Part shown: positions 1 to 64,000 of the stretch, in pieces
Numbering within the stretch: position 1 is the stretch's first letter
Layout: the number at the start of each line of letters is the position of its first letter
From: an uncultured Verrucomicrobia subdivision 3 bacterium
Lineage (GTDB): Bacteria; Verrucomicrobiota; Verrucomicrobiia; Limisphaerales; UBA11358
NCBI GenBank assembly: GCA_903895255.1
Contig: CAITTG010000125.1
Span: forward strand, 1-64,000
Direction: 5' to 3'
DNA: 64,000 nt
The notes under the pieces: model-generated
The model's input: the letters and a program-made list of their open reading frames with translations, nothing else
What the model was told of the DNA's origin: nothing
The model's database searches: none
Made by a program: the position numbers and the translations under genes

Positions 1-2579
1 CGGAGGTAAGCCGGGCTGGCCAGCGACTTGGCGTGGCAATGCGCGTGAATGGTCAGATGCTGATGCTCATGATTGAACTGGAGCGCCGCCGGTTCCGCGT
101 CCAGCAAACTGGCCACAAACGTTTCAAATTGAAAACAGCGGCTGGCCACTTCCGCCGCGCCGGGCAGGTTGAGTTCCCGGTAATCCTGAACAAACATGGA
201 GTAACAGGAAGGCTCCAGAAACAGGATGGGCAGGCTGGGATCGGTGGCTTGGAGCAAGGCCAGATTATGCGCCCCCAATCGCGCCGCCTCATCCAGATTT
301 CCCAGGCTGAAGGCCGGCCGGCCACAACATTTGCGGTGATGCGGCAGGAGCACTTCATAACCCGCCGCCTGCAGCACTTTCACCGCCGCTCGGCCAATTT
401 CCGGCTCATGATACCGCACGAACGTGTCGTCCCACAACAGCACCCGACCGCGCGCCGCATTCCGCACCTTCGGCTGGCGCGCAAACCAATGGTCAAAACG
501 TTGGGTGGCATATTCCGGCAGCGGACGCTCCGCCGCCAGGCCCAGCACCCGGTTGATGAGGGAGCGCACCAGCGACAAGCGGGACACACCATTCACCAGC
601 GATGGCAGAGCGCAGCCCAGTTTGCCCATCAGATCCAGCGAGGAGAGAAAACGTTCCCGCACATTCATGCCGCGCCGGCGAATGCGTGCATGCAGCAACT
701 CGGCCTTGAGCAAGGCCATGTTCACATTGGAAGGACACTCCGTGGTGCAGGCTTTGCAGGCGAGGCAATTGCTGAGCGCCACCTCCAGTTCGGGCGCAAG
801 CAAGGCGTCCGGCGTCGTCCCGCGCAATTCCAGGGCGGCGCGGATGAGGTTGGACCGGCCGCGGGTGGACATGCTCTCCTCGCCGGTGGCCTGATAGGTT
901 GGGCACATGGTCGGCCCTTGTTTGAGACAACCGCCACAGCCATTGCACTGCTCGAGGTTGCCAGTAAACGAACCATCCCGGTCCGCAAAGGCCAGCCGGG
1001 GCGTAAACGGCAAGGGCAGCTTGTAATCCGCCCCGAACCGCAGATGCGTGTCGATTTTATAACGACCATCGCCAATGATTTTGCCGGGATTAAAGAGATT
1101 ATCCGGATCGAACGACAGTTTGATCTGCCGCATTATGCTGTAGAGTTCCGACCCGACCTGCGCCTCCAAAAACTCCGTGCGCGCCATCCCCACGCCATGC
1201 TCGGCGGCGAGCGAGCCTTTAAACTGCGCGACCAGGGCGGAGACTTCATCGGCGATGAACCGATACTTCAGGAGATCCCCGGCGCTTTGCATATCCAGAA
1301 CGGGGCGAACATGCAGCAACCCGGCGGCGGCGTGGCCGTAATACGAGGCGACCACCTGCTGGCGGGCCATCAATTTCTGCAAGCCAGCCACGTAAGCCGG
1401 CAAATCCTGGGGCCGCACGGCGGCATCCTCGATAAAACACGCGGGCTTGGCGTTACCCTTGCAACTGGTCAGCAGGGACAGCCCCGCTTTGCGCAGCGAC
1501 CAGACCAGCGCCGCCTCCGAAGGAGTTTTCAGAATCCGGTGTCGCAGCCCCAGCTTGCGCTTCGCCAGCAGGTCCAGTTTCTCCTGCGACTCCGCAAAAA
1601 ATTCCACCAGCAAAATGGCTTCGCAGGGGTGCGTGTCCAATTGCAACAAATCGCGCGCCGCCTTGAATTCCAACTGTCCGCGCGTTTGCTCAAACAAGGG
1701 CCGGTCAATGTGCTCCACGGCGGCGGGCGCCAAATCCTGGAGCTCCAGGGCAGCCTGCATGGCCTCGGTGACCGAGGCAAAAAAGACGAGCCCCACGCCA
1801 CGCTCCTCCGGCAGGCGGACAATTTTCAAGTCCGCGCCCACGATGGCGGCCAGCGTGCCCTCGCTGCCCGTGATAATGGAGAGCAGGTTGGGCGGTTCTG
1901 CCGCCGCCCGGGCGAGCGCGTAACCCGGCCAGCGTTTCAGCAAACCGGGCGGAAAACGGTCGGTAATCGCCATGGAGTTGAGGGCCACCAAGTCCTCCAC
2001 CAAATTCCGCTGCTTCTGAAGGGTGTGCCGGTTCTCCCGGTCGAGCTTCACGTAACTGCCATCGCTCAGTATGATTTCGAGGGCGGCCACATGCTGGCCG
2101 GTGGTGCCATAAACGGGCGTGTGCGAGCCGGAGGAATCGTTGGCCAGCATCCCGCCCAGCGTGGCCCGGGAGCTCGTGGCCACGTCGGGTCCGAAACCGT
2201 AACCGTGCGGCCGCAGGGCGTTGTTCAACTGGTCCAGCACCACACCCGGCCCCACGTGGACCGTCTCGCGTTCCGGATCGAATTTGGTGATGCGCCGGTT
2301 GTGCTTGGCAAAATCAATCACCAACCCTTCGCCAATGGCCCCCCCGGAAAGTCCCGTCCCCGCACCGCGCGGCGTGACGGGTAATCCCGCCTGGGCGGCG
2401 GCCTTGATAATGGCCGCGGCCTGGGTGGCTGATTTGGGGAAGGCCACCGCCAGCGGCTCCAGCTCATACGGCGAAGCGTCAGTGGCATAAAGCTGCCGGG
2501 TGAGGTTGTCAACGGCAACCTCGCATCCCGTCGCGGCCAGCAAGGACAGTTGTTGGGCAGGCAACATTTTCGTGCCCAT
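1..2579 (-). CDS. FAD-linked oxidase / 4Fe-4S / CCG-domain dehydrogenase (partial, 3' end off window)
   Basis: About 859 codons are open from the ATG at 2579 to the left edge with no stop, so the C-terminus is missing. The N-terminus has the PP-loop FAD-binding pattern PRGAGTGLSGG (about residues 70-80) of the vanillyl-alcohol oxidase/GlcD family. Two 4Fe-4S motifs follow: CNGCGGC..CP near residue 545 and CLACKACTTECP near residue 605. The visible end, with a CCG motif near residue 750, lies in a cysteine-rich CCG domain as in glycolate oxidase iron-sulfur subunits. The fusion and size resemble E. coli YdiJ (D-2-hydroxyglutarate dehydrogenase) and related FAD/Fe-S D-2-hydroxyacid dehydrogenases, which pass electrons to the respiratory chain. 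The exact substrate (D-lactate, glycolate, D-2-hydroxyglutarate) cannot be told from sequence. The gene is divergent from the SIS-domain gene, 47 bp away. A long ORF on the opposite strand (33-2384) is a shadow. Confidence 0.9.
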   Translation of the reverse strand, partial: MGTKMLPAQQLSLLAATGCEVAVDNLTRQLYATDASPYELEPLAVAFPKSATQAAAIIKAAAQAGLPVTPRGAGTGLSGGAIGEGLVIDFAKHNRRITKFDPERETVHVGPGVVLDQLNNALRPHGYGFGPDVATSSRATLGGMLANDSSGSHTPVYGTTGQHVAALEIILSDGSYVKLDRENRHTLQKQRNLVEDLVALNSMAITDRFPPGLLKRWPGYALARAAAEPPNLLSIITGSEGTLAAIVGADLKIVRLPEERGVGLVFFASVTEAMQAALELQDLAPAAVEHIDRPLFEQTRGQLEFKAARDLLQLDTHPCEAILLVEFFAESQEKLDLLAKRKLGLRHRILKTPSEAALVWSLRKAGLSLLTSCKGNAKPACFIEDAAVRPQDLPAYVAGLQKLMARQQVVASYYGHAAAGLLHVRPVLDMQSAGDLLKYRFIADEVSALVAQFKGSLAAEHGVGMARTEFLEAQVGSELYSIMRQIKLSFDPDNLFNPGKIIGDGRYKIDTHLRFGADYKLPLPFTPRLAFADRDGSFTGNLEQCNGCGGCLKQGPTMCPTYQATGEESMSTRGRSNLIRAALELRGTTPDALLAPELEVALSNCLACKACTTECPSNVNMALLKAELLHARIRRRGMNVRERFLSSLDLMGKLGCALPSLVNGVSRLSLVRSLINRVLGLAAERPLPEYATQRFDHWFARQPKVRNAARGRVLLWDDTFVRYHEPEIGRAAVKVLQAAGYEVLLPHHRKCCGRPAFSLGNLDEAARLGAHNLALLQATDPSLPILFLEPSCYSMFVQDYRELNLPGAAEVASRCFQFETFVASLLDAEPAALQFNHEHQHLTIHAHCHAKSLASPAYL

Positions 2580-2626
2580 AACCTATAGGCGTGACAGGGC
2601 GATGACAATTGCTTTAAATCAGTTTG

Positions 2627-4411
2627 ATGAGCAACACCTCCCGGCTCCGTTCGGATGAATTTTTGAAGATCAGCGCCCAGTTCAAACTGGGATCGCTGGT
2701 CACGGAATCTTCGCACCCGGTTACCGCCAGCCTGAGCGAAACCGCCCGGGCGGACATCGCCGCCGCGCTCCAATTGCTCTTCCAGGTGGATGAGGATGTC
2801 CTGGTCACCTACCGCCAGTTTGTGGACTCGGGCCGGGCGGCGGCCATCGCGTCCGGGATTCTGACCTCGCTCCGCCAGGGCGGTCGCATTTTCTTCACCG
2901 GCTGCGGCTCCACCGGCCGCCTGAGCATTCTGCTGGATTCCGTCTGGCGCGATTTCTGGCAGTGCCAACCGGCGCACGCGGCGGAATTTGAGAACCGCAC
3001 GTTCAGCGTCATGGCCGGGGGCGATTTTGCGCTCATCAAATCCGTGGAGGGTTTTGAGGATTTCACCGCCTTTGGCCGCCGGCAAATCAACGACCTGGGC
3101 GTGCAGGCAGGCGACGTGGTGCTTGCCATCACGGAGGGCGGAGAAACGTCGTTTGTCATCGGCACCGCATGGGCGGGTGTGGATGCGGGGGCCAAGGTCT
3201 ATTTTGTTTACAACAACCCCGACGACGTCCTCAATGCCACAGTCGAACGCAGCCGCGAAGTGATTGCCGAGCCGCGCATTGAAAAAATTAATCTCACCAC
3301 CGGCCCGATGGCCATTACTGGCTCCACCCGCATGCAGGCCACGTCCATCCAGCTCTGCGTGGTGCTCACGGTGTTGGAAATGGTGATTCGCGAGCTGCTG
3401 GGCGGGGAAGCCGACACCGTACCCGCAACGTTTCTAGGGAACTTGGAAAAATTGCTGGCGAACTTGCAATCCCCGGCCCTGCTCGCCGAACTGGGCCGGC
3501 TCGTGGCGTTGGAGGAAACCACGTACCGGTCCGGCCATAAAAATAATTATTTTGCCGACCATCTGGGCATCGACGTGCTGACCGACACCACCGAGCGCTC
3601 GCCCACGTACTGCACACCGCCCTTTCGCAAATTCGATGACACCACGGCCACGGAGTCCTGGGCCTTCCTGTTCCTGCCGTGCGCCACCACCCACACTGCC
3701 TGGCAGCACATCATCAAGCGCCAACCCCGGTGTGTGGAGTGGAGTGAATCAACCGTCCGCCAGTTGGTGACGGAAGACAAACTTCCCCGCACGCTTGAAA
3801 CCATTCGTAAAATCAGCCAGCCGGAGCTGTTGCGCTTTAAGATTGGCCTTGATGGCGCTAGCGGCCGGTCTTTGGGCCCCGGCGACTGTGCCGTGGCTGT
3901 AATTGACCAGGCCGAATCAACGGCATTTTTTGAATCGCAACTGGCGGCGGCCCGCGCCGCGGGTGCGAGCACCGGCTGCCTGTATTTTGGCCAGGAACCC
4001 CTCGTCGCCGGGGGACCAGCCGCTCCGGTAACCGTGCCCGTGTTCGTTCCCGTCCCGGCAACCGGGCTGCTCCTGGATGGCATCACCCGCGTGGCCGTGA
4101 AGCTGGTGATGAACGCCCTTTCCACCTGCACCATGGTGCGGCTGGGCCGGGTCATGGGTAATTACATGATCTGGGTGGTGCCCTCGAACTTGAAACTGAT
4201 CGACCGGGCCACGCGCTACATCACCCGTTTGACCGGACTCGATTACGAGGCGGCCAACCAATTACTTTTCGAAATAATCGAGTACGTGGAACCGCGCATG
4301 AAATCGGACCAGGCCTATCCGCCGGTGGTGGGCATGGCCGTCTTGCGCACGCGGGAGGGCCTGGGTAATGAGGCTGCCGAGAAAAAATTGCTGGGCGGAC
4401 AGTTCACGTAA
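2627..4411 (+). CDS. Double SIS-domain protein, MurQ/glucokinase-regulatory-protein-like
   Basis: A 594-aa protein. The first SIS domain has the sugar-phosphate loop TGCGSTGRLS (about residues 91-100), followed by SVEGFED, the segment carrying the catalytic Glu of N-acetylmuramic acid 6-phosphate etherase, and TGSTRMQA near residue 231. The second half contains LSTCTMVRLGRVMGNYM near residue 497, matching the C-terminal part of MurQ. Bacterial MurQ is about 300 aa; the doubled length fits the GCKR-like subgroup with two SIS domains. It could be a MurNAc-6-phosphate lyase in peptidoglycan recycling or a sugar-phosphate-sensing regulator; no other MurNAc recycling gene is in the window. ATG at 2627 is preferred over the adjacent in-frame TTG at 2624. 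Its 3' end overlaps the convergent AMP-ligase gene by 8 bp. Confidence 0.85.
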   Translation: MSNTSRLRSDEFLKISAQFKLGSLVTESSHPVTASLSETARADIAAALQLLFQVDEDVLVTYRQFVDSGRAAAIASGILTSLRQGGRIFFTGCGSTGRLSILLDSVWRDFWQCQPAHAAEFENRTFSVMAGGDFALIKSVEGFEDFTAFGRRQINDLGVQAGDVVLAITEGGETSFVIGTAWAGVDAGAKVYFVYNNPDDVLNATVERSREVIAEPRIEKINLTTGPMAITGSTRMQATSIQLCVVLTVLEMVIRELLGGEADTVPATFLGNLEKLLANLQSPALLAELGRLVALEETTYRSGHKNNYFADHLGIDVLTDTTERSPTYCTPPFRKFDDTTATESWAFLFLPCATTHTAWQHIIKRQPRCVEWSESTVRQLVTEDKLPRTLETIRKISQPELLRFKIGLDGASGRSLGPGDCAVAVIDQAESTAFFESQLAAARAAGASTGCLYFGQEPLVAGGPAAPVTVPVFVPVPATGLLLDGITRVAVKLVMNALSTCTMVRLGRVMGNYMIWVVPSNLKLIDRATRYITRLTGLDYEAANQLLFEIIEYVEPRMKSDQAYPPVVGMAVLRTREGLGNEAAEKKLLGGQFT

Positions 4412-5654
4412 CGCCCGCGAGCTTCCGCCGCCACTCGGCGCGGGAGATTTTGCCCCGGGCGTTGACCGCCAGGGCCGCCACAAAATGCCATTCCCGGGGC
4501 AACTGCCAGGCCGGCAGGGATTGCAACAAAAACTGTTTCAATTCCGCCTCGGTCGCACCAGAAACCAAGACGGCAAAGATCGTCTCCGTGCGTTCGGCGG
4601 CACGACTGGGCGCGCCGAAGACCAGGCATTCCCGCACGTCCGGATGCCGCAGCAAGGCGCGTTCGATGGTCTCCGGCGTGACCTTGCGCCCGGCGACGTT
4701 GATCTCATCGCTTTGACGTCCGCGTATGAAAACCTGGCCATCCACGATTTCCGCCAGGTCACTCGTTTGGAATTTACCTCCGCCTAGCGTGAGCGAGGGC
4801 TGGGGCCAATAGGTCTCCGCCACGGCGGCACTCTGGACGATCAAGGCACCGTATTCATTAGTCGACAAGCCTACCTTCTGCAAAGGCGAACCGGCGAGAG
4901 CGCCATCGGTTCGCGGTATGGCACTGGCATCGTAAGCCATGCCGCCACATTCCGAGGCGCCCAGGAAATTGTGCAGCTTGAGCCCGCTGGCGGCGAAAAC
5001 CGATTGCTCCAGATTTAAGGGCAGCGCGGCCCCAGCGGAGATCGCCAGCCGCACCGCTGCCGGAATGGCCCGGGCTTCATGCCACGCCCGCCACATGGAG
5101 GGCACGGCGGGTAGTGTGAGTTGCGCCTCTCCTTCCGCCGCCCGGCGAATCATTTCCGGCAGGGGCGCGGGCACCAGTATCAGCGGGATGCCATGCAGCA
5201 GGAGCGGCGTGACCAGATTGGAAAAGCCGTAGGAATGCGCCAGGGAAATAACGCCGAGATTCGGCCAGTCCGGCCGCAGCCCCATGGTGGCCACGATGTT
5301 TTCCGCATCCGCCGCGAGTTGCGCGGCGGTGAGCGCCACCCAACGCGGCACGCCCGCCGTGCCCGAAGTTGATTTCAGATGCACTCCCGTCATGGGCGGA
5401 CCGGACAGGTCTGGCGCCGCTTGTCCCAGTTCCAACGGGCACACCAAACGGCCCGCGCGCCAGGCCGCCAGCACGTCCAGAATAAACTCCGGAGTCTGCC
5501 CCGTGGGATGTACCAAACCATGCTCCGCTAGCGGGCGGGATTCGCCCTGCGCCGCCAATTCGGCGAAGGTCCAGCGGCGGCCGGAGGTGCCATCGCGCAG
5601 GGCGATTTCCCCGCCCCGCTCCGCCGCCACTTGCCGCCATCGTTCGTAAAGCAT
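4404..5654 (-). CDS. AMP-dependent acyl-CoA synthetase/ligase family protein
   Basis: A 416-aa member of the ANL superfamily. The phosphate-binding core is STSGTAGVPR (residues 95-104), the aromatic/Gly-rich A5 region is LGASECGGMAYD (231-242), the TSD motif and hinge lie around 295-320, and the C-terminal catalytic-lysine segment NARGKISR is near the end. Family members adenylate a carboxylate and usually transfer it to CoA or a carrier thiol. It is about 100 aa shorter than typical acyl-CoA synthetases, in the size class of o-succinylbenzoate-CoA ligase (MenE) and 4-coumarate-ligase-like proteins; no menaquinone genes adjoin it, so MenE is only a possibility. The frame is open further upstream, but similarity begins at ATG 5654 (MLYERW). 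Confidence 0.88.
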   Translation of the reverse strand: MLYERWRQVAAERGGEIALRDGTSGRRWTFAELAAQGESRPLAEHGLVHPTGQTPEFILDVLAAWRAGRLVCPLELGQAAPDLSGPPMTGVHLKSTSGTAGVPRWVALTAAQLAADAENIVATMGLRPDWPNLGVISLAHSYGFSNLVTPLLLHGIPLILVPAPLPEMIRRAAEGEAQLTLPAVPSMWRAWHEARAIPAAVRLAISAGAALPLNLEQSVFAASGLKLHNFLGASECGGMAYDASAIPRTDGALAGSPLQKVGLSTNEYGALIVQSAAVAETYWPQPSLTLGGGKFQTSDLAEIVDGQVFIRGRQSDEINVAGRKVTPETIERALLRHPDVRECLVFGAPSRAAERTETIFAVLVSGATEAELKQFLLQSLPAWQLPREWHFVAALAVNARGKISRAEWRRKLAGVT

Positions 5655-5699
5655 TGTCAGTTTGTTAAGGCACCCGTAACTTGCTGCGCAAGCGAATTG

Positions 5700-6446
5700 A
5701 TGAAATTGCCTGAAAATAAATTCCCGGCCGCCGGCCCGCGACCGTTTGATTTTGCCCGCGACCGTTTCGCCTTTGCGAATGAACTGCTCTGGGAATATCA
5801 GGTGGACGCGGCGACCGGCCGCACCCAATTCCAGCCGCGCGTGCCGAAGCCAGACTACGCTCTCCGTTGCTTTGTGCTGGCGCGCACGGCCCGGCAATTT
5901 CTTTACCATGCGCACTTCGCTCCCGAGCGGCCCGCCGTAGATGCGGCCACCTACCGCACCCTGATCCGCCAGGTGGTCGCGCGCAATCCGCGCAAGCCCT
6001 GCGCCACGGACCGCCAGATTATCATTCCCGGCTACGCGTGCCTGCGTGATTTCAGCGCGGACCGGGAGGCGTTACTGAAAGCCGCGTGTGGCGGTGCCTG
6101 GCAATCGTACGTGCTGCGGAGTCACTGGCGGATGGTCCTGCCGCTTTCCCGCGCCCATCAAATCCAAACCGCCGCCGGGCTGGTTGCCGCCCTGACCCAG
6201 CGCCGCTCCCCGATTATCCATTTGGTAAAATTCCCGGCCCTGACCATCAATCACGGTATGATTTTGTTCGATGTGACCACCACCTCGAAGGGCCAGACCT
6301 TCGCCGCCTACGATCCCAACCAACCTCAGGCTCCCACCACACTCACCTTTGACAGTCAGACCGGAATATTTTCCCTGCCGGCGAACGCCTACTGGGCGGG
6401 CGGTGCATTGAAGGTCATTGAGATTTTTAAGAACTGGTGGATGTAA
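5700..6446 (+). CDS. Hypothetical protein, possible cysteine-peptidase-like fold
   Basis: A 248-aa protein without a signal peptide or membrane segment. I do not recognise a named family. The C-terminal half reads like papain/C39-type folds: a hydrophobic strand, then NHGMILFDV (about residue 180) and an AAYDPNQP strand, resembling the His-containing and YDPN strands of those folds. A Cys-containing stretch YACLRDFS near residue 113 could supply a nucleophile, but this is speculative. The gene starts 46 bp from the divergent AMP-ligase start, so the two may share a control region. The ATG at 5700 was chosen because upstream codons (from 5631) read the intergenic region and antisense of the ligase start. 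Confidence 0.7.
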   Translation: MKLPENKFPAAGPRPFDFARDRFAFANELLWEYQVDAATGRTQFQPRVPKPDYALRCFVLARTARQFLYHAHFAPERPAVDAATYRTLIRQVVARNPRKPCATDRQIIIPGYACLRDFSADREALLKAACGGAWQSYVLRSHWRMVLPLSRAHQIQTAAGLVAALTQRRSPIIHLVKFPALTINHGMILFDVTTTSKGQTFAAYDPNQPQAPTTLTFDSQTGIFSLPANAYWAGGALKVIEIFKNWWM

Positions 6447-6480
6447 GAAGAACCGAAACTCAGCCCGCTCGGCATTCGTT

Positions 6481-6849
6481 TTAGCCTCTGGCCCCTCGCG
6501 GCCGCCAGAAGATCGGCCCAATAAATATAATCCCGCAGATATTCACCCCGCAGATGTAGCCGATTTTATAAAGGCGTCCGCAGTTGTCAGGCGCGTAAAT
6601 CGTCACGTCCCGGCCGAGGACAAGGCTGGGCAGGGACAGCGGCATCATGGCCCCGTGCAACATGCCATAGGCAAAACCCGCCGGCTGCCGGGAAGCATAC
6701 GCCCAGGGCGAAGCCCAACTGTATAACCAGCCAAACACCACAGTGACGATGACCACCACGACTGCCTTGCGCAGAATGAGCTTGAGCAGGCTCGGACGGT
6801 TTCGAGCTGGATTATGGGTGGATTCCATGGTTGTCTGGTCCGGCATCAT
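6481..6849 (-). CDS. Small membrane protein, unknown function
   Basis: Up to 122 aa (ATG at 6849); an in-frame ATG at 6828 would give 115 aa and avoid overlap with the divergent methyltransferase start at 6848. A strongly hydrophobic helix (residues 24-42) follows a basic N-terminus. The C-terminal half has a conserved-looking pattern with GRDVTIYAP, NCGRLYKIGY and GVNICGIIFIGPIFWR, ending in a second hydrophobic stretch. It looks like a family of small inner-membrane proteins of unknown role. No operon partner is evident. Confidence 0.6.
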   Translation of the reverse strand: MMPDQTTMESTHNPARNRPSLLKLILRKAVVVVIVTVVFGWLYSWASPWAYASRQPAGFAYGMLHGAMMPLSLPSLVLGRDVTIYAPDNCGRLYKIGYICGVNICGIIFIGPIFWRPRGARG

Positions 6850-7537
6850 GAATTTTCACGAGCGTTCCACGCAAGCAGAATATTTCGATGAACTGGACCG
6901 GCCTGCCGCCGAGACGGATATTGCGTTTCGTGAGTTGGACCGCCTGAACCGTTTCTTCCGCTTCCATCACCCCTTCCTGAGCCGTTTGCCCGGCTGGTTG
7001 GGCCGCGAAAAATGCCGGCGGCTGAACATCCTGGATGTGGGTGCCGGGACCGGATTGCTCGGCCTGCAACTCGCCGACTGGGCACGGCGACAGGGCTGGG
7101 AATGGCGCTTCACGAATCTGGATGCGAATCCCCGCCCCCTGAACGCCCGCCCCGGCGAGACCAATGTGGTGGGGTCGGCGCTGGAACTGCCGTTTGCCGA
7201 TGGCAGCTTTGACCTCGTGGTGGCCTCGCAAATGACCCACCACCTCACCAACGCAGAGATCGTCACCCACTGGCGCGAGGCCTGGCGCGTGTCGAATGAT
7301 GCAGTGTTCATCTGCGACCTGCACCGCAACGCCGGCCTGTACACGCTGCTTTGGCTGACCACCCTGCTGCTGGGCACGGAGCGCACCGTGCGTGAAGATG
7401 CTTTGATCTCGGTACGGCGCGGCTTTCAACGGGGGGAGTGGCTGGACCTGGCTGCCCAGGCCGGCCTGCCCGGCGCGGAAGTGTGGCATTACTACGGCAC
7501 CCGGCTGGTGCTGCAGGCGCGGAAGCAGGGTCACTGA
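6848..7537 (+). CDS. Class I SAM-dependent methyltransferase
   Basis: A 229-aa protein. Motif I LDVGAGTGLLGLQLA (about residues 60-74) binds the SAM methionine/ribose; the acidic loop LDAN follows, and SFDLVVASQMTHHL is motif IV. The arrangement matches the Methyltransf_11/UbiE-like superfamily acting on small molecules or lipids; the substrate is unknown. The C-terminus has a hydrophobic stretch (LYTLLWLTTLLLG) that may contact membrane lipid substrates. The start ATG at 6848 was preferred over the upstream open frame from 6743, which lies antisense to the small membrane-protein gene. Its 3' end overlaps the convergent glycosyltransferase by 7 bp. Confidence 0.85.
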   Translation: MNFHERSTQAEYFDELDRPAAETDIAFRELDRLNRFFRFHHPFLSRLPGWLGREKCRRLNILDVGAGTGLLGLQLADWARRQGWEWRFTNLDANPRPLNARPGETNVVGSALELPFADGSFDLVVASQMTHHLTNAEIVTHWREAWRVSNDAVFICDLHRNAGLYTLLWLTTLLLGTERTVREDALISVRRGFQRGEWLDLAAQAGLPGAEVWHYYGTRLVLQARKQGH

Positions 7538-8196
7538 GCCCGCCGCCACCGCAGCCAGCGCCAGGTATCGGTCACGGGATGAATATGGCTGATCTCGTTC
7601 TGGTAAATGGTCCGCACCGGGACAAACTCCACGCGAAACCCAGCCCGGCAAAAGGCCACCAGCATGGCCGATTCAATTTCAAAGCGGTTGGCCTGAATGG
7701 GCATTTCGAGGAGGGGTTCCAAGTGCGCGAGCCGGAACCCGCATTGCGAATCCGGCAATTCCATGCCGGTCAGGCGTGAAATGCGCCGGGACATCCAGCG
7801 GTTAACCTGCCGCCGCAGCCAGGGCATGGCGGCGGCGTGGTTCATGCGATTGCCAATCACGAGCCGGCAACCACTGGTTTCAGCCTGCGCAAAAAAGTGG
7901 GGGATATCCGCCGCCGCGTGCTGGCCGTCGCCATCCAGCAGGAGGACCCAGGTAAAACCGTGCTGCCGGGCGTGTCGCCAACCGGCTTGCAAGGCGGCGC
8001 CTTTGCCGGTATTGCACGGCAGGCGCAGCACCCCAGCCCCCGCCCGCCGGGCACAGTCCGCCGTGGCATCAGTGGAGCCGTCATCCACCACCATTACCCG
8101 GGGCAGGTGAAGCAGCACTCCGGCCACCACCGCGCCGATGCGCTCCGCCTCATTAAAACAGGGGATGACGGCAACGCAGTTTTGTTTCCAATCCAT
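7531..8196 (-). CDS. Glycosyltransferase family 2
   Basis: A 221-aa GT-A fold enzyme. It has VIPCFNEAERIG near the N-terminus, VVDDGSTDAT (nucleotide binding, about residues 36-45), LLLDGDGQH with the metal-coordinating DxD-type motif (about 85-93), and a DSQCGFR acceptor-site segment near 150. This is the dolichyl-phosphate mannosyltransferase/polyprenyl-phosphate glycosyltransferase-like subgroup without C-terminal membrane helices. Donor and acceptor are unknown. It is convergent with the methyltransferase and lies 23 bp downstream of the secreted-protein gene, possibly co-transcribed with it. Confidence 0.88.
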   Translation of the reverse strand: MDWKQNCVAVIPCFNEAERIGAVVAGVLLHLPRVMVVDDGSTDATADCARRAGAGVLRLPCNTGKGAALQAGWRHARQHGFTWVLLLDGDGQHAAADIPHFFAQAETSGCRLVIGNRMNHAAAMPWLRRQVNRWMSRRISRLTGMELPDSQCGFRLAHLEPLLEMPIQANRFEIESAMLVAFCRAGFRVEFVPVRTIYQNEISHIHPVTDTWRWLRWRRAQ

Positions 8197-8219
8197 GGCC
8201 GGGGAAAATGGCCGTGCAA

Positions 8220-8786
8220 TTATTCCACGCTATACGGGTGCAAATCCAACTTTACCAAGGAACCATCCGCCGCGGACAGGATCACCAGCCCGATGTCGGC
8301 ATATTTGTTCTGGTCTTTTAAAGTCGCCGCCCAGAGTTTGACCCGCCATTGGGGTCCGAGATCGCCGTGCTCCAGCCAGAGCTGGGTGGCTTTTATGGTG
8401 AGATTCCGCAGGAGCGGCTGGCCGGTGGCGATTTTGATGGCCCGGTCGGAATCAATGACCAGTTTGCGGGCCTCCAGGGGCCGCTTGTCCTCGCCGAATA
8501 ATTCCAGAAAACGGCCGGGGCGGGAGACATCCAGCTTTTCGCCCGCGCCGAATTTCACCTCGATGGCCTTGAACGTGGCATCGGGGTCATAAAAGACCAC
8601 GTACCAAATATCCGGGGTCAGGCTGGCAACGGATTTTTCCGAGCGGATCTGCACCACCTTGTCCTTCGACTGAACGCCCACATATTGATCCGCCAGCTTA
8701 ACCAGTTGATAGGCGGTGGGCTCGCTCGCCGAAGCCAGGGAGACCAAGCTGGCCAGCAAAACCGCGATTAAAGATTTTTTTATCAT
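8220..8786 (-). CDS. Secreted hypothetical protein
   Basis: A 188-aa protein with a clear Sec signal peptide (MIKKSLIAVLLASLVSLASA, cleavage before SEP). The mature part is mixed alpha/beta with WYVVFYDPDATFKAIEVKF and a C-terminal WRVKLWAA segment, which loosely recalls PepSY/NTF2-like folds. No catalytic motif is visible and I do not assign a function. The frame is open 96 codons further upstream, but the signal peptide fixes the start at 8786. The glycosyltransferase gene follows in the same direction after 23 bp. Confidence 0.75.
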   Translation of the reverse strand: MIKKSLIAVLLASLVSLASASEPTAYQLVKLADQYVGVQSKDKVVQIRSEKSVASLTPDIWYVVFYDPDATFKAIEVKFGAGEKLDVSRPGRFLELFGEDKRPLEARKLVIDSDRAIKIATGQPLLRNLTIKATQLWLEHGDLGPQWRVKLWAATLKDQNKYADIGLVILSAADGSLVKLDLHPYSVE

Positions 8787-9180
8787 GCCCAAAGATAATC
8801 CAAACGGCGAGAACAGCCAACGGCAAAGGAATTTAGGGGACGAACCCGGATATTTGCTGCCCCGAATTACTGCTCTGAAGCCGCAAGAGTCGCTTGATGG
8901 GTTAGTTGGCAGGTTAGTCCGACCATTGGCCAGCAAGGCAAGGTGCTGGGGGGCACAGACCCGCTCGCCGGGAACGTCAGCGGGAGTTTGGGGGGTATTG
9001 CCGGTGGAACCGCCCGCAGCGGTGAACGACTGCGCTACCAACGCCAAAATGCGGACGAAAGGTGGCAAAAACAGACCGATGACAAAATATCGGCTTGCCT
9101 TTGTATTGCTTTGAATTTAAAGCTGAATCCATTAGGATTTGAGAAATTAGTTATTTTAACCATACAACCAAACATTAAAA
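8787..9180. other. Intergenic region between divergent genes
   Basis: A 394-bp non-coding gap between the secreted-protein gene and icd. Short open frames here have no recognisable product. The last 80 bp before icd are AT-rich and probably carry its promoter, but no -35/-10 pair is good enough to mark. Confidence 0.5.
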
Positions 9181-10446
<1,266 letters not shown>

Positions 10447-10464
10447 CTGGCTTTAAACGCAAAG

Positions 10465-10496
10465 ACGGGCGGGCCACCAGGCCCGCCCGTTTTTTG
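10465..10496 (+). terminator. Rho-independent terminator of icd
   Basis: A perfect 11-bp stem (ACGGGCGGGCC / GGCCCGCCCGT) with an ACCA loop is followed by a run of six T residues, 19 bp after the icd stop. The convergent anti-sigma gene ends at 10509, so the structure separates the two units. Confidence 0.93.
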
Positions 10497-10508
10497 TTGC
10501 CGACCGGT

Positions 10509-11327
10509 TCAAAAGGCAACGGCCAGCGTGCGTGAAGCCAGGGCATTGGCGGAGGGGTCCAGACAGTGCCGGAGAAAATCCTCGGGGACCTGACCCGTCA
10601 GGACATACACCTTGTCCCCCACCCGCCAGCCGGCCGTGGCGTTTTGATTGAGGCGGGCAAAGACCGGTTGACCCGCAACCGGGGCGTCGGCAATGGCGGC
10701 CGCGGGGGTGACAAACAAATCCACATGATGGGAACCGGGCAGCACGAAGCAGAGCATGGAAACCGGCTGGCCATGCCAGTTCAGAATGCGACACCCCATT
10801 AAGCCGGGGGCGCGCTGAATGGCGGGAGGGAGGTCAATGTCGGCCAGGGCATGCCGGTCGGCGAGCCAGCTTTTGGCCTTGGTGAAATCGGTGCTCCTGA
10901 CATCCACATGATGGGTGTCATCCGGCGCAGCGGCGACCATGGCGCGGGTAAAGTCGGCCAGGCGGTTATCCTTGGCGGCCGGACCGAAGGAACGGTAAGC
11001 GGCCAAACCGAGGAACAGCACCAGCGCGGCCGCCACCGCCCAGACCAGCGGATTGAACCAGGTGGACAAAGACGGACGGCGGTCAGGCAGGGGCAGCGGC
11101 ACCACTTGGGGCCCCGCCAGCAGGCTCGCCTTCAAGTCAGCCGGCACGGGCACAGTCCGCAATTCGCGGCGCACGGCCGCATCCCAACGGCGCTCCTGGG
11201 CCAGCCAGGCGGCCAGTTCGGCATCGGCTTGCGCCAGGGCGAGCGCCGCAGCGAGCTGCGGGTCGGCGGCCGCCTCGTCGCCGGGGCGGGAGACTTCCAG
11301 AATTAATTTGGCTTCGTCACGGTTCAT
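10509..11327 (-). CDS. Anti-sigma factor-like transmembrane protein
   Basis: A 272-aa protein. The N-terminal cytoplasmic part (about residues 1-85) has an Ala-rich helical segment and an Arg/Glu-rich helix (WLAQERRWDAAVRREL) typical of sigma-binding regions. One transmembrane helix lies at about 93-110 (LVWAVAAALVLFLGLAAY). The periplasmic C-terminal domain carries HHVDV, CRILNWHGQPVSMLCF and HHVDLFV repeats resembling a sensor domain. It overlaps the ECF sigma gene by 4 bp (ATGA), strong context for an anti-sigma role. No HXXXCXXC zinc anti-sigma motif is present, so it would be a non-ZAS type. Confidence 0.82.
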   Translation of the reverse strand: MNRDEAKLILEVSRPGDEAAADPQLAAALALAQADAELAAWLAQERRWDAAVRRELRTVPVPADLKASLLAGPQVVPLPLPDRRPSLSTWFNPLVWAVAAALVLFLGLAAYRSFGPAAKDNRLADFTRAMVAAAPDDTHHVDVRSTDFTKAKSWLADRHALADIDLPPAIQRAPGLMGCRILNWHGQPVSMLCFVLPGSHHVDLFVTPAAAIADAPVAGQPVFARLNQNATAGWRVGDKVYVLTGQVPEDFLRHCLDPSANALASRTLAVAF

Positions 11328-11824
11328 CCGACAACTTTCTGCAACACGGCGGCCCGCAGGAACGCTTTGCCCCGCGAAATACGGGACATCACGGTCCCGA
11401 TGGGCACTTCCAAAATTTCGGCGATTTCGCGGTAGGAATGGTCTTCCAGGTAAAACAACGCGAGCGGCGCCCGGTAGGTTTCCTCCAGGCGCTGGAGGGC
11501 CGCCATCACGGTGACCCCATCCAGTTGGTTCTCCGGCGGGGCGGAAACGGCCGTCAATTCGCCCTCATCCACCAGCGAAATCTCCACCTTGGGAAATTTG
11601 TCCTCGTGCCGGCGGCGCCCGAGAAATTCACGATGCAGCGTGGTGAAAAGCCAGGACTTCACCTTCGTGCCATCCCGCAACTGGTCGCCTTTGGTGGCCC
11701 AGCGCAAAAGGGTTTGCTGGACGAGGTCGCACGCATCCGCCTCGGAACGAACGAGGCTGAGCGCAAAACGATAGAGCCCTTCGTAATGCACATTCACAAC
11801 TTCATCAAAATTCGGTCCGGCCAT
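11324..11824 (-). CDS. ECF RNA polymerase sigma factor
   Basis: A 166-aa sigma-70 family ECF factor. Region 2 (about residues 8-70) contains DLVQQTLLRWAT and KSWLFTTLHREFLGRRR. Region 4 (about 105-160) has the helix-turn-helix HSYREIAEILEVPIGTVMSRISRGKAFLR. The length is standard for ECF factors. It is the first gene of a two-gene operon with its anti-sigma and is probably autoregulated. It is divergent from rph with a 96-bp spacer. The signal it answers is unknown. Confidence 0.93.
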   Translation of the reverse strand: MAGPNFDEVVNVHYEGLYRFALSLVRSEADACDLVQQTLLRWATKGDQLRDGTKVKSWLFTTLHREFLGRRRHEDKFPKVEISLVDEGELTAVSAPPENQLDGVTVMAALQRLEETYRAPLALFYLEDHSYREIAEILEVPIGTVMSRISRGKAFLRAAVLQKVVG

Positions 11825-11920
11825 AGATAGGAGCGACGAGACGGAGGTTTATTCCATCCGGAGTAAAAGGTCCAATTTATTCGTTTTGACCCACGACCGG
11901 GGAAACTTTAACCTGCCTGC

Positions 11921-12679
11921 GTGCTAAACGAACCAGTTCCCGCGCCGTCCACGCCCCGCGCCGACGGCCGGCAAGCCCATCAATTGCGGCCCATCACCTT
12001 TCAGAACCACATCGCGCCGTACGCGGCCGGTTCCACCTTGGTCGCGTGGGGCAACACCCGGGTGATTTGCGGGGTGACCATTGAGGAAAACGTGCCGCGC
12101 TGGATGAAGGAACAGGGCGTGACCGGCGGCTGGATCACGGCGGAATACTCGATGCTCCCCTACTCCACCCTGCAGCGCAAGCAGCGGGATATTTCGAAGG
12201 GCAAACTGGACGGGCGTTCGTCGGAAATTCAACGGCTGATCGGCCGTTCCATCCGGGCGGCGATTGATTTGGAAAAAATCGGGACGCGCACGATTTGTGT
12301 GGATTGCGACGTCTTGCAGGCGGACGGCGGCACGCGGACCGCAGCCATTACCGGGGCGTGCGTGGCGCTGGCGCTGGCGATTCAAAAGCTGCAGAACAGC
12401 GGCAAGCTCACCGTGAACCCGATGCTGAACGGCGTCGCGGCGGTGAGCGTGGGCATGGTGGGCGGCCGGGCCCTGCTGGATTTGTGCTACACGGAGGATG
12501 TGGCGGCGGCGGTGGACCTGAATCTGGTGATGAATGCCCGGGGAGAATTTATTGAGATCCAAGGCACCGGTGAGGAAGCCACGTTCACCGAGACGCAACT
12601 GGAGGAACTGCTGGCCTTGGGCAAGGCGGGGGTCCGCGAATTGCTGGCCGCGCAACAAGCCGCCATTCAACAAGGTTAA
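11921..12679 (+). CDS. rph: Ribonuclease PH
   Basis: A 252-aa phosphate-dependent 3'-5' exoribonuclease that trims tRNA 3' ends. Diagnostic segments are the ADGRQAHQLRP start, CGVTIEENVPRW, the phosphate/RNA-binding DGRSSEIQRLIGRSIRA (about residues 98-114), DCDVLQADGGTRTAAITGA (about 128-146) and a C-terminal EIQGTGEEATF. The gene uses a GTG start at 11921. The histidine phosphatase follows after 15 bp and PrmA overlaps that, so the three probably form one transcript. Confidence 0.95.
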   Translation: MLNEPVPAPSTPRADGRQAHQLRPITFQNHIAPYAAGSTLVAWGNTRVICGVTIEENVPRWMKEQGVTGGWITAEYSMLPYSTLQRKQRDISKGKLDGRSSEIQRLIGRSIRAAIDLEKIGTRTICVDCDVLQADGGTRTAAITGACVALALAIQKLQNSGKLTVNPMLNGVAAVSVGMVGGRALLDLCYTEDVAAAVDLNLVMNARGEFIEIQGTGEEATFTETQLEELLALGKAGVRELLAAQQAAIQQG

Positions 12680-12694
12680 GCCCGCACTATTCCC

Positions 12695-13360
12695 GTGACG
12701 AAACCAACCAAGAAAAAGGGCGCGGCCGCGGCAAAACCATTGCCGGCGACCCGTTTATTACTCATCCGCCATGCCGAGGTGGAAGAGAAATACCACCGGG
12801 TTTTCGGCGGCCGCATTGACATGAACCTGTCGCCGCGCGGCAAGCGGATGGCGCGCACGCTGGCCGGCTATCTGAAAAATAAAACCATTGATGCGGTTTA
12901 TGCCAGCCCGATGAAACGGGTGCAGCAAACGCTGGGCCCCTCCCTGCGCCAAGGCGCGCCTGCGCAGACCATCATGCCGGGCTTGCGGGAAATTGATTTT
13001 GGCGATTGGACCGGGTTGGGCTGGCAGGCGGTGAGCGACCGTTTCGGCTTTCAATCCCACGAATGGCTGGACCAAATTGAGCACCGGGGCGTGCCTAATG
13101 GCGAAAATGCGCGAGTTTTCCGCCAGCGGGTAGAACCATGTATCCGGGAGATCATCCAAAATCATCCCGGGCAAAATGTGGCCGTATTTTGTCATGGGGG
13201 CGTCATTCGCATGATCCTCTCCATTTTGGTGGAGTTGCCGCTGCCGAAAACCAATTCCTTTGAAATTGAGTATGCGAGCATCACCCAGGTGGCGATTCAT
13301 CCGCACATGGCGGAGATTGAACTGATGAATTTCACCCCGTGGCGGGACTTGGTTGGATGA
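12695..13360 (+). CDS. Histidine phosphatase (phosphoglycerate-mutase superfamily)
   Basis: A 221-aa protein, GTG start at 12695. The RHG-type motif is LLIRHAEVEEKY (about residues 22-33) with the phosphoacceptor His; the acid is in REIDFGDWTG (about 97), and the second catalytic His is in VAVFCHGGVIRM (about 163-174). The architecture matches the alpha-ribazole phosphatase/PhoE/GpmB-like branch 1. Substrate not identifiable. It lies in an operon between rph and prmA; its stop overlaps the prmA start (ATGA). Confidence 0.88.
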   Translation: MTKPTKKKGAAAAKPLPATRLLLIRHAEVEEKYHRVFGGRIDMNLSPRGKRMARTLAGYLKNKTIDAVYASPMKRVQQTLGPSLRQGAPAQTIMPGLREIDFGDWTGLGWQAVSDRFGFQSHEWLDQIEHRGVPNGENARVFRQRVEPCIREIIQNHPGQNVAVFCHGGVIRMILSILVELPLPKTNSFEIEYASITQVAIHPHMAEIELMNFTPWRDLVG

Positions 13361-14265
13361 AAACGAAAACCCTTTGGCGAATTTCGGTGGCCACCACTCT
13401 GGAAGCGGAGGACGCGGTGGCGGCACTGCTGGAACGTTTGCTGGGCGAAGCCCCCTCCAGTTATTTTGATTTGGAACTGCAGGCCAGCCTGGTGAGCGTT
13501 TACCTTCAGCAACCGGGAGCGCCAACGCCGGCGGTGCGCCGCAGCCTTCGCGCGGGGATGGCGGAGATTCAGGCCTGCGGACTGGCCGTGGGATCGGGCC
13601 GGATCAGCATTGAGCGGGTCCGCAAGGAAGATTGGGCGGAATCGTGGAAACGTCATTTCAAGCCGCTGGAAATCGGGCGGTCGCTGTTGATCAAACCCAG
13701 TTGGAGCCGGCGGCGCCCGAAAAAAGATCAGGCGGTGGTGATTTTAGATCCGAGCTTGAGCTTTGGCACCGGCCAGCACGCCACCACTTCATTTTGCCTC
13801 AGTGAGGTCGCCCATTATGCGGGAAAAGGTGCAGTCCGGTCATTTTTGGACATCGGAACTGGTTCCGGGATACTCGCGATTGCCGCCGCCAAGCTCAATT
13901 ATCAGCCCATTTTTGCGTTTGATTTCGACCCAGATTCCGTCCGCGTGGCCCGGGTGAACGCGCAAACGAACCACGTTTTTAAAAAAATCCAGCTCACCCA
14001 GGACGATGCCACAAGGCTCCCGTTGCGTCCAAAGAGGCGGTTTGATTTGGTATGCGCGAACTTAATTTCCAACCTGCTGGTGGCGGAACGAAAACGCATT
14101 GTGGCCCAATTAAATCAGGGTGGCACGCTGGTATTGGCCGGTATTTTAAAAACGGAATTTGCGATGGTGCAGGCGGCGTTTGCCGGGTTGGGCTGGGAGT
14201 TGATGAACACCGAAGTGCTCAACGAATGGCAGTCCGGATCGTTCCGGGCCCAAAAAAAAGATTGA
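13357..14265 (+). CDS. prmA: Ribosomal protein L11 methyltransferase
   Basis: A 302-aa protein. The family signature FGTGQHATTSFCL (about residues 138-150) precedes SAM motif I LDIGTGSGILAIAAAKL (about 165-181), then FDFDPDSV and the NPPY-like CANLISN motif near 235. PrmA trimethylates lysines and the N-terminus of ribosomal protein L11. The N-terminal third (EDWAESWKRHFKP near residue 92) matches the substrate-recognition domain linker. The ATG at 13357 overlaps the phosphatase stop, indicating translational coupling. Confidence 0.93.
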   Translation: MKTKTLWRISVATTLEAEDAVAALLERLLGEAPSSYFDLELQASLVSVYLQQPGAPTPAVRRSLRAGMAEIQACGLAVGSGRISIERVRKEDWAESWKRHFKPLEIGRSLLIKPSWSRRRPKKDQAVVILDPSLSFGTGQHATTSFCLSEVAHYAGKGAVRSFLDIGTGSGILAIAAAKLNYQPIFAFDFDPDSVRVARVNAQTNHVFKKIQLTQDDATRLPLRPKRRFDLVCANLISNLLVAERKRIVAQLNQGGTLVLAGILKTEFAMVQAAFAGLGWELMNTEVLNEWQSGSFRAQKKD

Positions 14266-14385
14266 ACATTTTTAAATTTGGGCGAGTCTGATTTGTAACG
14301 AATCGGTTACAAACCCGAGACGAGTTGATGGCGGGTTGGCACGGTTTCCGCTATCAAGACAGTGCGAAAGGACGAAAGTAAACTT

Positions 14386-14550
14386 ATGATTAAAACCATC
14401 GAAGCCATGAGTGAAGCCATCCGTAACCCGAAGCATCCGTTCCGCAAGACTGAAAACACCCCCAAGAAGGCGCTCAAAAACCGTCATGAACGCCGCAAAA
14501 TCAAGGAATATCTCCATCTGGGAGACTGGATGTCTGAAGAAATGGCGTAA
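14386..14550 (+). CDS. Small basic hypothetical protein
   Basis: A 54-aa ORF, rich in Lys, Arg and Glu, predicted helical, with KKALKNRHERRKIKEYL in the centre and an acidic tail GDWMSEEMA. A purine-rich AAAGGACGAAAG lies 10-20 bp upstream of the ATG, a plausible ribosome binding site; a GTG at 14362 would add eight residues. No family recognised. It stands alone between prmA and the rpsR terminator. Confidence 0.5.
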   Translation: MIKTIEAMSEAIRNPKHPFRKTENTPKKALKNRHERRKIKEYLHLGDWMSEEMA

Positions 14551-14658
14551 GCAACTGCGCCGCTATTTGGACGGTTCCAACTGAACATTTATAGAATTGG
14601 GAGGGAATCCCAATTCATCCTCCGCTCTGAGCCGTTAGCTGCGGACAGTATAAACGTT

Positions 14659-14706
14659 GGAAAAATTAAATCCCGCCGGCGGACCATTGAAGTCAGCCGG
14701 CGGGAT
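14659..14706 (-). terminator. Rho-independent terminator of the dksA-rpmG-rpsR operon
   Basis: A perfect 11-bp inverted repeat (ATCCCGCCGGC at 14670-14680 and GCCGGCGGGAT at 14696-14706) lies 16 bp past the rpsR stop. On the minus strand it is followed by TTTAATTTTT, as expected for intrinsic termination of the ribosomal-protein transcript. Confidence 0.85.
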
Positions 14707-14721
14707 CAAGGAAAAAGTCAC

Positions 14722-14982
14722 TTACTTCATCAACAACATCTGGCGAGCGCGTTTTATGGCGGTCGTCATCCGGCGCTGGTAGTGGGCCGGGAGGCCGGTA
14801 TATTTGCGGGGTAAAATGCGGCCCTGGTCGGTGACGAACTGGCGCAGCAAATTAATGTTTTTGAAGTCCAGCGCGTCCTCGGTAAAGTCGATTTTCGGCT
14901 TCTGACGGGGCGTGCGGGCTTCGGTGGTGCGGCCCTTACCGCCACGGCGGTCGGACTTCTCGGTATTGGTCTTGCGGGGCAT
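14722..14982 (-). CDS. rpsR: 30S ribosomal protein S18
   Basis: An 86-aa protein with the S18 core: YTGLPAHYQRRMTTAIKRAR near the C-terminus and DFKNINLLRQFVTDQGRI before it. It binds 16S rRNA next to S6 in the small-subunit platform. It has no cysteine, so it is the non-zinc form. Last gene of dksA-rpmG-rpsR, 2 bp after the rpmG stop, ahead of a hairpin terminator. The usual partner rpsF is not adjacent. Confidence 0.96.
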   Translation of the reverse strand: MPRKTNTEKSDRRGGKGRTTEARTPRQKPKIDFTEDALDFKNINLLRQFVTDQGRILPRKYTGLPAHYQRRMTTAIKRARQMLLMK

Positions 14983-14984
14983 AA

Positions 14985-15152
14985 TTACTTGATTTCCTTG
15001 TGAACCGTGTGACGGCGCAGGGCGGGATTATACTTCTTAATCTCGAGCTTGTCCGTCTTCAATTTTTTGTTGCGGGTGGTGGTGTAGCGGGAAGGAGATT
15101 TGGCCTCCTTGCGGGCTTCCGTGCATTCAATGGTGATGATTTCGCGCGCCAT
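14985..15152 (-). CDS. rpmG: 50S ribosomal protein L33
   Basis: A 55-aa protein starting [17 protein letters not shown], with [20 protein letters not shown] and [10 protein letters not shown], all characteristic of L33. Only a single Cys remains of the four zinc ligands found in C+ L33 proteins, so this is the zinc-independent form. It sits between dksA (3 bp upstream) and rpsR (2 bp downstream), clearly one operon. Confidence 0.93.
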
Positions 15153-15155
15153 AAA

Positions 15156-15725
15156 TTATTCTTTTTCTTTCACTTTTTCCTCGGGTTCCTCTTCGTCGCC
15201 CTCGACTTCATTGGCCCCGGCATTGTCAATGGTTCCCAACTGACCCAACCGACGCTGGCGCAGCGCGCCATCTTTTTCCAACTGGGCCTGGGCTTCAACG
15301 GTAAAACGGGTCCAGGGAATCGCCTCAAGGCGGGCCTTGGGAATCGGCTTGTTGGTCAATTCACAAACACCGTAAACTTTTTTCTCAATGCGTTTGAGAG
15401 CCTCTTCAATTTCATAAACCGCGTCCTGGTCGGACGAGAGGAGGCTGAGGGCAAAATCACGGTCAAAATTATCGGTGCCGGAATCGGCCATGTGCAGGCT
15501 GTAACCCGGCATTTCCTGAGCGGATTCCTTGGCCAAACCGCTCATTTGATTGAGCAACTGATCGCGCAACTGCACGAGGTTGTCGTAATAACCCTGCCAT
15601 TCGGGCTTGACCTTCTTGGTCTCAGCCACCGCATTGGTCCGGGCAATCGCTCGGCCCAGAATGGAATCAGCCGTTGCCATCGCCTGGGGGCGGGTGGGCT
15701 TGGTTTCTTTTTTCTTCGCGGTCAC
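15156..15725 (-). CDS. DksA/TraR-family protein with degenerate zinc finger
   Basis: A 189-aa protein. A Lys/Thr-rich N-terminus is followed by a long helical region (about residues 40-115) containing ADSGTDNFDRDFAL and EIEEALKRIEKKVYGVCE, the DksA/TraR coiled-coil and finger entry. The finger KPIPKARLEAIPW keeps the family backbone, but only the first of the four canonical cysteines is present. The acidic tail (EGDEEEPEEK) is unusual. DksA-type proteins bind RNA polymerase in the secondary channel and tune rRNA and stress promoters. It is the first gene of an operon with rpmG and rpsR, linking it to ribosome synthesis. Confidence 0.85.
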   Translation of the reverse strand: MTAKKKETKPTRPQAMATADSILGRAIARTNAVAETKKVKPEWQGYYDNLVQLRDQLLNQMSGLAKESAQEMPGYSLHMADSGTDNFDRDFALSLLSSDQDAVYEIEEALKRIEKKVYGVCELTNKPIPKARLEAIPWTRFTVEAQAQLEKDGALRQRRLGQLGTIDNAGANEVEGDEEEPEEKVKEKE

Positions 15726-15913
15726 GTTATTAATCTTAAATTCAACTAAAATTGCCTAAAATCCGAAAAATCAGCCATAACTTTTCAGGGGACTCAATAT
15801 CCCACCAGAGTTAAGGGCGTGCGAATGTAGCAAAATGCCGGGGTTTAGCCAGCAAAATCTTTTAAAATTTTGACTGGCACGGGCAATCCCGACGGCCAGG
15901 CGGGCGGACAGGC

Positions 15914-16738
15914 TCAGCCTTTTTCGATGCAGGCGTAGGCATTGTGGTTGTGGATGCTTTCGAAATTCTCGGCTTCCACTTTGTACCAGCTCAGGCGGCG
16001 GTCGGCGTTGAGCTTGAGGGCGACGTTGCGGACGAGGTCTTCGACGAAGACGGGGTTTTCGTAGGCGCGCTCGGTGACGGCTTTTTCGTCCTGGCGCTTG
16101 AGGAGGGCGTAGAGTTCGGAGCTGGCGGAGCTTTCGATGATGCCGATCAATTCCTCGATCCAGACGGATTTGGTGGAACGGACGGCCACGGTGACCAGGC
16201 CGCGCTGGTTGTGCGCGCCATAACGGGAGATGGCCTTGGAACAGGGGCAGAGGGTGGTGACGTGGGCTTTGACGGTGAGGACGAAGTCGATTTCATTGCC
16301 ACAGGCGGCGGCATCGAAGCGGGCGACGTAGTCCATGAGGCTCTCGCGCCGGGAGACGGGCGAGGTTTTGGTCATGAAAAAGGGGAATTCGAGTTCCAGG
16401 TGGGAGGTGGCGGATTTGAGCTTTTCCTGGAGGGACATCAGGATTTCCGAGATATTTTCGACGTGGATGACGGCGCCATGGGCATTGAGGACTTCCACGA
16501 AGCGGCTCATGTGGGTGCCTTTGAACTCCTTGGGCAGATCCACGAACATGCCGATGGTGGCCACGGTGTTTTGAATGGTCCGGGCACGGTCCTGCACCTG
16601 AATGGGGAAGCGCAGTCCGCGCACGCCGACTTTGTCGATGCGCAGCTCGCGGTGGTCGCGCTCGCTCTGCTTGTCGTCCAGCTTGACCCGGACGGGCTTG
16701 GCGCGGCGGGCGGCAGCTTGGCGGCTGATTTTTAACAT
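15914..16738 (-). CDS. folE2: GTP cyclohydrolase IB
   Basis: A 274-aa protein of the FolE2/DUF198 family, which converts GTP to dihydroneopterin triphosphate in folate or queuosine precursor synthesis. The signature TTLCPCSKAIS..YGAHNQRG (about residues 160-178), with the catalytic Cys, and ESSASSELYALLKR near 205 identify it. FolE2 tolerates metals other than zinc, unlike the classical FolE. It is monocistronic, 188 bp upstream of the dksA operon in the same direction. No convincing Zur palindrome was found upstream, only an isolated GTTATATTA near the start. Confidence 0.95.
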   Translation of the reverse strand: MLKISRQAAARRAKPVRVKLDDKQSERDHRELRIDKVGVRGLRFPIQVQDRARTIQNTVATIGMFVDLPKEFKGTHMSRFVEVLNAHGAVIHVENISEILMSLQEKLKSATSHLELEFPFFMTKTSPVSRRESLMDYVARFDAAACGNEIDFVLTVKAHVTTLCPCSKAISRYGAHNQRGLVTVAVRSTKSVWIEELIGIIESSASSELYALLKRQDEKAVTERAYENPVFVEDLVRNVALKLNADRRLSWYKVEAENFESIHNHNAYACIEKG

Positions 16739-16815
16739 GGAGTTATATTAGCAGAACTTGGGATGTTTGCAAAAAGTTCTTTGACTTGGGGCGGTGGCTG
16801 GATTATTCCGGCAGC

Positions 16816-17748
16816 ATGAAATGGTGGTGCCGGGGAGTTACCAGCTTGATGTTCATCTCGTTATGGACGGTGGCCATGACCAGCCATGCGGAAGTCTTTC
16901 GCGTGGCCACGTATAATGTGGAGAATTATCTGGATGTGCCCACTTATACCCGGCCGCGTATTAAATCGCCGGAGGCGCGGGCGAAGGTGCGGGAGTCCAT
17001 CCACGCGATGCATCCGGACGTGCTGGCGCTGGAGGAGATGGGGACGACGAATGCGCTGCTGGAATTGCGGGCGGCGCTCAAGGCGGAGGGGCTGGATTAT
17101 CCCTACTGGGAGCAGGTGAGCGGGTTCGACACGAACATCCATGTGGCGATTCTCAGCAAGCTGCCGATCGTGGCGCGGCGGCCACACACGAATGAGACGT
17201 TTGTGCTGGATGGCCGGAGTTTCGCGGTGAGCCGGGGGTTTGCGGAGGTGGATTTGCGGGTGGGGACTAATTTCACCTTTACGTTGATGGCGGCGCATTT
17301 GAAATCGCGACGGCCGGTGCCGGATGCGGATGAGGCGGAGGAACGGTTGGGGGAGGCGAAGGTGTTGCGGGGGATTATAGATGAGCGCTTGCACGCGGAC
17401 CCGGATTTGCCGTTGATCGTGTTGGGGGACCTGAATGATGTGAAGGACGCGGCGTCCACGCGGGCGCTCATGGGCCGGGGCAAATACCGGCTGGTGGACA
17501 CGCGTCCGGCGGAGCGCAACGGCGACACGGCGCCGGGCACGAGTGCGCGGGTGGAACCGCGGGATATTACGTGGACGGAGTATTTTGCGAAGGAGGACAG
17601 TTATTCCCGGATTGATTACATCTTGCTGAGCAGAGCGATGGCGGAGCATTGGGTGCCGCAGGAGACGTATGTGGTGGCGCTGCCGAATTGGGGGGTGGGG
17701 TCGGATCACCGGCCGATTGTGGCGGGATTTGAAACGAGAATGAGGTAG
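16816..17748 (+). CDS. Secreted endonuclease/exonuclease/phosphatase-fold protein
   Basis: A 310-aa protein with a signal peptide (hydrophobic LMFISLWTVAMTSHA, cleavage before EVF). EEP-superfamily motifs: VATYNVENYLD at the start of the mature domain, the metal-binding Glu in LALEEMGT (about residue 76), AAHLKS near 163, the GDLND motif (about 206) and the catalytic GSDHRPI at the C-terminus. The family includes DNase I, sphingomyelinase and inositol phosphatases; the periplasmic substrate here is unknown. The start at 16816 was chosen for the signal peptide; 16786 would add ten residues. Confidence 0.88.
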   Translation: MKWWCRGVTSLMFISLWTVAMTSHAEVFRVATYNVENYLDVPTYTRPRIKSPEARAKVRESIHAMHPDVLALEEMGTTNALLELRAALKAEGLDYPYWEQVSGFDTNIHVAILSKLPIVARRPHTNETFVLDGRSFAVSRGFAEVDLRVGTNFTFTLMAAHLKSRRPVPDADEAEERLGEAKVLRGIIDERLHADPDLPLIVLGDLNDVKDAASTRALMGRGKYRLVDTRPAERNGDTAPGTSARVEPRDITWTEYFAKEDSYSRIDYILLSRAMAEHWVPQETYVVALPNWGVGSDHRPIVAGFETRMR

Positions 17749-17833
17749 GAGAAGGCAGGCGCGGGGCGCGAGGCTCGGGGCGCGGGGCACAAGACGGATT
17801 TGCCACAAGGGAACGCCAAGTCGAAACCATTTA

Positions 17834-17877
17834 TTTCAACCGCAGATGGACGCAGATGGACGCAGATAAAAACGGGA
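17834..17877. repeat. Family A repeat, single arm
   Basis: ATTTCAACCGCAGATGGACG followed by further units of the 10-bp period and AAAACGGG. It is identical in its core to the left arm of the full elements at 17978 and 51340, but no matching right arm follows closely. Confidence 0.8.
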
Positions 17878-17906
17878 GGGACAGCATGGATAGCCGCCGC
17901 AAAAGC

Positions 17907-18027
17907 GAGAGGGAGGATTTTAAGCTCCAAGCACCAACCGCCAAGCTCCAATGAATCATCAAATTCCAAATTTCAATAGCCGGAACAATTCATTTCAACC
18001 GCAGATGGACGCAGATGGACGCAGATA
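17907..18027. repeat. 121-bp direct repeat, copy 1
   Basis: The segment from GAGAGGGAGGATTTTAAGCT to the last CGCAGATA recurs at 19288-19408 with two mismatches in 121 bp (CATC here, TTTC there, around the centre). The two copies bracket the rluA gene. The distal part of each copy is the left arm of a family A repeat. Confidence 0.9.
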
Positions 18028-18173
18028 AAAACGGGGGAGAGCAAGGGTTTGGTTCGTGTTTGATAGAGAACCAGTTGGGGTGCCTATTTTTTAACGTTTT
18101 CGCCCTTTCCCGATCTGCGGTTATCTGCGGTTATCTGAGGTTAAACTCTCTTTGTAACAGCATCGTTCCGGCT
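17978..18173. repeat. Family A element, full length (MITE-like)
   Basis: About 196 bp. The left arm starts AGCCGGAACAATTCATTTCA and runs into three 10-bp CGCAGATGGA units. The right arm is the inverse: GATCTGCGGTTATCTGCGGT, then CGTTCCGGCT at the end. The interior matches the interior of the copy at 51340-51535. There is no ORF, so it would be non-autonomous. Confidence 0.82.
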
Positions 18174-18278
18174 AGAGCATTTCCATAAATGCTGTAGCGC
18201 AGCGTTGGGAACCCTGCGGGAATCGTTCTTTTGGGTTTTTGGCTTCGCAGCGCTACATCATTTCTGTCAATGCTCTAA
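18173..18278. repeat. Family B palindromic element
   Basis: An imperfect inverted repeat about 106 bp long: TAGAGCATTTCCATAAATGC at the left and, inverted, TTAGAGCATTGACAGAAATG at the right, with GTAGCGC/GCGCTAC inside each arm. It directly abuts the right end of the family A element. An isolated right arm recurs at 51536 and a degenerate left arm at 39723. Confidence 0.78.
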
Positions 18279-18342
18279 GTTCGCAATGGATGATGGGGAA
18301 GGGCGAAAGGGGCGAAAACGGGAAGCTTTTGAACTGGTTGGG

Positions 18343-19080
18343 TTAGCTGGGGCGGGCGAATTCGGTGAACCAGGGTTCGGGGGGGCAGGTGAATTCGCGG
18401 GGTTGGCCGCGCCAGTCGAAGCGGAGGGAGCGGGCGTGGAGGGCGTGGTGCTCGAAGATCAAGCGGGCGCGTTGTTCGGGGGTGAGCCGGCCTTGGACGA
18501 GGGCGAGATATAAATCCGGGTCGCCGCCGTAGAGTTTGTCGCCGACGAGGGGATGTCCGAGATGCGCGAGGTGAAGGCGAATCTGATGTTTGCGTCCGGT
18601 GAGGGGCACCACGCGCAACAAGGAGAAGGGCATGGGGTCGGCCGCCGGGCCGGTGGGGCGGGTGAAGCGGTGTTCGACGTAATAGTCAGTGCGGGCGAGG
18701 GCGCCATCGGGGCGGACGCAGTCTTTGATGGCGACGAGGCTGTGCAGATCCTTGCCCAGGGGGACTTCGACGGTCCCCTGCTCTGCCGTCACATGACCGT
18801 GCACGATGGCGAGGTATTCCTTGGTGACGGCGCGGGATTCGAGGATTTTGCCGAGTTCGCCAGCGGTGGCGGCGTTCTTGGCGGCGAGCACGACGCCGCT
18901 GGTCTCGCGATCGAGGCGGTTGATCAAATGGGCGGAGGAGTCCGGCCCCAGGTGCAGGCGGATGCGGCTGATGAGGCTGGAGTATTCATCGCCCTTGGTG
19001 GGATGGCAGACGAGGCCGGCGGGTTTGTTAATGACCAGCAGGTCGTCGTCTTCAAAAATAACTGCAAACAAGGGATTCAA
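18343..19080 (-). CDS. RluA-family pseudouridine synthase
   Basis: About 245 aa from a TTG at 19080. It has LLVINKPAGLVCHPT (motif I region), the catalytic Asp in INRLDRETSGV (about residue 63), KEYLAIVHG and GRKHQIRLHLAHLGHPLVGD, all of the RluA/RluC/RluD family that isomerises uridines in rRNA or tRNA. No N-terminal S4 domain is present, as in RluA and TruC. The target site is not predictable. No ATG is in frame upstream; the frame stays open to a TTG at 19203, but those residues (Pro/Ser-rich) are translated repeat sequence. The gene is flanked on both sides by copies of the 121-bp repeat. Confidence 0.88.
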   Translation of the reverse strand: MNPLFAVIFEDDDLLVINKPAGLVCHPTKGDEYSSLISRIRLHLGPDSSAHLINRLDRETSGVVLAAKNAATAGELGKILESRAVTKEYLAIVHGHVTAEQGTVEVPLGKDLHSLVAIKDCVRPDGALARTDYYVEHRFTRPTGPAADPMPFSLLRVVPLTGRKHQIRLHLAHLGHPLVGDKLYGGDPDLYLALVQGRLTPEQRARLIFEHHALHARSLRFDWRGQPREFTCPPEPWFTEFARPS

Positions 19081-19287
19081 AATGTTTATGGTCCGTGCCG
19101 GGGCAGCGGGAGGCGGGAGGATGGCAGATGGACGGGGGAAAGGCAGGGAGAAAGTTTGGAGTGCGGTTGGGAGGGAGGGAATGGAGGGGAGGGGAAACTT
19201 CAAACTTCAAATTTCAATATTCAGAGAAATTCCAATATTCAAGCTTCAAGGCTTGGCGGTGGGCCAGGGTTTGGCCGCCGTGACAGT

Positions 19288-19408
19288 GAGAGGGAGGATT
19301 TTAAGCTCCAAGCACCAACCGCCAAGCTCCAATGAATTTTCAAATTCCAAATTTCAATAGCCGGAACAATTCATTTCAACCGCAGATGGACGCAGATGGA
19401 CGCAGATA
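19288..19408. repeat. 121-bp direct repeat, copy 2
   Basis: Second copy of the sequence at 17907-18027 (119 of 121 identical by eye). It includes a family A left arm from 19359, but the sequence after the third CGCAGAT unit diverges and no right arm follows. Confidence 0.9.
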
Positions 19409-19470
19409 TTACAAATTGGAAATTCGAGATTTCAAAAGGGGCGGAGCGGGGATTTATTCAGAAACTTCTT

Positions 19471-19654
19471 AGCCGGAGCAAGGCAGTTGAAAAAGACTTT
19501 AACCGCGGATGAACGCAGATGGACGCAGATGGGGAAAGGCGGAAAACGAGAAAAAATGGCGCCCCAAATCGTTCTCGATCAATAGCGGGCCAAACCCTTG
19601 TCTACCTGATGGTTTCAGCTGCGTTCAGCTGCGGTTGAAATGAATAGTTCCGGC
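19471..19654. repeat. Family A element, full length, inverted orientation
   Basis: The left end AGCCGGAGCAAGGCAGTTGA leads into TTTAACCGCGGATGAACGCA and CGCAGATGG units. The right end is the inverse, TCAGCTGCGTTCAGCTGCGG, then TGAATAGTTCCGGC. Relative to the copy at 51340, the two arms are exchanged: the arm with TTGAAAAA comes first. It shows the same spacing of about 185-195 bp. Confidence 0.72.
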
Positions 19655-19659
19655 ATAGA

Positions 19660-19706
19660 GCCTGTCTGAAAATTCAAAAGGGTCCGGTTTCAATTTTCAG
19701 ACAGGC
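19660..19706. repeat. Family E palindrome
   Basis: 18-bp arms GCCTGTCTGAAAATTCAA and TTCAATTTTCAGACAGGC with one mismatch and an 11-nt loop, preceded by TAGA. It abuts the right end of the family A element at 19654, just as family B abuts the copies at 18173 and 51536. Confidence 0.8.
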
Positions 19707-19868
19707 ACTTGCAGCGTTTCCCATACGATCAGGATTTTGGCGGGATTATCGCGGCCGCACGGCGGTCAAGGGCAAGTAGATGCCAGCGGGATAATGGAAG
19801 AACAGGTCCCGGGCGCGGGCGGGATTTGCGGGCGGGCGTTCGCTGGTCGAGTCACAGGCTCGACGCGG

Positions 19869-20423
19869 TCAGGGAGCGGCAATGAAGGTCGCCGAGTAGG
19901 CGGTGTTTTCCCAGGAAACCGTCAGCCGGCCGCCGGGCGGGTTTTTGGCGATGGCGATGGTGAACTGGTTCACGGGCTGGCTGAGGTCGGTTTTGGTCAG
20001 GTCCACCCGGGCCAGGTCGCTGGCCGGGTCGTATTCCTCGCCCCATTGACCAACTTGTTTGCTGATGATTAATTTGGCCGTGCCGTCCGCTGCCGGGAGC
20101 AGGAACAGGGTATAAGCGCCGGCGGGGACGGTGGTGCCGCCCAGGATGATGGCTTTTTGGGTGATGAGGATGGTGGCTTCGTCGGCACCGAGGCGCCAGA
20201 CTTTGTCGTAGGGAACGAGGCCACCCCAGATTTTGCGGGCGGCGGTGGTGCCGGGTTTGGTGGTGTAGGGGCGTCCGTAAACAATCATCACCCGGCCGCC
20301 GCTGACGACGGTGCTGATGGTTTCGTGGGGGCTCAGGCGCTTTTGCTGGGCCTGGGCGGAGAAAGGCAGAGTGCCGAGCAGAACCGTGGCCAGCACGGCG
20401 AGCAGACAGAGAGATTTTTTCAT
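19869..20423 (-). CDS. Secreted DUF2911-family protein
   Basis: A 184-aa protein with a signal peptide (MKKSLCLLAVLATVLLGTLP..AQA, cleavage before QQKR). The DUF2911 core is seen in VVSGGRVMIVYGRPYTT, WGGLVPYDKVWRLGADEAT (about residues 68-86) and VPAGAYTLFLLP. These are periplasmic beta-rich proteins of unknown biochemical role, common in Bacteroidota and Verrucomicrobiota. ATG 20423 is set by the signal peptide; the frame is open to 20468. Monocistronic as far as seen. Confidence 0.85.
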   Translation of the reverse strand: MKKSLCLLAVLATVLLGTLPFSAQAQQKRLSPHETISTVVSGGRVMIVYGRPYTTKPGTTAARKIWGGLVPYDKVWRLGADEATILITQKAIILGGTTVPAGAYTLFLLPAADGTAKLIISKQVGQWGEEYDPASDLARVDLTKTDLSQPVNQFTIAIAKNPPGGRLTVSWENTAYSATFIAAP

Positions 20424-20581
20424 GGTTTTGGTGAGGGGAAGCTTGCGTCGGGCGGATGGGGGCGTCAAGCGTTATGGGTGGGGCGGATAATTAAAATTCC
20501 AAATGTGAAAACCCAGTTACTCCACTGACGAAATCCGACTTTTTTAGTATATGGCCGGAATTGATGATGATTACCGTTTGC

Positions 20582-20923
20582 TTATGCGGCGGATTTTTCA
20601 AGCAAATATCCAATCCCAAGCAAAACCTCGGCAACTCCAGCCGCGAGAAAATAGCGAATCAACATATTCAAGCGACCGAGGGTGCGGACGAGGGCAGATC
20701 TCGACGAGTTTCGGGTGCGGGGAAGTAAAATGATCAGGGAGGTGACGCAGACTACGCCATCGATAGTGGCATAATAATCCGCCAAGTTAGAGTGGTTTGC
20801 CTGGCGCAAATGGTTCATCCGCATAGTAGCCACATCACAAAAAGGAAGCGTTATGACACATGTCAGAATCAGTGCGACAGGAATATGCAAGCCGGGTGGA
20901 ATGGTGAACGATGATTTTTTCAT
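20582..20923 (-). CDS. Small membrane protein, unknown
   Basis: A 113-aa protein with three hydrophobic segments (about residues 12-30, 54-68 and 92-108: VALILTCVITLPFC, GVVCVTSLIILLP, YFLAAGVAEVLLGIGYLL) separated by basic loops. I do not recognise a family. ATG at 20923 (MKKSSFT) is used. It lies just downstream of the decayed VapBC pair in the same orientation, so could be read-through transcribed with it. Confidence 0.6.
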   Translation of the reverse strand: MKKSSFTIPPGLHIPVALILTCVITLPFCDVATMRMNHLRQANHSNLADYYATIDGVVCVTSLIILLPRTRNSSRSALVRTLGRLNMLIRYFLAAGVAEVLLGIGYLLEKSAA

Positions 20924-20928
20924 GGCAG

Positions 20929-21177
20929 TCAAGGCGCTTTGGAAATGAATCCATCCTCAAGGCCCGCAAAATCACTCAGGTTGTCGGTGATCAATTCTGC
21001 AACCTCGGCTTTTTTGGCGGCGCGCGCGTGCAGCCAGTCATGAACACGGCCGCCATGCACTCCCAGGCGCTGGGCTATTTCCATTGCCGCCAGCGTTTCG
21101 GCCGCATCCAATTCCACGAAGTTCATCGTTTGCGTCAGTTCGCGGTTCAGCGCCGAGGCATCCCAATAGCGTTTCAT
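20929..21177 (-). pseudogene. VapC-type PIN toxin with internal deletion
   Basis: An 82-aa ORF whose two ends match a PIN-domain toxin but whose middle is missing. The first ten residues MKRYWDASAL carry the first catalytic Asp. The sequence then jumps to FVELDAAETLAAM, GVHGGRVHDWLHARAAKKA with the Asp of the third acidic site, and ITDNLSDF with the last Asp. Full VapC proteins of this type are about 130-140 aa; roughly 50 residues including the second acidic residue are absent, with the frame kept. It is therefore probably inactive. Its start overlaps the antitoxin stop by 4 bp. Confidence 0.78.
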
Positions 21178-21404
21178 CGCGCATCCCGCTCCGCGCGGAC
21201 GGCGGCGGCCACGGTCTGGCGGCCCAAAGTGACCTCAGCTCCGCGCAATCGTCCATCCACCCGGCGTGGTTTTACGACCGGAACCCGGGTTAATTCGACG
21301 AGCTGAATGCTGCCATCGGCTTGCCGCGTGGCTTCGAAGTCGGCTTGCGGTCGGAATAATTCGAGATTGCCCAGCCGCCCTTGACTGTCTGCCGTCAATT
21401 TCAT
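21174..21404 (-). CDS. VapB-type antitoxin (partner of truncated VapC)
   Basis: A 76-aa protein, ATG 21404. The N-terminus MKLTADSQGRLGNLELF is AbrB/SpoVT-like; the tail GRQTVAAAVRAERDAR is basic, as in antitoxin genes that precede this class of VapC. The 4-bp overlap with the PIN remnant is the usual antitoxin-toxin arrangement. Whether it is still expressed or useful without an active toxin is unknown. Confidence 0.65.
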   Translation of the reverse strand: MKLTADSQGRLGNLELFRPQADFEATRQADGSIQLVELTRVPVVKPRRVDGRLRGAEVTLGRQTVAAAVRAERDAR

Positions 21405-21607
21405 AAGGGCTTTTATTCCACAGAACCCGGCACATTTCAAGTTTTACCGGAGCCACGCTCGATGCTGGGGGGGCGCCTGCGACCGCATCCGTAGCCCCGA
21501 TTTTCAAATCGGCAGGCCGTCGAAATATTGAACGCCGCCGAACTGGCGGACGGCGCGCGGGTTGGTCCCGCCCATACCGGGCGGTGGAGAATTCTGTGAA
21601 TGGTTTT

Positions 21608-21626
21608 CCCGGGGCTTCGCCCCGGG
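21608..21626. repeat. Perfect GC hairpin
   Basis: CCCGGGGC-TTC-GCCCCGGG, an 8-bp stem with a 3-nt loop, in the 284-bp gap between the antitoxin and D-aminoacylase genes. Nearby CCGATTTTCAAATCGG (about 21498-21513) is a second short palindrome. There is no T-run, so neither is a clear terminator; they look like REP-type sequences. Confidence 0.5.
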
Positions 21627-21688
21627 CTGGCACCTGCCGGGCCTACATCCCGGGAGACAGGGCGTGGACCTGAGCCTGCTTGCGTATT

Positions 21689-23257
21689 TTAATTCACGGT
21701 GTGGCGCAGGGCCTGGCCGGGGCGGGCGGGGGTGAATTCGCCGTCTTGCAGCACCAGCTGGCCATTGACCATGACGTCGGGGATGCCCAGGGGGTAGTGG
21801 TGGGGGTCGGTGTAGGTGGCTTGGTCAATCACTTTGGCGGGGTCGAAGACAACGATGTCGGCCCAGTTGCCGACGCGCAGTTCGCCGCGACCGGGGAACT
21901 GGAAGGTGTTGGCGGGCAGGCTGGTCATTTTGCGGATGGCGTCCTCGAGGCGCAGGACGTGGAGTTCCCGGACGTAGCGGCCCAGCACGCGGGCGTTGTT
22001 GCCGTAGCCGCGCGGGTGTGGCACACCCTGGCCGAAGACGCGGATGCCGCTGTCGCAGGCGATCATCGTATTCGGATGTTGCATGAACTTCTGAAGGTCC
22101 GGCTCATCCATGCCGTGAAACACGCCGCTGCCGCTACCGTTGGTTTCCATCTCAAAAATGGTTTCGATCTGCGCGTCCAGTGAAACGGAATGCTGGAGCT
22201 TTTGGGCGGCCTGCACGATGTCGAGGCCGTTCAGCGACGGATCGTGCGGGTAATCGGCAATGACAGCATAGGCGTAATCGGTCCGCTGGCGGTTTTGCAG
22301 GGAATCCTTCATCTCCTGGACGAGCCGGGCCCGGTGGCCGGGGTCGCTGAGGTATTTGAAAAAATTTGTCGCGCCGCCTTCAAAGGCCTCGTCGGGGATC
22401 AACTGGCGGAGGGTGGTGCTGGAGGCGGTGTAGGCGTACTGGTCCTGGGTGATGTCGAGGCCCTCGGCGCGGGCTTTCTCGATATAGGCGAGGACCTGGT
22501 CGGCCTGGTGCCAGGCGTTCTCGCCGGATAATTTGATGTGGGAGACCTCGGCGCGCACCCCCGCCGCGCGGGCGACTTGAAACACTTCATCCAGCGCCGA
22601 ATAAATCCGGGCGTCCTCGTGGCGCATGTGGCTGGTATAGATGCCCTGGTAAGGAGCGATGACGCGGGCGAGGGCAACGATTTCGTCCGTTTTGGCATAA
22701 GTGCCGGGCAGGTAAATCAAGCCGGTGGAAAGGCCCACGGCGCCGTCCTGCATGGCGCGGTCCACGAGGGCCTGCATCTGCTTCATTTCAGCGTCGGTGG
22801 GCGGCCGGTCAAAATCCCCGCCCATGGCCGCCTCGCGGACGGTATTGTGGCCGATGAGCGAGGCGACATTCACGGTCACGCCCGTGGCCTCAATGCTCCG
22901 GAACAGGCCGCCGATGTCCAGTTTGGAGCCGCCGCAGTTGCCGACGACGATGGTGGTGACGCCCATGCGGATGAAGTTCTCGGCGAGCGGATGCTCGGCC
23001 ACGTCATCGGCATGCGTGTGAACGTCGATAAAGCCCGGCGCGACAATCAGGTGGGTGGCATCAATGACCGTGCGGGCATCGCCCGTGAAATGACCGATTT
23101 TGACAATTTTGCCGTCCTGCACGGCCACATCGGCGAAGTAGGCCGGGTTGCCGGAGCCATCCACCACACGGCCGCCGCGAAAGATGGTGTCGTAGGTTTC
23201 GGCGCACGCCGGAAGGGCGAGAGCGAGACTGGCGGCCAGGGTCAGGAGTTCCTTCAC
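21689..23257 (-). CDS. Secreted N-acyl-D-amino-acid deacylase (D-aminoacylase) family amidohydrolase
   Basis: A 522-aa protein. A signal peptide (KELLTLAASLALALPACA) follows the GTG start at 23257; the open frame extends to a TTG at 23314. Amidohydrolase motifs: IVAPGFIDVHTHADD (metal site, about residues 70-84), VVGNCGGS with the bridging-cysteine position typical of D-aminoacylase, TSHMRHEDARI near 200, SHIKLSGENAW near 227 and ACDSGIRVFG with the metal Asp near 385. The family hydrolyses N-acyl-D-amino acids and related amides. A periplasmic role in D-amino acid or peptidoglycan fragment use is inferred. Confidence 0.9.
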   Translation of the reverse strand: MKELLTLAASLALALPACAETYDTIFRGGRVVDGSGNPAYFADVAVQDGKIVKIGHFTGDARTVIDATHLIVAPGFIDVHTHADDVAEHPLAENFIRMGVTTIVVGNCGGSKLDIGGLFRSIEATGVTVNVASLIGHNTVREAAMGGDFDRPPTDAEMKQMQALVDRAMQDGAVGLSTGLIYLPGTYAKTDEIVALARVIAPYQGIYTSHMRHEDARIYSALDEVFQVARAAGVRAEVSHIKLSGENAWHQADQVLAYIEKARAEGLDITQDQYAYTASSTTLRQLIPDEAFEGGATNFFKYLSDPGHRARLVQEMKDSLQNRQRTDYAYAVIADYPHDPSLNGLDIVQAAQKLQHSVSLDAQIETIFEMETNGSGSGVFHGMDEPDLQKFMQHPNTMIACDSGIRVFGQGVPHPRGYGNNARVLGRYVRELHVLRLEDAIRKMTSLPANTFQFPGRGELRVGNWADIVVFDPAKVIDQATYTDPHHYPLGIPDVMVNGQLVLQDGEFTPARPGQALRHTVN

Positions 23258-23426
23258 GGAGGAACTGATAACAACGCGGAGGAGAAAATTCAAACTGCAA
23301 ACTGCAAAATCCAAACTTCAGGGAATATTCAAATTTCAAAATTCAAACCGGAATGGCGAGCCCGCCACCTGGCAAGGCAATCAGGAATGGCGGTCGGTTG
23401 GACCTGAAACCACCAGCAAGTGAACC

Positions 23427-26400
23427 TCACGGGATGACCGCTCGGTAGAAGCGTCCGGGGTTGTTGGTGGCGGCGGGGTCGCGGAAGTTCAGCGTGCCGT
23501 TGGTGCCGGCGAAATTGGTGAGGGTGTTCCAAGCGTTGGAGACGGCCAGGTTGGTGGTGTATTGAATGTGGCCGTAGAGGTTGGTGCTGACCAGCACGCT
23601 GAAGTTGAAGCCATTCGTGGCCCAGGCCCCGGCGCTCAATTGCAGTTTGAAGGTGTTGCTGGAAAAGATGCTGAGGCTGCTCGTGGGGGAATAAAGTCCC
23701 CCGAGATTGAGCGCGTACGCGCTCAGGGTGTTGTTGCCGGCCGTCAATAGCACCGTGGTGTTCCAATTGCTCCAGCCATTGGCGGTGTTCGGGGCGTACC
23801 AGGCGCCGTTGTTCAACTGGAAGGCCACGCTGACCACACTCCAATTGTCCGTGGCGGTGCCCGTGACGGCGGGCAGGGCATTCGTCACGTGCAGTCCGGC
23901 GGTGGGCCAGGTGAAGTTGACCGCCGGCCGGCTGGTTTCGGTGTAGGTGGCTTGCAGGGTCAGATTGGAGGCCATGAGGAAGAGCACGGTGGCGTTATTG
24001 GTGGAACTACCGCCGGAGAAATTGGTGGCAATCGTCCAGTTAGCGAACACAAAGCCATTGGCCGGCGTGGCGGTCAGCGAGTAATTTTGCCCGACATTCA
24101 ACCAGGCATTGCTGTCATTGGGAGAGATCGTGCCCAGGCCCACCGAGCGGATTTGCAATTGGTTGGTCACCACGAATTGAAAATTCACCACGTTGGTCAC
24201 GGAGGCCAGGCCGTTGGGGTCCACCGCATACGCCGCAAACGTATTGGTCCCGGGGATTAGCGTCACCGGCGCGCCCCAGTTGGTCCAACCGTTGGCGGTG
24301 AGGGCGTTACTCCACCCCGCGTGGTTGAATGAATACAGCACATTGGCGACGCTCCAGTTGTCGCCGCTGGCCCCCCCGATGTTAAACTGGTTGCTTCTGA
24401 CCTGCTGGCCGCTGACGGGATTGGTGATGGCCAGCGTGGGGGCCGTGGCATCGGCAAAGTTGGCGGTCAATGACAAATTGGTCGCCATGGTGAAGCTCAA
24501 GGCGGCTTTATTGGTATAGAGGCTGCCGCTCCAGTCCACAAACGTGAACCCGCTGGCCGGGGTGGCGGTGAGCACGTAGTTGGAGCCCAGCGGGAGCAGG
24601 TCGCCGTTCAGATTGGGGGAGATGCTGCCGAGGCCATTGGTGGTGAGCGCGAGGATATCGCCAGCCAGGTATTTCACCAGCACCTTGCTGGTGGGGGAGA
24701 GGTAGCCGAAATTATTAATGGCATAGGCCTGCAGAGTGTTGCTCACGCCGTTGGCTGGAGTGAAGCTGCCCGTCCAGTTGGTGGTGCCTGTCGCCGAGAG
24801 CCAGCCACCGCCATTGATTTGATAATAAACATTGGTGACGATGGCATTATTGGAAATCGTGCCGGTGAGGCTCACCAGGGCCGAATACAAATTAGTAATG
24901 AACGCGCCGTTGGTGGGCGAGGTAATGGTCAGGGTGGGCGCGACGGCCTGGAGGAAATTGGCGGTGAGCGACATTCCGGCGGTGAGGGTGAAGGTCAGGT
25001 TGGTGCCGGTGCCCAGCACAATCCCGTTGCCATCCGTCCAGCCGGAGAACAGCCAGAGCGGCGAAGGGGTGGCGGTGACGGAATAACTGGTGCCCACCAC
25101 CAGGTTTGAATTGGCGTAGGCGGGCGACACCGTGCCCTGGCCGCTCACCTGCACGGTGAAGGCATTGGTGACGGGCGCGAGCGTGCTGGTCACATTGACG
25201 TAAGAAATCAGGGTGGCGCTCGCGCCCACGCTGCTTTGCACAGTCACATAAACCGGGTAACTCCCGCTATTCGTGTAGGTGTGCGAGCCGAGCACCGCCT
25301 TCAGGCCGGCGGCATTGCCGGTGGTGCTGACGAGGTTGGTGGTATTGTCCCCCCAGTTGATGACGGCCGAGAAATTGGTGGCCGGACTGCGGGGCACGCC
25401 GTTGGTAAAGGTGGCCAGCTCCAGGTTGTTGAACGCCGCGCCGGCCTGGACCAGCAGGGTGTTGGTGTGGCCGGTAATCGGCGTGTCGCCGACCACAAAG
25501 TTATATTCCTGCTGGGCGTAGGTGCTGAAAGAGGAACTGGAACTGGGGTAAAAGATCAGGTTGATCGGGCCCGCATAATTGGTGTTGGGCACCGCCAGCA
25601 ATTCCAGCCCGCCGTTAACATTCGTGACGTTATAGGTCAGGGTTTTCAGGCTGCTATCATAGTTGTAAAACAGCGATTTGCTGGCGTTGGTCTGGGACTG
25701 GGTATCCACGAACGAGGCATCCCAGTATAGCTGGTCGCCATCCAGTTCGATGGCGTTGAGGTAATTGGTCAGGGTCCGGTTCAGGGGGCCCACCAGATTG
25801 GTGAGGGTGAGCGGATGGAAAAACGTCTTCCGGTTGCTGTTGGTGTCCGTCACCGTCACGGCGGTAAAGGTGTTGGTGGCGAAGCCGCCAGCGCCATCCG
25901 CGGCGATGACGGTGATCGTCCCGGTGACCCCGGAACGGTTGGTGGCGGTCAGGGTCAGCACCGTGTCCGTGGTGTTGGTGACGTAGGCGGCGGTTTGGAT
26001 GATTTCGTCGGCTAACGGACGACTGTTGTTGTCCACCGCAGTGCTGTTGATATTGGTCAGCACCGGAAAGCCGCGCAGCATCTGGCCGAAGATGGTGTAA
26101 GTAAAATCGCCATAACGAAACGGTTCGATCGTGACGAAGAACTGGGAACCATCGGTGTTCGGCCCGGAATTGGCCAGGGCGAGCTGGCCGTTGCCGCTGA
26201 AGATGGCCTGGGGATCAAATTCGTCGTTGTACTTGAATACCAGGCCGCCCAGGCCGTTGGTCTGCGGGTCGCCACCCTGAATGACAAAGTTGGACACAAC
26301 ACGGTGAAAGATGGTGTTGCTGTTGTAAAAGCCGGCGGTGGTCAGCCCCTGAATCACATCAATGGTGTGCGGGGCATACTCGGGAAAGAGTTCAAAGGTC

Positions 26401-26726
26401 ATGGTGCCGACATTGGTGACCGTCACCAACCCGCCGCGGTAAGGGGTCTGGTAGGCACCGGGCGCGGTGTTGGTGGCCGCCTGGGCCACGGTCAACTGCC
26501 AGAAAGGATTGTTGGTGTGCATGACCACGGCAAACGCGTTGGTGCTGCTCGTGATGGTGTACGTGAGCGGCCGTCCGGCGGGCGAGGTGGCCGTGATGGG
26601 CAATATCAATGATTTGCCGGCGGGGATGGCGACATTGGCAATTGGGTCGATCACCGGCGCGGTCAGGCCGGTGAGAGCCACGAATATGAGCGAAAACACC
26701 CCCCAGAGCGATGTGCGGCAATTCAT
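23427..26726 (-). CDS. Giant secreted cyclophilin with Ig-like and InlB-type repeats
   Basis: A 1099-aa protein with a signal peptide (GVFSLIFVALTGLTA). A cyclophilin-type peptidyl-prolyl isomerase domain occupies about residues 90-230 (MTFELFPEYAPHTIDVIQG, IFHRVVSNFVIQGGDPQTNG, SQFFVTI). A PKD-like segment follows near 420-510 (VINWGDNTTNLV), then alternating modules: divergent InlB B-repeats with NYSLTATP..FANWT or LTANF cores at least three times, and Ig-like TITSPTNGAFITN / AITNPVSGQQVRSN domains. The last 70 residues form the C-terminal module ending GRFYRAVIP shared with other secreted proteins in this window. Thr and Asn are strongly enriched. Probably cell-surface; the function of the fused isomerase is unknown. 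ATG 26726 precedes the signal peptide. Confidence 0.9.
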   Translation of the reverse strand: MNCRTSLWGVFSLIFVALTGLTAPVIDPIANVAIPAGKSLILPITATSPAGRPLTYTITSSTNAFAVVMHTNNPFWQLTVAQAATNTAPGAYQTPYRGGLVTVTNVGTMTFELFPEYAPHTIDVIQGLTTAGFYNSNTIFHRVVSNFVIQGGDPQTNGLGGLVFKYNDEFDPQAIFSGNGQLALANSGPNTDGSQFFVTIEPFRYGDFTYTIFGQMLRGFPVLTNINSTAVDNNSRPLADEIIQTAAYVTNTTDTVLTLTATNRSGVTGTITVIAADGAGGFATNTFTAVTVTDTNSNRKTFFHPLTLTNLVGPLNRTLTNYLNAIELDGDQLYWDASFVDTQSQTNASKSLFYNYDSSLKTLTYNVTNVNGGLELLAVPNTNYAGPINLIFYPSSSSSFSTYAQQEYNFVVGDTPITGHTNTLLVQAGAAFNNLELATFTNGVPRSPATNFSAVINWGDNTTNLVSTTGNAAGLKAVLGSHTYTNSGSYPVYVTVQSSVGASATLISYVNVTSTLAPVTNAFTVQVSGQGTVSPAYANSNLVVGTSYSVTATPSPLWLFSGWTDGNGIVLGTGTNLTFTLTAGMSLTANFLQAVAPTLTITSPTNGAFITNLYSALVSLTGTISNNAIVTNVYYQINGGGWLSATGTTNWTGSFTPANGVSNTLQAYAINNFGYLSPTSKVLVKYLAGDILALTTNGLGSISPNLNGDLLPLGSNYVLTATPASGFTFVDWSGSLYTNKAALSFTMATNLSLTANFADATAPTLAITNPVSGQQVRSNQFNIGGASGDNWSVANVLYSFNHAGWSNALTANGWTNWGAPVTLIPGTNTFAAYAVDPNGLASVTNVVNFQFVVTNQLQIRSVGLGTISPNDSNAWLNVGQNYSLTATPANGFVFANWTIATNFSGGSSTNNATVLFLMASNLTLQATYTETSRPAVNFTWPTAGLHVTNALPAVTGTATDNWSVVSVAFQLNNGAWYAPNTANGWSNWNTTVLLTAGNNTLSAYALNLGGLYSPTSSLSIFSSNTFKLQLSAGAWATNGFNFSVLVSTNLYGHIQYTTNLAVSNAWNTLTNFAGTNGTLNFRDPAATNNPGRFYRAVIP

Positions 26727-26863
26727 GGAGATATGATAGCACAAAACCGCCCGCCCGGGTCAACCGGTTTTGCGGCCGCCACGAATCCCCGGGCGTCTCC
26801 GCGCATAGCGGTTGATTTTATTCCCCGCCCCAGTATGCTGGCGCAAAGGTTACATGTTCATTA

Positions 26864-27898
26864 ATGAAAACACCGAAGCCGAAAGTCGCCAGTGATCCCG
26901 CATTAATTGCTAAAATCCAGGAACTCATCCAGCTCAAGGGCGGCGGCTACAACGAAGGCGAGGTGGCCGACATCATCGACAACGCCCTCAAGCTGCTGAC
27001 TGATGTCCGCGACACCGGCGATGTGAAGGTGATTCAAACCGCCCTGCGCGAATTGCGCTACGCCTTCCGCCTCTTCGCGCCGTACAACGACAAACGCAAG
27101 GTCACCATTTTCGGCTCCGCCCGGACCAAGCCGGACAAGCAGGAATACCAGCAGGCGGTCGAGTTCGGCCGCAAGATTGTCAAGGCTGGCTACATGGTCA
27201 TCACCGGCGCCGGCCCGGGCATCATGCAGGCCGGGCACGAGGGGGCCGGTTTGGAGCACAGTTTCGGCGCGAACATCCGGCTGCCCTGGGAGCAGGGGGC
27301 CAATCCCATCATCGCCGAGGACCCCAAGCTGGTGACCTTCAAATATTTTTTCACCCGCAAAATCACCTTCATCCGCCATTCGGATGCCATCGCCCTCTTT
27401 CCCGGCGGGTTTGGCACCATGGACGAGGGCTACGAGGCCATCACCCTCATGCAAACCGGCAAGTGTCAGTTGATGCCGCTGGTATTAATCGACCGCCCGG
27501 GCGGCACTTACTGGAAAACTTGGGACAAACACGTGCGCGAACATTTGCTGCGCGACCGGCTCATCTCCGTCGAGGACCTGAATTTTTACCAGATCACCGA
27601 CAACACCGACGAGGCCGTGCGCCTCATCACGCGGTTTCATCGCAATTATCATTCCATGCGCTCCGTGCGGGACCGCCTGGTTATCCGCCTGAGACACACC
27701 CCTGCGGAATCCGCCATCACCGCCCTCAATGAGGACTTTTCCGAACTCTTGACCGACGGGCGGATCGAGGTGGTTCCCCCCACGCCGGAGGAAATCGAGG
27801 ACGGCGATCATCTGGACCTCGCGCGCATTGGGTTGAATTTTGACCGCCGCAGCTACGGCCGGCTGCGGGCGATGGTGGATGCGTTGAACGGGTTGTGA
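26864..27898 (+). CDS. LOG-family (TIGR00730-like) Rossmann protein
   Basis: A 344-aa protein. The core contains VTIFGSARTKPD (about residues 83-94), VITGAGPGIMQAGHEGA (about 112-128) and the family motif PGGFGTMDEGYEA (about 180-192) of the lysine-decarboxylase-like/LOG nucleoside-5'-monophosphate phosphoribohydrolases. Small members activate cytokinins or cleave purine monophosphates. This protein has about 80 extra N-terminal and 80 C-terminal residues, in the longer PpnN-like size class. The substrate is probably a nucleotide. It precedes the epimerase by 57 bp in the same direction. Confidence 0.88.
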   Translation: MKTPKPKVASDPALIAKIQELIQLKGGGYNEGEVADIIDNALKLLTDVRDTGDVKVIQTALRELRYAFRLFAPYNDKRKVTIFGSARTKPDKQEYQQAVEFGRKIVKAGYMVITGAGPGIMQAGHEGAGLEHSFGANIRLPWEQGANPIIAEDPKLVTFKYFFTRKITFIRHSDAIALFPGGFGTMDEGYEAITLMQTGKCQLMPLVLIDRPGGTYWKTWDKHVREHLLRDRLISVEDLNFYQITDNTDEAVRLITRFHRNYHSMRSVRDRLVIRLRHTPAESAITALNEDFSELLTDGRIEVVPPTPEEIEDGDHLDLARIGLNFDRRSYGRLRAMVDALNGL

Positions 27899-27955
27899 AT
27901 CCCTGAGGCCCATCCCCCGCTGGACACCTCCGCGCCAGATTGTTAGCGTATCCTC

Positions 27956-28909
27956 ATGAATTTCCTGATCACCGGCGGGGCCGGCTTCATCGGCTCGCAT
28001 GTCGGCGAGCGTCTGCTGCGCGACGGCCATGCCGTCTGGGCGTTTGACGACCTGAACGCCTTTTACGATCCGCAATTCAAGCGCCGCAATCTGCGCGATC
28101 TGCAGGCGCTGGCCAAACCTTTCGAATTCTGCCACGGCGACATCACGGACCGCGCCGCGCTGGACGAGGTGTTTGCCGCCGCGCGCTTTGACCAGGTCAT
28201 CCATCTGGCGGCGCGCGCCGGGGTGCGGCCGAGCCTGGCGGACCCGGCGCTCTACCAACGCGTCAATGTCGAGGGCACCGTGAATGTCCTCGAGGCCGCC
28301 CGCCAGCACGGGGTCAAAAAAATCACCCTCGCCTCCTCCTCCTCGGTTTACGGGCTGAATTCGCGGACGCCGTTTGCCGAGTCGGATATCGTGACCACAC
28401 CCATGTCGCCCTACGCCGCCAGCAAGCTGGCCGGCGAAGCCCTCGGGCATGTGTGGCATCACCTGTATGGCATGGACGTGGCCATGCTGCGGTTTTTCAC
28501 CGTTTATGGTCCGCGCCAGCGGCCGGACCTGGCGATTTACAAATTTGCGAAGCTCATCCTTGCGGGCAAACCCATTCCCGTTTTTGGCGATGGCAGCGCG
28601 GCGCGCGATTACACCTTTGTCTCCGACACCGTGGACGGCATCCTCGCCTGCACCCAGCGGGAACTTGGCTATGAAATTTTCAACCTCGGCGAATCCCAGG
28701 TGGTGACCCTGAGCCGGATGATTGAATTGCTCGAAGGGGCGCTGGGGAAAAAAGCCATCATTGACCGCCAGCCCCTGCAACCCGGCGACGTGCCCATCAC
28801 CTATGCCAACATTGACAAGGCCCGGGCGCGGCTGGGGTATGATCCCCAGGTGAAAATCGAGGCCGGCATCCAGCGCTTTGCCGAATGGATTTTGGGGAGC
28901 GAGTTTTAG
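27956..28909 (+). CDS. NAD-dependent epimerase/dehydratase (UDP-glucuronate epimerase-like)
   Basis: A 317-aa extended SDR. NAD-binding ITGGAGFIGSHVGERLL (about residues 5-21), catalytic SSSSVYG (about 123-129) and YAASK (about 152-156), and the substrate segment FFTVYGPRQRPDLAIYKF (about 181-198) are all present. This last signature is typical of UDP-glucuronate 4-epimerases and related UDP-sugar epimerases. It probably supplies a nucleotide sugar for envelope polysaccharide; the exact sugar is uncertain. Confidence 0.9.
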   Translation: MNFLITGGAGFIGSHVGERLLRDGHAVWAFDDLNAFYDPQFKRRNLRDLQALAKPFEFCHGDITDRAALDEVFAAARFDQVIHLAARAGVRPSLADPALYQRVNVEGTVNVLEAARQHGVKKITLASSSSVYGLNSRTPFAESDIVTTPMSPYAASKLAGEALGHVWHHLYGMDVAMLRFFTVYGPRQRPDLAIYKFAKLILAGKPIPVFGDGSAARDYTFVSDTVDGILACTQRELGYEIFNLGESQVVTLSRMIELLEGALGKKAIIDRQPLQPGDVPITYANIDKARARLGYDPQVKIEAGIQRFAEWILGSEF

Positions 28910-29083
28910 TCGCGGCGACCAGCGCAGGGCTGGGCCCGGCTTTTCGCCACCCGATCTTGGGTGAGGTCCCAAGCTTGGCCGAGGCGCCTGGAATCGGTCA
29001 TGCGGGAGAAAAATTCTTGTAATTATGCGGTGGCCAGCCAACCTTTTAGTCACCAGTCCATGCTGGCCGGGGACAAAAACCAT

Positions 29084-29941
29084 ATGCGATATTTTACGAA
29101 CCAAATTAGTTTGAAGTTCATGCTGCCCGCCTTGGCGGTTCTGCTGGCGGCGGTGAACGTCACCCAGGCGCAAACGCTGTATGCCGGCAGTCTCGGGACG
29201 ACCCCGGACAGCCAGGGCTGGATTTACGGGCTGCTGGGGGCCGCCACCAAGAGCGCCACCGCTGGCTCCACCTTGTTTGACACGACGTTGAACAACACCA
29301 CCCAGGGCGGCTGGACGTATGATCCCACCCCGGATTTAAACCACACCAACGGGTTCAGTGTCAGCTTCACGCTGCGGGTGAATTCGGAGAGCCATTCCTC
29401 CACCAATCGGGGTGGCTTTGGGATCATTGTCATTGCGGATGACTTGCGCGGGGTGGAACTCGACTTCTGGAACAACACCATCTTCGCCCAGTCCGCCGGG
29501 TTCGTCCACGCCGAGGACACGGCGTTTGCCACCACGGGTGCGTTGGTGAATTACGCCCTGACTTTTCAAGCCACCAACTATGTGCTCGGTGCCAACGGCG
29601 CCGCCATCCTTTCGGGACCGTTGCGCATTTACGGCACTCCCGCGGGGCCGCTGGATCCGTACGCCATCCCCAATTTGATTTTTCTGGGCGACGACACCTC
29701 CTCCGCCGCGGCGTCCATCAACTTGCAACAAGTGGCCCTGATTTTCCCGCCCGCGTTGGCCATCAATCCTGCCGGGGTGGTTTCCTGGACCGGGGTGAGC
29801 AACCAAACTTACCGGGTGCTGGCCAGCACCAACCTGACTTCCTGGACGCCCGCCGGCACGGTGACTTCGCCGGCCAACGTTATCAAGTTTACCAACACCG
29901 TGCTCCAGCCGTACCAGTATTTACGGGTGGCCTATCCCTGA
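29084..29941 (+). CDS. Secreted protein with verrucomicrobial-type C-terminal module
   Basis: A 285-aa protein. A signal peptide (LKFMLPALAVLLAAVNVTQA, cleavage before QTLY) follows ATG 29084; upstream codons to 28961 are not convincing. The body (residues about 32-225) is a beta-rich jelly-roll-like domain: NGFSVSFTLRVN, FGIIVIADDLRGVELDFW, NYALTFQATNYVL, and resembles lectin/LamG-like folds. The C-terminal 60 residues (VSWTGVSNQTYRVLASTNL to QYLRVAYP) match the module at the end of the cyclophilin and the sedolisin. Role unknown; probably exported or surface-bound. Confidence 0.78.
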   Translation: MRYFTNQISLKFMLPALAVLLAAVNVTQAQTLYAGSLGTTPDSQGWIYGLLGAATKSATAGSTLFDTTLNNTTQGGWTYDPTPDLNHTNGFSVSFTLRVNSESHSSTNRGGFGIIVIADDLRGVELDFWNNTIFAQSAGFVHAEDTAFATTGALVNYALTFQATNYVLGANGAAILSGPLRIYGTPAGPLDPYAIPNLIFLGDDTSSAAASINLQQVALIFPPALAINPAGVVSWTGVSNQTYRVLASTNLTSWTPAGTVTSPANVIKFTNTVLQPYQYLRVAYP

Positions 29942-29951
29942 CAGAGTGGTC

Positions 29952-30029
29952 TCAATAAAAAGCCTTGTCCATGGCCATTTCGACGCCTTGCGGGTCGCGG
30001 ACCCAAGCTCCGGGTTTAATGCGCCACAC
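29952..30029 (-). other. 25-codon micro-ORF overlapping the mlaD stop
   Basis: A GTG at 30029, inside the last codons of mlaD in another frame, opens 25 codons (KPGAWVRDPQGVEMAMDKAF near the end). The composition looks protein-like, with a glyoxalase-tail resemblance, but it is too short to call a gene. It may be a gene remnant or an out-of-frame old C-terminus. Confidence 0.25.
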
Positions 30030-31311
30030 TGTTGGTTTCACCGGCCTTTTTCTTGAAGGCCGAGCGCAGCAGCCAGTGGTGTTTGAGACCCTGGACCATG
30101 TCATCGGTGTCGTGGATGGTCTTGGCCATGCCGGGGATCAGGGTGGGGCTGGCCTCCACCTGGGCATTCAAATTACTGGTGATGTCCGCCACATGGAGGA
30201 GCGTGGGCAGCAAGCCTTGGACGAGCGCGTCCATGTTTGTGTCTGAGCTGGCCAGCAGCCGGTTGACCTTGTCCAGCGCCTCGGTGAGCTGGGCCGGTCC
30301 ATTGGTGCCCAGGGCCATCGTCCCCACGCCGCCCGGCTGATGCAGCAGGGCCGTCAACTGCACAACATTGGTCATAGCCGGGCGCACATCCACCACCGTG
30401 GCATTCAGGTTGGAGGTCAGGTTCGCGGTGTTGCTCAGGATGCGGGCGAGCTGGTTGGTCAACGCGAAGAAACCGGGCAGCGCCGACTGCACCTGGGCCA
30501 CCACCTGGGCCACCCGGTCGCCGACGCCGAGGGGTTCCACCGATTGCAGCCAGGCGGAATCCTTCGCGGGCGTGAAATTTATGTATTTATGCTGGCGGTC
30601 ATGCCAGGAGGCCACAATCCGGTTGCGGTTGATGGTGTTGTTGTAAACGCAGAGGGTGTCGTCCGGCGGCGCCAAATCGGAGAGCTTCGCCAGGTTGGTG
30701 CCGCCCACCACGGTGTACAGCTCGGCCATGAGCGGCACGTTGGTGGCGTCCAGCATGGTGAACGCGTTATAAACAATATTCGAACTGGCATCCAGCACGT
30801 CCTGGGCGAGCTGCCAGTGGCCGGGATCCCCGGCCACCACTTTTTCAATTTCCGGGATGGATTTCTCGAAGACCGGCTGGGTGACGCAGATTTCGTAGCC
30901 GTTGGTGCCGCGGGTGACCTCCAGTTGCCGGGCGCCGATGAAGCCGGAAGAATTGATAATGACCACGGAGCCCCGCTGCCAGATGTAGCGAAAATAGTCG
31001 TCCCGGATCTCAAATTCCACCTCCACATTGTGGGGATTGCGCGGCGGCTCCGCCTTGATGCCGGTGATGTTGCCCACCGGGAAGCCCATCATCACCACGG
31101 TGTCGCCCACGGCCAGCCCGGCGGAGCTTTGCAGGTAGGTGTGAAATTTGGCCTTGATCACAAACCAGCCGCGTTGCTGCGCCGTCTGATAGATATAAAA
31201 GCCAAAACCAAAGAGCAGGAGTGCGACGGCGAGGAACACGAACCAGCCCACGGCGCGCTCGGCGTGGTTCAGGCGGGTGCGTAATTGCGGGGTTAAATCT
31301 TGCAATGCCAT
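30016..31311 (-). CDS. mlaD: MCE-domain (MlaD-like) substrate-binding protein
   Basis: A 431-aa protein. One N-terminal transmembrane helix (about residues 21-40, VGWFVFLAVALLLFGFGFYI) anchors an MCE domain (about 48-135: GLAVGDTVVMMGFPVGNITGI, VEVEFEIRDDYFRYI, GARQLEV). A long helical C-terminal region follows (about 260-400, VAQVVAQVQSALPGFFALTNQLARI type helices) that would form a periplasmic tube or needle as in larger MCE proteins. It is longer than E. coli MlaD (183 aa). It is the third gene of an mlaE-mlaF-mlaD operon, 14 bp after the ATPase gene, implying phospholipid traffic between inner and outer membrane. ATG 31311 chosen from the helix position. Confidence 0.88.
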   Translation of the reverse strand: MALQDLTPQLRTRLNHAERAVGWFVFLAVALLLFGFGFYIYQTAQQRGWFVIKAKFHTYLQSSAGLAVGDTVVMMGFPVGNITGIKAEPPRNPHNVEVEFEIRDDYFRYIWQRGSVVIINSSGFIGARQLEVTRGTNGYEICVTQPVFEKSIPEIEKVVAGDPGHWQLAQDVLDASSNIVYNAFTMLDATNVPLMAELYTVVGGTNLAKLSDLAPPDDTLCVYNNTINRNRIVASWHDRQHKYINFTPAKDSAWLQSVEPLGVGDRVAQVVAQVQSALPGFFALTNQLARILSNTANLTSNLNATVVDVRPAMTNVVQLTALLHQPGGVGTMALGTNGPAQLTEALDKVNRLLASSDTNMDALVQGLLPTLLHVADITSNLNAQVEASPTLIPGMAKTIHDTDDMVQGLKHHWLLRSAFKKKAGETNSVAH

Positions 31312-31325
31312 ATCATTTCTTTCGG

Positions 31326-32117
31326 TTAAAGGGTTGGCTGCGGCGCCTGCGTCAGCAACTCGCCCAGCGTGGGATCGGCGGACTGGATGACTTCGCTCCA
31401 CGCGCCCAAGGGCAAGAACTGCCCGTCCCGGAGCAGGGCGAACCGGCGGCCGGCATGCTGCCACGGGGCCAGTTCCGCCGTGGTCACCACCACGGTCATT
31501 GGCGTGCCGCCAAAATATTCATGGCCATGCCATAACTGGTCCAGAAACTGCAGCCACCACCGCCGGTGCCGGATGCCCAGGCCGCCGAGCGGGTGGTCAC
31601 ACAAGAGCACGCGCGGCCGCAGCACCAGGGCCCGGGCGAGCGCGGCGCGCTTGAGCCAGTCCCGGCTTAAACTCGCGGGCCAGGCGCCGGCAAAGGGCAG
31701 CAACTCCAGCATTTCGAGCAAACCGAGGATTTCGCGCACCGCCTCCTCAGCGTCCAGATTACGCTGGTAACGCAAGGGCAAGGCGATGTTCTCGGCAATG
31801 GTCAACTGGCTGAACATCTGGCCGTGGTCGGGCACGAAGGCCACCTGCAAACGCTCCGCCAGCCCGGCCTCGCCCAACTCCCGCAGGTCCCGCCCAAACA
31901 GCCGGTAACTGCCCGTCAGCGGCGGGACCAGCCCCCCGGCCAGCATGAGCAAATCGGTCTTGCCCGTCTGCGCCAGCCCGGCCACCACCCAAAATTCCCC
32001 CGATGCCACGCTCCAGTTGACCCCCGAAAGCACCGGGGGTCCCGCCGGCCGCAAGGACCCCACCTGCACTTCCTGCATGAGCATCGCCGGAGAGTTGGTG
32101 GGGGCCGCGGAGTTCAT
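31326..32117 (-). CDS. mlaF: MlaF-like ABC transporter ATP-binding protein with altered catalytic motifs
   Basis: A 263-aa protein. Walker A is GLAQTGKT (about residues 43-50), and FGRDLRELGEAGLAERLQVAFVP contains the Q-loop region. The signature position reads LSRDW instead of LSGGQ, Walker B is VLLCDHP with His at the catalytic Glu position, and the D-loop is GLG instead of GLD. The ATP-binding scaffold is kept, but hydrolysis motifs are weakened. The position between mlaE (ATGA overlap) and mlaD argues for the MlaF role. ATG 32117. Confidence 0.82.
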   Translation of the reverse strand: MNSAAPTNSPAMLMQEVQVGSLRPAGPPVLSGVNWSVASGEFWVVAGLAQTGKTDLLMLAGGLVPPLTGSYRLFGRDLRELGEAGLAERLQVAFVPDHGQMFSQLTIAENIALPLRYQRNLDAEEAVREILGLLEMLELLPFAGAWPASLSRDWLKRAALARALVLRPRVLLCDHPLGGLGIRHRRWWLQFLDQLWHGHEYFGGTPMTVVVTTAELAPWQHAGRRFALLRDGQFLPLGAWSEVIQSADPTLGELLTQAPQPTL

Positions 32118-32989
32118 GCCAGCGCGAGCAGGTAAACCACAATGAACAGCAGGTCGATCAACACACACACCACGACCCCCTGCGTGACCGCCCGGATGGC
32201 CACCCGGGAAACGTCCTCGAGTCGCAACGGCTGGGCTAGTCCGTGGTAACAGGCGACAATCGCGATGAAAAATCCGAAAATCACCGTTTTGAGTCCCAGC
32301 AAAACAAAGTCCAGTCCGCTCAGCGCCCGGGCCAGTTCCTTGAAGTAATCGCCCGGGGTGAGCGGCACATCCTGGATGAAGGCGCACAAATAGCCGGCCA
32401 GCAGGGAGCCGATGATCAGGTACACCGTCAGGGAGAACATACCCGCCATCATCCCGATCACCCGCGGCACGATCAAGTAGTGCACCGGGTCAATCCCCAT
32501 GGTCTCCAGCACCTCCACCTCGCCCAGCGCCCGGGCCGTGCCGAGTTCAATCACGTGGGCCGTGCCCACCCGCGCCAGCAGGAGCATTGCCGTCAGGAGC
32601 GGGCCCAGTTCGCGCACCACCACGATCACCATGGTGGAACCCAGGTAATTGATCGCCCCGACTTTCGCCAGCGCGGCCACGGTCTGGCCCACCACCAAAA
32701 ATCCCAGTCCCAGCGCCATCAGAATAAACATCGGCAGCAGGTCCACCCCGGACCGGCGGATTTCCTGCCGAATGCGCGGTTGCATCACCTTCACCGCCAC
32801 CTGCCGTTTGCGCAGCAGCACCCCCAGGGTGATCAAGGCAAACGCACCGATCCCCTGCAGGCTTAATAAAAACAAAAATAGCTTCCGGCCCAAATAATCG
32901 GTGAACGATTTGGGCTGGGGAATGCTGCGCAGAAAATCCACGTTCGCGTGCTCAAATAATTTGGCCAGATCCTTTTGCACTTCACCCAT
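32114..32989 (-). CDS. mlaE: MlaE-family ABC transporter permease
   Basis: A 291-aa inner-membrane protein with about five to six hydrophobic helices. MlaE signatures: QIRRSGVDLLPMFILMALGLGFLVV-type first core helix, VVVRELGPLLTAMLLLARVG (about residues 145-164) and ALGEVEVLETMGIDPVHYLIVPRVIG (about 170-195). It forms the membrane channel of the Mla lipid transporter. The N-terminal 60 residues are extra relative to E. coli MlaE. Its first gene position and 4-bp overlap with mlaF show an operon. ATG 32989 (MGEVQKD) is preferred; the open frame upstream to 33223 runs antisense to the sedolisin leader. Confidence 0.92.
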   Translation of the reverse strand: MGEVQKDLAKLFEHANVDFLRSIPQPKSFTDYLGRKLFLFLLSLQGIGAFALITLGVLLRKRQVAVKVMQPRIRQEIRRSGVDLLPMFILMALGLGFLVVGQTVAALAKVGAINYLGSTMVIVVVRELGPLLTAMLLLARVGTAHVIELGTARALGEVEVLETMGIDPVHYLIVPRVIGMMAGMFSLTVYLIIGSLLAGYLCAFIQDVPLTPGDYFKELARALSGLDFVLLGLKTVIFGFFIAIVACYHGLAQPLRLEDVSRVAIRAVTQGVVVCVLIDLLFIVVYLLALA

Positions 32990-33221
32990 TCTAGACGCAA
33001 TCGGCGCGCCGTCAAAACGGTTTTTAGCGGCAAGTTCCATCCCGCCGGGCCCCCTGGCGGTTATAAAAATTTTGCCGGATTTTAATCCGGGCTTAAGGAA
33101 GCTGTGGTATCTTATTTCCGACAACCGGTCTATGTTTGAAATTCGAAACGATGCTAAATACATGAGCTTAAGGCTGTTCTGGCGGCAAAACTTTTTGGCT
33201 CGTGAGGGGTTTAATTTTGGC

Positions 33222-36200
33222 ATGTTAATCGATAACTATTTGCGCTGGGCGAGCCGGTTAAAACCCATCGGGCCGATGGTCTGGGTTTGTGCGTTGCTCT
33301 TGGGCGCGCTGTCCGCCGTCGCTGACACCCGAACTCTCCAAGGGCATGTGCCTGATGTCATTAGCCACCTGACCCCCTTGGGGAACCTGCCGTCCACCAA
33401 CCAGTTGCAGCTCGCCTTGGGCGTGCCGCTCCGGGACGCTGCGGGGCTGGATGCCTTTCTCGCCCAAGTGTACAATCCCTCCAGCCCGCTGTATCATCAG
33501 TATCTGACACCCCGGCAATTTACGGATCAATTCGGCCCCACGGCGGAGGCTTACCAGTCGCTGATTGATTTTGCCCGGTCTAATCACCTCGTCATCACCG
33601 CCACCCACGACAACCGGATGCTGTTGGATGTCACGGGCACCGCCGCCGATGTCCAAGCGGCCTTCCATGTTCATCTGCGGGTGTACCAGCATCCCTCGGA
33701 GAGCCGCACTTTTTTCGCCCCGGACACCGAACCCACGGTGGATGTTGGTCTGCCACTGGCGGATATCAGTGGTTTGAACAACTATGCCCGGCCGCATCCC
33801 CATCTGCTGCAGCGCGATGCGACCGTCTCGGCCAGCGCCAGCCCCCGGTCTGGCTCCGGTTCCGGCGGCACCTATGGGGGCAACGATTTTCGCGCCGCCT
33901 ACTTGCCCGGCGTCACCCTCACCGGCACCGGCCAAAGTTTGGGGATGGTGGAGTTTGATGGTTATTATGCCAGCGATATAACCACCTACGAATCCACCTT
34001 CGGCCTGCCGGCGGTGCCCTTGCAAACCGTCCTGCTCGATGGCTATGACGGCACCCCCACCACCGGCTCGAGCAGTGGCAATCCGGAAGTCTCCCTGGAC
34101 ATCGAAATGGCCATCGCCATGGCTCCCGGCCTGTCCAACATCGTGGTTTTTGAGGCGGGTCCCAACGGTTTGCAAAATGACATTTTGAGCTCCATGGTCG
34201 CCAACCCGCAAATTCATCAAATCAGCTGCTCCTGGGGCTGGTCGGGTGGCCCCAGCACGACCACCGACAATTACTTCAAACAAATGTCCGCCCAGGGCCA
34301 GTCCTTCTTCAATGCCTCCGGCGACAGCGATGCCTTTACCACCGGTGCCACTTCGGTCAATGGCGTGGACAATACTTCACTGGACAATTCTCCTTCCAGT
34401 TCCCCCTACATCACGGTGGTGGGTGGCACCACCCTCAGCACCACCGGTCCGGGCGGTGCTTGGTCCGGTGAAACCGTCTGGAACTGGGGCCTGACCAAAG
34501 GCTCCTACGTGGGCAGCAGCGGCGGGATTAGCTCCTACTATGGACTGCCCAGCTGGCAGTCCGGGATCAGCATGGCCGCCAACGGCGGTTCCACCACCTA
34601 CCGCAACACCCCGGATGTGGCCCTCACGGCCGATAATATATTTGTGAACTACGGCAACGGCAGCAGCGGGACTTTTGGTGGGACCAGTTGTGCGGCCCCT
34701 TTATGGGCCGGCCTGACGGCCTTAATGAATGAGCAGGCGCAGGCCGGTGGCCGCGCGGTGGTGGGTTTTGTCAACCCCGCCATCTACGCCCTGGGCAAAG
34801 GTTCGAGTTATACCGCCACGTTCCATGATATCACCTCAGGCAATAACACCTCCGCGGACAGCCCCAGCCTTTTTTATGCCGCGACTGGCTACGACCTTTG
34901 CACCGGCTGGGGCACCCCGGCGGGTCAAAACCTGATTAATGCCCTCGCTGGCTCACCGGATGCCCTGCAAATCCTCTCGGGTGGCGGTTTTGCTTCCAGC
35001 GGACCACTTGGCGGGCCTTTCAGTGTCACCAGCACCACCTTCCTCCTGACCAATGCCGGCGCCACCTCCTTGTCCTGGACGGTTGGGTCCTCGGCCACCT
35101 GGCTCACCGCATCGCCCGCCTCGGGCTCGCTGGCCCCGGCGGGGACGGTTTCGGTTGCGCTCAACCTATCGGCGTCAGGCAGCAGCCTGCCGGTCGGGAC
35201 TTACTCGGCCACGGTTACCTTCACCAATGTCGTGAGCGGTTTCACCCAAGGCTTTCCGTTCACGCTTCAAGTCACCGAACCGCTCACGATTCTTGCCGGC
35301 AGCGGCTTCTCGGCCAGCGGCGAGGTTGGGGGGCCCTTTTCCACCAACACCGCCAGCTTCACCCTGACCAATGCCCGCACCACTGCCGTGTCCTGGTCGG
35401 TCGCGCCATCCGCCGCCTGGCTGACGGCCAGCCCCGCCAGCGGCACGCTCGCGCACAATACCACCAGCGCCGTAACCGTGAGCCTGGATGCCGCCGCCAG
35501 CCGCCTGCCGGGCGGCATGTATACCAATACCCTCACGATTAATGACCAAACCACCGGCTTCGCCCAAAGTTACCTTTTCACCCTGCAAGTGGGCCAGAAC
35601 TTGGTGGTCAACGGCGGTTTTGAAACGGGCGATTTTACCGGCTGGACCCTCGCGGGCGACACCGTGGTTGGGCGGGAAATTTATGATGAGGTGATTTCCT
35701 CCAATTCCACTTATCAGGCTGTCCACTCGGGCGTATACGGGGCATTTTTAGGGGACGATAAAGTCGCCACGCTCTCCCAACCCCTCGCCACCCAACCCGG
35801 CCATAGCTACTACCTCTCCCTGTGGCTGGATAATCCGCAGACCGGTTCCGGCCAGTCCTTCAGCGTGAATTGGAACACCAATACTGCCGTCGCCAGCCCG
35901 GTTTATGCCCTCAGCAGTCCGCCGGCTTTCACCTGGACCAACCTCACCTTCATCCTCAATGCCACCGCCAGCAACACCGTGCTGCAATTCGCCGTCCAAA
36001 ATACCCCCAATTATTTTGGGATGGATGATGTCAGCGTGACGCCCCTGCCGGTCCCCTCCATCGAGGCGGCGGTGCATTCCAAAACCGCTTTCAGCCTGAC
36101 TTGGTATGCCGTTTCCGGCATCAAATACCAAATCCAGACCACGACCAACCTGCTCAACGGCACTTGGACCGTAGTGAGCACCAATCAGGCCACCGGGTCC

Positions 36201-36269
36201 ACGCTCGCCTTTACCAACCCGACCGCCACCGACCAGCGGCGCTACTATCGCATCCGCCGGTTGCCGTGA
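33222..36269 (+). CDS. Secreted sedolisin (S53 peptidase) with BACON and carbohydrate-binding-like domains
   Basis: A 1015-aa protein. A signal peptide (hydrophobic MVWVCALLLGALSAVA) is followed by an activation prodomain (about residues 45-195, SPLYHQYLTPRQFTDQFGP). In the S53 catalytic domain, the Glu and Asp lie in EVSLDIEMA (about 289-297), the oxyanion Asp in FNASGDSDA (about 363), and the Ser in FGGTSCAAPLWAGL (about 486), with CTGWGTP at the calcium-site end. Two BACON-like repeats follow (about 580-680 and 680-785, each with WLTASPASG), then a choice-of-anchor/CBM-like domain (NGGFETGDFTGW, about 795-940), then the 70-aa C-terminal module ending RRYYRIRRLP. Likely an acid endopeptidase acting outside the cell. 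The start is chosen for the signal peptide; ATG at 33162 and 33132 are alternatives. Confidence 0.9.
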   Translation: MLIDNYLRWASRLKPIGPMVWVCALLLGALSAVADTRTLQGHVPDVISHLTPLGNLPSTNQLQLALGVPLRDAAGLDAFLAQVYNPSSPLYHQYLTPRQFTDQFGPTAEAYQSLIDFARSNHLVITATHDNRMLLDVTGTAADVQAAFHVHLRVYQHPSESRTFFAPDTEPTVDVGLPLADISGLNNYARPHPHLLQRDATVSASASPRSGSGSGGTYGGNDFRAAYLPGVTLTGTGQSLGMVEFDGYYASDITTYESTFGLPAVPLQTVLLDGYDGTPTTGSSSGNPEVSLDIEMAIAMAPGLSNIVVFEAGPNGLQNDILSSMVANPQIHQISCSWGWSGGPSTTTDNYFKQMSAQGQSFFNASGDSDAFTTGATSVNGVDNTSLDNSPSSSPYITVVGGTTLSTTGPGGAWSGETVWNWGLTKGSYVGSSGGISSYYGLPSWQSGISMAANGGSTTYRNTPDVALTADNIFVNYGNGSSGTFGGTSCAAPLWAGLTALMNEQAQAGGRAVVGFVNPAIYALGKGSSYTATFHDITSGNNTSADSPSLFYAATGYDLCTGWGTPAGQNLINALAGSPDALQILSGGGFASSGPLGGPFSVTSTTFLLTNAGATSLSWTVGSSATWLTASPASGSLAPAGTVSVALNLSASGSSLPVGTYSATVTFTNVVSGFTQGFPFTLQVTEPLTILAGSGFSASGEVGGPFSTNTASFTLTNARTTAVSWSVAPSAAWLTASPASGTLAHNTTSAVTVSLDAAASRLPGGMYTNTLTINDQTTGFAQSYLFTLQVGQNLVVNGGFETGDFTGWTLAGDTVVGREIYDEVISSNSTYQAVHSGVYGAFLGDDKVATLSQPLATQPGHSYYLSLWLDNPQTGSGQSFSVNWNTNTAVASPVYALSSPPAFTWTNLTFILNATASNTVLQFAVQNTPNYFGMDDVSVTPLPVPSIEAAVHSKTAFSLTWYAVSGIKYQIQTTTNLLNGTWTVVSTNQATGSTLAFTNPTATDQRRYYRIRRLP

Positions 36270-36518
36270 CCGGCTTGCCCAGGGCGGAAAGAGTTCCTCC
36301 CCATTATTCTTGCGCGGGAAAGGTTCCCCGCGTGTTTCGCTGGCATCGGCTTATGCAAGTTTCATCAGCCTATTGCGCCATGATAATCCGCAAGCAATTT
36401 GCCGGCCCCAAACCATCCCCGGTTGTGGGTCGGGATTTGGCATTTTTATTCTACTTGCCGGCTCTCCTAACAAGTAATTACGCTTTCGCCATCACGATTT
36501 CCAGCGCCAGATAAATTT

Positions 36519-37628
36519 ATGCGTACTGCCCTTGTCAGCCAAAGTCTCGCCGCCGTGGTCTTGCTGCTGCTTGGGGGCCGCATCCCCTTGCTGGCCGCCC
36601 CGCCCACGCGCGATCCGCATTCCCCCGGCTACGTTGCGGCCACTGATTTGCCCGACGGCACCCTCCCGCCCGCGACGGCCGAAGGCAATTTTATTCTCGG
36701 CCCAACGCATCGCCCTGCTCCGGAAATGCTGGTGAATACCAATGTGCCCCAAGGCACGGTTTACAACTTCACCATCCGTTCGGCGGACAGCAAGTTCTAC
36801 CCCGGCATCGCCCGCGACCCCGGAACCTTTGGCACTCCCGATCCCACCGATCCCGCCAAGCTCCTCGTCACCACCAGCCATCCCGCGCCCTACACCCGCA
36901 AAGTGGCCGTGTATGTTCCCCAACAATACATTCCCGGCACCGCCGCGCCCTTCATCGTCGGTGCCGACGGGCCCGATCATGGCCTCTTTACCGCCCTGGA
37001 TAATCTGATTGCGGAACATCGAGTGCCGCCGCTCATCGCCATCTCCATTGGCAATGGCAGCGGCGACGCCCAAGGCAGCGAGCGCGGCCTGGAATACGAC
37101 ACCCTGTCCGGGAAGTACGCTGAATTTGTGGAGCACGAAATCCTGCCCCTCGTCGAACAACGTTGCGGCGTGAAACTCACCACTGATCCCGACGGTCGCG
37201 CCAGCATGGGCGGCAGTTCCGGCGGTTCCTGCGCCCTCATCATGGCCTGGTATCATCCCGAGCTTTACCACCGCGTGCTGACCTATTCCGGCACCTACGT
37301 GAACCAGCAATGGCCCCCGGACCCCGCCACCCCGCACGGCGCCTGGGAATTTCACGAGCACCTCATCCCGGAAACCCCCGTCAAACCCATTCGCCTCTGG
37401 CTCGAAGTCGGCGACCGGGATAATTACAACCCCAACGTCATGCGCGACGGGTTTCACGATTGGGTGGTCGCCAACGAGCGCATGGCCGCCGTGCTGGCCG
37501 CCCGGGGCTACCATTATCAGTTCCTCTTTGCCCGCAACGCCGGCCACACCGACCGCGCGGTGAAACAGCAAACCCTGCCCGAAGCCCTCGAATGGCTCTG
37601 GCAGGGCTATTCCCCCGAAACAAAGTAA
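36519..37628 (+). CDS. Secreted putative esterase (Fes/feruloyl-esterase-like alpha/beta hydrolase)
   Basis: A 369-aa protein with a signal peptide (SLAAVVLLLLGGRIPLLA). The fold starts with a TVYNFTIRSADSKFY-type CBM48-like strand region (about residues 80-95), then RKVAVYVPQQYIPG (about 127-140), the nucleophile elbow MGGSSGGSCALIMAW (about 229-243, Ser in GSSGG), the Asp region LEVGDRDN (about 296) and His in FARNAGHTDRAV (about 337). This is the esterase D/enterochelin-esterase family; secreted members cut esters on plant polysaccharides. Substrate unproven. ATG 36519. Confidence 0.88.
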   Translation: MRTALVSQSLAAVVLLLLGGRIPLLAAPPTRDPHSPGYVAATDLPDGTLPPATAEGNFILGPTHRPAPEMLVNTNVPQGTVYNFTIRSADSKFYPGIARDPGTFGTPDPTDPAKLLVTTSHPAPYTRKVAVYVPQQYIPGTAAPFIVGADGPDHGLFTALDNLIAEHRVPPLIAISIGNGSGDAQGSERGLEYDTLSGKYAEFVEHEILPLVEQRCGVKLTTDPDGRASMGGSSGGSCALIMAWYHPELYHRVLTYSGTYVNQQWPPDPATPHGAWEFHEHLIPETPVKPIRLWLEVGDRDNYNPNVMRDGFHDWVVANERMAAVLAARGYHYQFLFARNAGHTDRAVKQQTLPEALEWLWQGYSPETK

Positions 37629-37752
37629 TATGTCCAGCCTGCTTGCCAGGTTGCTCGGGGTTTCAGTTATGCTTGCCAAGACCGGCATTCCAGCGGAAAG
37701 TAAACCCATGCCTGCGCCGACACTCTTAACCCGTGTCGCCGGACATTAGCGC

Positions 37753-38751
37753 ATGACGATTCAACCACTTGCCAGCCGGCCCCGGGAAATCAGCGTCACC
37801 GAGCCGCTCGGCGCGGCCTACCACCGGATGAAGCTCGTGCTGTTCTCGCCCTTCGACGCGGGCAAATGGCTGATCATCGGTTTTTGCGCCTGGCTGGCGC
37901 AATTGGGCGAGTCCGGCGGCGGCGGCGGGTACGGTTACAACAACCGCGCTTTCGGTGACAAGCATCAGCAATCGTGGGACGGGATCCGCCACGCGTATTC
38001 GGTGGCCCACGACTATGTCGTCGTGAATCTGGTCTGGCTGGTGCCCGTGGCCGCCTTTGCGTTCCTGTTATTGCTGGCACTGGGTCTGCTGTTTATCTGG
38101 CTGAGCAGTCATGGCAAATTCATGTTCGTGCATTGTATTGCCGAAAACCGGGCGGAAATCGAAATCCCCTGGCACCAATACGGGCCGGTGGCCAACCGCC
38201 TGTTCCTCTTGCGGTTGGTGCTCTGCGTGGCCGGCTTGATCCTCCTCCTGCCGCTGGTCGTCGTTTTGATTCTCTTAATTGTGCGGATGATCCAGGCCGG
38301 AGACTTTCATGTCATTCAAATATTCCTGCTGGCAGGCATCGCCTGCGGGGTGGCGGTGGTGGCCCTCGCCCTGGGCCTCGTGCAGAAAGTGGTGAATGAT
38401 TTTGTGGTCCCCATCCTCTATCTCCGCGGCGGCACCTGCCGGGCGGCCGGGCGGGAATTCTTCCAGTTGCTCGGCGCCCACGCCGGCACGTTCGTCCTTT
38501 ACCTGTTGTTCCAAATCTTGCTCGCCATCGTGCTGGGCCTGATGGTCTTGTGGCTGGTGCTGCTCACCTGTTGCACCGCCGGTTGCCTGCTGGCCATTCC
38601 CTACATTGGCACCGTCTGTTTGCTGCCCATCCTGGTTTTTCAGCGCGCCTATGCCCTCTGTTTCCTCGCGCAATTCGGCCCAGCCTATGATGTCTTTCCC
38701 CCCGCCGCCCCCCCGCCGCTCGCCCCTCCCTCCGGCTTGCGTCCGGTTTGA
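37753..38751 (+). CDS. Multi-pass membrane protein, unknown function
   Basis: A 332-aa protein with about five to six transmembrane helices, such as LVWLVPVAAFAFLLLLALGL (about 97-116), LVLCVAGLILLLPLVVVLIL (about 156-175), LLAGIACGVAVVALALGL and LYLLFQILLAIVLGLMVLWL. A Gly-rich loop (GESGGGGGYGYN) follows the first amphipathic region and the C-terminus is Pro-rich (PPAAPPPLAPPSG). No catalytic motif. It resembles uncharacterised bacterial membrane proteins of the DUF7544 type; I make no functional claim. Confidence 0.75.
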   Translation: MTIQPLASRPREISVTEPLGAAYHRMKLVLFSPFDAGKWLIIGFCAWLAQLGESGGGGGYGYNNRAFGDKHQQSWDGIRHAYSVAHDYVVVNLVWLVPVAAFAFLLLLALGLLFIWLSSHGKFMFVHCIAENRAEIEIPWHQYGPVANRLFLLRLVLCVAGLILLLPLVVVLILLIVRMIQAGDFHVIQIFLLAGIACGVAVVALALGLVQKVVNDFVVPILYLRGGTCRAAGREFFQLLGAHAGTFVLYLLFQILLAIVLGLMVLWLVLLTCCTAGCLLAIPYIGTVCLLPILVFQRAYALCFLAQFGPAYDVFPPAAPPPLAPPSGLRPV

Positions 38752-38983
38752 AAAACGGAGCGCCGGGTTACCGGCATCTCTCTGGTTTTGGACGGGTGCA
38801 ACTTGCCCCGGTTCGAACCGAACTCCCCCCTCGGTCGCGCCAACTGTTTGCATTGCGCCCAACTCTGGCGCTACCTGCAACTTGGAATATTTATGGCTGT
38901 TCTCTAATCAGACGCTCCTGCCCCTGACAATCCAATCTTATGCGCACTTGCGTTTTTCTCCCGGCGGAGCGTATGCTTGGTTC

Positions 38984-39241
38984 GTGAAAGCGATCCAGAT
39001 AGAATATCCGGAAGCGTGGACGGCGGCGGCAGGCTCAAGTTCCGAACGTTTTGAAAACGAGGCTCGCCTGGCCTTGGGCATGAAACTTTTTGAAATGGGA
39101 CGGTTGACCAGTGGCCAGGCGTCCCAACTGGCGGGCATTTCCCGTCTCGCGTTTCTGTTTGCCTGCCCCCAATGGAATGTGCCCGCAGTGCATTGGGATG
39201 CCGATGAACTGGCCGCCGAATTTAAACCCATCCGCATGTGA
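38984..39241 (+). CDS. UPF0175-family antitoxin
   Basis: An 85-aa protein starting at GTG 38984. The pattern EARLALGMKLFEMGRLTSGQ followed by ASQLAGISRLAFLF is the winged-helix-like core of UPF0175 proteins, which pair with DUF3368 PIN toxins. The stop overlaps the toxin start (GTGA). The frame is open upstream to 38606 but there it overlaps the membrane-protein gene in another frame, so the short form is used. Confidence 0.85.
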   Translation: MKAIQIEYPEAWTAAAGSSSERFENEARLALGMKLFEMGRLTSGQASQLAGISRLAFLFACPQWNVPAVHWDADELAAEFKPIRM

Positions 39242-39726
39242 AGCGGATTGTATGCAACTCCGGCCCGCTGATCGCGCTTGGGATTTTATCCCGGCTGGAC
39301 ATTCTAAAATCCCTTTTTGATGAGGTTCTGGTCCCCGAAGCGGTTCGCGATGAAATTGCGCGTGGCGGTATAAAATTATCTGGATTGGCTGATTTTCGGC
39401 AGGCGAGTTGGATCAAAATTGTGTCACTCCAGGCAAAAAGCGACGAGTTGCTCCTATCATTGCTTGATGCTGGCGAAGCCGCGGTCATCAGCCTTGCGCT
39501 TGAGCAGAAGGCCTCAATGGTGTTGATTGATGAACGCAAGGCTCGCAAAGTAGCCCGGGATATTTACGGGCTTCAGCCCATTGGTTCCGCGCGCATCCTG
39601 GTCGAGGCCAAAAAGCACAATTTGTTGCCCGAAATCTCCTCATTATTCCAAAAACTTCAGCGGGAGGGCTATTGGATTCACGCTTCGATTGTGGAAATTG
39701 CCTTGCAAGAATCCGGGGAGCGCTAG
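39238..39726 (+). CDS. DUF3368 PIN-domain toxin
   Basis: A 162-aa protein, GTG start. VCNSGPLIALG (about residues 5-15) replaces the first Asp-containing strand of PIN domains in the manner typical of DUF3368. The acidic Glu in LVPEAVRDEI (about 31-40), LDAGEAAVISLAL (about 76-88) and LIDERKARKVARDIYG (about 95-110) complete the likely active site. Such proteins are ribonuclease toxins neutralised by UPF0175 partners. Unlike the VapC at 20.9 kb this copy is full length. Confidence 0.87.
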   Translation: MKRIVCNSGPLIALGILSRLDILKSLFDEVLVPEAVRDEIARGGIKLSGLADFRQASWIKIVSLQAKSDELLLSLLDAGEAAVISLALEQKASMVLIDERKARKVARDIYGLQPIGSARILVEAKKHNLLPEISSLFQKLQREGYWIHASIVEIALQESGER

Positions 39727-39748
39727 CGCATTTATGGGAATGTTCTAA
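39723..39748. repeat. Family B arm, degenerate
   Basis: CTAGCGCATTTATGGGAATG and TTCTAA match the inverse of the family B left arm at 18173 (CTACAGCATTTATGGAAATG then CTCTA) with about four differences. It overlaps the last codon and stop of the DUF3368 toxin. Confidence 0.5.
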
Positions 39749-39872
39749 AACCAAAGTTTGTTTCCAAATTTTCAGATGACCATAACGGTTGCCGGGCGTC
39801 ACTTGGGAAAAATCCTGCTCATATGGCTTGCCAAGAACAAATACCAAAACTTGCTCCGTCCGACCGCCCCCA

Positions 39873-41669
39873 TCATTTTACCACGTCTTTCCGGGCCTGA
39901 ATCCAATTAGTATAAACCCGGTCACCAAAGTAAAGGTAACCCCCGCCCTCCCGCGCCGTGCCCGACACCATGGCCTGGATGAACCCGTTGCGCTCCACCT
40001 GCACCGTGTGGAGAATTTTATGCTCGGGATTTTCGTGGAGGATCAATTGGATCCGGCCGTTTAACGCCGTGTACGTTTCCAGGCTGCCATTCGTCTGGCT
40101 CGTGAAGGCAAACGGTTCCCCCAAATCCGCCAGCAGCGCATGGCTGCGTCCCCAGGTCCCGCCCGCCTCGCTCACAAACGGCTTGCCGTTGAGCCGGGCC
40201 AGCGAGTCGTGGTACGCCAGCACGCTCAAATAATGATTGGTGTCAGCCGCCAGCCACCGCGATAGCTTGGCCAGATGCTCCGCGCGGAGATACCCGTAGT
40301 CACTGTCCAGAAACGCCAACCGCACCACGTTCTCCGGAATCTCCGGCACCGCGCCCAGCCAGTCGAACACCCAAGCCCCGCCGCCGCTGTGACTCGCCAG
40401 CACCACCTCAAGGCCGTTGGTCGGGAACCGCCCCGCCAGTTCCGCCACCATCCCCGGTGCCGCCGTTGCGTGACCCGGCGCCCGCCGCCAGGCCGGCCAG
40501 GACAACCCCGGCGCTTCCAGATAAGCGATCACCACGGTGCGATTCGTCAACGCCGCCCGCAGCCACCGCGTCTGGGCTCCAATATGTTGAATGTCAAAAT
40601 GCCAGTCATCGCCCGGGGCCATTTGCCGGCCGATGGTTTGCTCAATCGTGTTGCCATCGGGCAGGGCATACAGGATCAACCGCACCGGATTCGTGCGCGC
40701 GATCGTTTCCGGCGCCGGCGCGTTGAACAGCACCCGGCCATTCGTGCCCCCGTCCAACAACCGCGTCATTTCCCCAAAATACGGACTCGCCGTGAACCCT
40801 TGCCACCAGGGCAGGTTCGTTTTTACCGTCACCAGCGGCGGAATGGGATTCGTCGGGTACCCCGCATTTGTCACCACCCCCTCATTGGAAAGCAGCCCGC
40901 ACCGTTGCGGATCCGCCAGCACCTCGGGAACCGTGGCCGGCCGGCCATTGAATGTCAGGTCGCGCGCCACCAGCCGGATGCCATGGCTGTAATCCACCCA
41001 CGCCGCGGTGTGGCCTGTGAAGAGCGGTTGAATCGGCAGTCCATTCGTCTGGTGCCACCCGTAGATCGCCACCTTGTGCGGTGCTTTCGCCAGCCGGATG
41101 CTCAGCACCACATCCTTCTTGTCCCCTGCCACGAGCGCGCCCGGTGGAAAGTCCGCCTCCCGCGTCGCGCGCTCTTCCCGAATGGTTTTATTGTATTGTA
41201 CGAACACCCCCACCGTGGTCATCGCCGCCGTGGGTGGAATTGGCATGGGGGCGAGTTTCACCGCCGCCGCCGCGTAAATGGCGTCCACCATTCGGGGCGT
41301 CGGCAGCACGCAGCCGAGTTGCTCCGCGATGAATTGCGCCGTGTTGGGCGAAACGGGGATCAGCAGATAATCCGCCGCCGAACCCACCGCCAGATAATCC
41401 GGCGCGGCGTAAAACGTGGCGGTGTTGGTGTGGCCGGCGAACACATTCGTCACGCTCACCGGACAAAACTGCCGGTACCATTCCGGCACATTCCCGCTGA
41501 GGATTTCCCGCCGGATGATTTCCTCCCGCTCGGCCAGGGTCAGCGGGGCGAGTTGCCCGGCCAAAACGCTGCCGCCCGGCGCTTCCGGCGCGCGGGGCGG
41601 CAGGTAAAGGGTTTGGGCAAACGTGGAGGTGGCCAGCCAAATCAGCAGGATTTGCAGCCACGTTTTCAC
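39873..41669 (-). CDS. Secreted alpha/beta-hydrolase-like protein
   Basis: A 598-aa protein with a GTG start at 41669 and signal peptide (WLQILLIWLATSTFA, cleavage before QTLY). The C-terminal half has VVLASHSGGGAWVFDWLG (about residues 428-445), a Ser-nucleophile elbow, preceded by LILYALPDGNTIEQ and followed by RLAFLDSDYGYL, a likely acid strand. The N-terminal 300 residues are unassigned. Family not recognised; probably an esterase or peptidase acting in the periplasm. It begins 4 bp after the metG stop, implying co-transcription with a housekeeping tRNA synthetase. Confidence 0.72.
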   Translation of the reverse strand: MKTWLQILLIWLATSTFAQTLYLPPRAPEAPGGSVLAGQLAPLTLAEREEIIRREILSGNVPEWYRQFCPVSVTNVFAGHTNTATFYAAPDYLAVGSAADYLLIPVSPNTAQFIAEQLGCVLPTPRMVDAIYAAAAVKLAPMPIPPTAAMTTVGVFVQYNKTIREERATREADFPPGALVAGDKKDVVLSIRLAKAPHKVAIYGWHQTNGLPIQPLFTGHTAAWVDYSHGIRLVARDLTFNGRPATVPEVLADPQRCGLLSNEGVVTNAGYPTNPIPPLVTVKTNLPWWQGFTASPYFGEMTRLLDGGTNGRVLFNAPAPETIARTNPVRLILYALPDGNTIEQTIGRQMAPGDDWHFDIQHIGAQTRWLRAALTNRTVVIAYLEAPGLSWPAWRRAPGHATAAPGMVAELAGRFPTNGLEVVLASHSGGGAWVFDWLGAVPEIPENVVRLAFLDSDYGYLRAEHLAKLSRWLAADTNHYLSVLAYHDSLARLNGKPFVSEAGGTWGRSHALLADLGEPFAFTSQTNGSLETYTALNGRIQLILHENPEHKILHTVQVERNGFIQAMVSGTAREGGGYLYFGDRVYTNWIQARKDVVK

Positions 41670-41673
41670 CGGT

Positions 41674-43230
41674 TCATGCGTCCCGGCGCGGGAACAGCGG
41701 CGCCGGCTCGCCAATCGCATGCCCGGCCGTCAAGCCGCCCCAAGCCGCGGCGGAGAGCTGGCCGGGCGTCGCACCCAGTCCCAACTGGGCGTAAATCTTC
41801 CGCGCCGTCCCCGGCAGGAACGGGTCCAGCAGCACCGCCAGAATCCGGCAGGCCTCCGCCAGATTATACAGCACCTCGTCCAGCCGCTGCGCCTTCGCCG
41901 GGTCCTTCGCCAGCTTGAAGGGCGCCGTCTGGTCCACATACTGGTTTGCCCGGTTGACCAGGCCCCAGATGCTTTGCAGCGCGGCCTGCAACTGGTTTTG
42001 CTTGAGCAACGCCCGGGTCTCGTCCGCCGCCTTCGCGGCATCGGCGGCCAGCTCATCATGCCGCGCGGGCACGATGCCCTGGCGGTAGCGCTTGAGCATC
42101 GAGAGCGAGCGGTTCACCAGATTGCCCAGCCCGTTGGCCAGCTCGGCGGAATAACGCGACTGAAAGCCCGCGTCCGTCCAGTTCCCATCCGGTCCAATGT
42201 CCAGCTCCCGCAGCACGTAAAAACGAAACGCATCCAGCCCCCAGTCGTTGATCACCGCAATCGGATCAATCGTGTTGCCGGTGCTCTTGCTGATTTTCGC
42301 GCCGTCCTTCTGCCACCAGCCGTGCGCCAGAATTTGCTTGGGCAGCGGCAGGCCCATGGCTTTGAGCATGATCGGCCAGTAAACCGCGTGAAACTTCAAG
42401 ATGTCCTTGCCGATCACATGAATGTCCGCCGGCCACAGGGCGACGGGCGCCTGTGTCAGCGCCGGCTCCCTGCCAATCGCGGCGCAAACGGTCGGGTCCC
42501 CGTGCGCATACGCCACGCTGATGTAATTTACCAGCGCGTCAAACCACACATAAGTCACAAACTCAGGGTCAAAGGGCAGCGGAATGCCCCAGTTCAAACG
42601 GGCTGCCGGCCGGGAGATGCACAGATCCTCCAGTGTCTGGCTGTTTAGAAATCCCAGCACCTCATTGCGCCGGTAATCCGGGGCGATGAAGGACGGATTG
42701 GCCTCAATATACTGGATGAGCCACTGCTGGTGCGCCTTGAGTTTGAAATAATAGTTCTCCTCCTGCAACTCCACCACCTCGCCATAGCTCGGATCAAACG
42801 TGCCGTCGGCCCGGCGGTCTTTCTCCGTCAGAAACGTCTCTTCCTTGGCGGAATAAAACCCGAGGTAACTCGACTTGTAAAAATCCCCGCTGGCGAACAG
42901 TTTTGCCAGCACCGCTTGAACGAATTCCTGGTGGCGCGGGTCGGTGGTGCGGATGAAATCATCATTGGTCAGTTCGAGTTTGCGGGCAAAGGCCTGCCAG
43001 TCCGCCGCCAGCGCGTCGCAATATTCCTGCGGGCTGCGTTTCTCCGCCAGCGCGGCCTGCTGCACTTTCTGCCCGTGCTCATCCAGGCCGGTCAGGAAGA
43101 AGGTTTCCAGCCCCAGACTGCGCCGGGACCGCGCAATGACGTCGGTGATGATCTTTTCGTAGGCATGGCCGATGTGGGCCTGCCCGTTGACATAATCAAT
43201 CGCCGTCGTGATGTAAAAACGTTTGCTCAT
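41674..43230 (-). CDS. metG: Methionyl-tRNA synthetase
   Basis: A 518-aa class I enzyme that charges initiator and elongator tRNA-Met. The HIGH signature is HIGHAYEKI (residues 19-27), LTGLDEHGQKVQQAA follows, and DGAKISKSTGN (about 310-320) is the KMSKS-type loop with Ile for Met. The FYSAKEETFL insertion lacks knuckle cysteines, so this is the zinc-free MetG2 type. The C-terminus ends after the anticodon-binding helices with no tRNA-binding EMAP domain, as in short bacterial MetRS. Confidence 0.96.
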   Translation of the reverse strand: MSKRFYITTAIDYVNGQAHIGHAYEKIITDVIARSRRSLGLETFFLTGLDEHGQKVQQAALAEKRSPQEYCDALAADWQAFARKLELTNDDFIRTTDPRHQEFVQAVLAKLFASGDFYKSSYLGFYSAKEETFLTEKDRRADGTFDPSYGEVVELQEENYYFKLKAHQQWLIQYIEANPSFIAPDYRRNEVLGFLNSQTLEDLCISRPAARLNWGIPLPFDPEFVTYVWFDALVNYISVAYAHGDPTVCAAIGREPALTQAPVALWPADIHVIGKDILKFHAVYWPIMLKAMGLPLPKQILAHGWWQKDGAKISKSTGNTIDPIAVINDWGLDAFRFYVLRELDIGPDGNWTDAGFQSRYSAELANGLGNLVNRSLSMLKRYRQGIVPARHDELAADAAKAADETRALLKQNQLQAALQSIWGLVNRANQYVDQTAPFKLAKDPAKAQRLDEVLYNLAEACRILAVLLDPFLPGTARKIYAQLGLGATPGQLSAAAWGGLTAGHAIGEPAPLFPRRDA

Positions 43231-43440
43231 CCAAGCATAATAGTGGTCGAGAATTCAACCGAAGGCAAACGGGAACGCGGAGAAACCTCCACCGGGGTGG
43301 CTTCCCGGGGGTGCGCCGCGTTGCCCCCGCCCCAATGCATCCGGGTTTGACCAAGGGCGCATTTTTAACTTGAAATCTGCCAGCCACTTACCTATTATAG
43401 CGAAGGTAACCGGGTAGTTGGATCAAGTTGACGCATTTCC

Positions 43441-44037
43441 ATGAATTTAATGAAACATTCTCCTTTGACCGGTTTGCTGGGCTTGTCCCTGCTGGCAGTT
43501 GCCCCCCTCGTCGCGCACGCCGACCTGATTTATAGCGTCGTCGATGGCACTGGCCTCATCCACGACACCACCGACAACACCACTTGGACGCAAAACGCCA
43601 ATATTTCCGGTTCCACGTTTACCTACCAGGGAGCCAAGACTTGGGCCGCTGGCTTGACCGTTACCGGGGTGAATTCCAAGTGGGTGCTGCCCACGGGCGC
43701 GGAATTTCGCAATCTCTTCCTGCAGTTGGAAGGTAATGGCGGCAACTCCAGCAATCCCTACACGCTGGGTGGCGGCGATGAATATGGCACGAAGGTTTTG
43801 TTCGGGTCTGGCGCCAATGATTACGCCAGCAACGTTGTTCCCGAATACTGGACGGCCCAATCAGGTATCGATTTTAACTTCTATTACGGTTATCCGGGCG
43901 GCAAGCCCGACACCGCCGTGTATGCCGCTTGGGCTGTGGAAGCGACCCCGGAACCCTCCTCCGCCATCATGGGTCTGCTTACGCTCGGCTTGTTGGCTGG
44001 TGGCTTGGTTGCGCAACGCCGCGCCGCCCGCGCCTAA
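43441..44037 (+). CDS. PEP-CTERM sorting-domain protein
   Basis: A 198-aa protein. The signal peptide (GLLGLSLLAVAPLVAHA) is followed by an DUF1566/Lcl-like segment (TWTQNANIS, KWVLPTGAEFRNLF, EYWTAQSG). The C-terminus is a classical tripartite exosortase signal: PEPSS, hydrophobic AIMGLLTLGLLAGGLVA, then basic RRAARA. The protein would be cleaved by an exosortase and sent to the cell surface or extracellular matrix. No exosortase gene is in the window. The gene stands alone. Confidence 0.9.
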   Translation: MNLMKHSPLTGLLGLSLLAVAPLVAHADLIYSVVDGTGLIHDTTDNTTWTQNANISGSTFTYQGAKTWAAGLTVTGVNSKWVLPTGAEFRNLFLQLEGNGGNSSNPYTLGGGDEYGTKVLFGSGANDYASNVVPEYWTAQSGIDFNFYYGYPGGKPDTAVYAAWAVEATPEPSSAIMGLLTLGLLAGGLVAQRRAARA

Positions 44038-44208
44038 ATTTCCCCTTCCCGATTGCAAACGTTTGCCTGACTTTGTCACGCAACCGTTTTTCTTTCTCTG
44101 GACGTTGGAGCCTCGCGCCTGGGGCTTTGCTTTGGGCATTGCCGCAAACGATGCCCCGGCAAAGTTTTTCGATTAACGCTTCCGGCGACCGGGTGTTACT
44201 GTGCAGGC

Positions 44209-47200
44209 ATGAATGAGAATGAATTGAACGATGCGGGCACGGTTCCCCAGTCCACCCGCGGCTTTTGGGCGCTCTTCATCACCCAGTTTCAGGGTGCTTT
44301 CAGCGACAATGTGCTCAAATGGCTCGCGATCTTTCTCATCACCGGCCTGGGCCTGGCCCAGGCCGACCGGGACAAACTGATTGGCATCGTCGGGGCGCTT
44401 TTTGCCCTTCCCTTCATTCTGTTTTCCATGGCGGGGGGCTTCCTGGCCGACCGATACAGCAAGCGCACGGTGACCATGGGAGTGAAGGTGTTCGAGCTTT
44501 TCGTCATGTTGCTGGCCACCCTCGGGCTGGCGACCAACTTCCTTTATCTCACGATGGGCTGCGTTTTTTTAATGGCGGTGCACAGCTCGTTTTTCGGCCC
44601 CTCCAAATATGGTTTGCTCCCGGAATTGCTGCCGGAGAAAAAACTCTCCTGGGGCAATGGCGTGCTGGAACTGGGCACGTTTGTCGCCATCATTGGCGGC
44701 ACCGTGGCCGGCGGCCTCTTATGCACCGCCTTTACCGGGCGCCAGGTCTGGTCCGGTTTGATTCTGCTGGCCCTGGCGGGGCTGGGGTTTCTGACCAGCC
44801 TCGGCATCACCAAAGTCCCCGCCGCCGATCCCGCCAAAAAATTCAACCCCAACTTTATCCGCGAACTCTGGGTGCAAATCCGCATCATTCGCCAGGACCG
44901 CGTGCTGTGGCTGGCCACTCTGGGCAATGCCTATTTCTTCGCCTTCGCCGCCCTGGTGCAACTGGTGATTGTCAGTTACACGCTGGATGCCCTGGGGATT
45001 GATGATCCGCAAAAGTCCAGTTATCTCCAGGCCGCCACCGCCATCGGCATTGGGTTGGGCAGCTTTGCGGCGGGTTATTTGTCCGGCGGGAAAATCGAAT
45101 ACGGCCTGATTCCCCTGGGGGCGGTCGGCCTGACGGTTTGCTCGGCGTTGCTGGCGCACACCGGCCTGAGCTACACCCAGGCGGCGGTGGACCTTTCGCT
45201 GCTGGGCTTTTTTGGCGGCTTTTTTATCGTGCCCATCTCGGCCCTGTTGCAGCACCGGCCGGCCCGTGACAACAAGGGCGGCGTCCTGGCGGCGAACAAC
45301 CTGCTGTCCTTCGTGGGCATTCTGCTGTCCTCGGCCGTGTACTACCTGCTCTCGGGGGTTCTGCACCTGACCCCGGCCCACATTTTTCTCGTTCTGGCCG
45401 GCGGCACGCTGGCCGCCACGATCTATCTGCTCATCCTCCTGCCGGATGCATTGTTGCGCTTTGTGCTATGGTGCGTCACGCATTCACTCTACCGCATTCG
45501 CATCGACGGCCGGGACAACATTCCCGCCAAGGGCGGCGCGCTCTTCGTTTGTAATCACGTTTCCTGGGTGGACGCCGTGCTCCTGATCGCCTCCACGGAC
45601 CGGCCGGTGCGGTTCCTCATGTTCAAGGACATTTATGACCAGGCCTGGATCAATCCCTTCGTGAAAATTTTGGGGGTCATTCCCATTTCCTCCGAGCAGC
45701 GCCCCCGCGAATTAATTGAATCCCTGCATGAGGCCAGCGCCGCCATCCGGGCGGGCGAGGTGGTCTGCATCTTCGCCGAGGGGGAAATCACCCGGATCGG
45801 CCAGTTGCTGCCGTTCCGGCGCGGCCTGGAACGCATCATGAAGGGCGTGGATGCGCCCGTCATCCCGGTGGCGCTGGATGGCCTGTCCGGCAGCCCCTCC
45901 AGTTTTCAACAAGGCCGTTTCGTCTGGCGGCTGCCTGCCCGCATTCCGTATCCCGTCACGGTTGCTTTTGGCAAGCCCCTGCCGTCCGCGACCACCGCGT
46001 TTGCCGCCCGCCAGGCCGTGCAGGATCTCCTGGCCGCCGCCTGGTCGCACCGGCGCGACCGGATGCAAACCCTCCCGCGCCAGTTCGTCCGCACCGCCCG
46101 CCGATTCCCGTTCCGGCAGGCCATGGCGGACGCCCAAACCCCGCGCCTCCGCTTTGGTGCCGCCCTCACCCGCTCGGTGTTTCTGGCGCAGCGCCTCAAA
46201 AAAACCTGGTCCGGCCAGACCATGGTGGGCCTGTTGCTGCCGCCCAGCGTGCCGGGAGCGCTCGTAAACTGGGCGGCCATGCTGTCCGGCAAAGTGCCGG
46301 TCAATCTCAATTATACGCTTTCCGCCCCGGCGCTGGCCGCCTGTGCGCAGCAGTGCGGGCTCAAAACCGTCATCACCTCGCGGGCCTTTTTGGAAAAAGT
46401 GAAGTTGACCGTGCCCGGCGAGGTGCTCTATCTCGAAGATCTGGCGGCCCAACCCGGCGCCCGGGAAAAAATCCGCGCCCTCCTCCACGCCTGGCTGCTG
46501 CCGGTTGCCTGGCTGGAGGCCGCGTTGCGCACGGCGAAGCCGGTCCCGGGAACCCATCCCCTGGACGCGCTGGCCACGGTCATCTTTTCCAGCGGCAGCA
46601 CTGGCGAGCCCAAGGGCGTGATGCTCTCGCATTATAACATCGGCTCCAATATCGCGCAGTTGGAGCAGGTCTTTGCCCTGACGGCCAAAGACCAGTTGCT
46701 CGGCATGCTGCCCTTTTTCCATTCGTTCGGTTTCATGGGCGCGCTCGCGCTGCCGGCCACGCTGGGGGTGGGGGTGGTGTACCATCCCAATCCGTTGGAC
46801 TCCAAATCCATCGGTCACCTCGTGCAACACCACAACCTGACCGTGCTGCTGGCCACGCCCACCTTTTTGCAAATCTATATGCGCGGTTGCAGCCCGGAGC
46901 AATTCGGCAGCCTCCGCATCGTCGCCGTGGCCGCCGAGAAACTGCCCGAACGCATCGCCCAGGCGTTCGAGGATCGCTTTGGCATCCGGCCCCTGGAGGC
47001 CTATGGCTGCACCGAATGCTCGCCGGCCGTCACCGTGAACACCTTCGACTTTCGCGCCGCCGGCGTGCATCAGATCGGCGCCAAGCGCGGCAAAATCGGG
47101 CATCCGTTGCCGGGTGAATCCGTGCGCGTGGTGGACATCAATAATCCCTTCGGCGAAACTTCGTTGCCGCTCGGCGAAGCCGGACTGCTCCTCGTGCGCG

Positions 47201-47679
47201 GACCGAATGTCATGCTCGGTTACCTCGGCCGCCCGGACAAAACCGCCGAGGTGCTGCGCGACGGCTGGTATGTCACCGGCGACGTCGCCACGCTGGACGA
47301 GGACGGCTTTTTGCAAATCACCGACCGCCTGAGCCGCTTCAGCAAAATCGGCGGCGAGATGGTCCCGCAGATCAAAGTGGAGGAAACGTTGCACGAACTG
47401 GCCGGCGTGACCGAGCAAACCTTCGTCGTGTCGGCCGTGCCCGACGACAAAAAAGGCGAGCGCCTCGTGGTCCTGCATAAGCTCCCCGCCGACCAGTTGC
47501 CCGCGCTCTTTGAGAAACTGGCCGCCGGCGATTTGCCGAACCTCTGGAAGCCCCGGCCGGACCAGTTTTTCGCCGTGGACGCCTTCCCCCTCCTCGGCAC
47601 CGGCAAACTGGACCTGCGCCAGGTAAAAGTCCTCGCCCAGACGCTGGATGCGAAAAAAGCGGAAACCGCGAAAGCCTGA
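44209..47679 (+). CDS. MFS transporter / acyltransferase / AMP-ligase trifunctional protein (LplT-Aas-like)
   Basis: A 1156-aa fusion. Residues about 1-415 form an MFS transporter (GFWALFITQFQGAFSDN at the start, FLADRYSKRTVTMG loop 2-3, about 12 helices), like the lysophospholipid flippase LplT. Residues about 430-620 are a PlsC-type acyltransferase with NHVSWVDAVLL (catalytic NHxxxxD, about 447-457) and FAEGEITRIGQLLPFRRG. Residues about 640-1150 form an AMP-binding acyl-ACP synthetase (FSSGSTGEPKGVMLSHY near 795, AYGCTECSPAVTVN, and WYVTGDVATLDEDGFLQITD). Together these would import, activate and reacylate 2-acyl-lysophospholipids, as LplT plus Aas do in E. coli. Confidence 0.95.
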   Translation: MNENELNDAGTVPQSTRGFWALFITQFQGAFSDNVLKWLAIFLITGLGLAQADRDKLIGIVGALFALPFILFSMAGGFLADRYSKRTVTMGVKVFELFVMLLATLGLATNFLYLTMGCVFLMAVHSSFFGPSKYGLLPELLPEKKLSWGNGVLELGTFVAIIGGTVAGGLLCTAFTGRQVWSGLILLALAGLGFLTSLGITKVPAADPAKKFNPNFIRELWVQIRIIRQDRVLWLATLGNAYFFAFAALVQLVIVSYTLDALGIDDPQKSSYLQAATAIGIGLGSFAAGYLSGGKIEYGLIPLGAVGLTVCSALLAHTGLSYTQAAVDLSLLGFFGGFFIVPISALLQHRPARDNKGGVLAANNLLSFVGILLSSAVYYLLSGVLHLTPAHIFLVLAGGTLAATIYLLILLPDALLRFVLWCVTHSLYRIRIDGRDNIPAKGGALFVCNHVSWVDAVLLIASTDRPVRFLMFKDIYDQAWINPFVKILGVIPISSEQRPRELIESLHEASAAIRAGEVVCIFAEGEITRIGQLLPFRRGLERIMKGVDAPVIPVALDGLSGSPSSFQQGRFVWRLPARIPYPVTVAFGKPLPSATTAFAARQAVQDLLAAAWSHRRDRMQTLPRQFVRTARRFPFRQAMADAQTPRLRFGAALTRSVFLAQRLKKTWSGQTMVGLLLPPSVPGALVNWAAMLSGKVPVNLNYTLSAPALAACAQQCGLKTVITSRAFLEKVKLTVPGEVLYLEDLAAQPGAREKIRALLHAWLLPVAWLEAALRTAKPVPGTHPLDALATVIFSSGSTGEPKGVMLSHYNIGSNIAQLEQVFALTAKDQLLGMLPFFHSFGFMGALALPATLGVGVVYHPNPLDSKSIGHLVQHHNLTVLLATPTFLQIYMRGCSPEQFGSLRIVAVAAEKLPERIAQAFEDRFGIRPLEAYGCTECSPAVTVNTFDFRAAGVHQIGAKRGKIGHPLPGESVRVVDINNPFGETSLPLGEAGLLLVRGPNVMLGYLGRPDKTAEVLRDGWYVTGDVATLDEDGFLQITDRLSRFSKIGGEMVPQIKVEETLHELAGVTEQTFVVSAVPDDKKGERLVVLHKLPADQLPALFEKLAAGDLPNLWKPRPDQFFAVDAFPLLGTGKLDLRQVKVLAQTLDAKKAETAKA

Positions 47680-47809
47680 AAACGCGGGCTTATCTGGCCC
47701 GCGTTCCCGACGCGCGGGTCCGTGACCCGCAGCACACCCGCTCGCCGGGGGACGAAAGGTAGTAATGGCTCTCCCCATTCTGGGCGGCCCATTCCACCCG
47801 CCAATTGAC

Positions 47810-48277
47810 TCAACTTTCCAACGGCACCATCTCCGTCCGGATTTCCTTCCCCTCGCAATGCAGGATCGCCACGCTCCGCGCCGTGGCGTGATTCGGTTTG
47901 CCCGCGTAGCCCGGATTAAAAAAGCGCACCCCGTTAATCACCTCGTTAAACGCCTTGTGCGTGTGGCCAAAAACCACCACATCCGGCCGCGTTCGCGCCA
48001 GCCGCAGCTGCAATTTCTCCTCCAAGGCATGCGGATTCACGATGTGCTGCACCAGGAATTTCAAATCCCCCAGCGTCACGGTTTCCGTAAGCTTCAGCGG
48101 ATTGCCCATGTCCGTATTGCCCAGCACCGCCGTCGTCGGCGCGATTTGCTCCAGCTCAAAAATAATGATCTGCATCCCCACGTCACCCGCATGGATAATA
48201 TGATCCACGCCCTTGAATAACTCGAGGATGCGCGGGTCCAGATAGTCGTGCGTGTCCGAGATGACGCCAATTTTCAC
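47810..48277 (-). CDS. YfcE/MJ0936-family metallophosphoesterase
   Basis: A 155-aa protein from GTG 48277. Metal-ligand motifs in order: GVISDTHDYLD (residues 4-14), IHAGDVGM (about 30), VLGNTDMGN (about 56), HIVNPHA and VVVFGHTHKAFNE (about 95-107), then FNPGYAG. These small phosphodiesterases need Mn or Ni; the physiological substrate is unknown. The start overlaps the stop of the upstream membrane-protein gene by 4 bp. The frame is open much further upstream, but those residues are antisense-like and not conserved. Confidence 0.9.
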   Translation of the reverse strand: MKIGVISDTHDYLDPRILELFKGVDHIIHAGDVGMQIIIFELEQIAPTTAVLGNTDMGNPLKLTETVTLGDLKFLVQHIVNPHALEEKLQLRLARTRPDVVVFGHTHKAFNEVINGVRFFNPGYAGKPNHATARSVAILHCEGKEIRTEMVPLES

Positions 48278-48918
48278 GCGCCCGCCTCCTCGGCTTGGGG
48301 TTCCTCTTCCGACTCTTTCGCGCGGACCCCCGCCTCCTTCTCCGCCGGCGATTCCGCCCCGCTGAGCTTCATGGCCCCCACAAACAATCCCGTGAACAGC
48401 CCGCCGCTGAGCAGGGTGTTGCGGAAGAACTCCCACGTCTGCGGCCAGCCATTCGTCCCTTTCACCAGCGCAATCAGCCAGCCCGACAAAGTTTTCGTGT
48501 ACTCCGGATTTTGAAAGGGATTCAACAGCCACGAGGCCGTGTTCGTGATGAGATAGAAGAGCAGCGCGCCCAGCACGCCACCGCTGAGCAGCGTCACGAA
48601 CTTCGATTGCGGCTTTAACCGCCGTCCCAAGCCCAGGATCACAGCGTAGCCCGCGTAATTCACCAGTTGATATTTGAGCACCGACCAGGTCCAGACATCA
48701 TAGCCCCGGGCCTGGTAATAAAAATTGAGCGCCGCGTCCGTCACCACCAGCGTGCCCAGCGGCAGCCACCAGGCCATGGCGGCGGGAAAGTACACCCCGG
48801 CGCAAAACACCAGGGCATACACCACGCTGAAGCTGGGCGGCAGCAAGCCCGGCCAGCGGCTCAACGCCACCAGCACCAGGAAACCCACCACCAGCCAGGG
48901 ATGCGACTTCGCTTTCAA
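48274..48918 (-). CDS. DUF6580-like membrane protein
   Basis: A 214-aa protein with about five transmembrane helices (for example VVGFLVLVALSRWPGLL, ALVFCAGVYFPAAMAWWLPL, TLLSGGVLGALLFYLI, LLSGGLFTGLFVGA). The sequence from PPSFSVVYALVFCAG through DAALNFYY fits the DUF6580 family, which resembles ECF-transporter S components. The tail is acidic (AKESEEEPQAEEAGA). No ATG is available between the upstream stop and the first helix, so the TTG at 48918 is used. Middle gene of the three-gene unit 51171-47810. Confidence 0.78.
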   Translation of the reverse strand: MKAKSHPWLVVGFLVLVALSRWPGLLPPSFSVVYALVFCAGVYFPAAMAWWLPLGTLVVTDAALNFYYQARGYDVWTWSVLKYQLVNYAGYAVILGLGRRLKPQSKFVTLLSGGVLGALLFYLITNTASWLLNPFQNPEYTKTLSGWLIALVKGTNGWPQTWEFFRNTLLSGGLFTGLFVGAMKLSGAESPAEKEAGVRAKESEEEPQAEEAGA

Positions 48919-48933
48919 TCCCCACAGGATAAT

Positions 48934-51171
48934 TCACGGCGCGGCGGGAACAAGCTTTTCAGGAGGCTCGTGATACGCCTGATGCGACTGATACAAGGCC
49001 AGCAACACTTGATTCCGCGCCAACAACGCCGTCTCCCCCCGGGCCGTCGCATTGGCACACGCCTTTTGCGCCGTGGCAATGGCCTCCGCAAACCGCCCCG
49101 CCTCCGCATACGCCGCCCCCAGCGTCCCCAGAAACACCGTCTTTTGATACTGGGTCAGCGCGCAGGCCCGTTCGGCGTGCTGCACGGCCTCCGCCCCGTT
49201 TCGGAGCCGCGCATCACCGCTGGTCGCCAGCAACCACGCCAAATTGTTCAGGCACACCACCTGGTCGGGTTCCAGCCGCAACGCCGCTTCATAATGTTCC
49301 CGGGCCGCCGCCGACTGGCCTTGCCGGCTCAAAATGTCCGCCAGACTCGCGTGCGTCGCCGCATCGTCCGGATGTGCCCGCAAAATCGCCTCGTCACTCG
49401 CCACCGTCAGCGGGTCATCCGCCTGGACGCCGTTTTCCGCCGATGTCTCCGGCGGTTGGCTGAACTGGAACGGCCGGGTGACGCGATAAACATAATACTT
49501 CTCCGCCGGCACCGGCGCCGCCACGAACGGCAGGCAGCCGCCCGCCCCATAAAATCCCGCGCCCAATTCCGCCCGCACCGTGCCCAGCCAGGGGCAGACC
49601 GCGAATTCCGGCGTCGCCAGCAGACTCACCGCGTCCGCCGGTGGATTGAGCAAATTACTGTTATTATCCGGCACCACCAGCACCTCGCCCGGTTGCAAGG
49701 TGGACGTGTCATAGTCCACCGCCCGCCCGCCCTGCCGCTCCAGGTAATATTGAAAAGCACAATGTCCCTCAAACCACACGCGCTGCTGCGCGGGCGGATA
49801 ATCCGCCGCGATCCGCCCGGCTGCCGCCCGCCCCGCATCCGCCAGTCCCGCATCCGCCCAGGCCAATGTCAGACTAAACAGTCCCGCCAGCCCGAGCGGG
49901 ATCGCCCACCTCGGAAGCTGGCCCGCCTGCCCCTTGAATCCCTCCAGCCGCCGCACCACCAAAATCGCCACCGGGGCCACCAGCGGCAGCAAACTCCGCG
50001 CACTCACCGTCCAGTTCAGCACTGCCGCAAAGAGAAAACCCGAGGCGATCCACGCCGCCGCCGTAAACGTCACGGCATCGCGTTCTCGCCGCAGCGCCAC
50101 CACCGTGAACCACAAAATATGGCATCCGCCGGCCAGCATCAGGCCCATTTCCACCAGGATCAACCAGCGATATTCCCCCGTGGCCGGCAGTCCCGGCAGC
50201 CCCCCGGCTTGCAAGGCGTAAATCGTTAGTGCCGAAATCCCCCCAATCACCCAGCCGCCCATCACCCCGTGCGCCCGCCGCCATAACCACGGCGCCAGCA
50301 AACCCACCGGCAACAGACCGCCCCCCAGATAAATCAAACCGATGACCGTCTTGTTCAGCCGCCCGCCCTCCAGGGCGAAACGATGCTGCGCCGCGTAACC
50401 GGCCGCGGCGGCGATCAGGCCTTGACCGTACATCCGGCCCGTCACCCATTCATACCCCGCAATCATCCCCACCGGCACCACCAGCCACAGCACCCACGCG
50501 CCCAGCTTGCGGCGACGCAACAGTCCCAGCAACGGCAGCAATGGCAGGAGGGTCAGCGCGCTATACTTGGTCAGCACCGCCAGCCCGGCCAGCCCCACCG
50601 CCGGCAGCAAATGCGCCGCCCGGCCACTCTTCAGCCCCCGTTCCCAGAGCACCAGACTCCACAACCACGCCGCCACCATCGGCACATCGCACATCAAAGT
50701 CGTCGCCGATACCACGCTCACCGGCATCGCCAGCGCCAGCAAGGTCGCCAGCAACGGACGCCCGCACCACATCCGGGCCAGCTCATACATCCCCGCCGCC
50801 GCCGCCAGCGCCGTCAGTCCCAGAATCAGATGCATCCCCCATTCCCCCGGGCCCAGCAGCCACAACCCGCCCGCCAGCAGATACGACGTCACCGGCGGAT
50901 TGCATGTCACCACCGGCATCGCCATCACCGCGCCATACCAATTCACTGTGAAACTGTAAAAATGTAACGGATCCTGCCGCAAATGCTCCGCCGTCCAGAC
51001 AAACAACGGATCATCAATATGCACCGCCTTGCCCCCCAACGGCCCCAGCACCGTTAGGAGCAGGAAGCCAATCACCCAATACGGGTGCCGGGCCGCCCAG
51101 TCCACCCACGCCTGGACGCCCGCCGCGCCGTCTTGCACATTGATCGAGTTTGTCTGTCCGGATTCAGTCAT
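48934..51171 (-). CDS. GT39/PMT-like membrane glycosyltransferase with C-terminal TPR
   Basis: A 745-aa protein. Residues about 24-430 hold 10-12 transmembrane helices with an early acidic loop (HIDDPLFVW, about 51-59) at the place of the catalytic Asp pair of GT-C enzymes such as ArnT and PMT; LLATLLALAMPVSVVSATTL and CDVPMVAAWLWSLVLWERG follow the family pattern. A soluble periplasmic region spans about 430-600, and TPR-like helices close the protein (HPDDAATHASLADILSRQGQ, LEPDQVVCLNNLAWLLATSG). It would move a sugar from a polyprenyl-phosphate donor to an unknown acceptor. Start ATG 51171 (MTESGQT). Confidence 0.85.
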   Translation of the reverse strand: MTESGQTNSINVQDGAAGVQAWVDWAARHPYWVIGFLLLTVLGPLGGKAVHIDDPLFVWTAEHLRQDPLHFYSFTVNWYGAVMAMPVVTCNPPVTSYLLAGGLWLLGPGEWGMHLILGLTALAAAAGMYELARMWCGRPLLATLLALAMPVSVVSATTLMCDVPMVAAWLWSLVLWERGLKSGRAAHLLPAVGLAGLAVLTKYSALTLLPLLPLLGLLRRRKLGAWVLWLVVPVGMIAGYEWVTGRMYGQGLIAAAAGYAAQHRFALEGGRLNKTVIGLIYLGGGLLPVGLLAPWLWRRAHGVMGGWVIGGISALTIYALQAGGLPGLPATGEYRWLILVEMGLMLAGGCHILWFTVVALRRERDAVTFTAAAWIASGFLFAAVLNWTVSARSLLPLVAPVAILVVRRLEGFKGQAGQLPRWAIPLGLAGLFSLTLAWADAGLADAGRAAAGRIAADYPPAQQRVWFEGHCAFQYYLERQGGRAVDYDTSTLQPGEVLVVPDNNSNLLNPPADAVSLLATPEFAVCPWLGTVRAELGAGFYGAGGCLPFVAAPVPAEKYYVYRVTRPFQFSQPPETSAENGVQADDPLTVASDEAILRAHPDDAATHASLADILSRQGQSAAAREHYEAALRLEPDQVVCLNNLAWLLATSGDARLRNGAEAVQHAERACALTQYQKTVFLGTLGAAYAEAGRFAEAIATAQKACANATARGETALLARNQVLLALYQSHQAYHEPPEKLVPAAP

Positions 51172-51339
51172 TGCGAACCCCGGCAGCTTGGCGGAATCCC
51201 GCCAACTTTCAAGCGGAGACTCCCGCCCTGGGCGCATTCGGGCGCATCCTGAAACTGCCCTGGCGTGCTGCCCCAACCCCGGAGCGCGGCCCCGGGCTGC
51301 GGGGCCGCCTCAACGTGAAAACCCGAGCAACCTGATATT

Positions 51340-51535
51340 AGCCGGAACCATTCATTTCAACCGCAGATGGACGCAGATGGACGCAGATAAAAACGGGAGG
51401 CGCAGTAGGGGGCCGGTCCGCTTTTGATCGGAAACCGTTTGGTGTGCCAGTTGGCCACGTTTTCCCCCTTTTCCTGATCTGCGTTCATCTGCGTTTATCC
51501 GCGGTTAAAGTGTTTTTCAACTGCATGGTTCCGGA
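51340..51535. repeat. Family A element, full length (MITE-like)
   Basis: 196 bp. The left arm AGCCGGAACCATTCATTTCA leads into three CGCAGATGGA units. The right arm is its inverse, CTGATCTGCGTTCATCTGCG to CATGGTTCCGGA. The interior shares GTTTGGTGTGCC..CGTTTTC blocks with the element at 17978. Family B sequence begins at its right border. Confidence 0.85.
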
Positions 51536-51572
51536 TTAGAGCATTGACAGAAATGATGTCGCGCTGCGAAGC
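51536..51572. repeat. Family B arm
   Basis: TTAGAGCATTGACAGAAATG, then ATGTCGCGCTGCGAAGC, is the inverse of the right arm of the family B element at 18240-18278 with one difference. The downstream 150 bp (to about 51720) have no matching second arm and no gene. Confidence 0.75.
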
Positions 51573-51765
51573 GAGGATTTTGGGTTTATTGGCGAGGCTT
51601 TGGCGAAGGCGCATACCCACTGCGGTCTGTGCCTGAGCCAAAACGAAGCCAAAAACCCAAAAGACCGCTTGCGGCATGCCCCCCCCGTATTTGGAATCAA
51701 GGCAAAGCGCCAGCCCCAATTAATCCTTCGTTTTGCTTTGCGTTCTTTGCGTTCTTTTGTGGCTG

Positions 51766-51818
51766 AAAAAATCTAACTCTTTTTCGACCCTGGACAGCCG
51801 GTGTCCAGGGTCCCCCGC
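51766..51818. repeat. Family C direct repeat, left copy (hairpin core)
   Basis: 53 bp that recur at 57036-57088 in the same orientation with three mismatches. The core ACCCTGGACA-GCCGG-TGTCCAGGGT (51787-51811) is a perfect 10-bp stem. The A-tract and TAACTCTTTTT lie 5' of it and CCCCCGC 3' of it. It ends 10 bp before the stop of the restriction gene, at one border of the restriction-modification cassette. Confidence 0.88.
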
Positions 51819-51828
51819 GACCCTGGGC

Positions 51829-54507
51829 TCATCCACCCAGCTTGTGGTTAATCGCCGCCAAATCATTCCCCTTGGGCATGATGAACAACCCCTTGCCCCC
51901 GCTCCGGCTTTCCCAGACCGCGCCCACCAATCGCTTATCCTCGGCATCGGCATACAAGTGATCGCCTTTGTATTCCACGACCAGCACTCGACCGTCGTGG
52001 AGGAGGCAGACGAAGTCGGGATAAAACCAGTCGGTCGCAGTTTGCAGGCGGAAGGAAGAGCTTTTGCGCGCCAGATTGCGCACCCAGAACTTCACTTCCG
52101 GCAAGCCGTCGAGGTATTGCGCACATTTAAATTCCTCCGTTGGCTTGCCACTGGCCGTCTTTTCGTACAGTTCACCGGGTTTGGTTCCGAAATAATGCTT
52201 TTCAAACTTAAAGCCGCCCTCGTAAACCCGGCTCGGCTCGTAGCTCATCGTCTTGAAATTGAGCACCCGTTCCTCACTCACCGTCAACGGGGAGCCAGGG
52301 AGTAAAAATTCCTGGAAGGCGGTTTTGATTTCCGCATTCCGGTGGGCCTGGATGCGCTGCTCCACCTCATCCCGCAGCCGGAACCGGTCCAGCCCGAGCA
52401 ACCCCACGTCGGTAATGCCATGTTTCGCCTGGAGTCCCCGGATGACCTTGGCCAGAAATTCCGCCGATTCCCCAGCGGGAATGTCCTGATGATCAATCTG
52501 CCGGTCCAGCCACGCCACCAGGCTTTCCAGCGTCCAATCGGTGGTGCCGCTCAGGGCAAAAACCTGCTGGTGCAGGGTGGTGATGAAGTCATGCGCCGCC
52601 GTTTCCTCCAACAGTTTCGATTCCACCTGTCCGCGCGTGCCCACATTCAGTTCCCCGGCTTTGCCCAGGGGACGTTTCAAGGGATTGTAGTCGGCGTTGA
52701 GGGTCGCGTCTTTGGCCCCCAATTTCCACGGATGTTCCAGCAAAAACGTGCGCTCGAATTCAAACAGCAGCCCGTCCTCCCGCACGCAGAGCAGCGGGAC
52801 CATGAAATCCAACTGCCGTTCATAAGGCGAAGGTTCCCGGGTTTGACCACTCCCGCCAAAGGCCTTCTCCGCCGCGCGCACCAACTCCACCGTGGCCTGC
52901 ACTTTCGCCCGGGCCTCGGGCGTCTTCACGCAACTGGCCAGCTTTTCCGACTCCTGTTTGTCCAAGGGCACCAGCACGGTGATTTCCCCCTTGGCGGTGT
53001 CAATGCGCGCCTTGCCCGCCAGCGCCAGTTCCTGCACCTGGGCCACCGCCCCATCAATCTCCGCCGGCGCCACCTGCACCGTCCGGGGTTGCGCCCCCAG
53101 CGGCAGCGCGCCTTGGGAAATGGGAATGATAATCCGCTCCGCCTCGGCTGCCGTAAACCCATTGCTTTCCAGCGCCTCCCGCAACTCGGCCAGCACCTCC
53201 GTGATCGAGTCCGAAACCGAGAAGGCATAGGCGCAATTCAGGTCCGGATGCTGCTTCTCCCGGGCATTGGGCAGGCGCAGAATGCGGCCAACAATTTGCT
53301 CGATGGCCGTGGCCGACCGCGTTTCCTTCAAGCTGCACAACACATAGGCAAAGGGACAATCCCAGCCCTCCCGCAATTTTTGCACCGTGATGATAATCCG
53401 CACCGCCGGTTCTTTGGCCGACCGGATGTCTTCCGCACTCGGGAGTTCATCCTGCGCCCCCACGGATATTTTAATCTGTTCCCGGGCAATGCCGAATTCG
53501 GCCACCAACCGTTCGCGCAAGGGTTCGCAGTCACTCACCCGTTCGGCCTGGAGCAAAATAATGGGCCGGATGTACTCACCGGTTTGTTGAGTTTCAGCCA
53601 ATGCCAGCTTTTCCAAATCGGCGCGCAGAGTGATGGCTTCCGCCAGTAATTGCTGCTTTTGGCTGGGATGCCGGGTAATCACGCGCAAAGGCAGTTTGAC
53701 CATTTGCGCCGCCTTCAATTCCGCCGCCGAAACGTGGTGCAGCACATTGGACGGATTTTTCGTCCGGGCCGGGGTGGCCGTGAATTCCACAATGCAGGAC
53801 GGCAGCACATTCCCCAGCGTGGCAAAGCTCAAATCCGTCCGGGCGTTATGGGCCTCGTCCACAATCACCACCGGCCGGCGCAGCCGGAGCATGTTCACCA
53901 GGGAGGGCTTGGGCTTGCCATCCGCCCCCGGCAGCAATTCCGCCAGCCGGTCTGCCGGCACATTCAACAAATGCTCGGCAAACGCGCCATTCTGGTCATA
54001 GACCTTGCGCCCGGTGGTGTCCTCCACCCGGAACGCCTGGATCGTGGCCACAATGACCACGGTTTGCCCCTCCACCGTCGCCCGCGACAGCCGCAAGGCC
54101 TCTTCAATCGTCACCACCTCCACCGCCCCGCACGCCAGTTCCAGCGCCCGCCGGTAGGCATGGCGGGGATCGCGCAAGGCGTCCGCCGTCTGGTCGAGAA
54201 TCGTGTTGCTCGGCACCAACCAGAGCACCACCGCCCGGTCCGCCCGCAGCAATTCCGTGATCGCCAGCCCCGCCGTGTAACAGGCGAGCAGGGTTTTCCC
54301 CCCGCCCGTCGGCACCCGCAAACACACGTAGGGCATGCCCGGGGTGAGGCCCGTCGCCACCACCGGCAAATAGGGCACGGCGGGCAGGGAATTACCGGCC
54401 AGCACCGCCCGGTAGGCCTCCTCCGGCCGGCCATCCCGGGACGTTTGCCGGAAAAAATCCCGCAGCGAATCCAGCACCCGCTCTTGATAGTTTTTAAGTG
54501 CGATCAT
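51829..54507 (-). CDS. res: Type III restriction endonuclease subunit Res-like helicase-nuclease
   Basis: An 892-aa protein. SF2 motifs: Q-region MIALKNYQERVLDSL, Walker A VPTGGGKTLLA (residues 65-75), DEAH in VVIVDEAHNARTD (about 213-221), TATP in FTATPAR (about 237), and motif VI in EQIVGRILRLPN (about 408). The C-terminal nuclease candidate is WFYPDFVCLLHDGRVLVVEY then KGDHL (about 828-850), a PD-(D/E)xK pattern as in type III Res proteins. It would cut DNA after translocation when partner Mod sites are unmodified. It lies downstream of mod, with two small genes between. Confidence 0.92.
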   Translation of the reverse strand: MIALKNYQERVLDSLRDFFRQTSRDGRPEEAYRAVLAGNSLPAVPYLPVVATGLTPGMPYVCLRVPTGGGKTLLACYTAGLAITELLRADRAVVLWLVPSNTILDQTADALRDPRHAYRRALELACGAVEVVTIEEALRLSRATVEGQTVVIVATIQAFRVEDTTGRKVYDQNGAFAEHLLNVPADRLAELLPGADGKPKPSLVNMLRLRRPVVIVDEAHNARTDLSFATLGNVLPSCIVEFTATPARTKNPSNVLHHVSAAELKAAQMVKLPLRVITRHPSQKQQLLAEAITLRADLEKLALAETQQTGEYIRPIILLQAERVSDCEPLRERLVAEFGIAREQIKISVGAQDELPSAEDIRSAKEPAVRIIITVQKLREGWDCPFAYVLCSLKETRSATAIEQIVGRILRLPNAREKQHPDLNCAYAFSVSDSITEVLAELREALESNGFTAAEAERIIIPISQGALPLGAQPRTVQVAPAEIDGAVAQVQELALAGKARIDTAKGEITVLVPLDKQESEKLASCVKTPEARAKVQATVELVRAAEKAFGGSGQTREPSPYERQLDFMVPLLCVREDGLLFEFERTFLLEHPWKLGAKDATLNADYNPLKRPLGKAGELNVGTRGQVESKLLEETAAHDFITTLHQQVFALSGTTDWTLESLVAWLDRQIDHQDIPAGESAEFLAKVIRGLQAKHGITDVGLLGLDRFRLRDEVEQRIQAHRNAEIKTAFQEFLLPGSPLTVSEERVLNFKTMSYEPSRVYEGGFKFEKHYFGTKPGELYEKTASGKPTEEFKCAQYLDGLPEVKFWVRNLARKSSSFRLQTATDWFYPDFVCLLHDGRVLVVEYKGDHLYADAEDKRLVGAVWESRSGGKGLFIMPKGNDLAAINHKLGG

Positions 54508-55046
54508 TCGGGGTTGGGGTTAAAACCCTTGATGCGGCGGCGTGGCTCCAGGAGCGGTTCGGGTGCCGGTGCCAGCAGCGGTTGCAGTTTTTTCCAGATC
54601 ATGCTCAAGGCCGCGTCCTGTTGCAGTAGCGTCTTGTCAATCTCCGCCAGTCGTTTGAGGATGGCCGAGTTGGCCGCCAGATGCTCGCGCATTTGCAGGA
54701 ATGCCCGCACCACAAACACACTCATGGCCACCGCTTCCGGACTGTTCAAAACCGTCGCCGCCATGATCGCGCCGTGCTCGGTGAAGGCATGGGGCAACTT
54801 GCGACGGCCACCGTGGGAATTGCTTGCGGCCACACTTGAAGTCACAATTTGTGACTTCAAGTTTTCCCACTCCACCGCCGTGAGTTGTATGTGGAAATCC
54901 GCCGGGAAACGCTCAGCGTTGCGTTTGATGGCTTGGTTAAATACCTTCGTCGGCACGCCATAAAGTTCTGCCAGATCGGCATCCAAAATAACCTTCTGCT
55001 GGCGCAGGTTGAATATTAACGACTCAATTGGCTTTTTCGGTTTCAT
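54504..55046 (-). CDS. ORF6N-domain protein
   Basis: A 180-aa protein. Residues about 8-90 match the ORF6N domain: LIFNLRQQKVILDADLAELY, VFNQAIKRNAERFPADFHIQ, LPHAFTEHGAIMAATVLNSP. The domain is DNA-binding and known from phage antirepressors and bacterial accessory genes. The C-terminal third has a coiled-coil-like segment (AILKRLAEIDKTLLQQDAAL) and a Pro/Arg-rich tail. It overlaps the res start by 4 bp, so it is made from the same transcript; a regulatory role in the cassette is inferred. Confidence 0.88.
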   Translation of the reverse strand: MKPKKPIESLIFNLRQQKVILDADLAELYGVPTKVFNQAIKRNAERFPADFHIQLTAVEWENLKSQIVTSSVAASNSHGGRRKLPHAFTEHGAIMAATVLNSPEAVAMSVFVVRAFLQMREHLAANSAILKRLAEIDKTLLQQDAALSMIWKKLQPLLAPAPEPLLEPRRRIKGFNPNPE

Positions 55047-55052
55047 GTGGTT

Positions 55053-55265
55053 TTATGGCTTTGGATAGGCAAATCCGATGGCCCGCGCCTCACGACCTTC
55101 CCGCTCTGCCGCCTGCCAGTCCAGCGCATCCAAAACCGACTCTGGCAGGGATGAATCCGTTTCCAGCAAACGTCGAAGTTCCCGTTTGTGCTGGTAAAGG
55201 CGCCACACCGCCTCATTTTCATTGTTTCGGCGCGCCAGTTCCTGGGGATCCATCATCGCTTTCAT
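55053..55265 (-). CDS. Small protein between mod and ORF6N gene
   Basis: A 70-aa charged protein (ELARRNNENEAVWRLYQHKR, LLETDSSLPESVLDALDW), predicted all-helical, no known family. It overlaps the mod stop by 4 bp (ATGA) and ends 6 bp before the ORF6N start, so it belongs to the restriction-modification operon. Start ATG 55265; the ATG pair near 55256 is an alternative. Confidence 0.68.
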   Translation of the reverse strand: MKAMMDPQELARRNNENEAVWRLYQHKRELRRLLETDSSLPESVLDALDWQAAEREGREARAIGFAYPKP

Positions 55266-56932
55266 GACACTTTGATTTCGTAGGGGGTTTGCCGCACAAC
55301 AATCCGCTCCGCCTGCAACCGGTCCTTGCCCAGCAGGCAGCCCGCGCAATAAATGACCTTTTGCCCGTCAAAGGCCGGCAATTGCGCCAGCACCGCCCGG
55401 GTGAGGATGTTGCCGCCACTGGCGCTTTTATCGCCCAAAATGCCGTTGAACAACAGATAAATCCCCACCCCGCGACACACCCCCAACAAAGGAGACCATT
55501 TCTTGGTAGCAGCCGACGTGAGGAGGCTCTGATTGTCTGTTCCGCCCGGATTTGAAGTGAACCTCCTCACGTCGACTGCTACGAGATCCGGCAGGGGTTC
55601 GCCGGTTTCCGTGAAATAAACGTGCCGGGCCAGGTCCGCAAATCGCACGGTTGCCTTGATTTGTCCATGCTCGTCAAACAACGGCTCGCCCAGTTCGCAA
55701 AAGCGGAAACCGCCGCCCAAGCCTTCAACTTTCTCGCCTTTAGCGTTGGTGTAACCCTGCGCGACGCGCTTGACGCGCTCAGCGGTGATGTCACGGGCAA
55801 TTTTTGGCTCCATTTCCACGAGGATGAAACGGCGGTTACCGCTATCTTCTGCGTTTTGCTTAAGAACCGCATGGGCAGTCGTGCCACTACCAGCAAAAGA
55901 GTCGAGAACAATTGCCCCTGGAGGAGCACAGTAATCAATGACCCGTTGAATAACGGAAACGGGTTTTGGAAATGCAAAAACTCGCTCCACAAGAATATCG
56001 TCAAGATCACGAGCCCCCGACAATGTTTTGAATTCATCCCAAAACGAGGACGCTGGCATTCTTACTTTAGCCTCTGATAAAAAACGCTTTTTGCGCGGTT
56101 TTCCGCTCTTTGGGCTTTGTGGCCACCAAATTCGATTTTCTTCCAAAAGCTTTTTGTATCCTGTTTCATCCGTGATCCATCCATATGCAGGGTCTGGTCC
56201 CCACACTTTATTTGTCTCGGGCTGAATCATACTGTAAGCATGAAGATTAGGGCGCGCGTCAGCCGTGGCCTTACCTGTGAGAGGATCTGTAACGTAAGGG
56301 CCGCGTGGATCATTGTCAGGATTTTTAAAATCGCTCCGGTCAATAACTCGCCCTTCGATCCGTGAGTTGGCTGATTTGCCGTAAACCAGGATGTACTCGT
56401 GGTCTGGCGACAGATGAGTTTTAATCCGGTTATCCGTGTTTCGTGTATTCCAGACTATGGTTCCTAATGCATTTGCTTTGCCGAATATCTCATCAAGCAT
56501 GAGCTTTAAGAAACCAAGCTCGACCTCGTCAAGTGAAACGAGAATCACCCCATCATCACTGAGAAATTGCCGAAGCAAAGCCAGCCGTGGATACATCATG
56601 CAAAGCCATTTATCATGGCGGGAGAGGTCTTCGGCCTCCTTGCCCACGGCTTTGCCCAGCCATTCCTTGATGAGTGGGCTGTTCACGTTATCGTTGTAAA
56701 CCCAGCCCTCGTTGCCCGTGTTGTACGGGGGATCAATATAGATGCATTTGACCTGGCCGGCGTAATAGGGGAGCAGGGCCTTGAGCGCCACCAGATTGTC
56801 CCCCTGCACGATCAAATTGCCGCTGCCGGGGTCGCCCACGGCCAGTTCCGGCACGTCCTTGAGCAGCCGGAACGGCACGGCATGGTGATGGTTCACCACG
56901 GTTTCCTTCCCTATCCAGTTCAGTGTCGGCAT
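55262..56932 (-). CDS. mod: Type III-like DNA adenine-N6 methyltransferase Mod
   Basis: A 556-aa beta-class methyltransferase. Catalytic motif IV IDPPYNTGNEGWVYND (about residues 66-81) precedes SAM motif I LDSFAGSGTTAHAVL (about 340-354), the order of type III Mod and related N6-adenine enzymes. HDKWLCMMYPRLALLRQFLS lies between. Residues about 451-476 are encoded by a 77-bp palindromic element (55506-55582) kept in frame. First gene of mod-small ORF-ORF6N-res. ATG 56932; the open frame to 56971 is non-conserved. The central region 55.8-56.5 kb is less GC-rich than its surroundings, consistent with transfer of the cassette. Confidence 0.92.
   Translation of the reverse strand: MPTLNWIGKETVVNHHHAVPFRLLKDVPELAVGDPGSGNLIVQGDNLVALKALLPYYAGQVKCIYIDPPYNTGNEGWVYNDNVNSPLIKEWLGKAVGKEAEDLSRHDKWLCMMYPRLALLRQFLSDDGVILVSLDEVELGFLKLMLDEIFGKANALGTIVWNTRNTDNRIKTHLSPDHEYILVYGKSANSRIEGRVIDRSDFKNPDNDPRGPYVTDPLTGKATADARPNLHAYSMIQPETNKVWGPDPAYGWITDETGYKKLLEENRIWWPQSPKSGKPRKKRFLSEAKVRMPASSFWDEFKTLSGARDLDDILVERVFAFPKPVSVIQRVIDYCAPPGAIVLDSFAGSGTTAHAVLKQNAEDSGNRRFILVEMEPKIARDITAERVKRVAQGYTNAKGEKVEGLGGGFRFCELGEPLFDEHGQIKATVRFADLARHVYFTETGEPLPDLVAVDVRRFTSNPGGTDNQSLLTSAATKKWSPLLGVCRGVGIYLLFNGILGDKSASGGNILTRAVLAQLPAFDGQKVIYCAGCLLGKDRLQAERIVVRQTPYEIKVS
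55506..55582. repeat. Palindromic element inside mod reading frame (family D)
   Basis: 21-bp arms (GTAGCAGCCGACGTGAGGAG+G at 55506-55526, inverse at 55562-55582, one mismatch) flank a 35-bp loop. On the coding strand it is translated without a stop as AVDVRRFTSNPGGTDNQSLL then TSAAT. Confidence 0.88.
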
Positions 56933-57035
56933 GTAATGTGTCGTCCATCGTAGGCCAACCCCGGCCCGCAATCAAACCAAAGCCGGCCAGGGCGCCTACA
57001 TTTTAGTGGTAAGGGACTTCAAGCAAGCCTCTTAA

Positions 57036-57088
57036 AAAAAATTTAACTCTTTTTGGACCCTGGACAGCCGTTGTCCAGGGTCCCCCGC
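57036..57088. repeat. Family C direct repeat, right copy (hairpin core)
   Basis: Same-orientation copy of 51766-51818; the mismatches are TCTA/TTTA, TTTTC/TTTTG and CGG/CGT. The 10-bp stem ACCCTGGACA/TGTCCAGGGT is intact (57057-57081). It lies 103 bp upstream of the mod start, so the pair brackets res, ORF6N, small ORF and mod (5.2 kb). Confidence 0.88.
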
Positions 57089-57210
57089 TACACTCGTCCC
57101 CGATGATCGTGCCCCTGCCATCATGTCGCCGCCGCCCGGCCCGCCGCCGGACGTCCAAACCCGCCTGCCCAAAGGCCGCCGGCCAAAACCCCAGACCTCA
57201 GTCAACCTCA

Positions 57211-57250
57211 CATCAGACTACATCCGGGTACATCCGGCCACATCCGGCCA
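57211..57250. repeat. Four 10-bp tandem units upstream of the DUF2760 operon
   Basis: CATCAGACTA, CATCCGGGTA, CATCCGGCCA, CATCCGGCCA in direct succession: about one helical turn per unit, 164-204 bp before the DUF2760 start. It could be a phased protein-binding array or slippage product. Confidence 0.6.
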
Positions 57251-57413
57251 ATAAAAAAATTCCACCCCATTCAGGTCAGGCGGGTGATTCGTGGGCAAAA
57301 GTTATGAATGCCGCCCCCCAAGGCCAAATCTTGAAGATTCGCGAACATTTATCCCCCGCCCGAAATCAAATTTGCCCTTTATCCTTAAAAACGGCATAAT
57401 CACCCCGAATTTT

Positions 57414-57971
57414 ATGGAGCAACCCATCCCATCAAAAGCATCGTTCGGACAGCGGCTGGCCACCGGGCTGGCCTGTTTTACGCGCGCCCTCGGCAGTCCG
57501 GAGTTCTGCCGCCAGGCCGCCGCCCTGCTGCAACCCGCTCCCGCCCCGGCCGCCCCTGTGGCAGCCAAACCCGTTGAACTCCCCCCGGAACGCCGCCACG
57601 CCGCCGGCCTGGCCGTCCTCGCCCTCCTCCAGCGCGAGGGCCGGCTCATTGATTTTCTGCAAGAAGACATGGCCGCCTACTCCGATGCCGAAATCGGCGG
57701 CGCCGCCCGCGTCGTCCACGCCGGCTGCCGCAAAGTCCTCGCCGACCAGCTCACCCTCGAACCCGTGCTCAAGGAAGCCGAGGGCGCCGCCATCACAGTG
57801 CCCGCCGGCTTCGACGCCCAGCGCATCCGCCTCACCGGCAACCTCGCCGGCCAGCCGCCCTTCAGCGGCACCCTCAAGCACCACGGCTGGCTCGCGACTT
57901 CCGTCCGCCTGCCCACCGTCTCCGAAACCCTCGACCCACGCGTCCTTGCCCCCGCCGAAGTCGAGTTGTAA
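57414..57971 (+). CDS. DUF2760-domain protein
   Basis: A 185-aa protein, ATG 57414 (MEQPIPSK). The DUF2760 core covers about residues 55-185: LAVLALLQREGRLIDFLQED, YSDAEIGGAARVVHAGCRK and the C-terminal FSGTLKHHGWLATSVRLP. An Ala/Pro-rich linker (PAPAPAAPVAAKP) precedes it. DUF2760 genes typically stand just before Hsp70-like genes, as here (22 bp to the next start), which suggests a partner or adaptor of that chaperone. Biochemical role unknown. Confidence 0.88.
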   Translation: MEQPIPSKASFGQRLATGLACFTRALGSPEFCRQAAALLQPAPAPAAPVAAKPVELPPERRHAAGLAVLALLQREGRLIDFLQEDMAAYSDAEIGGAARVVHAGCRKVLADQLTLEPVLKEAEGAAITVPAGFDAQRIRLTGNLAGQPPFSGTLKHHGWLATSVRLPTVSETLDPRVLAPAEVEL

Positions 57972-57993
57972 TCCCATATTAAAGCCCTGCCTC

Positions 57994-59829
57994 ATGTCCA
58001 CCTATTCCATCGGGATTGACCTCGGCACCACGAACAGCGCGGTCTCGTATTTCAAACTCGCCGACGCCACCGCGCGCGGCCAGGCCCAGACCATGCTGGC
58101 CATTCCGCAAGTAACGGCCGTGGGCACCGTCGGGGAAAAGCTGTTGCTGCCTTCGTTCCTTTATTTGCCCAACGCCGCCGAATTCCCCGCCGGCTCGCTC
58201 GCGCTGCCGTGGGATAAAAACCCGGCCAGCGTGGTCGGCGAATTCGCCCGCGCCCACGGCAGCAAAGTCCCCATGCGCCTCGTCGCCTCCGCCAAAAGCT
58301 GGCTCTGCCACGCCGGCGTGGACCGCCAGGCCGCCATCCTGCCCTGGCAGGCGCCCGAGGATGTGCAACGCATTTCCCCGCTGGCCGCCGCGGCGCAGTA
58401 CCTGGGCCATTTGCGCGCCGCTTGGGATCACCAATTCCCGAATGATCCGCTCGCTCAACAAGACGTGGTGCTCACTGTGCCCGCGTCCTTTGACGCCGCC
58501 GCGCGCGACCTTACCTTGAAAGCCGCGCAAGACGCCGGCCTGCCCAACGTCACCCTCATCGAAGAGCCCCAGGCTGCCTTCTATGCCTGGCTGGAACAAA
58601 TGGGCGAAGGCTTTCGCAAAGTCGTCAAACCCGGCGACGTCGTGCTGGTCGTGGATGTCGGCGGCGGCACCACGGATTTTTCGCTCATCGCGGTGACGGC
58701 CAAGGACGGCGACGTGGCCCTCACCCGCGTGGCCGTGGGTGATCACATTTTATTGGGGGGCGACAACATGGACCTCGCGCTCGCGCACACAGTGAACCAG
58801 CGCCTCACCGCCGCCGGCAAAAAACTGGATGCCTGGCAGTTCAACGCCCTCACCCACGCCTGCCGTCAGGCCAAGGAAACGCTCTTTGCCGATCCCGCGC
58901 TCAATCAATGTCCGCTCGTGGTCCCCGGTCGCGGTTCCTCGCTCATCGGCGGCACGATCAAGGCCGAGCTGAGCCGCGAAGAGTTGACCCGCGTCCTCAC
59001 CGATGGCTTTTTCCCCAAAGTCGCCGTGACCGATCTGCCCCAGAGCACCCGCCGCACCGGTCTGGCACAAATGGCCCTGCCCTACGCCCAGGACGCCGGC
59101 GTCACGCGGCACCTCGCCGCCTTCCTCACCCGTCAAGCCCGCGCCATGGCCGCCGCCCACGATGCCCCGGTGCCGGTGACCGGGCGCACCTTCGTCCACC
59201 CCACGGCGGTTTTGTTCAACGGCGGCGCCTTCAAAGCCAGCCCGCTCAAGGAACGCGTGCTGGAAGTGTTAAACACCTGGCTCGCCGCCGATGGCGGCCA
59301 GCCCGTCAAGGAATTGGAAGGCGCGGAACTGGACCTCGCCGTCGCGCGCGGCGCGGCTTACTACGGCTGGGTGCGCCACGGCCACGGCCTGCGCATCCGG
59401 GGCGGCACCGCCCGCGCTTATTATGTGGGCATTGAAACGGCAATGCCCGCCGTGCCCGGCATGGAACCGCCCGTGAAAGCCCTGTGCGTTGCGCCCTTCG
59501 GCATGGAGGAAGGCACCCAGGCCGACGTGCCGCCGCAGGAATTTGGCCTGGTGGTCGGCGAGCCCACGAGCTTTCGCTTCTTCGCCAGCTCCGTGCGCCG
59601 CGACGACCGCGTCGGCACCATGCTGGACGACGTGGCCGGCAACGATGAACTCGAGGAAGTCGCGCCCATCGAAACCACCCTCATTGCCCAGGTGGTCCAG
59701 GAAGGCAAACTCATCCCGGTGAATTTGCAGGCCCTGGTCACGGAAATCGGCACCCTGGAATTGCGCTGCCTGGAAAAAGGCGGCCCCGGCCAGTGGAAGC
59801 TGGAGCTCAACGTGCGGATGAAAGAGTAG
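57994..59829 (+). CDS. Hsp70-family (DnaK-like) protein, first paralogue
   Basis: A 611-aa protein. Actin-fold ATPase motifs: phosphate-1 GIDLGTTNSAVSY (about residues 7-19), VLTVPASFDAAARDLTLKAA, EEPQAAFYAWL, phosphate-2 LVVDVGGGTTDFSLI (about 218-232) and adenosine motif LFNGGAFKASPLKERVLEVL (about 407-426). The nucleotide-binding domain carries long insertions (about 470 aa), and the C-terminal part (about 490-611) is only weakly like the DnaK beta-sandwich and lacks the helical lid and EEVD-type tail. It belongs to the divergent Hsp70 group found with DUF2760. Middle gene of a three-gene operon. Confidence 0.92.
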   Translation: MSTYSIGIDLGTTNSAVSYFKLADATARGQAQTMLAIPQVTAVGTVGEKLLLPSFLYLPNAAEFPAGSLALPWDKNPASVVGEFARAHGSKVPMRLVASAKSWLCHAGVDRQAAILPWQAPEDVQRISPLAAAAQYLGHLRAAWDHQFPNDPLAQQDVVLTVPASFDAAARDLTLKAAQDAGLPNVTLIEEPQAAFYAWLEQMGEGFRKVVKPGDVVLVVDVGGGTTDFSLIAVTAKDGDVALTRVAVGDHILLGGDNMDLALAHTVNQRLTAAGKKLDAWQFNALTHACRQAKETLFADPALNQCPLVVPGRGSSLIGGTIKAELSREELTRVLTDGFFPKVAVTDLPQSTRRTGLAQMALPYAQDAGVTRHLAAFLTRQARAMAAAHDAPVPVTGRTFVHPTAVLFNGGAFKASPLKERVLEVLNTWLAADGGQPVKELEGAELDLAVARGAAYYGWVRHGHGLRIRGGTARAYYVGIETAMPAVPGMEPPVKALCVAPFGMEEGTQADVPPQEFGLVVGEPTSFRFFASSVRRDDRVGTMLDDVAGNDELEEVAPIETTLIAQVVQEGKLIPVNLQALVTEIGTLELRCLEKGGPGQWKLELNVRMKE

Positions 59830-59849
59830 CGCGGCCGCCGCGCCTGAGC

Positions 59850-62645
59850 ATGTCCCTCCCCGCCTACATAATCGGCATCGACCTGGGCACGACGAATTGC
59901 GCGGTCGCCTATGTGGATCCGGCGCAGGGGGTGGACGCGCCGATTCGGGATTTCCCCATTCCCCAACTCCAGCAACCGGGCCAGGTCGCGGCGCTGCCCT
60001 TGCTGCCCTCCTGCCTCTACCTGCCCGGCGAGCACGAACTGCCCCCCGGCTCCACGAAATTGCCCTGGGGCGAATCACCCGGCTCCATCGTGGGCGCCTT
60101 TGCCCGCTGGCAGGGTGCGCGGGTGCCCGGGCGCCTGGTGGCCTCCGCCAAAAGCTGGCTGTGTCACCCGGGCGTGGACCGTTCCGCGCCCATCCTGCCG
60201 TGGGGCGCCCCGTCCGAAATCGCCAAAATCTCCCCGGTCGAAGCCTCCGCCCGGTTGCTGGGCCATCTGGCCGCCGCGTGGAACGCCGCGCATCCCGAGG
60301 CCCCGCTCGCCCAACAGGAAGTGGTGGTCACTGTGCCCGCCTCATTCGACGAAGTCGCCCGCGCGCTCACGGTGCAGGCGGCCAAGACCGCCGGGCTGGA
60401 AAAACTCACCCTCGTCGAGGAACCGCAGGCCGCGTTCTACGATTTCACCGCGCACCACCGCCATGACCTGGCCGAGGTGCTGCAAGAAATTCGGCTGGTG
60501 CTGGTGGTGGATGTGGGCGGCGGCACCACTGATTTCACGCTCATACAAACGGGCGTCACCGCCGGCGGCCCGGTCCTGCGGCGCATCGCGGTGGGCGACC
60601 ACCTGATGCTCGGCGGCGACAACATGGACGCCGCGCTCGCCCGGCATCTGGAGGAACGGTTGCTCGCCGATGGCCGCAAACTCAGCGCCACGCAATGGAA
60701 CCAGCTCGTGCAGGCCGCGCGCGCTGCCAAGGAAGCGCTGCTCGGCCCGGACGCTCCCGAACGTCAGGGCATCTCCATCCTGGCTGAAGGCAGCCGGTTA
60801 ATGCGCGGCACCCTCTCCGCCGACCTGTCCCGCGCGGAGGCCGTGCGGTTGATTCTCGACGGTTTCTTTCCCGCGTGCTCACCCGGGGAAACCCCGCGCC
60901 GCGCCGCCCGCACCGCCTTGCAGGAACTCGGCCTGCCCTACGCCCAGGACCCGGGGATCACCCGGCATCTGGCCGCCTTTTTGCGCCAGCACGCGGCCGC
61001 CGCCTTTGCCGCGCTCCAGCAGGAAGCCCGCCCGCCCGCCCTGCCCCGCCCCGACGCGATCTTGTTCAACGGCGGCGTGTTTAATTCGCCCCAAATCACC
61101 GAACGCCTGCTCGCCCTCGTTTCCACCTGGTGGCCGGACGCGCCGACCCTCCAGGTGCTACCCCATGACTCACTCGAAGCCGCCGTCGCGCGCGGCGCGG
61201 CGGGTTACGGCCTGGCCCGGCGCGGCTTGGCCCGGCGCATCAGTGGCGGCGCGGCGCACGCCTTGTATGTGGGTTTGGCCGCGGACAAGGACACCGCCGC
61301 CCCCCGCGCCATCTGCTTGATCCCGCGCGGTCACGAAGAAGGCCAGCCGGTGGAACTCCGGAGCCAGCCATTCGCACTAGTGCTGGGCCGGCCAGTGCAA
61401 TTCCCGCTCCACTCCACCAACGCCGACCGCCCCGACCGCCCCGGCGACATCGTGGAACTTCCGGCCGATGGCGAGGAATTTCGCGCGCTGCCGCCGATTC
61501 ATACGGTATTCAAAGCCACCGGCCACCGCACCGGCAGCGTGCCGGTTTACCTGAGCGCCAGCCTGACGGAATTGGGCACGCTGGAATTATGGTGCGTGGC
61601 GGCCAGCCACGACGAGCGCTGGCGGCTGGAATTTGAACTGCGCGGCACGGCTGTTTCCAGCACCACCACCGTCACCGAATCCATGCCCGCCCGGTTCGAC
61701 GAAGTGCGCGCGCTGGTACAGCGGGTCTTTGGCAACCAGCCCTTGCCCGTGGAGGCGCGCGAAGTGCGGCAGCTTCCGCGCACGCTGGAAAAATCCCTCG
61801 GACCGCGCGCGACCTGGCGGCTGCCCTGGCTGCGTGAACTCTGGAGCATCCTGCACGCCGGGGCCACCCGCCGTTTGCGCTCGCCGGATCATGAACGCGT
61901 GTTCTTTCAGCTTACCGGCTACAGTTTGCGCCCGGGCTTTGGCTATCCGCTGGACGAATGGCGTTGCGAGCAGAGTTTCCGTCTGCTTCGCGACTTGGTT
62001 AAACACCACCCGGAACAACCCCTCTGGAGCGAGTTCTGGGTGATGTGGCGGCGGCTCGCGGGCGGTTTGGATGAGGCCCGGCAAAAAGAACTCTGGGAGT
62101 ATCTCAAGCCGCACCTGGCCCGCCGGATTCCCTTGGAAGGCCCCAAAGACATCGTCCGCCCCAAAGGCATCCAGCCGGAGGGCTTGGACGAAATGGTCCG
62201 CGTGGCCGCGTCCCTCGAACATCTGGAGGTGGCGGATAAAATCCTGCTGGGCCAGTGGCTGGGCTCACGCTTAAAAACCCTGGAAACCGCCGCCGGACCG
62301 TGGGTCTGGGCGCTGGGCCGGCTGGGGGCGCGCGTGCCGGTGTATGGCAGCAGCCATAAAACCGTGCCGCCCGAAACCGCAGCAGCCTGGCTGGCCGGCC
62401 TGCTCGATGCGGGGTTGCTGCGGTTGGATGGCGCGACCTTTGCCATCGTGCAACTCGCCCGCCTGACCGGCGACCGCACGCGTGATCTGGATGAGCCCAC
62501 GCGCATCCGCGCTGTCGCCGCGCTGACCGAGGCGGGCGCACCGGCCAAATGGGTGCGCCTGCTCCAGGAAGTCGTGGCCCTGGAGACCGAGGACGAAGCG
62601 CGCGCGCTGGGCGACACCCTGCCGATCGGCCTACGGTTGAAATGA
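59850..62645 (+). CDS. Hsp70-family protein with DUF3731-like C-terminal extension, second paralogue
   Basis: A 931-aa protein. The first 600 residues parallel the preceding gene: IIGIDLGTTNCAVAYVDP, SAKSWLCHPGVDR, VVDVGGGTTDFTLI (about 218), LFNGGVFNSPQITERLLALV (about 404). The remaining 330 residues (FQLTGYSLRPGFGYPLDEWR, LWSEFWVMWRRLAGGLD, GPWVWALGRLGARVPVYGS) form the DUF3731-type helical extension of long Hsp70 homologues. The two Hsp70 genes probably arose by duplication and work together with DUF2760. Start ATG 59850 is 20 bp past the previous stop; the open frame from 59793 overlaps it. Confidence 0.92.
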   Translation: MSLPAYIIGIDLGTTNCAVAYVDPAQGVDAPIRDFPIPQLQQPGQVAALPLLPSCLYLPGEHELPPGSTKLPWGESPGSIVGAFARWQGARVPGRLVASAKSWLCHPGVDRSAPILPWGAPSEIAKISPVEASARLLGHLAAAWNAAHPEAPLAQQEVVVTVPASFDEVARALTVQAAKTAGLEKLTLVEEPQAAFYDFTAHHRHDLAEVLQEIRLVLVVDVGGGTTDFTLIQTGVTAGGPVLRRIAVGDHLMLGGDNMDAALARHLEERLLADGRKLSATQWNQLVQAARAAKEALLGPDAPERQGISILAEGSRLMRGTLSADLSRAEAVRLILDGFFPACSPGETPRRAARTALQELGLPYAQDPGITRHLAAFLRQHAAAAFAALQQEARPPALPRPDAILFNGGVFNSPQITERLLALVSTWWPDAPTLQVLPHDSLEAAVARGAAGYGLARRGLARRISGGAAHALYVGLAADKDTAAPRAICLIPRGHEEGQPVELRSQPFALVLGRPVQFPLHSTNADRPDRPGDIVELPADGEEFRALPPIHTVFKATGHRTGSVPVYLSASLTELGTLELWCVAASHDERWRLEFELRGTAVSSTTTVTESMPARFDEVRALVQRVFGNQPLPVEAREVRQLPRTLEKSLGPRATWRLPWLRELWSILHAGATRRLRSPDHERVFFQLTGYSLRPGFGYPLDEWRCEQSFRLLRDLVKHHPEQPLWSEFWVMWRRLAGGLDEARQKELWEYLKPHLARRIPLEGPKDIVRPKGIQPEGLDEMVRVAASLEHLEVADKILLGQWLGSRLKTLETAAGPWVWALGRLGARVPVYGSSHKTVPPETAAAWLAGLLDAGLLRLDGATFAIVQLARLTGDRTRDLDEPTRIRAVAALTEAGAPAKWVRLLQEVVALETEDEARALGDTLPIGLRLK

Positions 62646-62675
62646 TGATTTGTCCGCCAGTCGCCGCAGCCGTCA

Positions 62676-62711
62676 CAAAAAAAACGGCGGCGGAACGAGT
62701 CCACCGCCGTT
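62676..62711 (-). terminator. Rho-independent terminator of phosphofructokinase
   Basis: Stem AACGGCGGCGG (62683-62693) and CCACCGCCGTT (62701-62711), one mismatch, 7-nt loop. On the minus strand a run of eight T residues follows, 18 bp past the pfk stop. It lies between convergent genes and could also slow transcription of the Hsp70 operon. Confidence 0.85.
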
Positions 62712-62729
62712 CGGGAAAAAAACCGCCGG

Positions 62730-64000
62730 TTATTTCAAACCCGTCAGATAACCAAACCGGGCGCGGAATTGTTCCGGCGTCATGCTGACCACGGCGGCCA
62801 GCTTGGCGAGCTGTTTGGCATCCTCAAAGTCATCGCGCTCGAGACGGATCATATAGGCGCAGGCACATTCATAGGCTTCGCCGTCCACGTTGACCTTGCG
62901 GTTTTGCATGCGGCCCGTCTTCGGATCCAGCATGTCGGCAAACGGCAGGGGATTCATTTTGCCATCCACAAAACTGATGATGGCGCCATATTTCTCGGCT
63001 TCCGGCGAGCGCAGAAACTTCACGGCCGCGTAGCCCAGATCACGGGTGTATTCGGCGTCAAACGGAATCGGGTCGGCGCAGCGCAGTTCATAACCCAGAT
63101 CCTTGTCGATGAAGGTCATCTTGATGCCGAGTTTTTCCAGGCGCTGGGTCAGTAATTCTTTCATCAGGCGGCCAAATTCAATCTCGCCCAGGCGCAAATG
63201 GCCGTGGTCGTCGCGCACCACCTTGCCGAAGTGTTGCAATTCTCCTTCCGGCAGGGCCTTGAGCAACCCCTGCTCGCCCATGGATTCAATCAGCCCCTCG
63301 GCCAGCACTGCGATGCCGTAATGACCACCCTCGGCCCGGCGCTTGATGATGGAGCCAATGATGAGGTCGCACACCTCGTCGGCCGTCACCTGCCGGCCGC
63401 GAAACTCCTCGGAGATAATGGCCAGCGTGGCCGCCGCCGCCTTGGCAATGCCCAGCGCCAGATGCCCGGCCGCCCGGCCCATGCTCACAATCAGATACCA
63501 GCGGGAGGTCGTGCGCGCGTCCTCCATCAGATTGCGCACGAGGAACACGCCGTAGTGGCGGGCGGTTTCGTAACCGAAGGTCGGCGTGGAACCCGGCAGC
63601 GGCAAATCGTTGTCAATCGTCTTGGGCACGTGGGCCACCTTGATTTCGCCCCGGCTGCGGCGCGCGACCTCGCTGGCGGTAAAGGCGGTGTCATCGCCAC
63701 CAATCGTGACCAGCGCGGTGATGCCGAGTTTTTCGAACACCGTGAAAACGTTCCGCATTTGCTCCTCGGACTTCGTCGGGTTCGTCCGCGCCGTGCCCAG
63801 AATCGAGCCGCCGCGCAGATGAATATCCTTCACATCACGAATGGAGAGGGGACGGCACTGCTGCACATCGCCGGCGGCCAGCCATTTGAAGCCATCGCGA
63901 ATGCCGATGACCTCGTAACCCTGGTTGATGCCTTCAATCGTGGCCGCCGCGATGACGCCATTCAAGCCGGGGGCGGGACCGCCGCCGACCAGTATTCCCA
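62730..64000 (-). CDS. 6-phosphofructokinase, pyrophosphate-type (partial, 5' end off window)
   Basis: About 423 codons to the right edge; the N-terminal Met is outside. GGGPAPGLNGVI at the edge is the first phosphate-binding loop. GGDDTAFTASEVA carries Asp where ATP-dependent PfkA has Gly104, and PKTIDNDLPLPGS carries Lys where PfkA has Gly124; both changes mark PPi-dependent enzymes. GRAAGHLALGIA and the fructose-6-phosphate-site GYELRCADPIPFDAEYTRDLG further fit the PPi-PFK/long-PFK group. It would work reversibly in glycolysis and gluconeogenesis. A terminator follows the stop. Confidence 0.93.
   Translation of the reverse strand, partial: GILVGGGPAPGLNGVIAAATIEGINQGYEVIGIRDGFKWLAAGDVQQCRPLSIRDVKDIHLRGGSILGTARTNPTKSEEQMRNVFTVFEKLGITALVTIGGDDTAFTASEVARRSRGEIKVAHVPKTIDNDLPLPGSTPTFGYETARHYGVFLVRNLMEDARTTSRWYLIVSMGRAAGHLALGIAKAAAATLAIISEEFRGRQVTADEVCDLIIGSIIKRRAEGGHYGIAVLAEGLIESMGEQGLLKALPEGELQHFGKVVRDDHGHLRLGEIEFGRLMKELLTQRLEKLGIKMTFIDKDLGYELRCADPIPFDAEYTRDLGYAAVKFLRSPEAEKYGAIISFVDGKMNPLPFADMLDPKTGRMQNRKVNVDGEAYECACAYMIRLERDDFEDAKQLAKLAAVVSMTPEQFRARFGYLTGLK

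Follow-up and report, generated by a model that had tools for sequence, protein, structure and literature searches.

A DUF2760 protein co-inherited with two divergent Hsp70s may be the dedicated partner of a lidless and lid-replaced chaperone pair

The window analyzed here, a stretch of 64,000 nucleotides from an uncultured Verrucomicrobia subdivision 3 bacterium, carries consecutive genes for a DUF2760 protein (D) and two Hsp70 proteins (Hsp70A and Hsp70B) whose partnership is well supported. Direct observations are the order of the genes, their joint occurrence also where they are unlinked, the domain composition of the proteins, their ATPase motifs and their altered docking sites. The explanation that we favor, with about as much confidence as doubt, is that Hsp70A and Hsp70B constitute an obligate Hsp70 pair that works as one machine with D, which would be a dedicated non-J cofactor rather than a client; we also infer a physical complex of the three proteins, a pairing of Hsp70A with Hsp70B and a working cycle.

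The genes for D (185 aa, 57414..57971; PF10816 match of 172 bits, cut-off 25), Hsp70A (611 aa, 57994..59829) and Hsp70B (931 aa, 59850..62645) lie on the forward strand with spacers of 22 and 20 bp, exactly as in the single operon that the initial annotation had described. Shortly upstream of the D start codon, a weak sigma70-like promoter match (9/12, 57372..57400, forward strand) was the only one in the region, where shuffled sequences gave 0.6. Sigma32-like heat-shock promoters were not enriched upstream of D, with 0 of 59 upstream regions matching the consensus with ≤2 mismatches compared to 1.7 expected from simple shuffles. Between Hsp70B and a convergent gene for a PPi-dependent phosphofructokinase, we found a terminator-like hairpin of 13 pairs followed by a T run (62682..62712, reverse strand), which has the longest stem of the 10 such hairpins in the region (7.1 expected). 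Next to the operon, the opposite strand encodes a type III Mod/Res pair and an ORF6N protein.

Of 387 genomes surveyed in the phylum to which the window belongs, 57 contain D, 56 Hsp70A and 58 Hsp70B, and 54 of the 59 genomes with any of these genes had all three (Fisher p = 5e-64 for D and Hsp70B, uncorrected for kinship). Four incomplete sets came from fragmented assemblies (D and Hsp70A without Hsp70B in G375, Hsp70A and Hsp70B without D in G369, D and Hsp70B without Hsp70A in G348 and G419), and D without Hsp70A or Hsp70B was not found in any near-complete genome. In 16 genomes whose loci were retrieved, the genes lay apart among unrelated neighbors and all three were still kept; the layouts were D-A with a separate B (6 genomes), D with a separate A-B (5) and all three separate (5), the last including a one-contig genome with the three genes at 4.16, 2.10 and 3.90 Mb. 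Since the three genes are kept or lost together even when far apart, their distribution points to one obligate chaperone machine.

The D-A-B gene order is conserved far beyond chance. Among the best 80 named-genome loci, Hsp70A directly followed D in 78, and Hsp70B came next in 62, one of which (L032) is broken. Median spacers over the complete triples were -1 and 4 bp, and the D stop and Hsp70A start overlapped by 4 bases in 32 of 65. We predicted that genomes with D or D-A but no adjoining Hsp70B would encode DUF3731 elsewhere, and this was found in 9 of 10 named-genome records and absent in one; at locus L104, a HEAT-repeat protein follows D-A and the same genome has Hsp70B elsewhere. The distance matrices of the three proteins correlated at 0.94-0.96 (n = 61).

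Both Hsp70A and Hsp70B belong to the Hsp70 superfamily, with an actin-like nucleotide-binding domain (NBD) and the DLGT, catalytic lysine, E-P and GGGT motifs. Their PF00012 matches (68.7 bits at residues 6-335 of Hsp70A and 69.6 bits in Hsp70B) are far below the 887 bits of the same genome's DnaK, so they were correctly called divergent, and the two form a clade that is apart and distant from DnaK. Their ATPase motifs are intact, as had been claimed: GGGTxD and KSW, which contains the lysine equivalent to K70, occur in 77/77 Hsp70A and 65/65 Hsp70B sequences, and GIDLGT in 73/77 and 50/65, some of the others being GIDLGS-type or trimmed (in all such motif counts, loci L013 and L033 are one contig entered twice). 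In the AlphaFold2 model of Hsp70B (mean pLDDT 84.4), residues 3-598 aligned to the NBD and SBD-beta of DnaK (7kru_A, Z 35.0 over 468 residues; 4jn4_A, Z 32.6 over 474 residues). The NBD spans about residues 1-460 (59850..61229, forward strand; VIA Z 34.0 to the DnaK NBD 7rax over 367 residues), and the model strands of about residues 467-595 (61248..61634, forward strand) predict a sandwich that aligns with the SBD-beta of DnaK and BiP. Hsp70A aligns with Hsp70B along its whole length, and by this homology it probably has an SBD-beta as well.

The canonical alpha-helical lid (SBD-alpha) is absent from both proteins. Hsp70A ends at SBD-beta: in 71 of 77 sequences only 2-9 aa follow the final strand motif (64 aa in one; motif absent in 5). 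Hsp70B instead carries the extension of some 330 residues that had been noted earlier, at about residues 612-931, most of which is DUF3731 (PF12531, 282.6 bits; residues 678-930, 61881..62639, forward strand), a domain modeled as all helical (helices within 616-919) at the lid position. The C-terminal regions, atypical according to the initial annotation, are so only in part: the lid is missing, and the modeled SBD-beta of Hsp70B is DnaK-like.

The site where J-domains dock is altered in both proteins. EEPQAA replaces the NEPTAA of DnaK in 75/77 Hsp70A and 64/65 Hsp70B sequences, the remaining three being EEPQSA or EEPQA-like; NEPTAA itself was found in 0/77 and 0/65, compared to 7/7 comparison Hsp70s. 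The docking arginine, which we take to be R167 in E. coli DnaK numbering, is an arginine in 3/77 Hsp70A (threonine in 63/77) and in 29/65 Hsp70B sequences, so Hsp70B could still meet a J-protein. No DVLLLD-type interdomain linker was detected in 77 Hsp70A or 65 Hsp70B sequences, using a regular expression that detects 4 of the 7 comparison Hsp70s (LLLD is visible by alignment in 6). Consistent with the earlier observation that no DnaJ or GrpE gene is adjacent here, searches of 125 loci with the genome's own DnaJ and GrpE proteins gave 0 matches beside the D-A-B genes, with a control recovering paralogs at 34% identity. Elsewhere in the genome there are three DnaJ-family and three GrpE matches, which could act in trans. 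Taken together, the near-perfect co-occurrence even when unlinked, the lack of DnaJ and GrpE at these loci and the partial loss of the J-docking signature strongly support the self-contained unit proposed in the initial annotation, and the machine probably works without the usual Hsp70 partners.

Its further proposal, DUF2760 acting in place of the J-domain or exchange factor, is possible, but the protein may just as well be a client, a tether or a substitute for the lid. The HPD motif is absent from D (0/86 sequences), and DUF2760 was its sole Pfam family above cut-off, with no match to DnaJ or GrpE; a Pfam VacA2 match (E 0.076, below cut-off) and RecA matches in a PDB sequence search (E 1e-4, 0 stretches passing) were taken as chance. 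The AlphaFold2 model of D (mean pLDDT 93.4) comprises a helical N-terminus (residues 11-39), a helical core (58-112) and beta hairpins (113-164). No convincing known fold was found for it (best Foldseek PDB E 0.64, VIA Z 4.1, viral library E 0.19), and no J-domain, GrpE or BAG fold was among the matches listed from these searches. The C-terminal AEVEL is near-invariant (96/109 by pattern, with near variants in 12 more); we considered it as a docking tail and dropped this idea, since the model is highly confident up to the C-terminus, which argues against a free tail, and the last codons overlap the Hsp70A start in many Proteobacteria.

We therefore weighed other roles for D. It is conceivable, if unlikely, that D is the client of a dedicated assembly pair, with Hsp70A and Hsp70B folding or loading a protein that does the real work, for example at the membrane. 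Client-specific Hsp70s exist, for instance HscA with IscU, and strict conservation of the invariant polar residues of D (Q73, R77, D80, D91, R99, H156 and G158-W159, over 61 or 27 sequences) would fit such a client, as would the strongly hydrophobic N-terminal stretch upstream of the core in 10/110 D proteins and the membrane zinc protease that adjoins D in split genomes (Zn_peptidase_2 in G168, G276 and G317, M50 in G296, with G279 and G402 added on sequence similarity). However, two Hsp70s would be lavish for a single 185-aa client, no near-complete genome was found to have D without Hsp70A or Hsp70B, and the absent lid and altered J-site demand a substitute. That D is this substitute in the narrow sense of a detached lid, supplying in trans the helical cover that Hsp70A lacks, seems improbable. 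Hsp70A does stop at SBD-beta, the core of D is helical and about lid-sized, and the mortalin lid (residues 569-625) was the sole Hsp70 entry among the fold matches listed for D, but this match does not rise above noise (E 3.4 in Foldseek; Z 2.4 in VIA, with an rmsd of 5.4 over 55 residues).

We also doubt, to a considerable degree, that Hsp70A and Hsp70B are ordinary accessory Hsp70s served in trans by the DnaJ and GrpE encoded elsewhere in the genome, with D an unrelated small fellow traveler. The J-site arginine retained in some Hsp70B sequences would suit this possibility, whereas the N-to-E and T-to-Q changes at the J contact in almost all Hsp70A and Hsp70B, the missing DVLLLD linker and the co-occurrence of D with both proteins even when unlinked speak against it. 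On plasmid pTs485, D-A lies among genes annotated as anti-phage. This setting and the restriction-modification genes beside the operon in the window would fit a defense island to which the operon belongs, a reading that we consider highly improbable because the operon flanks vary between genomes and no PADLOC family had more than 2 members among 138 neighboring proteins at E 1e-10, leaving no recurring defense family at the other loci. These 138 were taken from 154 ORFs, chosen roughly by third-position GC in GC-rich DNA, after leaving out 16 edge, short or Hsp70A/B-piece ORFs. Among six local proteins, PADLOC gave only weak PDC-M61B matches, to Hsp70A (4e-8) and Hsp70B (5e-4). The same neighbors included no fourth conserved partner, and the commonest families (DTW 9, Radical_SAM 8 and HepT-like 7 of 138) look like synteny internal to Oxalobacteraceae.

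According to current descriptions, ATP hydrolysis by known Hsp70 chaperones has to be driven by a J-protein. In the cofactor model that we favor, Hsp70A and Hsp70B may derive from one ancient Hsp70 lineage remote from DnaK and would act as an ATPase pair, one lidless and the other with helical DUF3731 in place of the lid, while D would stand in for J-protein and GrpE as their dedicated partner. D could bind the lidless substrate domain, the altered J-site or both, and would gate nucleotide and client turnover, much as the Zuo1 N-terminus completes the lidless Ssz1. We tentatively suggest that DUF2760 is the first member of a new class of Hsp70 cofactors, distinct from J-proteins and from the known exchange factors, and that Verrucomicrobiota, Myxococcota and many Proteobacteria might thus carry, beside DnaK/DnaJ/GrpE, a second complete Hsp70 machine with a different cycle. 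A widespread Hsp70 pair gave up its lid, the standard linker and part of the J-docking site, kept its ATPase motifs and is inherited together with a single small, uncharacterized protein. Should D run the cycle, Hsp70 control would exist in a second form, and two Pfam families of unknown function would gain functions.

The Hsp70B ortholog in Myxococcus xanthus is probably MXAN_5323, given that this protein has 925 aa (PMC8265645), that Hsp70B of four Myxococcus loci has 924-925 aa and that DUF3731 is encoded exactly once in every one of 27 genomes of the genus Myxococcus. The initial annotation had suggested a heat phenotype for a deletion; deletion of MXAN_5323 instead reduced sporulation and oxidative resistance (PMC8265645). 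The machine would then probably serve proteostasis in oxidative stress or sporulation and development rather than in general heat shock, which holds only if Hsp70B is MXAN_5323. Since a strain lacking the probable Hsp70B is already available in M. xanthus, the system can be tested directly in this species, as well as in Burkholderiales, for example Massilia or Comamonas.

Compared to the canonical DnaK/DnaJ/GrpE system, the Hsp70A/B system shares the NBD and SBD-beta folds and the ATP-site motifs but differs in its lidless Hsp70A, the DUF3731 of Hsp70B, the lack of a DVLLLD linker, EEPQ in place of NEPT, the absence of DnaJ/GrpE neighbors and its separate, distant clade. Hsp110 and Hsp70, which form an exchange pair, are likewise diverged Hsp70s, and the C-terminal part of one of the two is enlarged; by Pfam, DUF3731 is not an Hsp110 lid. 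In the main texts of the open-access literature, our searches returned no paper on DUF2760, DUF3731, PF12531 or PF10816 and none on the combination of noncanonical Hsp70, lid and operon, with nothing on the D-A-B trio among the matches listed. MXAN_5323 was treated as a lone Hsp70, and the words "operon" and "DUF" are absent from the main text of that report (PMC8265645). CsdK1 and CsdK2 of M. xanthus are also two non-canonical Hsp70s in one pathway, but they are described as PilZ-DnaK fusions that are redundant with each other, with linkers that are conserved, locus tags far apart and no DUF2760 (PMC10313047). In the fungal ribosome-associated complex, the lidless Hsp70 Ssz1 is completed by the N-terminus of Zuo1 (PMC7083937). 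At the sequence level D was not found to be related to Zuo1, which is a J-protein whereas D has no HPD, and Ssz1 is described as unable to hydrolyze ATP whereas Hsp70A and Hsp70B keep the catalytic motifs (PMC7083937). Nevertheless, Ssz1-Zuo1 with Ssb resembles D, Hsp70A and Hsp70B in having three partners, two of them Hsp70s, of which one is lidless and has a non-standard linker (PMC7083937).

The window encodes a DUF2760 protein (D; 185 aa, 57414-57971), an Hsp70 (A; 611 aa, 57994-59829) and a second Hsp70 whose last third is DUF3731, a helical family standing where an Hsp70 lid would be (B; 931 aa, 59850-62645). All three genes lie on the plus strand (57414-62645) with gaps of 22 and 20 bp, confirming the initial annotation's description of a DUF2760 gene and two divergent Hsp70 genes. 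A terminator-like hairpin and a convergent PPi-dependent phosphofructokinase gene follow, while a divergent type III restriction-modification pair lies upstream (51829-56971, minus strand; Mod at 55262-56971 and Res at 51829-54507, with an ORF6N-domain protein at 54504-55046). About 165 bp upstream of D, four tandem 10-mers at 57210-57249 (ACATCAGACT ACATCCGGGT ACATCCGGCC ACATCCGGCC) may mark a regulator site or be the scar of a repeat. In the plasmid records examined, the trio has no annotation beyond DUF2760 and Hsp70 family protein, and no paper naming DUF2760 or DUF3731 was found in the open-access literature searched.

The strongest result is the near-complete co-occurrence of D, A and B, which points to an obligate partnership. 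We searched 387 genomes of the window's phylum three times, for D, for DUF3731 as a marker of B, and for A-type Hsp70s (E 1e-70 or better, with A and B told apart by place), taking the genomes to be the same across searches from equal counts and handles. D was present in 57 genomes, DUF3731 in 58 and A-type Hsp70 in 56; all three occurred in 54 and any of them in 59 (Fisher values ~1e-62, kinship ignored). The full set was broken in G375 (no B), G369 (no D), and G348 and G419 (no A), and G212 had B only as a 117-aa fragment; completeness was below 90% in G375, G348 and G419 but not in G369, an assembly of 610 contigs, or G212. The genes were also all-or-none inside mixed families.

Linkage cannot explain this co-occurrence because the genes are kept together even where unlinked. 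D and B lay within 8 kb in 27 of the 56 genomes having both, 258 and 913 kb apart on one contig in two, and on different contigs in 27. Since assembly breaks may account for some of the latter, both loci were examined in 16 such genomes: six had D-A apart from B, five had D apart from A-B, and five had all three separate, including a one-contig genome with D at 4.16, A at 2.10 and B at 3.90 Mb. In another genome (G317), D and B were on opposite strands with ~1.1 kb between them, and A was located elsewhere. As co-retention predicts, DUF3731 was found elsewhere in the genome for 9/10 named records without B beside D(-A). In the genus Myxococcus, DUF3731 occurred in 27/27 genomes and DUF2760 in 26/27. 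The initial annotation's interpretation of a self-contained chaperone complex, with D replacing the J-domain or exchange factor, is therefore supported in part, namely as to the three-gene unit. At one locus (L104:4783-5661), a HEAT-repeat protein follows D-A in B's usual place; B lies on a different contig of that genome.

When a six-sequence D alignment was searched against named genomes, at least 371 relatives were confirmed. Among the best 80 are, by record title, members of Verrucomicrobiota, Lentisphaerae, Myxococcota, Burkholderiales and Competibacteraceae. Among these 80 loci, A directly followed D in 78 and B came next in 62 (one of them broken). In two further loci B lay at a distance of 2.2 or 6.7 kb. 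The sequence of the remaining 16 contained no B; roughly nine of these stop close to A or D. Across the 65 triples that were complete, from 64 distinct contigs, the median gaps were -1 and 4 bp, and D and A overlapped by four bases in 32. Within the window's genus the operon is patchy (2/36 genomes). D matched 11 plasmid records, and two megaplasmid or plasmid records, one a conjugative Bradyrhizobium plasmid, carry D-A-B or just D-A as cargo. On plasmid pTs485 (Candidatus Thiodictyon), the genes around D-A carry anti-phage, VapC and TIR annotations. A contig filed under Deltaproteobacteria encodes D, A and B 74-87% identical to the window's Verrucomicrobiota-like proteins, reflecting either recent transfer or misbinning. 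In a Verrucomicrobiales MAG (L032:9531-16523), the A gene is interrupted, and ~2.2 kb separates two pieces of B.

A quick tree grouped A and B in a single clade, remote from the seven DnaK-type sequences included (SH-aLRT 100); the stem measured 3.26 changes per site to each side of the root. A occupied one side of a branch with support 93, and B was not resolved as a clade. Both keep the catalytic motifs, in agreement with the intact ATPase motifs originally claimed. A ends after the substrate-binding sandwich (SBD-beta). The B model (mean pLDDT 84) arranges its nucleotide-binding domain and SBD-beta as in DnaK (Z 33-35 over 465-474 residues), although this fold search barely tests the DUF3731 part, which is all-helical in the model.

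The D model combines a helical core with beta hairpins (pLDDT 93, pTM 0.66), and structure searches returned no convincing fold match for it. The D N-terminus varies; in 10 of 110 D proteins its hydrophobicity would suffice for a membrane segment, so that D may, judging from sequence, be membrane-anchored in some lineages. Outside the operon, D adjoins a Zn_peptidase_2 membrane zinc protease at three loci (in G168, G276 and G317), an M50 peptidase at one (in G296) and, by sequence likeness, a membrane zinc protease at two others (L218 and L233). A link between D and membrane protein quality control is possible.

The parsimonious reading is that D, A and B constitute a three-part Hsp70 machine, for which we infer D binding, A:B pairing and a chaperone cycle. 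Alternatively, D could be a client of the two Hsp70s, or a detached lid, or A and B could use DnaJ in trans. Apart from D-A-B, the window's genome is normal in Hsp70 terms: it has a canonical DnaK (887 bits), contigs C131 and C129 carry, respectively, a second DnaK-like gene and a 47-bit Hsp70-like match, and there are three matches each to DnaJ and GrpE elsewhere. Against the use of DnaJ in trans, A and B have EEPQ where the J-domain contact of DnaK has NEPT, and DVLLLD was not found in the linker of either; however, the J-site arginine is retained in 29/65 B and 3/77 A proteins, which counts against a clean loss of J-docking.

A possible role comes from Myxococcus xanthus MXAN_5323, which is probably B because B is 924-925 aa in four Myxococcus loci and is the single DUF3731 gene of its genome. 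The available text of one study (PMC8265645) describes MXAN_5323 as an Hsp70 of 925 aa that falls outside the DnaK superfamily and is induced by H2O2, whose deletion mutant is viable with lowered sporulation and oxidative resistance, and which did not rescue E. coli dnaK at 37 C. The same text reports no obvious heat induction by qPCR, while its RNA-seq exempts MXAN_5323 from "unchanged or decreased".

The best solved analogy to D-A-B is Ssz1-Zuo1. According to the available text of PMC7083937, Ssz1 lacks a lid and has a detached linker, and the Zuo1 N-terminus completes its SBD-beta while also offering an inbuilt low-affinity substrate. By analogy, D could complete A as Zuo1 completes Ssz1, and B could act as a second ATPase or exchange partner.
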